A stretch of 43,062 bases of DNA from assembly GCA_031262035.1 (NCBI GenBank), contig JAISIL010000040.1, positions 1 to 43,062 of the forward strand. Reading direction: 5' to 3'. The notes under the pieces are model-generated. The model saw nothing but the letters and a program-made list of their open reading frames with translations. It was not told the origin of the DNA and made no database searches. Position 1 is the stretch's first letter, and every line of letters begins with the position of its first letter. The position numbers and the translations under genes were made by a program. This stretch comes from Spirochaetaceae bacterium (GTDB lineage: Bacteria > Spirochaetota > Spirochaetia > Treponematales > Breznakiellaceae). Shown piece after piece: positions 1 through 43,062 of this stretch.

Positions 1-244
1 TACAGGGGCTTAATTATAATTATGCCCCAGGTGTATTTCAATACAACCCACCCGGAAGATAAATAGCCTATATGCAGAATAACAATTCAGTCCATCGATT
101 GAAGAATTCAGTATAGGCAGAATTATAATTCATACCTGTCTTAATTCAACTACAGATGACTCATAGCCTGCTCAACACTCCGTTTTACCGAAGCGCATGA
201 CTATAATATACCTAATACTGGCGAAAACCTTAGTCAAAGAAGAC

Positions 245-332
245 TACCACGAATGTCACGAATGGCGCTTCGCGCGGACACGAATGAGAAATATTCGTGT
301 CCGCGTAGCGGATTCGTGTGTATTCGTGGTAG
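245..332. repeat. Family A palindromic repeat, copy 1
   Basis: The outer arms read accacgaat and attcgtggt. Each side carries its own small hairpin (gcgcttcgcgc on the left, ccgcgtagcgg on the right) framed by cacgaat/attcgtg. Together they would form a two-armed cruciform. About 13 relatives occur across the window. The stretch 1-530 holds no gene that I can support. Confidence 0.85.
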
Positions 333-387
333 TTATTAACCGCGAACCGCGTGACGCATGTATGCGTTGACCACGCGAACGGGCTCC

Positions 388-441
388 GGTGGTTGAGCTT
401 GTCGAAACTACCACGAAATGCACAAAGGTGCCTGGCACCTT
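388..441. repeat. Two short palindrome-type repeats
   Basis: Positions 388-412 hold a ggttgagcttgtcgaaac-type repeat, and a related copy lies at 21706-21726. Positions 425-441 are a perfect 17-base palindrome (AAGGTGCC, T, GGCACCTT). Both lie in the non-coding leader of the window. Confidence 0.6.
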
Positions 442-530
442 GAAACCTCACTCAATTTCCATCCTCTTTGTGATGCACTTGACAACTAGGGCTGATTGTG
501 GCAGACTGAAAGGCGTGAGGAGGTAAATCT

Positions 531-1556
531 ATGAAAATTATCTTATGCATTTGTCTTTTTGCAATTGGTATTGCAGAAGCATATACACAAGATTGGGGTT
601 TTGTGCGTTCTGTCGCCTGGGGCAAGACATTTTGGGCGGATATGAATGGGGAATTGCTGCGCGGCGAATTTTCCTGGGCAAAAAATGACCCTGCCTACTA
701 CTTTAAAGATATTAATCGCACAGATTATACCGGCTATGTATTTGGAAATGCCGCAGTTAATTTTCCCTTATTTTCATGGGATAATGAAGAGCGCGATATT
801 TCAGTTAGTGTAGGTATTCCGGTAGCATTTGAGATATGGATGGGCCCGTCTGAAGATACATTTCCGGTGCAGAACACAGATTATCATATAGGATTACCTG
901 AACCATCAGTCCTGTTTCGTTTTAATCCATTTATAGGAATTAAGAACGCCGGTTTTCGTGTATCATTTGCCCGCCATGAAAGCACTCATATCAGTGATGA
1001 GATGCAAATCTACCGTGATGCGCAGGATGATATCGCATTAAAACGAATGGATGTTGCAAGCACGCATCAGGAAATCCGTTTTATTATAAATGACCCTGAT
1101 GGTTCCCGTGATTGGAACAACAGTGTTCGATTTGGTTTTATATTCGATTTACTTCGTTTAGAACAAAAACATACCGGCTGGTATTTAAGTGAAGGCATTG
1201 GACAGGACGCTTCATTGGTTGAACCAAATAAAACATTTATATTTTATCTGCAAGACCAATTTCAAACTGCCTCCTTTGGCCCCGGTTTTCAAGGCATTGC
1301 ATCAATTGAACTACGAATACGCGATAGACACCGTTACCCAATAGGTTATTCAACTAAAATGGATTCGCCTGAAATACATTTTGTTCCCTGTGTGAACTTA
1401 TTACTTGGAATACGATACTACAGGCCCAATTCTGAAAATGATTTCTATTCAAAAATAGGTTTGGCCTTTCGCTATTACTATGGCATAAATCCCTACGGCC
1501 AATACCGTTCATTACTCAACTACCAGCAGATGGGTATCTGTATATTGCTGGAATAG
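531..1556 (+). CDS. Exported protein, probable outer-membrane beta-barrel (DUF1207-like)
   Basis: This is a 341-residue protein of unknown function. It begins with a signal peptide (hydrophobic residues 3-15, likely cleavage after AEA at about residue 17). The rest is rich in aromatic residues and in alternating strand-like segments, which suits an outer-membrane barrel. The segment RHESTHISDE at about residue 148 recalls the conserved H-S-S-H-x-G/S-D-E motif of DUF1207 proteins; that similarity is from memory and weak. The start is fixed by a strong Shine-Dalgarno sequence (gaggaggt) seven bases upstream. The gene is convergent with the ABC exporter genes, with a gap of five bases. Confidence 0.7.
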   Translation: MKIILCICLFAIGIAEAYTQDWGFVRSVAWGKTFWADMNGELLRGEFSWAKNDPAYYFKDINRTDYTGYVFGNAAVNFPLFSWDNEERDISVSVGIPVAFEIWMGPSEDTFPVQNTDYHIGLPEPSVLFRFNPFIGIKNAGFRVSFARHESTHISDEMQIYRDAQDDIALKRMDVASTHQEIRFIINDPDGSRDWNNSVRFGFIFDLLRLEQKHTGWYLSEGIGQDASLVEPNKTFIFYLQDQFQTASFGPGFQGIASIELRIRDRHRYPIGYSTKMDSPEIHFVPCVNLLLGIRYYRPNSENDFYSKIGLAFRYYYGINPYGQYRSLLNYQQMGICILLE

Positions 1557-1561
1557 ATTTA

Positions 1562-3463
1562 TTAGCCATTTTCAAACTGACTGTTATACAAGTCTGCATA
1601 AAAACCGCCTTTTGCTAAAAGGTCGTGGTGGTTGCCTTGTTCGACGATATCACCGTCGCGCATCACCAAAATATTATCTGCGTCGCGTATGGTGCTGAGG
1701 CGGTGGGCAATCACAAAACTGGTTCTGTTTTGCATGAGCACATTCATTGCCTTCTGAATAAGCTCCTCGGTGCGGGTGTCTACGCTGGATGTTGCTTCGT
1801 CAAGGATTAAGACAGGGCGGTCGGCCAAGATGGCACGGGCGATAGTGAGAAGTTGTTTCTGCCCCTGGCTTATGTTTGTTGCGTCTTCGTTAAGCTCGGT
1901 ATTGTAGCCTGCCGGTAAGGTTCGGATAAAATGGTCTGCATAGGCGGCCTTTGCGGCATTTATTACCTCCTCGTCTGTTGCCTCCAGGCGGCCGTAACGA
2001 AGGTTCTCCATGATGGTTCCCTGAAAGAGCCAGGTATCCTGCAAAACCATACCGAAGTTTGAACGAAGGTCGGCACGCTTAAATTCACGCAGGTCATGGC
2101 CGTCGAGTTTAATGCTCCCGCTTAGAACATCGTAAAAACGCATAAGAAGTTTCACCATCGTGGTTTTGCCTGCGCCTGTAGGGCCTACTATGGCAATCAT
2201 CTGCCCCGGCTGCACTATTGAATTAAAATTATTGATGATGATTTTATCCGGGTCATAACCAAAGCGCACATTGTCAAAAACCACATGCCCTAAAGCATGG
2301 CCCGGCCTTGGCATCCAGTTATCATCGCCAATAGGTGGGCAGGCGGTTTGCGCAGCAAACTGTTCCGGATGCACAGCATCCCTTTCCTCTTCTTCTTCAA
2401 GAAATTCGAAGATGCGTTCCGCACCGGCGGCCATACTTTGCAGCATGTTAGACACTTGAGCCAATTGGTTTATCGGCTGGGTAAAATTCCGCACATATTG
2501 TATAAATGCTTGTATATCACCAACAGTGATTATTCCACGGAAGGCAAAGATGCCGCCCGAGATTGCCACTACTGCATAGCCTAAATTACCGACAAAGTTC
2601 ATGAAGGGGCCCATCATACCGCCAAAGAACTGGCTTTTCCAGGCCGATTCATAGAGCTCATCATTTATCTTGTCAAAGTTTTCAATTGCCTTTTTTTCAT
2701 AGTTGAACAGTTTTACTACCTGCTGGCCTGCAATAGTTTCTTCTACTTCGCCGTTTACCTCGCCTAATTTGCGCTGCTGGGCCTTAAAGTATTTCTGGCT
2801 GTGCTTCATTATAGTACTTACAATAACAATCGATAGAGGAATGATAATCAGGGTGACAAGCGTCATCAGCACATTAATGGTAAGCATCATAACAAGAACA
2901 CCAAGCATAGTTACTACACTGGTAATCAATTGCACAACGGCCTGGTTAAGGCTCTGACCAAAGGTGTCTACATCGTTTGTAATACGGGATAAGACATCGC
3001 CGACTGTCTTGCTTTCAAAGTATTTCATTGGCATGCGGCCAATCTTTTGGCTAATACCTTTACGCAAATCGTAACAGACCTTTTGCGAAAGGTTTGCCAT
3101 AAGCCAGCCCATAATACCGTTAAACACAGAGGCTATTACATAAAGGCTCATCATAAAAGACAGTATTTGTGCTATGCGAGTAAAATTAATCTCGCCTGTT
3201 TTTGCAATCTTTGCTACCGTGCCTTTATACAGTTCCGTTATGGCAAGGCTCGAAATCTTTGGCCCTATAATATTAAAGATAGTGCTTGCCACTGCCAGCA
3301 CAATAATACATATAAAAGGCCCCTTATAAGATGCAAGAAACCTGAACATTTTTTTAACGGTGCCTTTAAAATCCTTCGGTTTTTCAACAATACGCCCCCG
3401 CATCGGCCCCTGCCGCCTGACAGGCGGCCGCATCGTCTTTGTATCATCACGCATATCACTCAT
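1562..3463 (-). CDS. ABC exporter half-transporter, catalytic subunit of a heterodimer
   Basis: A 633-residue type IV ABC exporter with an N-terminal six-helix membrane domain (about residues 35-330) and a C-terminal ATPase. Visible motifs are Walker A GPTGAGKTT (about 425), signature ISQGQKQ (about 528), Walker B LILDEATSS with the catalytic Glu (about 550), and the switch His in IAHRLST. The signature departs from LSGGQ, as expected for the subunit that completes the inactive ATP site of a heterodimer. The start at 3463 is preferred over an upstream ATG because AAGGAGG lies six bases before it and it overlaps the upstream gene's stop as ATGAGTGA. The substrate is unknown; drugs or lipids are typical for this family. 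Confidence 0.9.
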   Translation of the reverse strand: MSDMRDDTKTMRPPVRRQGPMRGRIVEKPKDFKGTVKKMFRFLASYKGPFICIIVLAVASTIFNIIGPKISSLAITELYKGTVAKIAKTGEINFTRIAQILSFMMSLYVIASVFNGIMGWLMANLSQKVCYDLRKGISQKIGRMPMKYFESKTVGDVLSRITNDVDTFGQSLNQAVVQLITSVVTMLGVLVMMLTINVLMTLVTLIIIPLSIVIVSTIMKHSQKYFKAQQRKLGEVNGEVEETIAGQQVVKLFNYEKKAIENFDKINDELYESAWKSQFFGGMMGPFMNFVGNLGYAVVAISGGIFAFRGIITVGDIQAFIQYVRNFTQPINQLAQVSNMLQSMAAGAERIFEFLEEEEERDAVHPEQFAAQTACPPIGDDNWMPRPGHALGHVVFDNVRFGYDPDKIIINNFNSIVQPGQMIAIVGPTGAGKTTMVKLLMRFYDVLSGSIKLDGHDLREFKRADLRSNFGMVLQDTWLFQGTIMENLRYGRLEATDEEVINAAKAAYADHFIRTLPAGYNTELNEDATNISQGQKQLLTIARAILADRPVLILDEATSSVDTRTEELIQKAMNVLMQNRTSFVIAHRLSTIRDADNILVMRDGDIVEQGNHHDLLAKGGFYADLYNSQFENG

Positions 3464-5501
3464 TGCCGGCCTCCTTGGGGCATTGCCGAAGGCGAACATT
3501 AACGGGCGGAATATATTCCGCCCCTACAGTCTCGCGTGACAATTCTTCCTCGCTTAACTGCGACCTTGCAATCTCCCGATAGGTCTCGCAGCTCTGCATC
3601 AATTCACTGTGTGTCCCCTGCCCCATCATTTTGCCTTCATCCAAAACAATAATATTGTCTGCATGCAGCACGGTTGATATACGCTGGGCTACTATAATCA
3701 CCGTAGCGCTCTTGCATTTTTCCCGGAGCGCATTTCGCAGGGCTGCATCGGTTTTATAATCAAGCGCAGAAAAACTATCATCAAAAACCAGTATCTTAGG
3801 CCTTTTTGCAATGGCCCTTGCTATAGCCAATCGCTGTTTCTGCCCACCCGATACATTGCTTCCCCCTTCTGCAATGGGGCTGTCATATGTCTCAGGCTTT
3901 TCTTCTATAAACTCTGTAGCCTGTGCTATTTCGGCGGCTTCTTTCATCCTTTGTGTGCCATCAGAGGGCGGAATATATTCCGCCCCTACGGCTGCGCCGT
4001 CCTTGGATGCCCTTGCTCCTCCCCCCTCCGGGGGGAGGTTGGGTGGGGGGTTCTCCTGCATCTCCCCCTCCTCTTGTCCAAACATAATATTACTGCCAAT
4101 CGTTCCACTAAACAACACAGCCTTTTGCGGCACAAAACCCATAATGCGGTGCAACTCGTGCAGTGTCATATTACGCACATCAATACCATCAATGCTAACA
4201 CTGCCGCCTGTGGCATCATAAAAACGGGGCAGCAAATTCACCAGGCTCGATTTCCCCGAACCGGTGCTGCCTATAATTGCTGTAATTTCACCCGGCTGTG
4301 CAGTAAAACTGATATGTTCAATTGCATCTGCCGGCATATCGGTTTCCGTTTCGGTTCCAGTTTCTTTTAATGCCGGGTAGTGAAATGATACATCGTTGTA
4401 TTGCACAATACCCTGCCAGGCTGGTGTGCCATCGGGTTTCACCCCCTGTAGGGGCGTTGCGCGCAACGCCCCTACAGGGTCCTGGATTATCGGTTCTGTA
4501 TTGCACACTTCTTCAATCCGGCCCACGGCAACATTGGCACGGGGAAGCATGATAGAAATCATACTTATCATCATAAAGGACATAACAATCATCATGGCAT
4601 AGGTCATAAAGGCAATAAGGTCGCCAACCAGTAAATCACCTAAATCAATTCGCTTTGCGGCAAACCAGATAATCATACACATGATGCCGTTCATTAAAAG
4701 CATCATTCCCGGATTCATAAAGGACATGACACGATTGGTAAAGCGCTGTGTCCGCATTAAATCAGTGTTTGCATCATCAAAACGCTTTTCTTCAAACTGC
4801 TCGCGCGAAAAGGCACGAATTACAGAAAGACCGGTAAGTATTTCACGGCTTACCTGATTCACCTTATCGACCATTTTTTGCAGCAGCCGAAACTTGGGCA
4901 TTGTCAAACTGAACATAGTTACTACCAGCACCGAAATAAGGGCAACAGCAATCACAATAATCCAGGCAAGGCCGGTCTTTTTACCGGCAACCATTACAAT
5001 GCCGCCAATCCCCATCACCGGCGAAAAAAGCACCATTCGTAAAATCAGAACGATAACAAATTGAATCTGCTGTATATCATTTGTGTTCCGGGTAATAAGG
5101 CTGGCTGTCGTAAAATAATCAAGCTCCTTACCGGAAAACGAAAGGGTCTTCAGATAGGTCTTTCGCCTGAGGTCCCGCCCAATCTTCGCCGCAGTCCGGC
5201 TTGCCAGAAAACCGACAACAATAGCCACCCCAAGGCCGAGAAGAGCAATGAGCAGCATCTTGAGCCCCTGCCGCCACATATAGGAAATCTGAATCTGCGC
5301 TAATTCTTCCTTGGTATGAGCCGCCTTCACCGCAGCCACCGTGGCAGCATCCCCTTCGATGCCCCCATTCATGATGCCCACATCTACAATGCTGCTTGTA
5401 ATATTCGGCAAAGCAAGATCGCAAAAAGCCTGCACCACAAGAAGGGCCATAATGACCACCACAACCGGCACAGACCCCTTCAAATACTTAAAAACTCCCA
5501 C
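3456..5501 (-). CDS. ABC exporter half-transporter, degenerate-site subunit, with in-frame repeat insertions
   Basis: A 681-residue partner of the downstream exporter gene. Walker A is GSTGSGKSS (about 410) and the signature is VSGGQKQ (about 548). The catalytic Glu after Walker B is Asp (LVFDDSFSALD), and the switch His is Gln (VAQRIST). This is the pattern of the non-hydrolysing subunit in heterodimers such as TM287/288. The protein is longer than usual because three palindromic repeats lie in frame: about residues 341-352 (GALRATP), within 477-513 (VGAEYIPP, with a proline-rich stretch), and near the C-terminus (VGAEYIPP again). The start is GTG at 5501 behind aaggaataaaa. Confidence 0.9.
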   Translation of the reverse strand: MGVFKYLKGSVPVVVVIMALLVVQAFCDLALPNITSSIVDVGIMNGGIEGDAATVAAVKAAHTKEELAQIQISYMWRQGLKMLLIALLGLGVAIVVGFLASRTAAKIGRDLRRKTYLKTLSFSGKELDYFTTASLITRNTNDIQQIQFVIVLILRMVLFSPVMGIGGIVMVAGKKTGLAWIIVIAVALISVLVVTMFSLTMPKFRLLQKMVDKVNQVSREILTGLSVIRAFSREQFEEKRFDDANTDLMRTQRFTNRVMSFMNPGMMLLMNGIMCMIIWFAAKRIDLGDLLVGDLIAFMTYAMMIVMSFMMISMISIMLPRANVAVGRIEEVCNTEPIIQDPVGALRATPLQGVKPDGTPAWQGIVQYNDVSFHYPALKETGTETETDMPADAIEHISFTAQPGEITAIIGSTGSGKSSLVNLLPRFYDATGGSVSIDGIDVRNMTLHELHRIMGFVPQKAVLFSGTIGSNIMFGQEEGEMQENPPPNLPPEGGGARASKDGAAVGAEYIPPSDGTQRMKEAAEIAQATEFIEEKPETYDSPIAEGGSNVSGGQKQRLAIARAIAKRPKILVFDDSFSALDYKTDAALRNALREKCKSATVIIVAQRISTVLHADNIIVLDEGKMMGQGTHSELMQSCETYREIARSQLSEEELSRETVGAEYIPPVNVRLRQCPKEAGNE
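3504..3529. repeat. Family B palindrome inside the ABC gene, copy 1
   Basis: The sequence gggcggaatatattccgccc is followed by ctacag. It is read on the minus strand as T-V-G-A-E-Y-I-P-P near the C-terminus of the exporter subunit. Confidence 0.8.
3966..3989. repeat. Family B palindrome inside the ABC gene, copy 2
   Basis: Identical to the copy at 3504 over its 24 bases and read in the same frame (V-G-A-E-Y-I-P-P). It sits in the helical part of the nucleotide-binding domain, next to a G/C-rich repeat at about 4017-4053 that encodes N-P-P-P-N-L-P-P-E-G-G-G. Confidence 0.8.
4444..4479. repeat. Family B palindrome inside the ABC gene, copy 3
   Basis: A perfect 36-base palindrome with 18-base arms ending in ctacaggg. 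On the minus strand it is read as P-V-G-A-L-R-A-T-P-L-Q-G, in the same V-G-A frame as the other two copies. It lies in the linker between the membrane and ATPase domains. Confidence 0.85.
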
Positions 5502-5518
5502 TTTTATTCCTTAACTTA

Positions 5519-5547
5519 ACTATAATACAAAACCCAAAAAAATTCAA
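5519..5547 (-). promoter_or_regulatory. Sigma-70-type promoter for the ABC exporter operon
   Basis: On the minus strand, TTGAAT, 17 bases, then TATAGT. The start point would lie about 10 bases before the GTG start. Confidence 0.5.
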
Positions 5548-5558
5548 GATCTACCCCC

Positions 5559-5587
5559 TAGACAAAAAAACGCATTTTCGCTATATT
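5559..5587 (+). promoter_or_regulatory. Sigma-70-type promoter for rpsU
   Basis: TAGACA, 17 bases, then TATATT. It is divergent from the exporter promoter. Confidence 0.55.
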
Positions 5588-5629
5588 TGGGGTATGACAC
5601 TAACCGGAAAGGAAAGGAGGTGAGACAGT

Positions 5630-5833
5630 ATGGCGCATATTATCGTTGATGATAACGAACCCTTGGAGAAGGCTATTAAACGCTTCAAGCGGATGGTCGA
5701 AAAAGAAGGGATTATTCGTGAATTCAAAAAACGTGAGTATTACGAGAAGCCTTCTACCATTCTTAACCGTAAGAAGAAGTCCCTCAAGCGGAAGCAGCTC
5801 CGCAAGACCCGCCAATGGCGGCAGGAGTATTAA
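5630..5833 (+). CDS. rpsU: Small ribosomal subunit protein bS21
   Basis: A 67-residue basic protein with the bS21 pattern: [12 protein letters not shown] near the N-terminus, then [15 protein letters not shown], then an Arg/Lys-rich tail. It joins the small subunit near the 3' end of 16S rRNA and assists initiation on mRNAs. The start has a very strong Shine-Dalgarno sequence (aaaggaggtgag). It is the first gene of the plus-strand block leading to the Rnf-like genes, but a second promoter follows directly downstream. Confidence 0.95.
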
Positions 5834-5846
5834 TTTTTTTAATCCC

Positions 5847-5876
5847 TTGACAAAAACACCCATTTTCTACTATTAT
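5847..5876 (+). promoter_or_regulatory. Promoter giving a near-leaderless transcript of the PAP2-Rnf block
   Basis: TTGACA, 18 bases, then TATTAT ending at 5876. The expected start point (about 5883) is about 7 bases before the ATG at 5890, and no Shine-Dalgarno sequence is visible. Confidence 0.6.
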
Positions 5877-5889
5877 TAAAATATAGATT

Positions 5890-6366
5890 ATGGGTGTTCT
5901 TCGTTATCAGTTGCAAAGCCTCTTTACCAATATTCTTTTTATTTCCGCACTGTCAAGTTGGTTTGTTGCCCAGGTTATCAAGGCGCTTATTGTTATTATT
6001 CAGGGGCGTTGGCGCAGTGCAGGCGATATTATGACAACCCTTGCCTGGCGAACCGGGGGTATGCCTTCAAGCCATGCCTCTATGGTTTCGGGCCTTACCA
6101 CAGCGGTGGCCATTAAAGACGGTATCTCATCAGATTTATTTGTAGTCATGTTATTTATGGCGCTGGTTATTATCCGCGACGCCCTTGGAGTGCGTCGTTC
6201 TTCGGGCCTGCAAGCCAGGACGCTGAACCAAATGGGGCAATACCTTGCAGACACTGATGATTATGAGTATCAGCCATTAAAGGAAGTGCTTGGCCATAAA
6301 CCTATGGAAGTTGTTGTCGGTTGTCTGCTTGGCATTATTATTGCAAGTGCTTTAGCCTTTTTATAA
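5890..6366 (+). CDS. Divergent PAP2-family membrane protein (DUF212, YuiD-like)
   Basis: A 158-residue membrane protein. The motif GGMPSSHASMVSGL (about residues 56-69) and the later RRSSGLQARTLNQM segment match the divergent PAP2/DUF212 family, whose members are thought to be membrane phosphatases with unassigned substrates. Helices lie at about 10-35, 60-80, 85-105 and 140-158. The ATG has no ribosome-binding site, and the promoter lies just upstream, so the message is probably nearly leaderless. It is followed nine bases later by the 481-residue membrane protein. Confidence 0.85.
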   Translation: MGVLRYQLQSLFTNILFISALSSWFVAQVIKALIVIIQGRWRSAGDIMTTLAWRTGGMPSSHASMVSGLTTAVAIKDGISSDLFVVMLFMALVIIRDALGVRRSSGLQARTLNQMGQYLADTDDYEYQPLKEVLGHKPMEVVVGCLLGIIIASALAFL

Positions 6367-6375
6367 ACGGACGGA

Positions 6376-7821
6376 ATGAAACATTCTTTTTTACTGAAAA
6401 ACGGTGTCCTACTTGCATCTCTTGTGGTAAATCTTGTGCTTACCCTGCTTTTTTGGCCGGCACATCAGGGTTTTCTGCCCCCTTCCGGCCCCGATTCGGC
6501 GCAGGCGGCGCTTCTTTCCTTTGATAAAACGGAAAATGATGAAGTTTTAACCGATACATTAAGCCTTGCCGGCTTTCATATTGTGTCTTTGTCCGGGCAA
6601 ACAGTCTATCTGGATGATTTTAGCCGTGTTTTAGAGCTCAGCCCCGAGTATTTTAGCCAAAGAATGATAGCCGAAGACCCGCGACGGGACGGATATGCCG
6701 AAAAACTTATCAATTTTTTTGTTTCAGAGGGGCAAAGGCGCCTGTATATTATTCCGGCAGAGGGCCAAAGCCTTTTGGTAGATGATGTCAGCGAAACCCT
6801 GAAAAACTTGAGCCTTCCCCCTTTTACCCTCCAGTTTTTCCGTGAAAACATTCCCCTGCGTTATGTCAGTGAGGCACATACCACGCCTCCCTGGCTCAAC
6901 CTGATTGTTTTTCTCCTTATTGCAGGGCTTTTTATCTATTTTACCAAGATTACCCCCAGCTTAATCATGCTGCTCCTTGGCCTTTTTCCCCTTGCCGTGC
7001 AGGGAGGAGCCGGGCTGGCCCTTGCGGCAATCCTTTTTGGCGGGGGTTTTAGCGCCCTGGGGATAGCGGCAAACTATTTCAAGTATCGTCAAAAACCGGC
7101 GCCTGTCCAATGCGGCTTTGCCATTGCCTCTTTGCTTGCCTATATATCTTCTATTATTGTGCAGGGCCTTGTTTTGCCGGGCATTTGTGCTTTTATTCTT
7201 GCGCTGGGTTTTCCGCTTCTGCTCTTATTCAGCAATTCGGGGAACAAAACCGGCTTTCGGCAATTTGAGCCGGTTTCAATCCGGAAGTATAAGAGCAAAA
7301 AGATTTCTCCCCTTAAGGGTGAGGGGCTTATCGCTGTTCTTGCCCTGCTCCTGGCCCTTGTTGCGACCAATATGCAGGGAACAGTGCGCGAGGCTTCGGT
7401 GCCCGACAACGCCGATGAGGCGGCCATCCGGGAATTTGCCGGCCGCGAGGCGGCGCGGATTCCTCATTTTGATGATTTTATCGCTCATGCAGAATATCAG
7501 CATAACTTCTCGTTTCGTGCTCCCAAAAGGGACGGCTCTGTTCGCCAGGGCTATTTCGATTACAGCCTTGCAAGCGATGGGCTTATTTCGCAGTCGGCCA
7601 TTCCGGTAGCTTATGTGCAGCGGGTAGAAAGCGACGTTCTGCAAACTCAATTTTACCCACTGGAACAATTGCGCAATTTTCTGCATAATTATACTAGTGC
7701 CCAAGAGGCGGCAGCTACAGAGGCTGTGGAAGTGCAGAGCGAGGCCGAGCCTCAAAAACCAAAAGATTCTGCGGTGTATCAGCTTGCTCTTGTGCTGGCG
7801 ATTATGGCATTTTTTTTATGA
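6376..7821 (+). CDS. Uncharacterised polytopic membrane protein coupled to rnfC
   Basis: A 481-residue protein that I do not recognise. It has an N-terminal helix (about 8-28), a non-membrane domain (about 30-170), a cluster of hydrophobic helices (about 173-300), another helix (about 315-335), a soluble domain (about 340-465) and a C-terminal helix (467-481). The stop overlaps the rnfC start as ATGA, so translation is coupled and a role with the Rnf-like complex is likely. It has no Cys-rich ferredoxin motif, so it is not a disguised RnfB. A short palindrome-like stretch encodes S-P-L-K-G-E-G at about residue 313. Confidence 0.7.
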   Translation: MKHSFLLKNGVLLASLVVNLVLTLLFWPAHQGFLPPSGPDSAQAALLSFDKTENDEVLTDTLSLAGFHIVSLSGQTVYLDDFSRVLELSPEYFSQRMIAEDPRRDGYAEKLINFFVSEGQRRLYIIPAEGQSLLVDDVSETLKNLSLPPFTLQFFRENIPLRYVSEAHTTPPWLNLIVFLLIAGLFIYFTKITPSLIMLLLGLFPLAVQGGAGLALAAILFGGGFSALGIAANYFKYRQKPAPVQCGFAIASLLAYISSIIVQGLVLPGICAFILALGFPLLLLFSNSGNKTGFRQFEPVSIRKYKSKKISPLKGEGLIAVLALLLALVATNMQGTVREASVPDNADEAAIREFAGREAARIPHFDDFIAHAEYQHNFSFRAPKRDGSVRQGYFDYSLASDGLISQSAIPVAYVQRVESDVLQTQFYPLEQLRNFLHNYTSAQEAAATEAVEVQSEAEPQKPKDSAVYQLALVLAIMAFFL

Positions 7822-9146
7822 AATCATATAGTTTTCCGAAAGGCGGTTTACAGTTTAACGACCCTTTTGCACCCTCGGGCGAAAAGAGCTCTATTGCCCA
7901 TCTTCCCGGCCTTTTTCTTGTCTCGCTCGACCAGCATTCCGGCAGGGAAGCGATTCCTCTTGTTGAACATGGCAAATCGATAGCCGAGGGCGAGCTTGTC
8001 GGGAAGAAGAACGGGCTTTTCTCGGCTAACATTCACTCGCCGCTCCCCGGCAGGGTTCTTCGCACGGTGGAATGGCTTGAAGAAGATGGCGAAGAAATGC
8101 TCGGCCTCCTTGTCAGGCTGGAAGGTTCTTTTAATCGCCTGGGGAAACGGGAAGATTACTATACCTGGGAGGACCTGAAGCCTCAGGAGATTCGTAATAT
8201 AGTAGAAGATTTAGGCATTGTCGAGATGGAAGGCATCGGGCAGCCGGTGTCTGATATGTTCGATGAAGACAGAGAAAGAGCCGGCGGGAAGCCCCTGACC
8301 CTGGTGCTGCGCTGTGTGTTCGACGACCCCTGGCTTGCCGCCGATTATACGGTGTGCAGCGAGAGGCTTCTTGCCGTTGCAGAAGGGCTTGCCATTACCT
8401 TCAAGATGATTCAGGCTGAAAGAATTATTTTGACCATCTCTACAAAAGAGAAGAAGCTGACCGGGAACCTCGAGTCGGCTATTGCCCCTTATGGCCTTCC
8501 CTATTCTATCTGCTATGTGGGGAACCGCTATCCTCAGAGAAACCGAAGGGAACTTGAGATAGCCCTGAACGCTTTTGCTAAAGATGAAGAATTCGAGGCG
8601 GCAGGGTATTTTATTATAAGCCCTTCGACAAGCGCTGCAATTCGTGATGCAGTAAAACTACACAAGCCGATTATTGAACGCTATGTTGCAATCGGCGGTT
8701 CGGGGGTGCGAAAGCCGCAGGTGCTCAAGGCCCGTATAGGCATGCGCATTGCAGACTTGTTCGATGAATGCGGCGGGCTTCATGAAAAAACCAGATTATT
8801 TACCGTCGGTTCGCCTTACAAAGGACGCAAAGTAAAGCTTGATGAACCGGTAACAAAAACAACCAATGCCGTCTGTGCCTACATAGAAGAAGGCCTGGAA
8901 AGAAAGGCCTCTATCTGTGCCGGCTGTGGCGAGTGCAGAACGGTTTGTCCGGTTGGGCTCGACCCGGAACGGCTTTACAAGCACATTTTGGCAGAGCCCA
9001 TAGTGGATTCAGGCGAACTGGCTGATTATGGCAGCAGAAACAATCTCTGCCACGGATGCGGCTGCTGCGATTTGGTCTGTCCTTCAAGGCTGCCTTTAAG
9101 CGATGTCATTGTTCGCGGTGCTGCAAAAAGGGGCGCCCATGACTAA
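7818..9146 (+). CDS. rnfC: RnfC-like subunit with degenerate NADH/FMN site
   Basis: A 442-residue protein. The N-terminal barrel-sandwich region matches RnfC (GGLQFNDPFAP, IPLVEHGKSIAEG, SANIHSPLPGRV). Two complete [4Fe-4S] motifs are present: CAGCGECRTVCP (about 366) and CHGCGCCDLVCP (about 410). In classical RnfC the Rossmann-like region has a Gly-rich GGAGFPT loop and an NGAECEP motif for FMN/NADH. Here the equivalent positions read EGIGQPV (about 140) and RCVFDDP (about 165), so nucleotide binding is doubtful. It belongs to the CDGEA cluster, which normally forms a ferredoxin:NAD oxidoreductase ion pump. Confidence 0.85.
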   Translation: MKSYSFPKGGLQFNDPFAPSGEKSSIAHLPGLFLVSLDQHSGREAIPLVEHGKSIAEGELVGKKNGLFSANIHSPLPGRVLRTVEWLEEDGEEMLGLLVRLEGSFNRLGKREDYYTWEDLKPQEIRNIVEDLGIVEMEGIGQPVSDMFDEDRERAGGKPLTLVLRCVFDDPWLAADYTVCSERLLAVAEGLAITFKMIQAERIILTISTKEKKLTGNLESAIAPYGLPYSICYVGNRYPQRNRRELEIALNAFAKDEEFEAAGYFIISPSTSAAIRDAVKLHKPIIERYVAIGGSGVRKPQVLKARIGMRIADLFDECGGLHEKTRLFTVGSPYKGRKVKLDEPVTKTTNAVCAYIEEGLERKASICAGCGECRTVCPVGLDPERLYKHILAEPIVDSGELADYGSRNNLCHGCGCCDLVCPSRLPLSDVIVRGAAKRGAHD

Positions 9147-10098
9147 GTCTATACCATTACTGTATCAGAAGCCGCAGGTGAATTTAGGCAGCCGTTCTGT
9201 GCGAAACAATTGGATGGTAGCGGCTGTATGCTTTGCCTGTGTTATGCAGTCCGCTATTTTCGATTCTGCAAGGTCGCTTGCTATCGCCTTTGTTTCCTGT
9301 GCAGGGGCTATTGCCAGTGAATTTTTTATATCGCTTTCAAGAAAGACCTATCATATAGCAGATGGAAGCGCCGTCTGCACGGCATTGATTTTTACCCTCT
9401 TGCTGCCCAATAATACAAACCCTGTTGTTGCAATTCTCGGTTCTGCCTTTGCCATTGCCGTAGTCAAGCAGTGTTTTGGCGGGCTTGGTTCAAACTGGCT
9501 CAACCCGGCATTGGGCGGCTGGCTCTTTGTCAGAATCAGTTGGCCCGGTTTATTTAGCGAAGTTTCTGAATTTAATCCCGCTCTCCTATCGAGCGCTTCA
9601 ATTAGCCTGAATGATTTTGTGAATTTCAGTAACCTGCATGTTCTCTCTTACTTTAATGCAGAAATTTCTGCAAATGATATGGCCCTTCTTTTTCAAAATA
9701 ACTTAGCCCTTATTGCAGACCGCGGGGTCTTTGTCTTTATCATTGGCAGCATTGTCTTGCTTGCAACAAGAAGCACCCGTGCCTGGCGTGCATTGATTTT
9801 TCTGGCGTCGTATATACTAACTATGCTTATCTCGGGCGAGACAAACCTTTTTTATTATCTTTTTTCAGGGGGGCTTTTGCTTATTGCTTTTGTCATAACT
9901 GCCGACCCTGCAACCGGGGCAAAATCAATTCCGGGCATTATTGCACAGGCACTACTCACCGGGGTGCTGGCTTTTGTTTTCAGGTTTTTTGGAAAGAATG
10001 AATTAGGTATTATATATGCAGCGCTTTTAGTCAATGGCCTTATGCCCCTGATTCGCAGCCTGGAAGACAAGCTGCTTTACAGGAGGGCCTTGTGTTAA
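9139..10098 (+). CDS. rnfD: RnfD-like membrane subunit lacking the flavinylation motif
   Basis: A 319-residue polytopic protein. Family landmarks are LLLPNNTNP, VKQCFGGLGSNWLNPALGG and the C-terminal ITADPATGAK and NGLMPLI. Classical RnfD/NqrB carries an S/T-G-A-T motif after the FGGLG/NPA segment, and its Thr takes covalent FMN. The corresponding region here (about residues 140-190) has no such motif. The start at 9139 overlaps the rnfC stop as ATGACTAA; an in-frame start at 9103 would overlap rnfC by 44 bases and is less likely. Confidence 0.85.
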   Translation: MTKSIPLLYQKPQVNLGSRSVRNNWMVAAVCFACVMQSAIFDSARSLAIAFVSCAGAIASEFFISLSRKTYHIADGSAVCTALIFTLLLPNNTNPVVAILGSAFAIAVVKQCFGGLGSNWLNPALGGWLFVRISWPGLFSEVSEFNPALLSSASISLNDFVNFSNLHVLSYFNAEISANDMALLFQNNLALIADRGVFVFIIGSIVLLATRSTRAWRALIFLASYILTMLISGETNLFYYLFSGGLLLIAFVITADPATGAKSIPGIIAQALLTGVLAFVFRFFGKNELGIIYAALLVNGLMPLIRSLEDKLLYRRALC

Positions 10099-10589
10099 AG
10101 CTACCGCAGATTAAGCTCAATATAAAGATAAACACAGCAAGCCCGGTGTTTAAGTCCTGCATCTTTGCCGCCTGGTTAATCATTCCTGCATTGATTACGT
10201 TTGTTTTGTGGTATAACACTGAAACTGTGCGAAGCAGGCATGTCATGGACAACATTAATTATATCATTGCGAACGAAGGTGAAGGTTTTATACTGACAGG
10301 TGAAATAGAAGATAAAAGCAATGAATGGGAACGCTGGTATACCACCGATTCAGGCGAGAAAGCAGTGATGTTTTCGCTTATTGACAGTGCCAATGCATCG
10401 CCGGTGCTCTGTCTTATTGCAAATGATACCGGTGAGATACAAAAAACTATTCCCCTGAGCACAAACGGGAAAAGGCTCCTTTCGCGTATTTCACCTGAAG
10501 AATTTATCTTTCAGATACAGCGTGTAAAAAAGGCATGGGCTAAAGACAATATTAAAGAAGAGATTGAAGAAGAGGTGGAAGAACAATAA
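10092..10589 (+). CDS. rnfG: Short RnfG-position protein without FMN attachment motif
   Basis: A 165-residue protein in the rnfG position (between D and E). It has one N-terminal helix (about 22-42), an extracytoplasmic domain and an acidic Glu-rich tail. RnfG is usually around 200 residues with an FMN_bind domain ending in S-G-A-T; neither the motif nor its usual Gly-rich context is visible. The assignment rests mainly on position and topology. The start is GTG at 10092, five bases after AGGAGG, and it overlaps the rnfD stop. Confidence 0.55.
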   Translation: MLKLPQIKLNIKINTASPVFKSCIFAAWLIIPALITFVLWYNTETVRSRHVMDNINYIIANEGEGFILTGEIEDKSNEWERWYTTDSGEKAVMFSLIDSANASPVLCLIANDTGEIQKTIPLSTNGKRLLSRISPEEFIFQIQRVKKAWAKDNIKEEIEEEVEEQ

Positions 10590-11212
10590 TGGAAAAGAAT
10601 GTTATCTGGACTAAGAATCTTATTACCTCAACTTTTGCATGCACAGCCCTTATGGTTATGTCTACAAGTAGGACTGCCTTTGCACTGGTTACTATTGGTG
10701 CACTTGTATGGGTGTATATGCTTAGTGCACTGGTCTGTTTTTTTGCACGGCCTATCCTGCCTGAAAAAGTACAAAAGTATGTGCACATTTTTTTAGCGGC
10801 ATTCTTTTCCTGCCTGTATCAGTTTTTTCTTTTTTTGCTCAACCCGATTCTTGCAATGGAAACAAGTCTTTTTGTCTTTCTTACACCGGTCGGCCTTATT
10901 TCTTCTGCTGTATTACGGGATGCAAGAAAATATACCGACCAAAATGCTTTCTTTCTGCCGCTCTGGGAATGCCTGGCCCTTTCGATGATGATACTGGGTA
11001 TTGCTTTAATACGGGAACCTTTAGGCTATGGTTCACTTTCCGTGCCTGGTAGTGTTTATGGTATAGTAGAAATTATAAGCAGCGAAGACGGCCCCTATTT
11101 CCCTGTTCAATTTGCTGCACAGGCTTCAGGCGCCTTATTGATTTTAGGTTTTGCCTATGCTATTTATCGTAGTGTGCAAAACCAGAAAAGCCAGGAGGAG
11201 GATGCACAATGA
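10589..11212 (+). CDS. rnfE: RnfE-like membrane subunit, one iron-sulfur Cys replaced
   Basis: A 207-residue six-helix protein of the RnfE/NqrD family. In the family, one Cys in each half binds an intramembrane [2Fe-2S] cluster. The first is kept (Cys18, in TSTFACTAL). The second, normally in T-N-C-A-I-L, aligns with Ser106 in ISSAVL. The start overlaps the rnfG stop as TAATG, showing tight coupling. The C-terminal region (IREPLGYGSLS, then hydrophobic) is typical of the family. Confidence 0.8.
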   Translation: MEKNVIWTKNLITSTFACTALMVMSTSRTAFALVTIGALVWVYMLSALVCFFARPILPEKVQKYVHIFLAAFFSCLYQFFLFLLNPILAMETSLFVFLTPVGLISSAVLRDARKYTDQNAFFLPLWECLALSMMILGIALIREPLGYGSLSVPGSVYGIVEIISSEDGPYFPVQFAAQASGALLILGFAYAIYRSVQNQKSQEEDAQ

Positions 11213-11811
11213 GTATACTCTACTATGCAAGTTTTGCTTTTTTTGCCGCAGTTCCACTGAACCTGATTATAGAACTTGGTTTTGGCCTTGACAATGCAAC
11301 CGATAAAGAAGAAGCGCCTTTTAAAGCACAGTTATTGCAGTATGGCTGTTTGTTTGTCGAGATAGGCGTCTTGTGGTGTTTCTTTACCTATCTGCTCTCG
11401 CCGCTCGGCCTTGGTTTTTTTAAGTACTTCCTTCTTTTTCCTGCCTCGGCCTGTCTTTCAATTGGAGTGAATAGTCTTTTAAAGATTGCGCTTCCTGAAT
11501 ATTATCAAAAAAATTGTTTAAACTTATTGATTAACCGTTTTAACAGCGCTTTTGACGGCATTATCATAGCGGCGATATTTTTTACCCTGCGTTTTGCAAC
11601 AAATATTCTTGAAGCGCTTTGCCTGACTTTCGGTTTTTGCTTTGGCCTCTTTTTTGCCTTTTATATCTTACGGGCAATCCGCAGAAAATCGCTTGTAGAA
11701 TTGGTTCCGACGCCTATTCAGGGGATACCGCTTCTGCTTATTTCAGGCGGCCTTCTTTCAATGATATTTTCTTCGATATCAGATTTAATTTTTAGAATAA
11801 TGGGAATGTAG
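11209..11811 (+). CDS. rnfA: RnfA-like membrane subunit lacking both iron-sulfur Cys
   Basis: A 200-residue six-helix protein of the RnfA/NqrE family, starting at an ATGA overlap with rnfE behind ggaggagg. Classical RnfA has G-I-C-P in helix 1 and T-T-N-C-A-V-L-G in helix 4. Here the first region (residues 18-30, NLIIELGFGLDNA) has no Cys, and the second aligns as N-S-A-F-D-G with Ser113 in place of Cys. No rnfB follows; the next gene, 20 bases on, is thyX. Confidence 0.75.
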   Translation: MSILYYASFAFFAAVPLNLIIELGFGLDNATDKEEAPFKAQLLQYGCLFVEIGVLWCFFTYLLSPLGLGFFKYFLLFPASACLSIGVNSLLKIALPEYYQKNCLNLLINRFNSAFDGIIIAAIFFTLRFATNILEALCLTFGFCFGLFFAFYILRAIRRKSLVELVPTPIQGIPLLLISGGLLSMIFSSISDLIFRIMGM

Positions 11812-11831
11812 AGGTTAATAGAGGTTAGCAT

Positions 11832-12716
11832 ATGGCACATTGTGTAGTAGAAGAAGCGGAAAAGATACTTGACAAAGAATATCCTGTTTTAAATAAGGGC
11901 TTTGTCCGTCTGGTGGATTATATGGGGGGCGATGAAAGGGTTGTGCAGGCAGCCCGTGTCTCTTACGGCAAGGGCACAAAGAGCTACCGGGAAGATTCTG
12001 CCCTCATTGACTACCTGCTTCGGCATGAACATACCTCGCCCTTTGAACAGGTAAGCCTTACCTTTCATATAAAGCTGCCTATTTTTGTTGCCCGCCAATG
12101 GATACGCCACCGGACAGCAAAGGTAAACGAAATTTCCGGCCGCTATTCTATTATGAAAGATGATTTTTACGAACCGGAGTTAGAGGATATTGCCCTGCAA
12201 AGCAGCGATAACCGACAAGGCCGTTCCGAGGAGGCTTTGGATAAAGGGCTTGCCGAAGAAACACGGGATGCAATCAGGGCAGGGCAGCAAAAGGTCTATG
12301 CTGAATACAAGGAGCTTATTGATAAAGGTATTGCACGGGAGCTTGCCCGGATAAATCTTCCCCTGTCGCTCTATTCTGAATGGTATTGGCAAATTGATTT
12401 ACACAATCTTTTTCATTTTTTAAAGCTCCGGCTCGATAGCCATGCACAAAAGGAAATTCGCCTCTATGCCCAGGTGCTCTTTGACATAAGCAAAAAGGTT
12501 GCACCCCTTTGCTGTGCCTCATTTGAACGCTGGGTTTTGGGTGCTATTACTTTTTCCAATGAAGAAGTTGAGGAAATTAAAAGAAGATTGGCCGCGAATG
12601 ACGCAAATAACGCGAATAATAGTATCGGTGCAAATGATGCAAGCACTAAAAGTATACTGAGCGATAAGGCCCTGGAAAGATTAGAAGAAAAATTGCGGTC
12701 GGGGAAGCAGTTGTAG
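11832..12716 (+). CDS. thyX: Flavin-dependent thymidylate synthase
   Basis: A 294-residue ThyX that makes dTMP from dUMP using methylene-tetrahydrofolate and FAD. The signature RHRTAKVNEISGRYS (about residues 93-107) matches RHRxxxxNExSxRY. Later conserved segments include ARINLPLSLYSEWYW and LFHFLKLRLDSHAQ. The C-terminal tail (about 256-280) is a low-complexity Ala-Asn-Asp stretch (ANDANNANN). Its DNA resembles the cacgaatgacacgaataacac core of the family A repeats. A Shine-Dalgarno sequence (gaggttagc) precedes the ATG. Confidence 0.95.
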   Translation: MAHCVVEEAEKILDKEYPVLNKGFVRLVDYMGGDERVVQAARVSYGKGTKSYREDSALIDYLLRHEHTSPFEQVSLTFHIKLPIFVARQWIRHRTAKVNEISGRYSIMKDDFYEPELEDIALQSSDNRQGRSEEALDKGLAEETRDAIRAGQQKVYAEYKELIDKGIARELARINLPLSLYSEWYWQIDLHNLFHFLKLRLDSHAQKEIRLYAQVLFDISKKVAPLCCASFERWVLGAITFSNEEVEEIKRRLAANDANNANNSIGANDASTKSILSDKALERLEEKLRSGKQL

Positions 12717-12717
12717 A

Positions 12718-13323
12718 ATGAGTATTGAATTGGCGGTATTCCTTGGCAATCCCGGCCCAAAATATGCATACACAAGACACAATGCCGCCTGGCTCCTTGC
12801 CGATACACTTCCCGGCGCCTTTGGGACAGAGCTTTATTTCCAGACAAAATTTAAAGGCCGCTATGCCGAAACCGGCGGACGCAAATTCCTTTTACCGGAA
12901 ACCTTTATGAACGATTCCGGCATGTCGGTGCAGGAAGCGGCTGCCTTTTATAAAATACCTGCAAATGCCATCATTGTCGCCCATGATGAAATTGAATTGC
13001 CTTTAGGGACAGTATCCTTAAAGTATGGCGGCGGTTTAGGGGGGCACAATGGTTTACGTTCAATCAAAGCCTGCATTAGCACAGCAGACTTCTGGCGTTT
13101 ACGCATCGGTGTAGGCCGCCCCGGCGACCGCGAACCGGGAAAAGGCGGCCGCGAAGGCGAACACGGCGACATAGTAGGCTGGGTACTCTCAAGCTTTAGC
13201 GAAGCAGAAACACCGGTGCTTGAACAATCGCTTAATGCCGCCGCAGAATTGCTTGGTAAAGTATTCGACAACGAACCGGAAAGCCTGTTGAAGGAATATG
13301 CGAAATATAAAGTTGATTATTAA
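12718..13323 (+). CDS. pth: Peptidyl-tRNA hydrolase
   Basis: A 201-residue enzyme that frees tRNA from drop-off peptidyl-tRNA. Family motifs are FLGNPGPKYAYTRHN with catalytic His21, PETFMNDSG, VAHDEIELPLG with the conserved Asp, and GGGLGGHNGLRSI. A charged stretch after GVGRP (REPGKGGREGEHG, about residues 137-149) seems longer than usual and may be an insertion. The gene starts one base after the thyX stop and is probably cotranscribed. Confidence 0.95.
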   Translation: MSIELAVFLGNPGPKYAYTRHNAAWLLADTLPGAFGTELYFQTKFKGRYAETGGRKFLLPETFMNDSGMSVQEAAAFYKIPANAIIVAHDEIELPLGTVSLKYGGGLGGHNGLRSIKACISTADFWRLRIGVGRPGDREPGKGGREGEHGDIVGWVLSSFSEAETPVLEQSLNAAAELLGKVFDNEPESLLKEYAKYKVDY

Positions 13324-13428
13324 ACCACGAATAACACGAATCGGCTGCGCCGACACGAATAATCTATGATGGGTAAGTAAAAATTCGTGTGATTTGCCGT
13401 AGGCAATATCATTCGTGTTATTCGTGGC
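13323..13428. repeat. Family A repeat, copy 2
   Basis: Outer arms accacgaat/attcgtgg, left hairpin cggctgcgccg, right hairpin ttgccgtaggcaa. It fills the gap between the convergent pth and lipoprotein genes and may act as a bidirectional terminator. Confidence 0.85.
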
Positions 13429-14180
13429 TAAAATTTAATAAACATCTGCACATCAGCAGTATACTTAAAAATCCCCTCCTTGCAGATTAAATAATCGACA
13501 GTATCCCCGGCCTGTAATTCAATGCTTTCATCGGCAGTGGACACAAGTGCCGGCTTGAAGGGGGAAGCGGAAAACCATGTCCCTTCGCAGGGAAGCTTTG
13601 CAAGGATTGCCTTGCCCTGCCGCTTGGGGAAGTTTTTTGCCGGAAAGCTGCTTTGCACAGCTTTTTTTGCGGCGCTTTTCAGGTCGGCCTCCCAGGGGTC
13701 ATCTGCAAGGGTCCGTCTGAAACGGGGCCAGTCAAGTTTTTGCGGTCTGCGGTCACTGCGTCCGGAACTCTCCGCTTCTTTCAGGACTGCAATAAAAAAC
13801 TCGGCATCAAAGCCTCCTTCCCAGCTTAATTGAATACAGGTTTCTCTCGCCTTTTCATCCTTTAGTGCATCATAGGGGAAAATCGCCCCGGCCGGCCGGA
13901 GAATTCCCACAGCAATCTTATCGCTGTAAGGATACGCAAGAATTGCGCTGGGCTGCTCGCATCCTATATCAATATCAGGAAGGCCCTGCGTCCCGGCCTC
14001 AATACTCCGCTGCATGCCATCAGCCGAAAACCACTCAAGCCGCCAGCGAAGGCTGCCATCATCAATATCTTTCCAGCTGAGGGGAATCTTTGGCGCCGAA
14101 ACCTTATAAGAGGAAGGCAAAAGCGGGTCGCCGCAGCCTGCCAAAAGGAGACTGCATAGTAAAAGTAATAATATCTTCAT
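13428..14180 (-). CDS. Lipoprotein of unknown function
   Basis: A 250-residue protein with a lipoprotein signal peptide and lipobox LLLAGC (Cys16). The mature part has no family that I recognise. It contains several Trp-rich segments (SLRWRLEWF, DDPWEAD) and a basic stretch around SSGRSDRRPQK. It lies alone on the minus strand between pth and the repeat upstream of dapA. Its last codon and stop adjoin a family A repeat. Confidence 0.75.
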   Translation of the reverse strand: MKILLLLLCSLLLAGCGDPLLPSSYKVSAPKIPLSWKDIDDGSLRWRLEWFSADGMQRSIEAGTQGLPDIDIGCEQPSAILAYPYSDKIAVGILRPAGAIFPYDALKDEKARETCIQLSWEGGFDAEFFIAVLKEAESSGRSDRRPQKLDWPRFRRTLADDPWEADLKSAAKKAVQSSFPAKNFPKRQGKAILAKLPCEGTWFSASPFKPALVSTADESIELQAGDTVDYLICKEGIFKYTADVQMFIKF

Positions 14181-14270
14181 ACAATAAGTATGGGTTTATA
14201 TTTGTTTTGCTTGTCTTTTTGCTGTTAAAAATTAAAAAAAGTAATTCATAATTGGAGCCTCCCGCCCCTA

Positions 14271-14467
14271 CCTCTCTCTGTTTTTTAATTCAGTATTACA
14301 ACGCTCAGCGTGGGACAGGGGGAGCAGGACAATCTTTTGTGAGGGCATTTGAAAGTTGCTGTCAATGATTTCTCGGTAGGCAGAGTTGCAAGACGCCGCC
14401 GAAGGCGGAACTTTCAACAGCCCGAACAAAAGATTGTCCTGCTCCCCCGTACGCTAGGCTTGAATTA
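14271..14467. repeat. Long hairpin element, copy 1 (131-bp core at 14318-14448)
   Basis: The core has perfect 23-base inverted arms (14318-14340 and 14426-14448) and an inner pair tgaaagtt/aactttca. Close to the inner right arm is a small hairpin, ccgccgaaggcgg. Outer flanks (aattcagtatta against aattactgaatt) also pair imperfectly. A second copy lies at 19238-19437. The remaining gap from 14181 to 14536 holds only this element and the dapA promoter. Confidence 0.9.
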
Positions 14468-14487
14468 CTGAATTACTAAATCACTGC

Positions 14488-14516
14488 TTGCACAAAATCT
14501 CTCTTTTTGTTATATT
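14488..14516 (+). promoter_or_regulatory. Promoter of dapA-asd
   Basis: TTGCAC, 17 bases, then TATATT. The expected start is near 14523, leaving a leader of about 14 bases that includes ggagag. Confidence 0.6.
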
Positions 14517-14536
14517 AAGAGTGGAGAGATAGAATT

Positions 14537-15457
14537 ATGGAATTTAAAGGCGCGTATACTGCTCTTATTACACCGATGCAGAATGACGGCGAGCTCGATT
14601 GGGAGGGCTGGCGGAATTTGATTCGCTTTCAGATTGAGGAGGGAATTGACGGGCTTGTCCCGCTCGGCACAACAGGCGAGAACCCGACGCTCGGCGAGGA
14701 CGAGGAAGACAAGCTTCTCGACATCATGTTTGACGAGATTGATAACACTAAGGCCCCCGGCGGAAAGCACGTGCAGGTGATTATCGGCACGGGAAGCAAT
14801 GATACAAAGCATGCTGTTGCCTATACCCGGCGTGCAAAGATGGCCGGAGCCGACGCCTGTCTGGTGGTAACGCCTTATTATAATAAACCTAATGACTCAG
14901 GCCTTTTGCGGCACTTTGAAGAGGTGGCCCATGTGGGTCTTCCGGTGGTTGTTTACAATATAGCCGGGCGCACCGGACGGAATATACCGACCCCGTTAAT
15001 GGAAAAAATTGCCGAAATTCCCGGGGTCATCGGGGTAAAAGAGGCTTCAGGCGATGTCAATCAGATGGCCGACGTCATTTACAAGATTGCCATGCCCAAG
15101 CGAAAAGCAGGAAAGGACTTCTGGGTGCTTTCCGGTGATGACGGCCTGACCCTGCCCCTTATGGCGCTGGGCGGCGATGGGGTTATTTCCGTTGTGTCAA
15201 ACCTTACCCCCAAACGGGTAAAGGCCCTGGTAGATGCCTGCGAAGGCGGCCGCTGGGATGAAGCACGGGCGATGCACTATGAGCTTCTGCCCCTGGTAAA
15301 AGCCGCTTTTATAGAGACCAACCCGACGCCCATCAAGAAGGCAATGAGCCTTGCCGGCCTCCCCGGCGGCCCCGCCCGCCTCCCCCTCGGCCCCATCAGC
15401 ACAGGCAGCGAGGCAGTCCTGAAAAAGGCGATGGCCGATTTAGGATTCAAATTGTAG
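14537..15457 (+). CDS. dapA: 4-hydroxy-tetrahydrodipicolinate synthase
   Basis: A 306-residue class I aldolase that condenses pyruvate with aspartate semialdehyde, the first committed step of the diaminopimelate/lysine branch. Motifs are PLGTTGENPTL (about 42-52), VVTPYYNKP with the proton-relay Tyr, and the Schiff-base Lys in GVKEASGD (about 168). It is followed 13 bases later by asd, which makes its substrate, so the two form a functional operon. Confidence 0.95.
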   Translation: MEFKGAYTALITPMQNDGELDWEGWRNLIRFQIEEGIDGLVPLGTTGENPTLGEDEEDKLLDIMFDEIDNTKAPGGKHVQVIIGTGSNDTKHAVAYTRRAKMAGADACLVVTPYYNKPNDSGLLRHFEEVAHVGLPVVVYNIAGRTGRNIPTPLMEKIAEIPGVIGVKEASGDVNQMADVIYKIAMPKRKAGKDFWVLSGDDGLTLPLMALGGDGVISVVSNLTPKRVKALVDACEGGRWDEARAMHYELLPLVKAAFIETNPTPIKKAMSLAGLPGGPARLPLGPISTGSEAVLKKAMADLGFKL

Positions 15458-15470
15458 GAGATAAATTTTT

Positions 15471-16610
15471 ATGAACAAAATTCCCGTAGGAATTCTTGGT
15501 GCTACCGGCATGGTAGGCCAGCAATACATAGCATTATTGGAAGGGCACCCCTGGTTTGAGGTGCGGTATCTGGCAGCCTCGCCTCGCAGTGCGGGGAAAC
15601 AGTATAGCGATGCGGTCTTTGGCCGCTGGCATGCCACAGGCAATGCGGCAGGGTTTTCAGGCTTTAGCGATGCAGTCGGTAAATTGATTGTCCAGGATGC
15701 AAACGATGTAGCCAAGGCCGAAGCGGCCCACAAAAAGGGCGATTTAGCCTTTGTTTTTTCGGCTGTTGCCTTAAGCAAGGACGAAACGGCAAAACTGGAA
15801 TGCGATTATGCGGCAGCGGGCATTCCCGTAGTGTCAAACAACAGCGCCCACCGTTCCGACCCCGATGTCCCGATGCTGATTCCCGAAATAAATGCGGCGC
15901 ATACCGGCATTATTCCCAGCCAGCAGAAGAATCACGGCTGGGATAAGGGCTTTATTGTGGTTAAGCCGAACTGTTCAATACAGAGCTACATGATTCCCGT
16001 GTATGCATTGATGAAAGCAGGCTATGCAATAGACAAGATGTTTATTACCACCATGCAGGCAGTAAGCGGCGCCGGCTACCCGGGGCTTTCCAGCCTTGAC
16101 CTTATTGATAATATCATTCCCCATCTGGCCGGCGAAGAAGAAAAGAGCGAAAAAGAGCCTTTGAAAATATTTGGTTCGATTGAAGGCGGGGAAATAGTTT
16201 CTGCGAAAAAGCCGGTGATAAGCGCCCACTGTAACCGGGTGCCGGTGGTTGACGGACACAGCGCCTGCGTCAGCCTGCAATTTGCTACAGGCGCTGGGTC
16301 TGTCGGCACTGCAAAGCCGTCCCTAGAAGAAATTGCATCAATATGGCGGAACTTTAAAAGCCTGCCACAGGAACTGCAACTGCCGATGGCCCCTGAACAC
16401 CCGATAATCCTGCGAAAGGAGGCAGACCGTCCACAGCCACGGCTTGACCGCAATAACGATAAGGCAATGGCCGTAACGGTAGGGGCTCTGCGTCCCTGCA
16501 ATCTTTTCGACATCCGCTTTACCGGCCTTTCCCACAACACCGTCCGTGGAGCGGCCGGCGGCGGCATCCTCAATGCAGAGTTGCTCAAGGCACAAGGGTT
16601 TATAAATTAA
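15471..16610 (+). CDS. asd: Aspartate-semialdehyde dehydrogenase, archaeal/fungal type
   Basis: A 379-residue NADPH-dependent enzyme that reduces aspartyl phosphate to aspartate semialdehyde. The N-terminal nucleotide-binding loop is GILGATGMVGQQ. The catalytic Cys168 lies in KPNCSIQSY, and the conserved His follows in VVDGHSAC. The length and motif spacing are those of the archaeal/yeast Hom2 type rather than the E. coli type. The start is behind taggagataaa. It is cotranscribed with dapA. Confidence 0.93.
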   Translation: MNKIPVGILGATGMVGQQYIALLEGHPWFEVRYLAASPRSAGKQYSDAVFGRWHATGNAAGFSGFSDAVGKLIVQDANDVAKAEAAHKKGDLAFVFSAVALSKDETAKLECDYAAAGIPVVSNNSAHRSDPDVPMLIPEINAAHTGIIPSQQKNHGWDKGFIVVKPNCSIQSYMIPVYALMKAGYAIDKMFITTMQAVSGAGYPGLSSLDLIDNIIPHLAGEEEKSEKEPLKIFGSIEGGEIVSAKKPVISAHCNRVPVVDGHSACVSLQFATGAGSVGTAKPSLEEIASIWRNFKSLPQELQLPMAPEHPIILRKEADRPQPRLDRNNDKAMAVTVGALRPCNLFDIRFTGLSHNTVRGAAGGGILNAELLKAQGFIN

Positions 16611-16619
16611 CCGTGAAAA

Positions 16620-16720
16620 ACAACCACGAATAACACGAATCCGCCTACGGCGGACACGAATTTAAATGCAAATCATAGATTATTCGTGTCGGCCTAGCCG
16701 ATTCGTGTTATTCGTGGTTG
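16620..16720. repeat. Family A repeat, copy 3
   Basis: Arms caaccacgaat/attcgtggttg, with inner hairpins ccgcctacggcgg and cggcctagccg. Its right arm supplies the last codons and stop of the minus-strand gene at 16708. Confidence 0.85.
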
Positions 16721-17370
16721 TATAAGAAGTAAGTGTTTTTAAATCTTTTTATTAGTGACGCAATACCATAAGCGGCAAAGACTGAGATAATTCTATCGAC
16801 GATATTCACCGGCAGTCTTGCGATGATTTCTACGGCAAGCAGGGGAATGCCTTCGCGGAGGAGGCTCAGTTTAAACCAGGTTTCTGCTGAGGGGGAGGAA
16901 AAAGTAACTTCGGGGTTGGTGCTCTCCACCAGCGCTGAAATCGCGCCGCCCATAATGCTTATCAATACACAGAGGGTAAAAGAAAGTATCAAAAGAATAA
17001 TGATGACCCCCATAGGGCGACGGGACTCCCTGCGCGGGGAGTAGAAGCGCAGCCCGCCCAGTTCCGCCGGATAAAAACCCATAAAGACCCAGACTATCAG
17101 CGCCGAGGCGGCATTGCAGAGGGCAAAAAGGTATTCCCACCAGTTATAGCCTGCACTTATCAGGTTGAAAAGATTAGTGACAAAGCCGCAGAGAATCCCC
17201 GATATAAGGCCGCCTGAAAAGGTAGTGGCAATGGTGAACACTGTATCAAGGTAGAGCGAAAGGCCAAGCACTTTTTGAATGAAGCGGCTTAAAAGAGAAT
17301 TTGCCAGCGCCCCGATAAGAGCAATAAGAAGAATAAGCGCTATTTTTCGCACTTGTATTTTTACTGTCAT
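16708..17370 (-). CDS. Integral membrane protein, ECF S-component-like
   Basis: A 220-residue, very hydrophobic protein with five or six helices. Segments such as TVFTIATTFSGGLISGILCG and the following WWEYLFALCNAAS recall substrate-binding (S) subunits of ECF transporters, but I cannot assign a substrate. The start at 17370 (MTVKIQ) is chosen because an upstream ATG at 17415 would overlap the divergent kinase start. The protein ends in Asn-His-Glu followed by TAA, all read from a family A repeat. Confidence 0.6.
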   Translation of the reverse strand: MTVKIQVRKIALILLIALIGALANSLLSRFIQKVLGLSLYLDTVFTIATTFSGGLISGILCGFVTNLFNLISAGYNWWEYLFALCNAASALIVWVFMGFYPAELGGLRFYSPRRESRRPMGVIIILLILSFTLCVLISIMGGAISALVESTNPEVTFSSPSAETWFKLSLLREGIPLLAVEIIARLPVNIVDRIISVFAAYGIASLIKRFKNTYFLYNHE

Positions 17371-17401
17371 TGCTTTATTATAGTTTATTATAGAATAAGA
17401 A

Positions 17402-19213
17402 ATGAACTTATACAAGCCGGTGTTTTTTACTACTCTTTTTATTATTCTCTTTGCTGCTTCCAGCCTGCCGGGTTTTGCTCTTTTTGAAACCTGGGATGCG
17501 GTAGAAGACGCTTTGGATTCAGACAGGGAAAATGCGGTAGATACTATTGATGCCTTTATTGCAGAACTTCAACAATGGAAGGCATCGCTTGCTTCAAAAT
17601 TCTATATTGATTCAGGCCTTAGCCCGGATGCTTCAATTGCTACCATTATAAATGATGCAAATGATTTGGCACAAGCTTTACAAGAAGCAGCCCTGCACAA
17701 TGATGATGCTTCTCGCACTCGTATTACACAGCTAAGCACAAAAATCAGGAATGAAGTGAAGGACTGGCGCAATTTTGATAATCGTGTTTTGCAGGAAGCA
17801 CAGAACCGGTATTTTTATCATTTTATTACTTTTATCATTCTTATGGCCCTTCTGGTTCTTGCCCTCTATTTTGTCTATAGAGCCTGGGCAAAGGCCGAGT
17901 TTCGTGCCGGAAAAAGTGCGGCGGCTTTTCGGGACGCTTCGCTTGCCCAGGAACTTGAACGAAAACGGATTTCTTTTGAACTCCACGATTCGGTGATACC
18001 GGAGATTCGGGCAATAAGCGGGCGGCTTGCAAAAGAAGAACGAATCGCGCTGGAAGAGACTATGATGAACCTCCGTTCAATATGCCGGGAACTCACGCCG
18101 CCTGATTTTAAGCGTCTCGCTTTTGGCGATGCCCTTGCCCAACTGGGCCGTGATTTTATGTTAAGAAGCGGCATTGAATGTAGAATGCGTATCAATGAAA
18201 AGCTTGATACCGGCGCTTTAAGTCCCGAGGACAGCCTTAATTCTTACCGTATTGTGCAGGAAGCATTACACAATTGCGAAAAACACTCAGGCTCAAAAAC
18301 AGTCTTTCTTTGGGCACACAACAGAAATACAAACGGCAAAAACTATATACATATCGGTATCCAAGACGACGGCATCGGCATTCCGGCGCTTGCACCACAT
18401 CATCTCAACGACCGCTTCTACCATTTCGGTATAAACAATATGAAGGAACGTGCAGCCCTGATACACAGCAGCCTTGAATTAAAAAACATTGATGGCGGCG
18501 GCCTCCTTGTAACACTGATTGTGCCTATTGATGAAACAGAAACTACTATACAAAATACGGGGGGGGGGTGGGGCGGTTTGATGCATTCAATTATTATCAT
18601 TGAAGATCATGAACTGATGCGCCGGGGCCTCCGCGATGCACTGGAGGGGAGCAAGCTCTGGGAGGTTCGGAGCGAGGCCTCGAATTATGCTGATGCAGAA
18701 AAACTGATTACCCGTTTTGCCCGTTCAAGTGAAAAAGAAAAAAAGGTGGAGCCCGATGTTATTTTACTTGATATAACACTAAAAAACGACAATGGCCTTG
18801 ACCTTATTGCATTAATACGAAAAGAATATGTCCTTGCTCCGGCAATGCCCAGAATTCTTGTCTACACTATGCACGAAGACTATGCACACCTTCATGCAGC
18901 ATTACAGGCAGGCGCCACAGGCTACATTAGCAAGACGGCAAACGATGAGGAACTTTTAAAAGCCCTGAACGATGTTCTGCATAACAAAAAAGTTGTTTCC
19001 GAAGACCTTATGCCCCATATCCTTAATGCGACCGATGCACTGCACTACCTTACCCGCCGCGAAAAAGAAATATTCCTCCTTGTGCAAGAAGGCGCCGACA
19101 ACAAGGCCATTGCACAAAGGCTCGGTATCAGCAAAAGGACTATAGAAAATCACTTGTCGATTATCTACGATAAACTCGGCGTCTTCTCGCGAAACGAACT
19201 GGCGGGATTGTAA
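17402..19213 (+). CDS. Histidine kinase fused to LuxR-type response regulator across a G10 tract
   Basis: A 603-residue protein. It has a signal peptide (1-24), a coiled extracytoplasmic region, a helix (about 138-156) and a HisKA_3 dimerisation domain with the phospho-His in FELHDSV (about 195). The HATPase follows, with N-box VQEALHNCEKHSG (about 285) and G-box DDGIGI. After TLIVPID comes T-G-G-G-W-G-G-L, encoded by a G10 run. A complete NarL-type regulator starts at residue 394: phospho-Asp in ILLDITL (about 457), Lys in GYISKTA, and LuxR helix-turn-helix LTRREKEIFLL to the C-terminus. With one G fewer, the kinase would stop at a TGATG overlap with the regulator's own ATG. Confidence 0.88.
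   Translation: MNLYKPVFFTTLFIILFAASSLPGFALFETWDAVEDALDSDRENAVDTIDAFIAELQQWKASLASKFYIDSGLSPDASIATIINDANDLAQALQEAALHNDDASRTRITQLSTKIRNEVKDWRNFDNRVLQEAQNRYFYHFITFIILMALLVLALYFVYRAWAKAEFRAGKSAAAFRDASLAQELERKRISFELHDSVIPEIRAISGRLAKEERIALEETMMNLRSICRELTPPDFKRLAFGDALAQLGRDFMLRSGIECRMRINEKLDTGALSPEDSLNSYRIVQEALHNCEKHSGSKTVFLWAHNRNTNGKNYIHIGIQDDGIGIPALAPHHLNDRFYHFGINNMKERAALIHSSLELKNIDGGGLLVTLIVPIDETETTIQNTGGGWGGLMHSIIIIEDHELMRRGLRDALEGSKLWEVRSEASNYADAEKLITRFARSSEKEKKVEPDVILLDITLKNDNGLDLIALIRKEYVLAPAMPRILVYTMHEDYAHLHAALQAGATGYISKTANDEELLKALNDVLHNKKVVSEDLMPHILNATDALHYLTRREKEIFLLVQEGADNKAIAQRLGISKRTIENHLSIIYDKLGVFSRNELAGL
18559..18568 (+). repeat. G10 homopolymer at the kinase-regulator joint
   Basis: Ten consecutive G in frame, followed by TGGGGCGG. 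G10 gives the fusion. G9 gives kinase stop TGA overlapping ATG at 18581. G11 gives a stop after about 15 codons. Confidence 0.95.
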
Positions 19214-19237
19214 AAAAAAATTTCTCTCCCTCCCCTG

Positions 19238-19437
19238 CCTCTCTCTGTTTTTTTAATTCAGTATTACAAAGATGAGCATGAGGCAGGGGGAGCAGGACAA
19301 TCTTTTGTGAGGGCATTTGAAAGTTGCTGTCATCGCTTTGTCGGTAGGCATCATATCAAGACGCCGCCGAAGGCGGAACTTTCAACAGCCCGAACAAAAG
19401 ATTGTCCTGCTCCCCCGTTCGCAATGCTTGAATTTTT
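19238..19437. repeat. Long hairpin element, copy 2 (131-bp core at 19286-19416)
   Basis: The same 23-base perfect arms (19286-19308 and 19394-19416) and the same 131-base core length as the copy upstream of dapA. Differences are concentrated in the central loop and outer flanks. It begins about 25 bases after the kinase-regulator stop and ends just before the promoter of the AAA-ATPase gene. Confidence 0.9.
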
Positions 19438-19465
19438 AATTACCGAGGGAGGCTGGGGGACACCC

Positions 19466-19493
19466 TTGACAATTCCACAACTTCTGATATAAT
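19466..19493 (+). promoter_or_regulatory. Promoter of the AAA-ATPase gene, probably leaderless
   Basis: TTGACA, 16 bases, then TATAAT ending at 19493. The expected start (about 19500) is at most a few bases before the ATG at 19504, and no ribosome-binding site is visible. Confidence 0.7.
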
Positions 19494-19503
19494 TGAATAG
19501 AAG

Positions 19504-21078
19504 ATGCGAAAATTCAATGTAACCGGGACCTGCTACCCGGACGAACACTACATGGTAGACCTCACGAGCCGTATTGCGGCCATCCGCAAGATGGTAGACG
19601 GCGGCGACTACTTCACCATCAACCGCTCCTGGCAGTATGGCAAGACGACGACCCTCTTTGCCCTTGAACAGGCGTTAAAGGATGATTATCTCTGCCTGAG
19701 CATGGACTTTCAGGGGCTGGGTGATTCAAGCTTTGCCTCCGAGGAAGCCTTTTGCCGGACATTCCTGAGCTTGGCAGACACCAGCTTAAAAATCAATGGC
19801 TTGGGCAGAAATGAACGCAACAAATGGGCAGGACACAATATAAAATCCATACCGGATCTGGGAGAGCATCTTCAAGAAATGGCCGAAAATAAGCAGGTTG
19901 TTCTCATGATAGACGAGGTGGACCGGGCCAGCAACATCCGTGTCTTCCTCAAGTTTTTAGGTATGCTCCGCTCTCAATACCTTTCCAGAAGAAGGATAAA
20001 ACCGGCCTTCAAAAGTGTCATTCTTGTCGGGGTCAGCGATATCAGCACTATTAAGCTCAAGATGATAAGCGAAGGAATCTACGAGAAAAATGAAAGCGAA
20101 GGCGAACAGATCTCACCCTGGAACATTGCCGCTGCCTTCAATGTGGATATGGCCTTCTCGCCTGCGGATATAGTCAGCATGCTTGAGGACTACGAAAGAG
20201 AGCATCATTCTGGCATGAATAAAGGAAAAATTGCTGAGCGGATTTACTTCTACACTTCGGGCTATCCGTTTATGGTATCCAGTATATGCAAAATAATTGA
20301 CGAAAAGCCACTTGCGTGGGATGAGAACGGGGTCAACGAGGCTGCCAAAATCTTCACAAGAACGCCATGTACTCTTTTTACCAGTCTTAGTAAAAATTTA
20401 TATGCTTATCCAAAACTAGCAGAAATAGTATACAATACACTCATAGGTGGTATTGATTATTCATATACCGAAATGGATATAGATATACGGCTTGGAGCAA
20501 TGTATGGGGTACTTAAGGCTACGGCAGACAGAAAGGTAATGGTATGCAATGTTATATTTGAAACAGTTATGGAAGAACTCTTCATGACTCAAAATGAAAT
20601 AAAAAATACTACAGATATATATACAGGTGAAAAATCCATCTTTATAAAGACCAATGGCGACCTTGATATGCAGATGGTAATAGAGCGCTTTTGCGTGTTC
20701 CTAAAATCAGAATACCGCGCAAAGGACAGCGAGTTCATTGAACGCAATTGCCGCCTTATCTTCCTGTGCTTCCTTCGTGGCATTATCAATGGTGCAGGAA
20801 ACTATGCAGTGGAACCAGAAACCCGCAATTTCAGCCGTATGGACATACAGGTGTTCTATAACAAAAAAGTGTATGTAATGGAACTAAAAATTTGGCACGG
20901 CCCAAAGAAAGAAGATGCTGCACTTGACCAACTTACCTCTTACCTTTCCGCACAGAACTTAAAAGAAGGCTACCTGTTGAGTTTTATAGACGGCAATTCA
21001 GCACCACATGAAATACGCACACGGGAACATAAAGGCTGCACGATATACGAAGCAGTGGCGGCTTTTGGTGATAAATAA
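19504..21078 (+). CDS. AAA-ATPase-like / PD-(D/E)XK nuclease-like protein
   Basis: A 524-residue protein of the family with an N-terminal AAA-ATPase-like domain (pfam09820 type) and a C-terminal PD-(D/E)XK domain. It has a P-loop-like segment, RSWQYGKTTTL (about 39-49), a Walker B-like VVLMIDEVD (about 137), and the C-terminal core D-I-Q-V-F with ELKIW (about 447-462). These proteins are abundant in multiple copies in anaerobic gut bacteria, and their role is unknown. The conserved MRKFNVTG start, with a promoter directly upstream, points to a leaderless mRNA. The stop codon is followed directly by half of a family A repeat. Confidence 0.85.
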   Translation: MRKFNVTGTCYPDEHYMVDLTSRIAAIRKMVDGGDYFTINRSWQYGKTTTLFALEQALKDDYLCLSMDFQGLGDSSFASEEAFCRTFLSLADTSLKINGLGRNERNKWAGHNIKSIPDLGEHLQEMAENKQVVLMIDEVDRASNIRVFLKFLGMLRSQYLSRRRIKPAFKSVILVGVSDISTIKLKMISEGIYEKNESEGEQISPWNIAAAFNVDMAFSPADIVSMLEDYEREHHSGMNKGKIAERIYFYTSGYPFMVSSICKIIDEKPLAWDENGVNEAAKIFTRTPCTLFTSLSKNLYAYPKLAEIVYNTLIGGIDYSYTEMDIDIRLGAMYGVLKATADRKVMVCNVIFETVMEELFMTQNEIKNTTDIYTGEKSIFIKTNGDLDMQMVIERFCVFLKSEYRAKDSEFIERNCRLIFLCFLRGIINGAGNYAVEPETRNFSRMDIQVFYNKKVYVMELKIWHGPKKEDAALDQLTSYLSAQNLKEGYLLSFIDGNSAPHEIRTREHKGCTIYEAVAAFGDK

Positions 21079-21088
21079 CCACGAATAA

Positions 21089-21119
21089 CACGCACGGTTT
21101 TAACGCACAAGTTTTTGAC
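21089..21119 (+). promoter_or_regulatory. Shared upstream box, copy 1
   Basis: A 31-base box beginning cacgcacggtttt and containing the direct repeat acgcac...acgcac spaced 13 bases start to start. The near-identical copy at 21912 precedes the next lipoprotein gene. Confidence 0.6.
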
Positions 21120-21130
21120 GCTTTTTTCTC

Positions 21131-21159
21131 TTGACAATATCGCAAGTTCAATTTAATAT
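21131..21159 (+). promoter_or_regulatory. Consensus promoter of the 113-residue lipoprotein gene
   Basis: TTGACA, 17 bases, then TAATAT. The transcript would have a leader of about 100 bases before the ATG at 21266. Confidence 0.75.
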
Positions 21160-21165
21160 CATCGA

Positions 21166-21265
21166 GTGTTTATCCGCATAGGTGCACATGTGCGGTTGCA
21201 CATAAAAATTTGACGGCGGGAGTAGACCGCAAACGGCTAAAAGGAAAAGTCGTAGGAGAATTATT
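21166..21265 (+). promoter_or_regulatory. Possibly structured 5' leader
   Basis: This roughly 100-base leader contains small stems (gcgg/ccgc, ccg/cgg around caaa, and acggct/agtcgt), then the Shine-Dalgarno sequence taggag. It does not match a riboswitch class that I can name with confidence. Confidence 0.3.
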
Positions 21266-21607
21266 ATGAAAAACAAAAAGGTTTTCATCGGTTTGCTGGC
21301 TGGTATGCTGGCATTGAGCATGGTGTTTGTCGCTTGTAGCCCTGATGGCGGCGGCGGTGGTGGTGGCGGTGGAGTCGAAAAACCAGCGGCGTTGGCAAAT
21401 GATGCGACATATCAGGATGCACTTGATAAGTGTGACGAAATCATCGAATACTGTGAAGCAAATTCGAATGGAACAAATGACGGCATAAAACTTGGTGTTG
21501 AAGCATACAAAACAACCACCATACCAGCAGCACAGAGTACATGGTCTCTGGGTTCGGGTACAGGTATAATTACAGCTTTAAATGGATATATAGCAACGTT
21601 GCAATGA
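21266..21607 (+). CDS. Small lipoprotein with polyglycine linker
   Basis: A 113-residue protein. Lipobox FVAC places the lipidated Cys at about residue 24, followed by nine consecutive Gly and a short helical domain (about 38-113) of unknown function. The GGC/GGT run makes the linker length prone to change. Translation is supported by taggag upstream, and a consensus promoter is present. Together with the next gene it forms a pair of lipoproteins under a shared upstream box. Confidence 0.75.
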   Translation: MKNKKVFIGLLAGMLALSMVFVACSPDGGGGGGGGGVEKPAALANDATYQDALDKCDEIIEYCEANSNGTNDGIKLGVEAYKTTTIPAAQSTWSLGSGTGIITALNGYIATLQ

Positions 21608-21627
21608 TACTACAAGGGATGAAAACA

Positions 21628-21653
21628 AGGGCACTTCGTGAACGGAGTGCCCT
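21628..21653 (+). terminator. Hairpin after the small lipoprotein gene
   Basis: An 11-pair stem (agggcacttcg/cggagtgccct, one G-T pair) with a TGAA loop, located 20 bases past the stop. No clear T-run follows, so its role as a terminator is inferred. Confidence 0.45.
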
Positions 21654-21787
21654 CTATAAAGCTTGTTACCTTGGCAGAAAATATTCAGCAAGGCAACAGC
21701 TCCCGCTGGTCGAGCCTGTCGAGACCCCACAGTTCGTGGCTATTCAATCATTCAATTTCAACAACCGTGATTGCGGTATTTAAGAAT

Positions 21788-21875
21788 ATTTGCCACGAAT
21801 TGCACAAATAAACACGAATTATTAATTAAATGTCATAACTTATTCGTGTAAATTCGTGCTATTCGTGGCTATCAT
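21788..21875. repeat. Family A repeat, copy 4 (plus a short repeat at 21706-21726)
   Basis: Arms gccacgaatt/attcgtggc with cacgaatt/attcgtg inside but no side hairpins. The gap 21608-22014 otherwise holds the hairpin at 21628, a ggtcgagcctgtcgagacc-type repeat, and the upstream box of the next gene. Confidence 0.75.
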
Positions 21876-21911
21876 ATAGAAGAAATTATAATAATTATAC
21901 TTTCAAAAACT

Positions 21912-21942
21912 CACGCACGGTTTTTACGCACAAGTTTCTGAC
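21912..21942 (+). promoter_or_regulatory. Shared upstream box, copy 2
   Basis: Matches the box at 21089 at all but two positions over 31 bases. A weak promoter (CTGACA at 21938, 19 bases, TAATAT at 21963) overlaps its end. Confidence 0.6.
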
Positions 21943-22014
21943 AGGTTTTACTCTCCCAAAAATAATATTTCTATTGTAAGCTACCAATAATTTCAAATTT
22001 TAGGAGGTTTCGCA

Positions 22015-23778
22015 ATGAAACTATTATTAAAAAGAGCCATTGGGCTGGCCGTTCTGGCCACAGCCCTTGTGCTAACGGCATGTAATCCGGGCGGTAATCC
22101 GGGCAGCGATGATATCGCCATGTCAGACCTTTACGGCGTCTGGGATATGGGCAACGGCAACAGCATCGAGTTTGAAGAAGCCGGCGGCGGTTACATTACC
22201 TACAAACTCATTGTAGGTGGCACTACTATTGCTCAGGGTGCAGGCGAATTTACAGCCAGTGGAGAAACTGCCACCATTGATATGGGCGGCGGCTATGGAA
22301 CTGCCACTATCACCATTTCCGGCGGCACCATGACTATTTCCGGCCTGGAAGGCGCCGCGACGGCACTTAACGGCGAAGCCACAAAGGGAGGCAGCGGTGA
22401 TGGTGATGGCGATGGCGATGGTGATGGCGACGACGATGATAACAGCGCTGGGCTCACCGTTACCGGACTTTCCGAGTATAATGACAAGTATGCCGTATTT
22501 ATGGCAAATAATGGGTCCATTGTGTTGCTAGGCCTTGACAGTTTTACACAAGGCGGCGGAATGCGCGGTGCAAAGATTAGCAGTGGTTCTGTTACTCTGC
22601 CACTGTATCAAACCAGCTCAGGTGCCAGCGGCATGCCCCCAGCGTATACCGGGAGTATAACACTGGACTCCGGCAATCTGCACATATACAGCAGCGCTGA
22701 TTTTGGCACTTATCCTAGCGGCGCGGGATTCACTGATGCAAGCCCCCTCTCTTTAACAGATATAGAGATTACCAGCGGCAGCGGTACTGTGGCATATAGC
22801 GACGACGATGGTAATGGTACAGGTGACGATGACGACAATTCCAGCGAGGGCGGAAAGCTGACTATTACCGGCGTACCTGCCGGATTCAACAACTACTATA
22901 TGCTGGCAACTGGCATGCAAGTGAGCCCGTCTATGTTAACCGTATCGAGCCAGGTTGAGATGGTGAATTACGTGCTTACCTACACAATGGTAAAGATTAC
23001 CGGCACTACTGTTGAACTCCCGATGTATAAAATGGCTGCTGGCGATACATCATACTCAGAGTATACCGGGAATGATACCATAGGCGGTATGGCTATCTAC
23101 GTCTTTGATGACGCGGACGGGAAAATGACGGCGGCAGATCTCACACTATCACTGGGGTCAGCAAAAGGCACTATGTCCGAAAGTATTACCTTTGCAAGCG
23201 GCAGCGCAACAAAAGCCTGGAGCGGCACCGGCGGCACCGGTGACAACGACGATAACAATGGTGCAGGTGACGATGACGACAATCCCAGCGGCGGAGACGG
23301 CACCCAGACCGATTCGATTGCGTCCATCTGGCAGGGTGCATGCACCCCGGCGAGTGATTTCACCGATTATTCAACCGGCGGCATTGATACCTACGATACA
23401 ATCACTATTGGAACAAATAAGATTTCCGGCGCCTTGCTCAATACAGATACTGTTGTGGACATTGTTACCAATGTGTCAACATCGGGCGGGGAGACCAATA
23501 CTTCCACTAGTTATGGCACTACCTACACGGATACCTGGGCATATATCTACGAGGGTGAGAAAAAAATCGGCCTGGCCTACTGCCACACGCAGGATGCCGC
23601 CGGCACCGAAGATGATTCGTCAGCCGTTTACCTCAACTTCGGATACTGGGCAAGCAGTTTGCTCGCCACTATTTCCACTTACAATGAAGCCTTAACCGAT
23701 GAACAGATTGCGACGATAGACCTTGCGGATATAGGCGGTATGGACGCAGACTATAGTGCAGACCTGCGATTGAATTAA
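22015..23778 (+). CDS. Modular lipoprotein with Asp-rich linkers
   Basis: A 587-residue protein with lipobox LTAC (Cys at about 23). Domain 1 (about 35-125, LYGVWDMGNGNSIEF) looks like a small lipocalin-type barrel. Two related beta domains follow, beginning LTVTGLSEYNDKY (about 145) and LTITGVPAGFNNYY (about 282). A last domain (about 430-587) begins SIASIWQGA. The joints are Asp/Gly/Asn-rich linkers (GDGDGDGDGDDDDN, GDDDDNSS, GDDDDNPS) that could bind calcium. The start follows taggaggttt. Surface exposure is inferred; the function is unknown. Confidence 0.75.
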   Translation: MKLLLKRAIGLAVLATALVLTACNPGGNPGSDDIAMSDLYGVWDMGNGNSIEFEEAGGGYITYKLIVGGTTIAQGAGEFTASGETATIDMGGGYGTATITISGGTMTISGLEGAATALNGEATKGGSGDGDGDGDGDGDDDDNSAGLTVTGLSEYNDKYAVFMANNGSIVLLGLDSFTQGGGMRGAKISSGSVTLPLYQTSSGASGMPPAYTGSITLDSGNLHIYSSADFGTYPSGAGFTDASPLSLTDIEITSGSGTVAYSDDDGNGTGDDDDNSSEGGKLTITGVPAGFNNYYMLATGMQVSPSMLTVSSQVEMVNYVLTYTMVKITGTTVELPMYKMAAGDTSYSEYTGNDTIGGMAIYVFDDADGKMTAADLTLSLGSAKGTMSESITFASGSATKAWSGTGGTGDNDDNNGAGDDDDNPSGGDGTQTDSIASIWQGACTPASDFTDYSTGGIDTYDTITIGTNKISGALLNTDTVVDIVTNVSTSGGETNTSTSYGTTYTDTWAYIYEGEKKIGLAYCHTQDAAGTEDDSSAVYLNFGYWASSLLATISTYNEALTDEQIATIDLADIGGMDADYSADLRLN

Positions 23779-23813
23779 TCTGGCAGCCGCATAAACCCTG
23801 CGTGAGCTTATAA

Positions 23814-23907
23814 TAGCCACGAACCACACGGACACACACGAACGATTTCATACAACAAGTTCGTGCTGTTCGTGTGATTTGCCGTAGGCAATATCATTCG
23901 TGGCTAT
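23814..23907. repeat. Family A repeat, copy 5
   Basis: Arms tagccacgaa/ttcgtggcta, with right hairpin ttgccgtaggcaa shared with the copies at 13323 and 24588. It lies just upstream of the toxin-antitoxin promoter. Confidence 0.8.
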
Positions 23908-23917
23908 TTTTATAGCC

Positions 23918-23946
23918 TTGACGAAAGCCCAAGGATTCGTTATACT
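23918..23946 (+). promoter_or_regulatory. Promoter of the VapBC-like pair
   Basis: TTGACG, 17 bases, then TATACT, directly after the repeat arm. Confidence 0.6.
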
Positions 23947-23965
23947 GGAAGTATGGGGGTTACCT

Positions 23966-24166
23966 ATGACAGCAACAATCGAATTGAATGACCGCAAATG
24001 GAAGCGGGCGCAGAAACTCACCGGTATTGATGATGCCCAGAAACTTGTTATGGTGGCAGTAGACCGGTATCTGCGTGGTGCAGAGATTCGGGCAGATATG
24101 CTAAAGGCAAAGGAAGCTTTTAAGGGTGAAAACCCCTTCTTTGAAGGCTATGACCCTAAAGCTTGA
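23966..24166 (+). CDS. vapB: VapB-like antitoxin
   Basis: A 66-residue protein. The N-terminal part (TATIELNDRKWKRAQKLTG) has the strand-helix-helix look of VapB antitoxins, and the C-terminal part (KGENPFFEGYDPKA) would bind the toxin. The start at 23966 follows gggggt. It overlaps the downstream PIN-domain gene, as usual for type II pairs, and would be expected to autoregulate the promoter at 23918. Confidence 0.75.
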   Translation: MTATIELNDRKWKRAQKLTGIDDAQKLVMVAVDRYLRGAEIRADMLKAKEAFKGENPFFEGYDPKA

Positions 24167-24575
24167 ACCATTTGATGACGTGCTACCGGATAGCACCGTA
24201 TGGATTGACTATCTTAACGAACGCGTCACATCGCCTGAAAAAGACTTCCTCATGAAGCTTGTTCTTGGGGGCTATGATATTTGGGTCTGCCCGCCGGTGT
24301 TTCAGGAAGTGTTGCAAGGCGCCCGTAGTAAGAAAGAACTGACCATTGCCTGCAGAGCCTTTCGTAAGTGTTTCCGTGGCCGCATGGGCATCTACAAAGT
24401 CGCTGAATACGGTGCAGAAATATATCGTACTCTGCGCACCCAGGGCATTACTATTCGTAAACCTAACGACTGCCTTATCGCCGCCTACTGCATACTGAAT
24501 GGTCTGGCACTCCTGCACCACGACCATGATTTTGACCAGATAGAGCAGCACTTCCCGCTAGTGGTAGTGCGCTAG
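24150..24575 (+). CDS. vapC: PIN-domain ribonuclease toxin (VapC-like)
   Basis: About 141 residues. Acidic PIN residues are visible in DSTVWIDYLN, in QEVLQGA (conserved Glu), and in KPNDCLIAAYC and HHDHDFDQI. VapC toxins cleave tRNA or rRNA. The start is uncertain: ATG at 24150 (overlap of 17 bases with vapB) is preferred; GTG at 24126 is possible. Confidence 0.85.
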   Translation: MTLKLEPFDDVLPDSTVWIDYLNERVTSPEKDFLMKLVLGGYDIWVCPPVFQEVLQGARSKKELTIACRAFRKCFRGRMGIYKVAEYGAEIYRTLRTQGITIRKPNDCLIAAYCILNGLALLHHDHDFDQIEQHFPLVVVR

Positions 24576-24587
24576 AAATAATCATAG

Positions 24588-24620
24588 GATTTGCCGTAGG
24601 CAATATCATTCGTGGCTATT
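24588..24620. repeat. Family A repeat, right half only
   Basis: Only the ttgccgtaggcaa hairpin and the attcgtggc arm remain. The fragment lies between the two toxin genes and overlaps the end of the minus-strand toxin. Confidence 0.75.
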
Positions 24621-24942
24621 CAATCATATCGGCTAGCCTGCCCTGCCAGTCCATGCGGCTGTGCATAAAACTAATCAGTTGGACAGTTTGATTATCTTCG
24701 TCTACCGTATAAAAAAGATAATATTTCTTGACCATTATCGAACGGACACCCAGGGCTGCAAGATAAGGCTCACGGACTTTGGGGCGAATCAAAGGGTTTT
24801 CTTCAAGCATAGCTAATGCTTTATCCAATTCTGCATAGTGGCTTTCAGCAGCCTGTGGATTATGCAACTCATTTGCGATATACTCTACCGATTTGCTAAT
24901 TTGCTGGTTTACCTCGCTTGAACCATTAACAGCATATCTCAT
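24616..24942 (-). CDS. ParE/RelE-family toxin
   Basis: A 108-residue protein with the ParE/RelE fold pattern: an N-terminal helix pair (VNQQISKSVEYIANELHNP), then LEENPLIRPKV and LGVRSIMVKKYYLFYTVDED, and a final strand with FMHSRMDW. It overlaps the antitoxin gene by four bases (ATGA). It is a predicted gyrase inhibitor or ribosome-dependent RNase; the subfamily cannot be settled by eye. Its end meets the repeat fragment downstream of vapC. Confidence 0.85.
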   Translation of the reverse strand: MRYAVNGSSEVNQQISKSVEYIANELHNPQAAESHYAELDKALAMLEENPLIRPKVREPYLAALGVRSIMVKKYYLFYTVDEDNQTVQLISFMHSRMDWQGRLADMIE

Positions 24943-25217
24943 TTTTGCTCATTCCTTGGAATACAGGCTTTTCGCACATTGGCAAGCAACTCTTCCTTGC
25001 TGACAATCCGACCATTCTTAATATCATCAAGCCCTCTTTCTATAGAGCGGTAGAGTTCCAAGCGTAGCATAGAACTGTCATAGGTTTCCATACTCATCAC
25101 CGCCAGGTCACCTTCCCCGTTCTTGGTGATAAAAACCGGCTCGGGCCATTTGTGGCAAAATTCAGAGATTTCATTGTAATGGTTGCGTAAATCAACGCTT
25201 TTTCTGATTACAGGCAT
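24939..25217 (-). CDS. Phd/YefM-family antitoxin
   Basis: A 92-residue antitoxin. The N-terminal Phd/YefM domain shows VDLRNHYNEISEFCH, then EPVFITKNGEGDLAVMSMETY, and the C-terminal part (GRIVSKEELLANVRKA) would wrap the toxin. It is the first gene of the pair, with aggaggat before the ATG. It is expected to repress its own promoter. Confidence 0.88.
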   Translation of the reverse strand: MPVIRKSVDLRNHYNEISEFCHKWPEPVFITKNGEGDLAVMSMETYDSSMLRLELYRSIERGLDDIKNGRIVSKEELLANVRKACIPRNEQK

Positions 25218-25237
25218 AATATCATCCTCCTATCATT

Positions 25238-25266
25238 ATAATAATAAAATAATGATTTCTTGTCAA
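25238..25266 (-). promoter_or_regulatory. Promoter of the Phd/ParE pair
   Basis: On the minus strand, TTGACA, 17 bases, then TATTAT. The surrounding AT-rich near-palindrome could be the antitoxin operator. Confidence 0.7.
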
Positions 25267-25281
25267 GAGTTTTACGGAGAG

Positions 25282-26049
25282 CTAAAAATCATCAAGCTTT
25301 ATGTCCGGATGGTGATATTGTTTTACCCCCGGCTTGAAGCGGCCATAGGTTGAAAGCGCCCCTTTTGGGCACCAGCAGAGACAGCCCATACAGTTTTGGC
25401 AAAGAGATTTCCCCCGGGCGTCGCAAAAAACCGGTTTCCCCTTCTGTATACTAATCGCTCCAACCGGACAGACCCTTGCACAAATGCCGCAGCCATTACA
25501 GGCTTCGCCAATCTTATACCACTTCCACATAAAGGTTCGCCCCCAGCGGAAAAGCCGGGAAACAAGACTGAAAAAAGGGTGGAATTCCCCGATGCTGTTT
25601 GTTTCCCTCGCCTGTATCGCCTGAGCTGCTTCTTCTGTAGCCTTCACCTGCTTAGGGATTTTCCGCTCGTAAATTGCCTTGCGGGGCGGTCCGAAAAGGG
25701 GAATATAGTTTTCTACGGCAGGAATTACCTTAAAGTACTGCACCGGCGTCCCTTTTCTGCGCAGTATCCTCGAAATTTCGGCAAGGGCTCCGCCCTGGTG
25801 GGAACCGCAGGTAGTGCATGCCGCAATATAATCGGCCTTCAGCTTCACTTTATGAAGGAACTCACTGACAATTGCAGGCATCTCCAATGCATAGGCAGGA
25901 AAGAGAAAGACCAGCGTATCGGCTTCAATGTATGTTTCCCCTGCCTTCCCGATATTGTGCAATTCGCATTCATCGTCTAAAAGCGAGGCAATTTTTTTGG
26001 CGGACCATAGGGTGTTTCCCGTTCCGCTGAAGAAATAAATTTTTGTCAA
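25282..26049 (-). CDS. EFR1-type flavodoxin/ferredoxin fusion protein
   Basis: A 255-residue protein. The N-terminal flavodoxin-like domain begins KIYFFSGTGNTLWSA (FMN loop). The C-terminal part has two [4Fe-4S] motifs, CNGCGICARVCP and CQNCMGCLCWCP (about residues 184-230). It is a probable small electron carrier. The start is TTG at 26049, overlapping the upstream epimerase stop as TTGA with ggggaagc before it; no ATG fits better. Its redox partner is unknown; the adjacent SDR protein is a candidate. Confidence 0.88.
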   Translation of the reverse strand: MTKIYFFSGTGNTLWSAKKIASLLDDECELHNIGKAGETYIEADTLVFLFPAYALEMPAIVSEFLHKVKLKADYIAACTTCGSHQGGALAEISRILRRKGTPVQYFKVIPAVENYIPLFGPPRKAIYERKIPKQVKATEEAAQAIQARETNSIGEFHPFFSLVSRLFRWGRTFMWKWYKIGEACNGCGICARVCPVGAISIQKGKPVFCDARGKSLCQNCMGCLCWCPKGALSTYGRFKPGVKQYHHPDIKLDDF

Positions 26050-27101
26050 TGCTTCCCCAGTTTTGCACTGTCTGCAAGTTTTGGCTTATAGACATCATAG
26101 TAATACGCCACCTGGTCAAAAACAGCCTCTTTTACCGGCCGGGGATTATAGCCACAGAGGGCAGCCATTTTTTCAAAGGTAAAATTGTAGTTATACTGCA
26201 CAGAGTTAATGGCAAAGGGGGTAAAGGTCGGCTCCTGATGCAGAATATCGACAAAAAACCATTCTGCAAGACGGGCAAAATGGCCGACAAATTTGATTGG
26301 TAGGGTAATTTTTGGCGCTTTTACTTTCCGTCCAAAATACTTACTAGCCCCTTCTGCAGCCCAGCGGATAAGCTCATCCATACCGGCCTGATACCCGGAA
26401 AGAAGATAGCACTCGCCCTTGACGCCCTTATCCATCATTTCGACCATGCCCCAGGCTACATCACGGACATCAACCCAGTCATAGCCGCCGCCAACAACAG
26501 ACACCGGCATCTTCCCTTCGGCTACATTTACCACCAACTGGCCAAAGTTTGAACGCTTCAGTTCATAAGGGCCGAGGATTGCGGTGGGCAATGCAATTAC
26601 CGCATCGAGGCCCCTCGTTTGAACAGCCTCGAGCACCAATTGTGAACCTTCCGCCTTGGTCTTTTCGTAACCTGCATGAAAATCATTTGGGTCAAAGTGG
26701 TCGGGTTCCCGCATAATGCTGGTGTGGTCATGAAAAGGAACGGTATGGCAGGTGCCCGTCTCCAAAAGACGCTTCACCTTATGCTTAATGCAAGCCTCTA
26801 CCACATTGCGGGTGCCCTCTACATTTACCGTATACAGTGCAGGAGAAATTTTTGTCGCAATAGATACCACACCGGCAAGATGATAGCAGTAGCTCAGTCC
26901 CTCAAAAGCCTTATCCAGTGTTTCAGCTTTGGTGATGTCCCCTATAACTAGTTCATCGATAGAACCCTCAAGGAGTTCTGTTCGTTTGTCTTCCTCGCGG
27001 GCAAGCGCTCGTACATACCGGCCCCGTTTTTTCAATTCAGCACAAAGAGCAGGCCCCAGCCGCCCCGTCGCACCGGTAACTAGATTAATGATTTTTTCCA
27101 T
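26046..27101 (-). CDS. NAD(P)-dependent epimerase/dehydratase (extended SDR)
   Basis: A 351-residue protein with the nucleotide loop VTGATGRLGPALCAEL (about 8-23) and the YxxxK pair in YEKTKAEG (about 144). A substrate-binding C-terminal domain similar to dihydroflavonol reductase or 3-beta-hydroxysteroid dehydrogenase-like proteins follows. The substrate is not predictable. The ATG lies directly after a promoter, so a leaderless mRNA is likely. It forms an operon with the EFR1 protein. Confidence 0.85.
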   Translation of the reverse strand: MEKIINLVTGATGRLGPALCAELKKRGRYVRALAREEDKRTELLEGSIDELVIGDITKAETLDKAFEGLSYCYHLAGVVSIATKISPALYTVNVEGTRNVVEACIKHKVKRLLETGTCHTVPFHDHTSIMREPDHFDPNDFHAGYEKTKAEGSQLVLEAVQTRGLDAVIALPTAILGPYELKRSNFGQLVVNVAEGKMPVSVVGGGYDWVDVRDVAWGMVEMMDKGVKGECYLLSGYQAGMDELIRWAAEGASKYFGRKVKAPKITLPIKFVGHFARLAEWFFVDILHQEPTFTPFAINSVQYNYNFTFEKMAALCGYNPRPVKEAVFDQVAYYYDVYKPKLADSAKLGKH

Positions 27102-27106
27102 AATTT

Positions 27107-27135
27107 ATTATGCATAAAAAATAAAAATTAGTCAA
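27107..27135 (-). promoter_or_regulatory. Promoter of the epimerase operon, probably leaderless
   Basis: On the minus strand, TTGACT, 17 bases, then CATAAT, with only five bases between the -10 element and the ATG. Confidence 0.55.
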
Positions 27136-27165
27136 TGGGTCGTTCATGGCTTTTTCACGGGCTTT

Positions 27166-30100
27166 TCAGCAGTAATCTTCCCAGGCCTTTATCTCCAGGC
27201 CCTTTTCCCGTTCGTATTGGATGGCGTCTATGAATTCGCGGGCGGCTTTTATGTTGGTGAATAAGGGTATGCCGAAGTCGACGGCCATGCGGCGAACGAC
27301 AAAATCGTTTTTTAGTTCTTTTTCGCCGTTGTTTTTCGGGATGTTTATTATCAGAGAAAAATCGCCGTTTTTAATGTATTCGGCCATGTTCGGTTCTTTT
27401 TTCTCAAGCGGCCAGGCAAGGTGGGTCACCGGAACGCCGTTTTGCGAAAGGAAGCGTGCCGTGCCTATTGATGCATACAACTCGAAGCCCATATCGACAA
27501 GCAACTTCGCCGAGGCCAAGAAGTCAAGTTTTTCTTCGAGAGAGCCTGTAGATAATAAAATTTTGCTGCCTTTTCGGGGGATTTTATAGCCTACAGATAA
27601 GGTTGCTTTAAGGTAGGCATCTGATAGTTCAGAGCCAATGCAGCCTACCTCGCCGGTTGAGGCCATTTCGACACCGCTGATGGGGTCGGCCCCGTGGAGC
27701 CTTCCGTAGGAAAATTGGGCTGCCTTTACCCCTACCCAGGGAAGGTCGAGGGCCGAGGGGAGTTTTGCCGGCAATTCTTCATCGAGCATGGCACGGACGG
27801 CAAGGTTTATCATATTTACCCGGCTTATTTTCGAGCAGAAGGGGAAGGAACGGCTGGCACGCAAATTGCATTCAATTACCCGCACGTGGTTGCTTTTTGC
27901 CAAAAATTGTATGTTAAAAGGCCCGGTAATGTTCAGCACCTTTGCAATTTCCCCGGAAATAAGGCGGATTTTACGGATTGTTTCTATATAAAGGCGCTGG
28001 GCGGGCAGCACCACCGTTGCATCCCCGGAATGGACGCCTGCATTTTCCACATGCTCGGTAATTGCATCGTAGATAATCTTCCCCCGTTTGGCAACGGCGT
28101 CAATCTCTATCTCTTTGGAATTTTCCATAAACTTGCTGATGACAACCGGATATTCAGCGGAGACTTCGGCGGCCATCCCCAAAAACTGTTCGAGGCTGGC
28201 GTCATCCCAGGCGACATTCATTGCAGCCCCTGAAAGCACATAACTGGGGCGAATCAGCACCGGATAGCCGACCTTTTCGGCAAAGATTTTCGCCTCGTCA
28301 ATGCCGGTGAGTTCCGCCCATTCAGGTTGCTGAATGTTAAGGCTGTCGAGCAGGGCGGAAAATTTATTGCGATCTTCGGCCATGTCGATAGAACTGGGGT
28401 GTGTGCCGTAAATGAGAACACCGGCATCAAAAAGTTTTGTGGCAAGGTTATTGGGAATCTGCCCGCCCATCGAGAGAATCACCCCGTCGGGGTTTTCCCG
28501 TTCGTATATGTCGAGGACCCGCTCCAGGGTGAGTTCCTCAAAATAGAGGCGGTCGCAGATGTCGTAGTCGGTCGAAACGGTTTCCGGATTGCAGTTGACC
28601 ATGATGCTCGTCCGCCCCAGTTCACGGGCTGTCTGCACGGCATTAACGCAGCACCAATCAAACTCGACGCTGCTGCCGATACGATAAGCACCGGAGCCCA
28701 GCACCATGATACTGCCATTGTTCCCCGCTGTCTCCACTGGAGGAATATCATCCCCCCCCCAGCCCCCCCCAGAGGGAGGGGAGATACTCTTCCCCTCGCC
28801 TAATACTCCCCGCCCGCTTGCGGGAGGGGTTGGGGGAGGGTTTGAAGAGTATGTCATATATAGATAGTTCGTTTGTGCCGGATATTCGGCAGCCAGGGTA
28901 TCAATCTGTTTTACTACAGGCTTGATGTTATATTTTTCCCGCAGGCTGCGGATATCGCTTTCCTTCAGATTGATGAGGGTGGCGATGTGGGCGTCCGAGA
29001 AGCCGAGAGTCTTTGCCTCTTGAAGCAGGCTTTGCGAAAGGGGGGTTGACAAATCTGTTAAATGGTGATATATTGAAGGTAGGGCAGATTTTCCTGTTTG
29101 TTCAGGTTTGTCTGTCAAGCCGCCGACCACCGCTCCCACTTGAGTGCGGAAAAAAGAGTATTCAGGTGTGTAGCCATAAAGGGCGTTTACCGTCCTTATG
29201 GCATCGGTTGCCGGTTTTATATTTTTAAAATCTGACGCAGACTGTATAGCCATCTGGCAATCCAAGATGTTTTTGATTTTATACAAGAACCATTTGTCTA
29301 TTTTGGTGAATTTGTGGATTTTGTCGATTGTCCATCCTTCTTGCATAGCCCGGTAGACGAGGAAGATGCGGCGGTCGGTAGGTTGACCTAATCCTTGTTG
29401 CAAGAGTTTTTCAATATTCTGTTCGCGTGGTTGGCGTGGTTCGCGGTTAATCTCAAATCCACACAGCGCATCGCTCCCCGACAAACCCGGTGCGCCGACA
29501 CCGGTCATTCGCAGGGCTTTTTGCAGGGCCTCTTCGAAGGTGCGGCCAATCGACATAACCTCACCGACAGACTTCATTTCGCTGCCTATGTGGGTGTCTA
29601 CATTTTTGAACTTCTTCAAATCCCAGCGGGGGGCTTTTACGACGACATAATCCAAGGCCGGCTCGAAACAACTCTTTGTGACATGGGTGATGCTGTTTTT
29701 TATATCGGTCAGGGCATAACCCAGGGCCAATTTGGCTGCCACAAAGGCAAGGGGGTAACCGGTAGCCTTGCTCGCCAGGGCCGATGAACGGGAAAGGCGC
29801 GCATTTACTTCTATTATACGGTAATTCAATTCGCCGTTTTCATCGGCACTGTGCGGATCAAGGGCATACTGTATATTACATTCACCGACAATGCCGATGT
29901 GGCGGATTACTTCAATGGCAATCTTTCGCAGCTTGTGATACTCATTGTCGTTGAGGGTCTGCGATGGGGCAACAACGATGCTTTCCCCGGTGTGTATGCC
30001 CAGGGGGTCAAGGTTTTCCATATTACACACGGTGATACAGTTATCGAAGCGGTCACGGACAACCTCATATTCAATTTCCTTCCAGCCGCCCAGCCATTCT

Positions 30101-30831
30101 TCCACCAGCACCTGCGGGCTCCCCCCAAAAGCCGCCTCGCACCGCCGCCTCAGTTCCGCCTCATTCTTGCAGATACCCGACCCCGCCCCGCCAAGGGCAT
30201 AAGCAGCACGAACCATAACGGGGTAACCGATGGCTTCTGCTGCTCTGACAGCGCCTTCGATTCCCAAATAAGACTCGTTTTCATCAGAAGTAGGAAGTAG
30301 GAAGTAGGAAGTAGGGGGTTGATTGATAGTTTCGCTTCCCTTTTCTTCCTTCCTACTTCCTCCTTCCTCCTTCCTACTTTCTATAGCAATCGACCTGGGC
30401 GTCTTCGCCCCTATCTCATTCAATTTATCGACAAAGCGCTGTCTGTCTTCCGTGTCCTGTATTGCTTTTACCGGGGTTCCCAGGACTTTTACTCCATATT
30501 TATATAAAATGCCCTCGGTTTCAAGTTCGACGCCGCAATTCAGGGCCGTTTGTCCGCCGAAACTCAGTAAAAGGCCGTCGGGGCGTTCTTTTTCGATAAC
30601 ATCACGGACAAAGGCCGGGGTTACCGGCAGAAAATAGGTGCGGTCGGCCATACCCATGCTGGTTTGTATGGTGGCAATGTTCGGGTTGATAAGGACGGTT
30701 TTAACGCCTTCTTCTCGCAGGGCCTTTAGCGCCTGGCTCCCCGAATAGTCAAACTCCCCGGCCTGCCCGATTTTAAGGCCGCCGGAACCGAGAACGAGAA
30801 CCTTTTTTGGTAGTTTCAGTGTTGTATCCAT
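27166..30831 (-). CDS. carB: Carbamoyl-phosphate synthase large subunit, eukaryote-like, with three insertions
   Basis: 1221 residues against about 1070 usual. It makes carbamoyl phosphate for pyrimidines and arginine. Both ATP-grasp halves are complete (KVLVLGSGGLKIGQAGEFDYS; IMVLGSGAYRIGSSVEFDW). Segments such as EVVRDRFDNCITVCNMEN, SRSSALASKATGYPLAF and GGQIPNNLA resemble animal CPS more than E. coli CarB. Insertions lie at about residues 150-190 (from a gaagtagg repeat), 530-590, and 660-698 (a Pro/Gly repeat carrying G8 and G9 runs). No carA lies in the window. The start is ATG at 30831 with no ribosome-binding site. Confidence 0.93.
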   Translation of the reverse strand: MDTTLKLPKKVLVLGSGGLKIGQAGEFDYSGSQALKALREEGVKTVLINPNIATIQTSMGMADRTYFLPVTPAFVRDVIEKERPDGLLLSFGGQTALNCGVELETEGILYKYGVKVLGTPVKAIQDTEDRQRFVDKLNEIGAKTPRSIAIESRKEEGGSRKEEKGSETINQPPTSYFLLPTSDENESYLGIEGAVRAAEAIGYPVMVRAAYALGGAGSGICKNEAELRRRCEAAFGGSPQVLVEEWLGGWKEIEYEVVRDRFDNCITVCNMENLDPLGIHTGESIVVAPSQTLNDNEYHKLRKIAIEVIRHIGIVGECNIQYALDPHSADENGELNYRIIEVNARLSRSSALASKATGYPLAFVAAKLALGYALTDIKNSITHVTKSCFEPALDYVVVKAPRWDLKKFKNVDTHIGSEMKSVGEVMSIGRTFEEALQKALRMTGVGAPGLSGSDALCGFEINREPRQPREQNIEKLLQQGLGQPTDRRIFLVYRAMQEGWTIDKIHKFTKIDKWFLYKIKNILDCQMAIQSASDFKNIKPATDAIRTVNALYGYTPEYSFFRTQVGAVVGGLTDKPEQTGKSALPSIYHHLTDLSTPLSQSLLQEAKTLGFSDAHIATLINLKESDIRSLREKYNIKPVVKQIDTLAAEYPAQTNYLYMTYSSNPPPTPPASGRGVLGEGKSISPPSGGGWGGDDIPPVETAGNNGSIMVLGSGAYRIGSSVEFDWCCVNAVQTARELGRTSIMVNCNPETVSTDYDICDRLYFEELTLERVLDIYERENPDGVILSMGGQIPNNLATKLFDAGVLIYGTHPSSIDMAEDRNKFSALLDSLNIQQPEWAELTGIDEAKIFAEKVGYPVLIRPSYVLSGAAMNVAWDDASLEQFLGMAAEVSAEYPVVISKFMENSKEIEIDAVAKRGKIIYDAITEHVENAGVHSGDATVVLPAQRLYIETIRKIRLISGEIAKVLNITGPFNIQFLAKSNHVRVIECNLRASRSFPFCSKISRVNMINLAVRAMLDEELPAKLPSALDLPWVGVKAAQFSYGRLHGADPISGVEMASTGEVGCIGSELSDAYLKATLSVGYKIPRKGSKILLSTGSLEEKLDFLASAKLLVDMGFELYASIGTARFLSQNGVPVTHLAWPLEKKEPNMAEYIKNGDFSLIINIPKNNGEKELKNDFVVRRMAVDFGIPLFTNIKAAREFIDAIQYEREKGLEIKAWEDYC
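28744..28852. repeat. G/C-rich repeat block inside carB
   Basis: On the minus strand it contains G8-CT-G9 and a hairpin cccgcaagcggg. It encodes a Pro/Gly-rich insert (PPPTPPASGRG to SGGGWGG) between the two synthetase halves. A similar G/C-rich stretch occurs in the ABC gene at 4017-4053. Confidence 0.75.
30286..30380. repeat. gaagtagg tandem/inverted repeat inside carB
   Basis: Tandem gaagtag units on one side and cttcctac units on the other form a long imperfect hairpin. It is read in frame as a Glu/Lys/Ser-rich insert (RKEEGGSRKEEKGS). Confidence 0.8.
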
Positions 30832-30839
30832 TGAATATC

Positions 30840-30868
30840 ACTATAGCAGAGTATAGAGAAATATGCAA
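30840..30868 (-). promoter_or_regulatory. Promoter of carB, probably leaderless
   Basis: On the minus strand, TTGCAT, 17 bases, then TATAGT. The -10 element ends nine bases before the ATG. Confidence 0.55.
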
Positions 30869-30878
30869 GCAGTATATT

Positions 30879-30974
30879 AAACCACGAAGGACACAAAGGA
30901 CACTAAGGTTTTGGCATTTGCTTTAATATTAAACGCATCACCTTTCTTCGTGTCCTTTGTGTCCTTTGTGGTTC
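30879..30974. repeat. Family A-like repeat, cacaaaggac variant
   Basis: Arms aaccacgaaggacacaaagg and the matching cctttgtgtcctttgtggtt. It has the same outer ccacgaa arm as family A but a different core. It lies between gpmI and the carB promoter. Confidence 0.8.
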
Positions 30975-30979
30975 ATTAT

Positions 30980-32692
30980 TCAGTTTTGTTTAAGCACGCT
31001 TCGGTTGTAGTCTTCCGGTGGCACATAGCCCATAAGGTCTATCAGTGTTGCTGCGATGCTGCTGATACCAAGGGATTTAATGGCACCGGCTTCATCTATT
31101 TCTGAAACAAGGGCCTTGTTGTCGTATTCGCCCTGGTATTGCGGGTCGTAGATGATGCAGGGAACGGGGTTAAGGCTGTGGCTGGTTTTGGCCTTGGGTG
31201 TGCCATCACTGGTATAGTCTACCGAGCCGTCTTTCTTGTGCTCATACATGTCGTCGCTGTTTCCATGGTCTGCGGTGATAAGCATCACCCCGCCGGCCTT
31301 GTCTACAGCCTGCTGAATGCGGCCTATTTGAATGTCCATGCCTTCCATGCTGCAACACACCGCCTGATACACACCGGTGTGGCCTACCATGTCGCCATTG
31401 GGGAAGTTAAGGCGGATGTGGTCATACATCCCGCTTCCGATTGCTTCTATTACATAGTCTGCAATGTCGGCACACTTCATCCAGGGACGCTGTTCAAAGG
31501 GCACTACATCGGACTTTATCTCTACATAATTTTCCAGTTTTTCATCGAACTTGCCGCTTCGGTTGCCGTTAAAGAAGTAGGTTACATGCCCGAACTTTTG
31601 TGTTTCGCTTATTGCCAGTGTTCGTAAGCCCGTTGCTACAAGGTATTCACCCATAGTGCAGTCGATTGCAGGCGGTTCCACCAGGTAGCGTTTGGGGATA
31701 TGGGTATCGCCGTCATACTCCATCATGCCGGCGTAGCAGACCTTGGGGAAACGGCCGCGGTCGAAGGCCTTGAATTCCCCTTCGGGGGTTTCAAAGGCAC
31801 GGCTCATTTCCAGGGCACGGTCGCCACGGAAATTGAAGTAGACAACACTATCGCCATCTTCGATTGTCCCCACCGGCTTTCCGGCATCATCGCAAATGAC
31901 AAATTCATGCATATCCTGGTCGATAAGGCCGGGGGTTTCCTTGCGGTAGGTTTCAATTGCTTCTTTTGCAGTCTTGAATTTGCGGCCTTCCCCATGCACA
32001 TGGGTTTCCCAGCCGCGCTTCACCTGTTCCCAGTTTGCCTCGTAGCGGTCCATGGTAATATACATACGGCCGCCGCCACTGGCAATTTTTGCATCAAAGT
32101 TCGCATCATTAAGGCCGGCAAGGAAGTTTTCGAATGGCTCCAGCACATCGAGGGCACTCTGAGGCGGCACATCGCGGCCATCAAGCAGAATATGCACCCG
32201 GACACGCTTCACCCCCTCTTTCTTCGCCTCGGCTATCATCGGTTCAAGATGATTGGTGACATGCGAATGGACATTGCCGTCAGAGAAAAGCCCGATAAAA
32301 TGGAGGGTGCCCTCTCCCCGCGCCTCCGCGCCTCCGCGTGAGATATTTTCTACAATCTCTTTCCATGCCTTTCCCTGGAACATGCTGCCTGTCTGAATAG
32401 CGCTATTGACCAGCGCTGCGCCCTGTTCAAAGACCCGGCCACAGCCCATGGCATTGTGGCCGACCTCGCTATTTCCCATATCGCTGTCACTGGGAAGGCC
32501 GACTGCCTTTCCGTGAGCCTTCAGCTTGCAGTTGGGGCTTTTATTCCGGACTGCATCAAGATGCGGCATCTTTGAATCGGCAACCGCATCGCCTTCTTTG
32601 TATTTACCATAACCCACACCGTCCATAATAACCAAGACCACCGGCCCCTTCCGGCCCTTCCATGCGGGATTCTTTTGTAGTGTTTTTACCAT
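30980..32692 (-). CDS. gpmI: 2,3-bisphosphoglycerate-independent phosphoglycerate mutase
   Basis: A 570-residue metal-dependent glycolytic enzyme. The metal-binding start VVLVIMDGVGYG, nucleophile Ser75 in DMGNSEVGHN, and late metal ligands in ITADHGNSDDMYEH are visible. At about residues 116-127 the stretch SRGGAEARGEG comes from a GC-rich repeat that is also present in frame in icd. The start follows aggagaaaaact. It is divergent from the GH130 gene. Confidence 0.93.
   Translation of the reverse strand: MVKTLQKNPAWKGRKGPVVLVIMDGVGYGKYKEGDAVADSKMPHLDAVRNKSPNCKLKAHGKAVGLPSDSDMGNSEVGHNAMGCGRVFEQGAALVNSAIQTGSMFQGKAWKEIVENISRGGAEARGEGTLHFIGLFSDGNVHSHVTNHLEPMIAEAKKEGVKRVRVHILLDGRDVPPQSALDVLEPFENFLAGLNDANFDAKIASGGGRMYITMDRYEANWEQVKRGWETHVHGEGRKFKTAKEAIETYRKETPGLIDQDMHEFVICDDAGKPVGTIEDGDSVVYFNFRGDRALEMSRAFETPEGEFKAFDRGRFPKVCYAGMMEYDGDTHIPKRYLVEPPAIDCTMGEYLVATGLRTLAISETQKFGHVTYFFNGNRSGKFDEKLENYVEIKSDVVPFEQRPWMKCADIADYVIEAIGSGMYDHIRLNFPNGDMVGHTGVYQAVCCSMEGMDIQIGRIQQAVDKAGGVMLITADHGNSDDMYEHKKDGSVDYTSDGTPKAKTSHSLNPVPCIIYDPQYQGEYDNKALVSEIDEAGAIKSLGISSIAATLIDLMGYVPPEDYNRSVLKQN
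32310..32342. repeat. Family C repeat inside gpmI
   Basis: On the coding strand it reads ctcacgcggaggcgcggag, translated S-R-G-G-A-E-A-R. It shares its sequence and reading frame with the copy in icd. Confidence 0.8.
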
Positions 32693-32711
32693 AGTTTTTC
32701 TCCTATATTCT

Positions 32712-32739
32712 ATTCTAGTAAATTTTACAAAAAAGTCAA
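32712..32739 (-). promoter_or_regulatory. Promoter of gpmI
   Basis: On the minus strand, TTGACT, 16 bases, then TAGAAT. Confidence 0.55.
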
Positions 32740-32757
32740 GGGCTGCGTATTCGGGGC

Positions 32758-32889
32758 CAGGGCAAAATCATTTAACTTTGTAGTAACCACGAATAACACG
32801 AATGGCCTTCGGCCACACGAATTTTTGCTTACTTATCATAGAATATTCGTGTCGGCGAAGCCGATTCGTGTATATTCGTGGTTGCCCTG
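32758..32889. mobile_element. MITE copy with truncated right end (family A core)
   Basis: Its left 22 bases match the terminal repeat of the MITE at 42333, and the core matches the reverse complement of that element almost throughout. The right end keeps only ggttgccctg, with about 29 bases deleted. No target duplication is visible. It lies between the divergent gpmI and GH130 promoters. Confidence 0.85.
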
Positions 32890-32907
32890 CCAATATTTGA
32901 CGCAGTA

Positions 32908-32936
32908 TTGACATTTCTTCGATATTACTCTATAAT
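32908..32936 (+). promoter_or_regulatory. Consensus promoter of the GH130 gene
   Basis: TTGACA, exactly 17 bases, then TATAAT. A Shine-Dalgarno sequence (gaggag) follows in the short leader. Confidence 0.8.
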
Positions 32937-32957
32937 TATCTTCTGAGGAGACCTGCT

Positions 32958-33959
32958 ATGATAACAAAAAAGTGTCCGGCTTTGCCGAATATACCCTGGG
33001 AGGAAAGGCCCGCAGGCGGGAAGGCGAATAGGGATGAGCCCGTATGGCGGTACAGTGCAAATCCGGTAATTAAGAGGGACGCGACGGCGCGTTCGAATAG
33101 CATTTTTAACAGTGCTGTGGTGCCATTCAACAAGGAGTATGCCGGTGTTTTCCGCGTAGATAACACATCCCGCCTGATGAACCTCAATGCGGGGTTCAGT
33201 AAAGACGGTTTGGACTGGAAAATTGAGGATAAACCCATTGAATGGGAGAAAGCGACTCCGGATTTGCCGGATTCCGAGTATAAATATGACCCTCGTGTTG
33301 TTTTTATCGAAGACCGTTATTATGTAATGTGGTGCAATGGCTATCATGGGCCCTGTATTGGCCTCGGTTATACTTTTGACTTCAAGAAATTCGTGCAATT
33401 GGAAAATCCGCTGATGTTTTTTAACCGGAATGGTGTGCCTTTTCCCCGCAAAATCAAGGGAAACTTTGCCATGCTAAGCCGCCCCAGCGATTCCGGCCAC
33501 ACACCCTTTGGCGATATCGTGTATTCTGAAAGCCCCGACCTGACTTTCTGGGGAAAACACCGTCATGTGATGGGCCCCGCGCCTTTTGAGCGGAGCGCCT
33601 GGCAATGCACAAAAATTGGCGCCGGCCCCGCTCCTATCGAAACTGATGAAGGCTGGCTTTTGATTTATCACGGTGTGCTCACCAGTTGCAATGGTTTTGT
33701 GTATTCATTCGGCGCCGCTTTGCTCGACCTTGACCAGCCCTGGAAAGTGATAGCCCGTTCCGCACCTTATTTGATTGCCCCGCGCGAAATCTACGAACTT
33801 ACCGGTGATGTTCCCAATGTCACCTTCCCCTGCGCCGCCCTTGTAGACGGAGAGACCGGCAGGCTTGCCGTGTATTACGGCTGTGCCGACACAGTCACCG
33901 GCCTGGTTTTTGGCTATGTCGATGAAGTGGTGGACTGGGTCAAGCGGAATAAGTTATAG
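32958..33959 (+). CDS. GH130 glycoside phosphorylase (beta-mannoside phosphorylase-like)
   Basis: A 333-residue five-bladed propeller enzyme. Family landmarks are [19 protein letters not shown], the YDPRVV motif with the presumed catalytic Asp (about 110) and [19 protein letters not shown]. Members phosphorolyse beta-1,4-mannosyl sugars to mannose 1-phosphate; exact specificity cannot be read here. Near the N-terminus, [13 protein letters not shown] looks slightly longer than usual and covers a cccgcaggcggg palindrome. It is convergent with icd. Confidence 0.88.
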
Positions 33960-33975
33960 TAAATAATGCCTTTTT

Positions 33976-35190
33976 TTACAGCCTCTTTGCAATAGCATCT
34001 ATAAACTGCCAGCTATCCAGGGTCTTGTTGGGTTTTGGGCTGGCCAAACGGGCTAAATCGCCGGTCATTTCACCGGCCTCTATGGTGCTGAGGGTGGCAT
34101 CTTCAAGGCGTTTTGCAAAGGCGGCCAATTCCGGCAGGTTATCCAATTCAGCCCGTTTTGCAAGGGCTCCTGTCCAGGCAAAAATGAGGGCAACCGGGTT
34201 GGTGCTGACCTTTTCCCCTTTCTGGTAGCGGTAATAATGCTGCTGAACAGTGCCATGTGCTGCCTCATATTCAAAAACACCGGTGGGGGAAACCAAAACG
34301 GAGGTCATCATCGCAAGGCTGCCACAGGCTGAGGCAATCATATCGCTCATTACATCGCCGTCATAGTTTTTGCAGGCCCACAAAAAGCCCCCTTCGCCTT
34401 TAATCACCCGGGCAACAGCATCATCAATAAGGGTGTAGAAGTAGGTAACCCCTGCCGCATCGCACTTGGCCTTATATTCAGTATCGAAGACCCTTTGAAA
34501 AATCTCCTTGAAACGGCCATCGTAAATCTTACTGATAGTATCTTTTGTAGCAAACCAAACAGGAAGCGGCACCCCCGTATGCTTTGTCTCGTCCAAAGCA
34601 TAGGTGAAACAACACCGTGCAAAATTGGCAATACTTTCATCCAGATTATGCATCCCCTGCACAATCCCCGGCCCCGGCATGTCGGCAACTAAAACCCTCC
34701 GCGTCTCCGCGCCTCCGCGTGAGCTAAATACTAATTCAACTTTACCTGCTTCAGGCACCTGCATCTCCGCCGCCTTATACACATCCCCATAGGCATGGCG
34801 GCCAATCGCAATGGGCTTTTCCCAGGTGGCCACGGAAGGCTGCATACAGGAGACGGCAATGGGTTTGCGAAACACCGTGCCGTCAAGGATTGCCCTTATT
34901 GTGGCATTGGGGCTGGGTAATAATTGTTTCAGGTTATATTCAGGCTTGCGTGCCGCATTGGCCGTAATGGTGGCGCATTTTACCCCGACGCCCAATCGTT
35001 TTGTCGCTTCTGCCGCCTCTACCGTAACCTTATCATCGGTATCGTCCCGGTGCTTAAGGCCCAGGTCATAATATTCAGTCTTTAAATCGACAAAGGGTGT
35101 AATGAGCTTGTCTTTAACCACAGCCCACAACACACGGGTCATCTCATCGCCGTCCATCTCAGCGATGGGGGTCTTCATTTGTATCTTCAT
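33976..35190 (-). CDS. icd: Isocitrate dehydrogenase (NADP), homodimeric eukaryote-like type
   Basis: A 404-residue enzyme that converts isocitrate to 2-oxoglutarate. Motifs AEMDGDEMTR, GVKCATITAN, SPNATIRAILDGTVFR, IGRHAYGD, ACKNYDGDVMSD and EAAHGTVQQHY match the IDH1-like subfamily. About residues 155-167 hold SSRGGAETRR, encoded by the family C repeat also found in gpmI. The start at 35190 follows aggaac; an upstream ATG at 35223 would read into a family A repeat. It is the last gene of the minus-strand block. Confidence 0.93.
   Translation of the reverse strand: MKIQMKTPIAEMDGDEMTRVLWAVVKDKLITPFVDLKTEYYDLGLKHRDDTDDKVTVEAAEATKRLGVGVKCATITANAARKPEYNLKQLLPSPNATIRAILDGTVFRKPIAVSCMQPSVATWEKPIAIGRHAYGDVYKAAEMQVPEAGKVELVFSSRGGAETRRVLVADMPGPGIVQGMHNLDESIANFARCCFTYALDETKHTGVPLPVWFATKDTISKIYDGRFKEIFQRVFDTEYKAKCDAAGVTYFYTLIDDAVARVIKGEGGFLWACKNYDGDVMSDMIASACGSLAMMTSVLVSPTGVFEYEAAHGTVQQHYYRYQKGEKVSTNPVALIFAWTGALAKRAELDNLPELAAFAKRLEDATLSTIEAGEMTGDLARLASPKPNKTLDSWQFIDAIAKRL
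34690..34723. repeat. Family C repeat inside icd
   Basis: The coding strand begins ctcacgcggaggcgcggag and is translated S-R-G-G-A-E-T-R-R, the same frame as in gpmI. Confidence 0.8.
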
Positions 35191-35207
35191 CGTTGTTCCT
35201 ATTAATA

Positions 35208-35322
35208 AACCACGAATAGACACGAATACAACGGCCTTCGGCCTTATGTTACACGAATTTGTTATTACAAATATTTTATCATTCGTGTAGCGCTTTAGCG
35301 CTATTCGTGTTATTCGTGGTTT
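35208..35322. repeat. Family A repeat, direct copy downstream of the DUF2147 gene
   Basis: Contains ggccttcggcc on the left and gcgctttagcgc on the right. It matches the copy 660 bases away almost completely (one mismatch seen in the core, at ctattcgtg/ctatttgtg). Confidence 0.9.
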
Positions 35323-35849
35323 TATTTAATCGCTTTCGCCTCTGCCTCAGTTACCTTCTGCCAAATCTGATTGCGGCCAGCCACGCCTAGCTTATCAAGG
35401 CTACCCCTCATTTTTAGAGTTGCCATGCTGTATCTTTTGCCACTGACTCTAGTGTTTGGCTCGTTATAGGTTACTGCACAATAATAATAGCCGCCGCTAT
35501 CCGGGTCGATGATAAAACCTTGGCTCCATTGGCCCGGCTTATTTTTTACAGGATTTAAACCCCAGAGCCATGTTGTGCCTACAACAGTCATCTTGTTGAC
35601 AGGCCCTGTGGCAAAGGGAAAGCCATCGTAACTATCCTCGCAGTTGTCTGCAGTGGCTGTCGCATCAAAGCCGGCCAGGGCGACAATCTTACCATTGAGT
35701 TTCCCGCCTTCCTGCCAAATCTGCCAACCGGCAGTGATCTTCCCGGTTTTGTCATCATAACTAGCCCAATAGCCTTCGGCAGGGTCTGCGGCAAAGAGGC
35801 TGGTTGCAACTAAGAGAGCCAATACCAATAAAGCGATAGTCTTCTTCAT
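35322..35849 (-). CDS. Exported DUF2147 protein
   Basis: A 175-residue protein with a signal peptide (1-20, cleavage after LFA). The mature part matches DUF2147: G-Y-W-A-S-Y-D-D near the start, GGKLNGKIVAL, then WSQGFIIDPDSGGYYYC, and a final GRNQIWQKV. Its function is unknown; periplasmic or surface location is likely. The gene is bracketed by two almost identical 115-base repeats in the same orientation. The stop codon adjoins one of them, and the other lies just before the Shine-Dalgarno sequence aggaggt. Confidence 0.85.
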   Translation of the reverse strand: MKKTIALLVLALLVATSLFAADPAEGYWASYDDKTGKITAGWQIWQEGGKLNGKIVALAGFDATATADNCEDSYDGFPFATGPVNKMTVVGTTWLWGLNPVKNKPGQWSQGFIIDPDSGGYYYCAVTYNEPNTRVSGKRYSMATLKMRGSLDKLGVAGRNQIWQKVTEAEAKAIK

Positions 35850-35867
35850 ACAAACCTCCTAATTATT

Positions 35868-35982
35868 AACCACGAATAGACACGAATACAACGGCCTTCG
35901 GCCTTATGTTACACGAATTTGTTATTACAAATATTTTATCATTCGTGTAGCGCTTTAGCGCTATTTGTGTTATTCGTGGTTT
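35868..35982. repeat. Family A repeat, direct copy upstream of the DUF2147 gene
   Basis: Near-identical partner of 35208-35322. It fills almost all of the gap between DUF2147 and DUF167. Confidence 0.9.
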
Positions 35983-35985
35983 ATT

Positions 35986-36252
35986 TTATTCCATTCTCAG
36001 CAAACTTTCAAGCCCTCCGTCAGGCACGGATAAAATTTTATTCCGGGATTTTTGCCCCGATACAATCTGAATATCCTTCTTAGGGACCTTCAATTTCTTT
36101 GCGATAAACGAAACCAGCTCGGCGTTGGCCTTACCGTCTTCGGGAGCGGCTGCAATGCGGATACGAAAAAAGCCGTTCCCGGCGGCATCAGTCTGATATT
36201 CTGCAATTTCAGTTTTTGATGCGCCGGGAACGGCTTTTATATTGATTAACAC
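35986..36252 (-). CDS. DUF167 (YggU-like) protein
   Basis: An 88-residue protein of the DUF167 family. INIKAVPGASKTEI, RIRIAAAPEDGKANAEL, and VSGQKSRNKIL are the typical blocks. Its function is unknown. The start is taken as GTG at 36252, two bases after the thiolase stop; longer ORFs with ATG lie inside the thiolase gene and lose the family match. Confidence 0.8.
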   Translation of the reverse strand: MLINIKAVPGASKTEIAEYQTDAAGNGFFRIRIAAAPEDGKANAELVSFIAKKLKVPKKDIQIVSGQKSRNKILSVPDGGLESLLRME

Positions 36253-36254
36253 GC

Positions 36255-37454
36255 TTAAATCTTTTCCACTACACAGGCAACACCCATGCCGCCGCCGACA
36301 CAGAGGGTTGCAAGGCCGCGTTTGCTGCCGCGCTTCAGCATCTCGTGAATAAGGGTCACAAGAATGCGGGCGCCTGATGCCCCAACGGGATGGCCCAGGG
36401 CGATTGCCCCGCCGTTGACATTGACAATATCGGGGTTCCATTTCAGGAGTTTCCCGCAGGCAAGGGCCTGTGCGGCAAATGCTTCGTTTGCTTCAATTAA
36501 ATCAAAGTCATTAATCGAAAGGCCGGTTTTGTTCATTACCTTGGTGCTGGCATAGTAGGGGCCTAGTCCCATAACCTTTGGGTCAAGCCCTGCCGAAGCG
36601 CCTGCAACCCAACGAACCAGTGGTTTAACGCCGAGTTCTTTTGCCTTCTTCGCCGTCATAACGAGAATGGCCGCCGCCCCGTCGTTTATTCCCGATGCAT
36701 TGGCCGCCGTTACCGTTCCCCCATCGGGCTTAAAGGCAGGTTTCATACCGGCAATGCCTTCTACGGTTGAGCCTTTTCGGTAATGTTCGTCTTCGGCAAA
36801 CATCACTGTGTCTTTCTTTACCCGAACCGGCACAGGAACAACTTCGTCCTTAAAACGGCCGCTTGCCCAGGCTTTTTCGGCATTGTTCTGGCTCTTTGTG
36901 GCAAAAATATCCTGCATTTCCCGGGTGATGCCATGTTCAGCGGCCACATTTTCTGCGGTAATCCCCATGTGGTAGTCGTTAAAGGCTTCCCAGAGGCCGT
37001 CTTTTACCATGGTGTCGATGAGAGCATTTTTATCGGTCCCCGGCATGGTCATACGGTAGCCGTAGCGTGCCTTGGGGAGTGCGTAAGGGGCTGCGCTCAT
37101 GTTTTCCATGCCGCCTGCCATAACCACTTCGGCCTCGCCTGCATTGATAAGGGCTGCGGCAAGGTTCACCGATTTAAGGCCCGAACCACAGACATTGTTC
37201 AAGGTCATTGCCGGAGCCTCAACCTGAATGCCTGCTTTAATTGCCGCCTGCCGCGCCGGGCTTTGCCCCTGTGCCGCAGTAAGCACATTTCCGAAAAGGG
37301 TCTCGTCAATATCCGTCCCCTTAATGCCTGCACGATTCATCGCTTCTTTCATTACGATAGCGCCCAGTTCCGCTGCGGGAATGTCGACCAGTGAGCCGCC
37401 GAACTTCCCGATTGCCGTGCGACACGCACCGGCCAATACGATTTCTTCTGACAT
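36255..37454 (-). CDS. thlA: Acetyl-CoA C-acetyltransferase (thiolase)
   Basis: A 399-residue thiolase. The nucleophile Cys89 lies in [10 protein letters not shown], the His in [14 protein letters not shown] (about 350), and the second Cys in CVGGGMG near the C-terminus. It interconverts acetoacetyl-CoA and two acetyl-CoA. With the dehydratase and CoA-transferase upstream, it would finish conversion of crotonyl-CoA-derived intermediates. The start follows gaggagat. Confidence 0.93.
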
Positions 37455-37477
37455 TTTTATATCTCCTCATAATAATT

Positions 37478-37588
37478 AACCACGAATAACACGAATACAA
37501 CGGCCTTCGGCCTTATGTTACACGAATTTTCATTTACTAATCAATGATTATTCGTGTCGGCGAAGCCGATTTGTGCTATTCGTGGTTA
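37478..37588. repeat. Family A repeat between thiolase and CoA-transferase genes
   Basis: Left hairpin ggccttcggcc with ttatgtta, right hairpin cggcgaagccg. It combines the left module of 35208 with the right module of 32758. Confidence 0.88.
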
Positions 37589-37592
37589 TTTT

Positions 37593-38891
37593 TTAATATT
37601 TACATTTAAAGCGTTTCTCGAATTCCTCAATCAACCCGTCCCGAAAATCGGGGTGTGCAATCTTGATGAGTTGTCGTGCTCTATCCTTCACGGTGCGTCC
37701 CTTACATTCGCAGATGCCATATTCGGTGATGATATAGTTGACATCGGGGCGGGGGGCTGCGATGACGCCGCCCTGGTCTATGAAGGGGACAATCTTGCTG
37801 ATTTTTCCGTGGCCGGTGGTTGAGGGCATGGCGATAATCGACTTGCCGCCCCGGCTCATGTTGGCGCCGCGGACAAAGTCCATCTGGCCGCCGATGCCGG
37901 AAATCTGGCGGAGGCCCGCCGTATCGCTGGCTATCTGCGATGATAAATCAACCTGAATACAGGAATTAATCGAAATAAGATTATCGTTCTGGGCAATTAC
38001 CCGCGGGTCGTTTGTCCAGTCAACCGGCTGCATCGAAACAGCGGGGTTGTCGTCGACAAAGTTGTAGAGGCGGTCTGTACCCATCAAGAAGGTTGATATA
38101 AACTTACCCGGCATAAAATTCTTCTTCTTGTTAGTAATGACACCTGCGTCCACGAGTTCAACAACACCATCGCTGAACATTTCGGAGTGAATCCCCAGGT
38201 CGTGTTTCTCCTTGAGGAAAAACAGCACCGCATCGGGAAGGCTGCCAATGCCCAACTGCAAGGTATCGCCGTCTTTAATCAGCGAGGCGCAGTTTGCCCC
38301 AATTGCCTTGTCCACATCGGTGAGTTGTGCCGAAGGAAGTTGAATGAGCGGCTGGTCGGCCTCGACAATATAATCAATATCACTGACATTGATGAAAGTG
38401 CCGAAGGTGCGGGGCATGTGCTTGTTCACCTGTGCAATGACAATTTCGGCGCACTCGGCGGCAGTGCTGGTATAGTCTACCGACACCCCATAACTGCACC
38501 AGCCATGCTTGTCAGGTGGCGACACATTGATAAAAGCCACATTCGGATGAATATAGCCGTCGCGAATCAGGCCCGGAAGGTCGGAGAAGTTGCAGGGGGT
38601 AAAATCGCCCCGGCCTTCTTCGATGCATTTACGGGTAGAGCCGCCCAAAAAGTTTGAATTATGGTGAAAATTCGCCGCATATTCAGGCTGGCAGTAGGGG
38701 CTTTTCCCCATTGCAACCATGTGGTAAATTTCCACATCGTGATAGGCCCCGGAATTTGCAACCAGCGCATCAACCAATGCGGTCGGCTCCCCGCAGGCAT
38801 GCCCTACAATAATCCGGTCGCCCGATTTCACTTTCTTCACCGCCTCAGCGGCTGTGCATAATTTCGATTTATAATCATCTTGCCAACTCAT
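37593..38891 (-). CDS. abfT: 4-hydroxybutyrate CoA-transferase (acetyl-CoA hydrolase/transferase family)
   Basis: A 432-residue class I CoA-transferase. The catalytic Glu sits in HSEMFSDG (about 238), and the Gly-rich GIGSLPDAV and GIGGQMDF segments frame the CoA site. Its neighbours make 4-hydroxybutyrate the most likely substrate, with acetyl-CoA or butyryl-CoA as donor. The family also covers acetate/succinate CoA-transferases, so specificity is inferred from context. The start follows gaggag. Confidence 0.85.
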   Translation of the reverse strand: MSWQDDYKSKLCTAAEAVKKVKSGDRIIVGHACGEPTALVDALVANSGAYHDVEIYHMVAMGKSPYCQPEYAANFHHNSNFLGGSTRKCIEEGRGDFTPCNFSDLPGLIRDGYIHPNVAFINVSPPDKHGWCSYGVSVDYTSTAAECAEIVIAQVNKHMPRTFGTFINVSDIDYIVEADQPLIQLPSAQLTDVDKAIGANCASLIKDGDTLQLGIGSLPDAVLFFLKEKHDLGIHSEMFSDGVVELVDAGVITNKKKNFMPGKFISTFLMGTDRLYNFVDDNPAVSMQPVDWTNDPRVIAQNDNLISINSCIQVDLSSQIASDTAGLRQISGIGGQMDFVRGANMSRGGKSIIAMPSTTGHGKISKIVPFIDQGGVIAAPRPDVNYIITEYGICECKGRTVKDRARQLIKIAHPDFRDGLIEEFEKRFKCKY

Positions 38892-38912
38892 TTTTTTCTC
38901 CTCACAATTTAA

Positions 38913-39027
38913 TTAACCACGAATGACACGAATACAACGGCCTTCGGCCTTATGTTACACGAATTTTCAATTACCAATCATAGATTATTCGTGTCGGCGT
39001 AACCGATTCGTGTTCATTCGTGGTTTA
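38913..39027. repeat. Family A repeat downstream of the NifU-like gene
   Basis: Left hairpin ggccttcggcc with ttatgtta, right hairpin cggcgtaaccg. Its right arm supplies the last codons and stop of the NifU-like gene. Confidence 0.88.
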
Positions 39028-39280
39028 ACATTCTTCTTGCCTGTTCAATCAATTCATCACTAACGCCGGTATCGACGACAACCTTAATATCCGGTAGTCC
39101 TTCCCGGCACAATTCTTCTATTTCGAACACCGCTGAGGGGCAGCCGTTGCAGCCCCCCAGCATCTTTAACCTGAGGACAGTGCCGTCGAAATTTTCAACG
39201 GCAACATCCCCACCGTGGGCTTTGGTGAGAGGCCTGATTTGTGTGTCAAGAAACTGCGCTATATTATCCAGGTCTGTCAT
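39014..39280 (-). CDS. NifU C-terminal-domain protein
   Basis: An 88-residue protein equal to the NifU/Nfu C-terminal domain, with Cys44 and Cys47 in GGCNGCPSA. Such proteins carry or transfer [4Fe-4S] clusters. Its place directly after the dehydratase gene suggests that it helps supply that enzyme's cluster. The protein ends Asn-His-Glu and TGA, all read from a family A repeat arm. Confidence 0.88.
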   Translation of the reverse strand: MTDLDNIAQFLDTQIRPLTKAHGGDVAVENFDGTVLRLKMLGGCNGCPSAVFEIEELCREGLPDIKVVVDTGVSDELIEQARRMLNHE

Positions 39281-39311
39281 ACCATTACCTCAATCACAGA
39301 ATGCATTCAAA

Positions 39312-39337
39312 GGGCGCAATAAATTGCGCCCCTACAG
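39312..39337. repeat. Family B palindrome abutting the abfD stop codon
   Basis: The palindrome gggcgcaataaattgcgccc followed by ctacag ends exactly where the abfD stop codon begins. It resembles the copies inside the ABC exporter gene. Confidence 0.75.
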
Positions 39338-40789
39338 TTACTCTTTAACATGCGCTATTTTCTTGGCGAGAATCTTCTTCGCTTCAAGGTTGCTTTGGCG
39401 GCTAATCATGATACGCTGTGCCTGGGGGGAACCTGCGCCGTGCATGGATTCGGTGCGGTAGCCTACAGCCGCTGTGCCTAATGCAAGGTTTTCAATCAGG
39501 CGCAATATACGCAGACGGTTTTCTACGCTGACGCCGGGGGCCGCAGCAAGATACTTCTCAACATACTTCCCAAGTTTCGGGTCGCGAAGGTCTTTTTCGC
39601 TGGGCGCGGTAACGACAATGCCGCCTGCAATATCTTCTGCCAGCCGGACAATCTCGTAGGGGAAGCGGGTAACATTCTGCTTGCAGACATTGGCCAAAAG
39701 GAGGTCAATAATAAAGTTGCCCGACGCCGTTTTCTTCCCTTCTGCCGAACAGGCAATGCCGCAGCAGTAGAGGGTCTCGTTGAGGTGGGTCATTTCAATC
39801 AATTTGTCTTTGATGTGGCTTGCCTTGGGGCATCCGTTGTAGTCTGCAATAGTTGCAGCAGCGCCGATAAGGACATCGCCGACGCCGACTTTACAGCCGC
39901 CGTAGCTCTGGCGATGGTAACCGGAAAAACGTTCGACGAGCATGCTGGCATATTCTGCCTCGCCTGCCATAAAGACATATTCATTGGGAATAAAGACATC
40001 GTCAAAGACAACAAGAGCTTCAACGCCACCGAATTCGCTGTTACCGACATCCAGTTCGCTGCCTTCAAGTTTCCGTGTATCGCAGCTCTGGCGGCCGATA
40101 ATCATGAACATGTTTTTTACATCCATCGGCACGGCAAAGGACACGGCATAGTCGGCATCCTCAGGCTTCATTGCCTGTGTGGGCATGATAATCATCCAGT
40201 GGCTATTCAGGGCGCCTGTTTGGTGGGCCTTTGCGCCACGGACTACAATGCCATCGGGCCTTCTTTCTACAATATGAAGGAAGAGGTCGGGGTCCTGCTG
40301 GGCGTGGGGAGCAAGGCCGCGGTCGCCTTTGGGGTCGGTCATGGCACCGTCTACCGTGTAGTCATTGTCCTGCACCATGTGCATGAACTTGACGAAATTA
40401 TCATGATAATGGGTCTTGTTCTTGGCATCCATCTCGAAGGTGGTGCTGTAGATAGCGTTAAAGGCGTCCATACCAACGCAGCGCTGGAAACAGGCCGCCG
40501 TCTGCTGGCCGAGGAGCCGCTGCATCTTTACCTTTTTGATAAGGTCATCGGTGCTCCGGTGAATGTTGTTGAAACGATTAATTTTTTTACCGGTATCGGG
40601 GTCGATGGCGGTCATAAGGCCGTCGTAGGCCGGGTCCTGGGCTAGGTCGTAGGTCATACGAACCGAATTAAGGGAAGGCCGCAGAATAGGGTCATCCACA
40701 CGATTTTCGACTTTTTTGCCAAACATATACACCTGCATGTCGATTTTCCGAATGCTTTCGATGTATTGCTCACCTGTCATAAGTGCCAT
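39338..40789 (-). CDS. abfD: 4-hydroxybutyryl-CoA dehydratase
   Basis: A 483-residue radical flavoenzyme that dehydrates 4-hydroxybutyryl-CoA to crotonyl-CoA. The [4Fe-4S] ligands of the Clostridium aminobutyricum enzyme are all present: Cys100 and Cys104 in AACFQRC, and His and Cys in YHRQSYGGC (about 293-300). The length is normal. The start follows aggaggat, and a consensus promoter lies just upstream, so it can be transcribed apart from the regulator gene. Confidence 0.95.
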   Translation of the reverse strand: MALMTGEQYIESIRKIDMQVYMFGKKVENRVDDPILRPSLNSVRMTYDLAQDPAYDGLMTAIDPDTGKKINRFNNIHRSTDDLIKKVKMQRLLGQQTAACFQRCVGMDAFNAIYSTTFEMDAKNKTHYHDNFVKFMHMVQDNDYTVDGAMTDPKGDRGLAPHAQQDPDLFLHIVERRPDGIVVRGAKAHQTGALNSHWMIIMPTQAMKPEDADYAVSFAVPMDVKNMFMIIGRQSCDTRKLEGSELDVGNSEFGGVEALVVFDDVFIPNEYVFMAGEAEYASMLVERFSGYHRQSYGGCKVGVGDVLIGAAATIADYNGCPKASHIKDKLIEMTHLNETLYCCGIACSAEGKKTASGNFIIDLLLANVCKQNVTRFPYEIVRLAEDIAGGIVVTAPSEKDLRDPKLGKYVEKYLAAAPGVSVENRLRILRLIENLALGTAAVGYRTESMHGAGSPQAQRIMISRQSNLEAKKILAKKIAHVKE

Positions 40790-40832
40790 AACTTTATCCT
40801 CCTAATTTTAGATAAATTATTTCAATAATACC

Positions 40833-40861
40833 ATTATAATGCATAATTGCCGATTTGTAAA
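40833..40861 (-). promoter_or_regulatory. Sigma-70-type promoter of abfD
   Basis: On the minus strand, TTTACA, 17 bases, then TATAAT, between the regulator stop and abfD. No convincing -24/-12 element was found here. Confidence 0.7.
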
Positions 40862-40874
40862 GGGTAAATTTTTT

Positions 40875-42278
40875 TTATTTTCTAAAATTTTTCCAGGCAA
40901 TTCCATAATGGCTTACCCGAAGCCCCATTCGCCGCTCGCTTATTCCCAGCGCACGTGCTGCAAGGGACATATTTCCTTCGCTTATCTTCAATGCTTCTAT
41001 TATCATCTCTTTTTCCAGCCGGGAAAGGGCTGCATCAAGGGTGGCTGTTGGTTCTGTGTGTGTTGCCTCTGCTGTTTGCAGGCTTGGAGGCAGGTGATAG
41101 GAGTGAATAACCGAGTCGGTGGAAAGCAAGACGGCCCTTTCGATGCAGTTTTCCAGTTCCCGGACATTGCCCGGCCAGCTATACGATGTAAGCATATCGA
41201 TTGCCGGCGTGGAGATGCGTTTAATGGGCTTCCCATGCCTTGTTCCCAGTTTTTCTGCAAAGTAGTCGGCCAAAAGAACAATATCCGTCTTCCGTTCCCG
41301 CAATGGAGGCAGGTGAATCGGAAACACATGGAGCCTGTAGTAAAGGTCCTCGCGAAAACGGCCGGCCTGCACCTCTTCCTGCAGGTCCTTATTGGTAGCG
41401 GCAATCAGGCGGACATCCACCTTGATAGTTCCGCTCCCCCCTACCCGTTCCAGCTCATGTTCCTGCAAAACCCGCAGTAGTTTTACCTGTATTTGCAGGG
41501 GCGCATCGCCTATTTCGTCAAGGAAAAGAGTGCCGCCGTCAGCCATCTCGAAACGGCCCTTTCGCATGGCCACCGCCCCGGTAAAGGCCCCTTTTTCGTG
41601 CCCAAAAAGCTCGCTTTCGATAATACTTTCCGGCAAAGCCCCGCAATTAACCTTGATAAATGCCTTGCCTGCACGCCGCGAAAGCCTTTCAATTTCTGCT
41701 GCGGCAAGCTCTTTTCCCGTGCCGCTTTCCCCGGTAATTAAAACGCTGGCGTCGCTGGGAGCCACCTGGGCAATTTCGGCAAGAGTTTGCACAATGGCCT
41801 TGCTGCTCCCGATAATATTCCCCTTGTGTGCCGATACCGGCCGGGCAGTCTGTTCGGCTTCCTTCTTGTAATCCTCTACCAGCTTAATCCGCAACCTGAC
41901 TGCATCGTATATAATAGAAGAAACACGCTCAAGAAAGGCCTCATTCCGGGTTTCGGCGCTGAGCGTGCCGATAAATTCACTGCCCCGGCCGCTTCCCCTT
42001 CTTATGGGCACACAGCAGCAATTCTCTTCGATTTTACCGATACCGGTCTCGAAAACCCGCCCTTCCAGCCCTTCGCCGAGCCTTATTATCTCATCTTTAT
42101 TGATAAAATTACAGAGAAGGCCCCGCTCCTTGTCGATAAAAGCGACCTTTCCCCCAGAAATCCCCGCCCGAGCCTCCATAAGAGCAAAAACAGCAGAAAG
42201 AGCCTCCCCAAAATCATGCTTAGCATCAAAAGTCCGCGCTATATCAAAAAGTAATTCCAGTTCCGAATCAGTAGCCAT
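40875..42278 (-). CDS. Sigma-54-dependent activator (GAF, AAA+, Fis-type HTH)
   Basis: A 467-residue NifA-like regulator. The N-terminal GAF-like sensor (about 5-150) contains a Cys cluster, ENCCCV. The AAA+ core has Walker A GESGTGKE (about 187), the sigma-54 contact loop GAFTGA (about 229) and Walker B-like GTLFLDEIGD. A Fis-type helix-turn-helix closes the protein (NMSLAARALGISERR). It is the probable regulator of the 4-hydroxybutyrate genes that follow. The start at 42278 is chosen because longer in-frame forms translate the end of the adjacent MITE. Confidence 0.9.
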   Translation of the reverse strand: MATDSELELLFDIARTFDAKHDFGEALSAVFALMEARAGISGGKVAFIDKERGLLCNFINKDEIIRLGEGLEGRVFETGIGKIEENCCCVPIRRGSGRGSEFIGTLSAETRNEAFLERVSSIIYDAVRLRIKLVEDYKKEAEQTARPVSAHKGNIIGSSKAIVQTLAEIAQVAPSDASVLITGESGTGKELAAAEIERLSRRAGKAFIKVNCGALPESIIESELFGHEKGAFTGAVAMRKGRFEMADGGTLFLDEIGDAPLQIQVKLLRVLQEHELERVGGSGTIKVDVRLIAATNKDLQEEVQAGRFREDLYYRLHVFPIHLPPLRERKTDIVLLADYFAEKLGTRHGKPIKRISTPAIDMLTSYSWPGNVRELENCIERAVLLSTDSVIHSYHLPPSLQTAEATHTEPTATLDAALSRLEKEMIIEALKISEGNMSLAARALGISERRMGLRVSHYGIAWKNFRK

Positions 42279-42332
42279 CAACAAAACTATACCTTTTTTT
42301 CCCCTCAAATGCAAGCGCTGAACAAATACTCC

Positions 42333-42494
42333 CAGGGCAAAATCATTTAACTTTGAAATCATAAAAACAACCACGAATATACACGAATCGGCTTCGCCGA
42401 CACGAATATTCTATGATAAGTAAACAAAAATTCGTGTGGCCGAAGGCCATTCGTGTTATTCGTGGTTACTATAAAGTTAAATGATTTTGCCCTG
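42333..42494. mobile_element. MITE with 22-bp terminal inverted repeats and 9-bp target duplication
   Basis: A 162-base element with perfect inverted ends at 42333-42354 and 42473-42494. The core is a family A cruciform (cggcttcgccg and ggccgaaggcc). AAATACTCC occurs on both sides (42324-42332 and 42495-42503), as expected for a 9-base target duplication. No coding capacity, so a transposase would act in trans. Confidence 0.9.
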
Positions 42495-42673
42495 AAATAC
42501 TCCCCTCCACTCCTTGACACATCCAAAAGATTCTGTTATTTTTTTATAGTAAGGTACAATAATTAAAGGTGATATACCACAATCAACTATATTGGTAGGT
42601 GGAATAGTAGCGTCTTCTATTGCTGTTGTAATTGGTCTTTTATTTACAACATTATTTGGACAGGAGGATTAAA

Positions 42674-42811
42674 ATGCAAACATTACTGGTAATTTATGGA
42701 TTTATAGGGACATTGCTTGCTATTTCGGCAATTGCTCTTGTCATTTATGGGGTATTAACACATCAGGAGCATAAAATGGAGGGCTACACCCCAGGGCACT
42801 TGCCGGTTTAA
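42674..42811 (+). CDS. Candidate 45-residue membrane protein
   Basis: A short ORF behind a strong Shine-Dalgarno sequence (caggaggat, five bases from the ATG). It begins MQTLLVIYGFIGTLLA, forms one transmembrane helix (about 3-29), and ends in a polar tail. Directly upstream, and ending inside that Shine-Dalgarno region, lies another open frame (about 42600-42670) that reads as a hydrophobic helix ending LFGQED but lacks a standard ATG. Function is unknown; it could be a decayed small membrane gene. Confidence 0.45.
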   Translation: MQTLLVIYGFIGTLLAISAIALVIYGVLTHQEHKMEGYTPGHLPV

Positions 42812-42893
42812 TCGCTCCCTTAACAAGACGGGGCAGGCATCCCCTCCCTTCTTTCTCTTCCCCCACTCTCCCCACACTACTGCCTGTAATGAG

Positions 42894-42988
42894 TCTTCCG
42901 TCTCCTTCGTAGACGGAAGAATAGGTTCTGACGGCTCCCCTTAAGGGGAGCCGACAGAACTTCTTAAGTTTCCCCTCCGGGGAAACTT
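42894..42988. repeat. Three tandem perfect or near-perfect hairpins
   Basis: Hairpin 1 (42894-42920): 10-base arms tcttccgtct/agacggaaga. Hairpin 2 (42925-42960): long, centred on ggctccccttaaggggagcc. Hairpin 3 (42966-42988): aagtttcccc/ggggaaactt. I see no gene in 42812-43062; the end holds short aaggagc-type repeats. Confidence 0.75.
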
Positions 42989-43062
42989 TTGGGCCTTCCG
43001 CCTCCTTCAATGATAAGCAGCAAGGAGCAAGGAGCAGCTAGCAGGGAGCAGAAAGGAAGAAA

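Follow-up and report, generated by a model that had tools for sequence, protein, structure and literature searches.

The window analysed here, a whole stretch of 43,062 nucleotides from a Spirochaetaceae bacterium, carries a spirochaete paralogue of the Rnf complex, here called Rnf2, whose ancestor was a complete Rnf cluster. Judging from its sequences, Rnf2 has lost the sites for every transmembrane electron carrier: RnfB, the four cysteines of RnfA and RnfE, and the covalent FMN of RnfG and RnfD. The A-E-D scaffold, a short RnfG, the riboflavin/Na+ residues of RnfD, an RnfC with two [4Fe-4S] motifs and two extra membrane proteins are kept under purifying selection. Rnf2 is very probably not a working canonical Rnf pump, and we infer that ferredoxin:NAD+ ion pumping would be impossible for it.

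Gene content and ancestry of the Rnf2 cluster

The genes rnfC-D-G-E-A occupy positions 7818-11811 of the forward strand (Table 1); as an earlier note on this DNA had described, and as the gene calls agree, they are intact and tightly overlapping. RnfC, RnfD, RnfE and RnfA were named by Pfam and NCBIfam, all four falling below the NCBIfam cut-offs (bits/cut-off: rnfC 200.6/246, rnfD 124/207, rnfE 22/213 and rnfA 37/229). The Pfam and NCBIfam matches together with the tree establish that the homologous membrane core RnfA, D and E is present in the window. The cluster resembles Rnf (RnfABCDGE, ferredoxin:NAD+ oxidoreductase) in its homologous C, D, E and A subunits, its shortened G and its gene order, but differs from it by two extra upstream genes, encoding a DUF212 protein and U481.

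Table 1. Features of the Rnf2 cluster in the window.
Feature	Position	Strand	Basis
DUF212 (divergent PAP2-like) membrane protein, first gene of the cluster	5890..6366	+	Pfam PF02681 E 7e-42; same place in most Rnf2 loci
U481, orphan membrane protein linked to the cluster	6376..7821	+	no Pfam, NCBIfam or PDB match
RnfC homologue with a barrel at the N-terminus, a NuoF-like domain whose FMN/NAD motif is altered, and two [4Fe-4S] motifs	7818..9146	+	PF13375, PF01512, PF10531, Fer4; phmmer 7zc6_C E 5e-38
RnfC VFDDPW in place of classical AECEPY	8316..8333	+	VFDDPW in 18/19 of family; AECEPY in nearly all of 12 classical
RnfC first [4Fe-4S] motif, Cys367, 370, 373, 377	8916..8948	+	invariant save one truncated ORF
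RnfC second [4Fe-4S] motif, Cys411, 414, 417, 421	9048..9080	+	invariant in family and classical
RnfD homologue; flavinylated-Thr loop shorter, motif gone; riboflavin/Na+ Asn and Asp retained	9136..10098	+	PF03116 E 4e-52
RnfD Asn123, corresponding to Asn124 of C. tetanomorphum (riboflavin/Na+ site)	9502..9504	+	alignment; site function from PMC9588780
RnfD Asp257, corresponding to Asp248 of C. tetanomorphum	9904..9906	+	alignment; PMC9588780
RnfG-like protein, 165 aa, shortened; no FMN_bind domain or flavinylation motif	10092..10589	+	Pfam, AlphaFold, VIA-align
RnfE homologue without ligand Cys	10589..11212	+	PF02508 E 4e-8; hhalign and MAFFT
RnfE Ala20, first RnfE ligand position (Cys26 in C. 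tetanomorphum)	10646..10648	+	hhalign, MAFFT
RnfE Leu103, second RnfE ligand position (Cys109)	10895..10897	+	hhalign, MAFFT
RnfA homologue without ligand Cys	11209..11811	+	TIGR01943 E 4e-9, under cut-off; phmmer 9eri_A E 2e-5
RnfA Asp28, first RnfA ligand position (Cys25)	11290..11292	+	hhalign, MAFFT
RnfA Gly117, second RnfA ligand position (Cys113)	11557..11559	+	hhalign, MAFFT

The cluster DUF212-U481-RnfC-D-G-E-A was found in Breznakiellaceae-type termite spirochaetes and in other Spirochaetia, and the cultured isolate Breznakiella homolactica RmG30 carries it at about 0.64 Mb of NZ_CP067089.2; its relatives were recovered with a family RnfC alignment, whereas a single-sequence RnfE scan of the genome contigs returned none. 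U481 was present in 160 of 200 family genomes (42 of the 45 good ones) and also in other Spirochaetia. Foldseek, like the Pfam, NCBIfam and PDB sequence searches, gave no match for this protein, and the pLDDT of 65 of its model means that the missing Foldseek match says little. Most genomes of the family possess a classical Rnf as well, but the search for such a second cluster, suggested in the earlier note, found none in this genome (assembly 99% complete). Neither the locus nor this genome contained an RnfB, the PF04060 matches being weak and confined to frames of 690 and 724 aa. RnfB is likewise missing from the genome of T. pallidum, whose only Rnf belongs to this family.

Rnf2 forms one clade, and its basal members (L158, L127, L082 and L084) have RnfB and cysteine at 4/4 of the ligand positions of RnfA and RnfE, which shows the direction of the change. 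Conserved cysteine at these positions, named in the earlier note as evidence against its reading, is thus seen in basal members of the clade but not in the window. Truncated RnfB-like ferredoxins remain beside some dismantled clusters (L077, L125, L161 and L164-L167).

The loss of cofactor sites would fit a duplicated Rnf operon in decay, of which only a remnant is left, but this explanation is hardly credible since it is contradicted by purifying selection among close relatives. In nearly all of the closest pairs within one genus, rnfC, D, E and A had dN/dS values of ~0.13-0.26, the frames are open across dozens of genera, and new family-specific invariant residues have appeared in RnfD, RnfC and RnfE. 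Moreover, both this genome and T. pallidum have kept the cluster as their only Rnf. The preference of the earlier note for a changed function over decay was therefore borne out.

Ligand positions of RnfA and RnfE

In published descriptions the four cysteines of RnfA and RnfE do not vary, and the membrane core forms an essential redox module (PMC9588780, PMC12174285). Cysteine occupied 4/4 ligand positions in 18 of the 18 classical clusters compared; in the window it occupied 0/4, according to both profile and multiple alignments. The ligand columns were assigned by hhalign (for RnfA Asp28, against an order-level profile) and by MAFFT with bridging sequences, and both methods agreed. The loss of membrane Fe-S ligands proposed in the earlier note thus holds more strongly than claimed, although its details had to be revised. 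Cys18 of RnfE, thought to be the one ligand kept, lies two residues from the ligand column, and Ser106 of RnfE and Ser113 of RnfA, taken as the products of two parallel Cys-to-Ser changes, lie three and four residues away, respectively; the positions themselves became Ala, Leu, Asp and Gly. Placing Ser113 at the cysteine column is understandable, as a pairwise phmmer alignment with 9eri_A does the same, but it needs a four-residue gap and intermediate sequences disagree with it.

The window RnfA has cysteines only at positions 47, 57, 82, 103, 138 and 144, and RnfE only at 18, 50, 75 and 128; with the cysteines at these places, the loss is independent of alignment detail. A misalignment hiding a ligand cysteine was ruled out, RnfE Cys18 being the sole cysteine near any ligand position.

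Related spirochaetes, in which the earlier note had suggested looking for the Ser residues, share the ligand loss; they also share Ser106, which is kept in 18 of 21 family members yet stands outside the ligand column. Cysteine was found in 0/21 family clusters at each of the two RnfA positions, in 0/20 at the first RnfE position and in 9/21 at the second, the residues across the family being mostly Gly, Arg, Phe or Cys. The first RnfE position is still Cys in two 2.8-Mb Treponemataceae-type genomes.

Cofactor sites of RnfC, RnfD and RnfG

The ligand loss in RnfA and RnfE belongs to a coordinated dismantling that also hits RnfB, RnfC, RnfD and RnfG. The losses of RnfB, of the covalent FMN sites and of the RnfC FMN motif go beyond what the earlier note had described. 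In RnfC the FMN/NAD motif (GxGGAxFPT plus AECEP) is absent from the window and replaced by a new conserved motif. On the other hand, the eight [4Fe-4S] cysteines of this subunit were essentially invariant in the Spirochaetia loci and in a 64-sequence sample, and four additional cysteines (166, 180, 318 and 416) are conserved in the family. The threonine of RnfD that carries covalent FMN was present in 17/17 classical sequences vs 0/19 of the family, the window showing a gap, and the FMN-lining Arg has become Trp in 17 of 19 family members. The riboflavin-site Asn is retained in all 19, its partner being Asp in 15 and Glu in four, and the charged residues of RnfD are strongly constrained in the family.

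In none of 23 members did Pfam identify an FMN_bind domain within the RnfG-like protein. Its AlphaFold model (pLDDT 91) gave RnfG chains as the top four VIA-align matches (Z 5.6-6.2, the next being 4.6), a modest score as it is below 8, and Foldseek ranked RnfG only 50th; the predicted fold thus appears to match that of RnfG, modestly.

In sum, as compared with Rnf, the window cluster also has the RnfC [4Fe-4S] motifs and the RnfD Asn/Asp riboflavin-Na+ site, but lacks RnfB, the A/E cysteine quartet and the flavinylation sites of RnfD and RnfG. Na+-NQR (NqrABCDEF) has the membrane-core family in common with it; however, no NqrF-like gene was named within the window cluster, NqrA lacks the clusters that RnfC retains here, and the covalent FMN and Fe-S sites of Nqr are missing. 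The two-subunit Nqr/Rnf-like complexes (PMC8238504, PMC11334425) also have a membrane subunit devoid of the RnfD/NqrB flavinylation Thr. Unlike the window cluster, which keeps A/E and whose G subunit lacks the FMN domain, they carry a PF00175 domain, keep their RnfG/NqrC-like subunit flavinylated and are described as having no A/E; in the 320-aa RnfD of the window Pfam found PF03116 only, and no PF00175.

The overall architecture and gene order are retained, and for T. pallidum a noncanonical RNF pump supplied by flavodoxin has been proposed (PMC7512555). Rnf2 might accordingly still be a canonical pump in which other residues build a metal site and the electron donor is encoded at another locus. 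This is very unlikely, as the Gly, Ala and Leu found at ligand positions are not metal ligands and differ among relatives, the flavin sites of RnfD and RnfG are also lost, and both this genome and that of T. pallidum are missing RnfB.

Possible functions of Rnf2 and implications for Treponema

Rnf2 probably works on a principle other than that of the annotated pump. It would represent a retired redox circuit, most likely acting as a redox-gated or plain ion/solute conduit. RnfD and RnfA/E have transporter-like folds (PMC12174285, PMC9588780), that of RnfD being an ammonium/urea-transporter fold (PMC12174285), and the conduit could be formed by RnfD and/or by the A/E hourglass, whose narrowest point, to go by homology and position, would now hold mainly small or polar residues and no metal cluster. 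The cytoplasmic RnfC clusters would adjoin the riboflavin site and may sense the redox state of ferredoxin or flavin, thereby gating the conduit. This redox-gated mechanism is proposed tentatively. With similar caution, we suggest that a class-wide spirochaete family derived from Rnf, the "RNF" of T. pallidum included, may have abandoned transmembrane electron transfer and become such a conduit under the control of the RnfC Fe-S clusters. The statement as a whole, joining lost carrier sites, a kept scaffold and a conduit mechanism, we consider evenly balanced.

Two intact [4Fe-4S] motifs and the kept riboflavin site were counted against the conduit, as arguing that some electron transfer persists; so were the RnfE cysteines that persist at the second position and, in two genomes, at the first, and the RnfB-like ferredoxins beside some clusters. 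Electron transfer could have been rewired instead, with the RnfC [4Fe-4S] clusters, the new RnfC cysteines and a non-covalent RnfD riboflavin passing electrons over a short path on the cytoplasmic side to an acceptor within or at the membrane, U481 perhaps being involved. The retained [4Fe-4S] motifs and riboflavin-site residues are consistent with such a route, as are the family-wide conservation of the four extra RnfC cysteines and the non-covalent flavin proposed for two-subunit complexes without an RnfD flavinylation site (PMC11334425). However, we regard it as rather unlikely: Rnf2 has no electron entry subunit and no known acceptor, the RnfC FMN/NAD motif is gone, and no cofactor motif was recognised in U481. 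A plain non-redox transporter or scaffold, in which the RnfC clusters would be purely structural, would agree with the loss of all transmembrane redox sites under strong constraint on the RnfD charges and with the fold of RnfD, but the near invariance of the eight RnfC cysteines makes it improbable.

In a conserved lineage that has the core but not the redox sites of Rnf, the scaffold is separated from the redox chemistry, and such a lineage provides a natural experiment on which parts of the complex are responsible for moving ions. It is also relevant to the published hypothesis that T. pallidum gains extra ATP via a noncanonical RNF pump (PMC7512555). The cluster concerned (TP0151, encoding RnfD, and its neighbours) shares the clade and gene order of the window cluster, with 0/4 ligand cysteines; it differs in lacking U481, and its function is a literature proposal only. 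That organism has no other Rnf cluster, and this one is without RnfB, the RnfD flavin site and the cysteines of A/E. Where an "Rnf complex" is annotated in a Treponema-type genome, it should be specified which of the two clusters the name refers to.

Gene content of the cluster and its genome

The window forms contig C85 in a 99%-complete genome of 3.07 Mb. It carries a divergent spirochaete Rnf paralogue cluster (Rnf2) among mostly overlapping genes; RnfC, D, E and A were named by Pfam or NCBIfam, with scores under the NCBIfam cut-offs. PF03116 and PF02508 each match once in the whole genome, both inside this cluster, and therefore the genome lacks a classical Rnf: the second, classical cluster that we checked for is absent. 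Gaps in metagenome-assembled genomes may conceal classical clusters in some genomes, but hardly in this one. No RnfB was found at the locus or elsewhere in the genome. ApbE is present, and four FMN_bind stretches outside the cluster are other possible substrates for it; another genome, G131 (locus L062 and others; 89% complete), gave 13 FMN_bind matches and no ApbE match.

Coordinates of features in the window
Feature	Position	Strand	Remark
ABC exporter ORF	3456-5501	-
Low-complexity in-frame stretch	~3950-4055	-	NPPPNLPPEGGGARASKDGAAVGAEYIPP, ahead of the signature motif; palindrome around GGCGGAATATATTCCGCC
Palindrome, second occurrence	near 3505	-	same gene
Seven-gene cluster	5890-11811	+	gene order as below
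DUF212		+
U481	6376-7821	+	orphan membrane family; alpha/beta domain at residues ~44-164, then several helices
RnfC	7818-9146	+
RnfD		+
RnfG-like		+	165 aa
RnfE		+
RnfA		+

Replaced ligands and cofactor sites

In the C. tetanomorphum Rnf, the invariant Cys (RnfA 25 and 113, RnfE 26 and 109) are reported to sit where four half-helices kink (PMC9588780). The alignments comprised 21 clusters of the window's family and 10 other Rnf2 clusters, with 18 classical clusters, E. coli Rsx among them, for comparison. The four Cys were present in 18/18 classical clusters; the window has Asp28 and Gly117 in RnfA, and Ala20 and Leu103 in RnfE. Profile-profile alignment to an order-level profile reproduced all four of these columns, and alignment to classical profiles reproduced three of them (RnfA-2, RnfE-1 and RnfE-2). 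Across the 21 family clusters, RnfA-1 is Arg, Gly, Gln and others, RnfA-2 and RnfE-1 are mainly Gly, and RnfE-2 is Cys in 9 and Phe in 8.

The earlier note had proposed ligand loss through Ser106 of RnfE and Ser113 of RnfA, with Cys18 of RnfE kept. The loss holds, as no window Cys occupies any of the four positions, but each of these three residues lies 2-4 residues from the ligand columns and was rejected; Ser113 had been so read because pairwise phmmer pairs it with the ligand Cys by opening a gap. Deep divergence makes single-position assignments uncertain by a few residues and leaves the absence of Cys unaffected. Since no Cys except RnfE Cys18 lies near these positions, the loss does not depend on the exact columns.

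In RnfC, EMEGxGxP and RCVFDDPW stand where the classical protein has GxGGAxFPT and AECEP (one conservation sample was picked by RnfC motifs, making VFDDPW conservation there circular), and practically no variation is seen at the eight [4Fe-4S] Cys. Cys 166, 180, 318 and 416, kept across the family without classical counterpart, could form a new metal site; Cys166 adjoins the replaced AECEP motif and Cys180 follows shortly after. All 17 classical RnfD proteins carry the flavinylated Thr, against 5 of 10 from other Rnf2 clusters and none of 19 from the family; its loop is shorter in the window, and an FMN-lining Arg is Trp in 17/19 family proteins. The equivalent of Asn124, reported with Asp248 as a riboflavin/Na+ residue (PMC9588780), is Asn in 19/19 family proteins; that of Asp248 is Asp in 15 and Glu in 4. 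None of 23 RnfG-like proteins has an FMN_bind domain. The best structural matches of the AlphaFold model (pLDDT 91) are four RnfG chains (Z 5.6-6.2; next-best 4.6), and the L082 RnfG, a bridging protein, keeps AGATES; fold, gene position and this bridge thus identify a shortened RnfG.

Decay of the cluster is rejected by low dN/dS and family-specific invariant residues. Closest pairs within one genus (10-11 genomes) gave dN/dS of 0.13-0.19 for rnfC, 0.16-0.22 for rnfD, 0.15-0.25 for rnfE (one pair 0.40), 0.21-0.26 for rnfA and ~0.3 for U481, the RnfG-like gene being under weaker constraint (0.4-0.9). Invariants absent from classical Rnf include Arg28 and Ser106 in RnfE, and Asp54, Arg144, Asp206-Arg207, Arg226, Lys274, Arg318 and Glu321 in RnfD, with RnfD numbering that begins at the upstream start (9103).

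Distribution and history of the Rnf2 clusters

Judged by its named loci, the family includes termite-gut Treponema/Spirochaetaceae genomes and Breznakiella homolactica, and is probably Breznakiellaceae. PF03116 matched in 195/200 of its genomes, mostly twice, with one classical and one divergent copy in those examined. U481, for which no known relative was found, accompanies Rnf2 across Spirochaetia: it is present in 160/200 family genomes (42/45 of the good ones) and reaches Treponemataceae-type genomes and, more weakly, further families. At L153 (G331), DUF212 and U481 are adjacent with no rnf gene detected within the fetched stretch, which suggests that the pair can occur separately from the Rnf2 core. 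At L088, L098, L128, L129 and L130 lies a third rnf type, D-G-E-A, distinct and with all four Cys in some genomes; RnfC was not recognised in the stretches fetched.

All Rnf2 clusters formed one clade in concatenated trees. Four Cys and RnfB are found in the basal L158 and L127 (whose RnfB frame lacks the first ferredoxin motif), in L082, and in L084, where the RnfD Thr has been lost; RnfB together with three Cys occurs in L083 and L086, and L085 lacks RnfB and all four Cys. The families of T. pallidum and the window fall with three further families into a large clade (FastTree support 0.986), where neither an intact Cys quartet nor a full RnfB is present; a truncated RnfB-like ferredoxin is retained by some members. 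One ancestral loss in the large clade and another in L085 would account for this distribution, the exact number being an estimate. The genome taken as T. pallidum (G209; 1,139,633 bp; TP0151 at 174174, PMC7162541) has only the Rnf2 type, with Asp, Gly, Gly and Arg at the ligand positions, and neither RnfB nor U481 was found in it.

In published work the T. pallidum RNF is regarded as a noncanonical pump that depends on flavin (PMC7512555). A Breznakiellaceae paper of 2026 takes Rnf as an ordinary pump (PMC13067680), a statement that may refer to the classical cluster. The full-text literature covered, which leaves aside the original T. pallidum analysis, yielded no description of missing RnfA/E ligands.

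Possible electron route or conduit

Classical Rnf is described as passing electrons through RnfB, the A/E cluster, FMN-G, FMN-D, riboflavin-D, the RnfC clusters and FMN-C to NAD (PMC9588780, PMC12174285). The window cluster lacks every carrier site through FMN-D and also the FMN-C motif, so that electrons could follow the canonical route only if other ligands served. Judging from the residues kept, riboflavin-D and the RnfC clusters could be retained. The strongest alternative to the conduit reading that we favour is a short, rewired path for electrons. We favour a conduit because RnfD is folded like an ammonium/urea transporter, and RnfA/E, with its own closure adjoining the cluster, is similar to alternating-access symporters (both from PMC12174285). 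As a tentative proposal, the window complex would then act as a conduit, and the redox centres of RnfC and riboflavin would determine its state.
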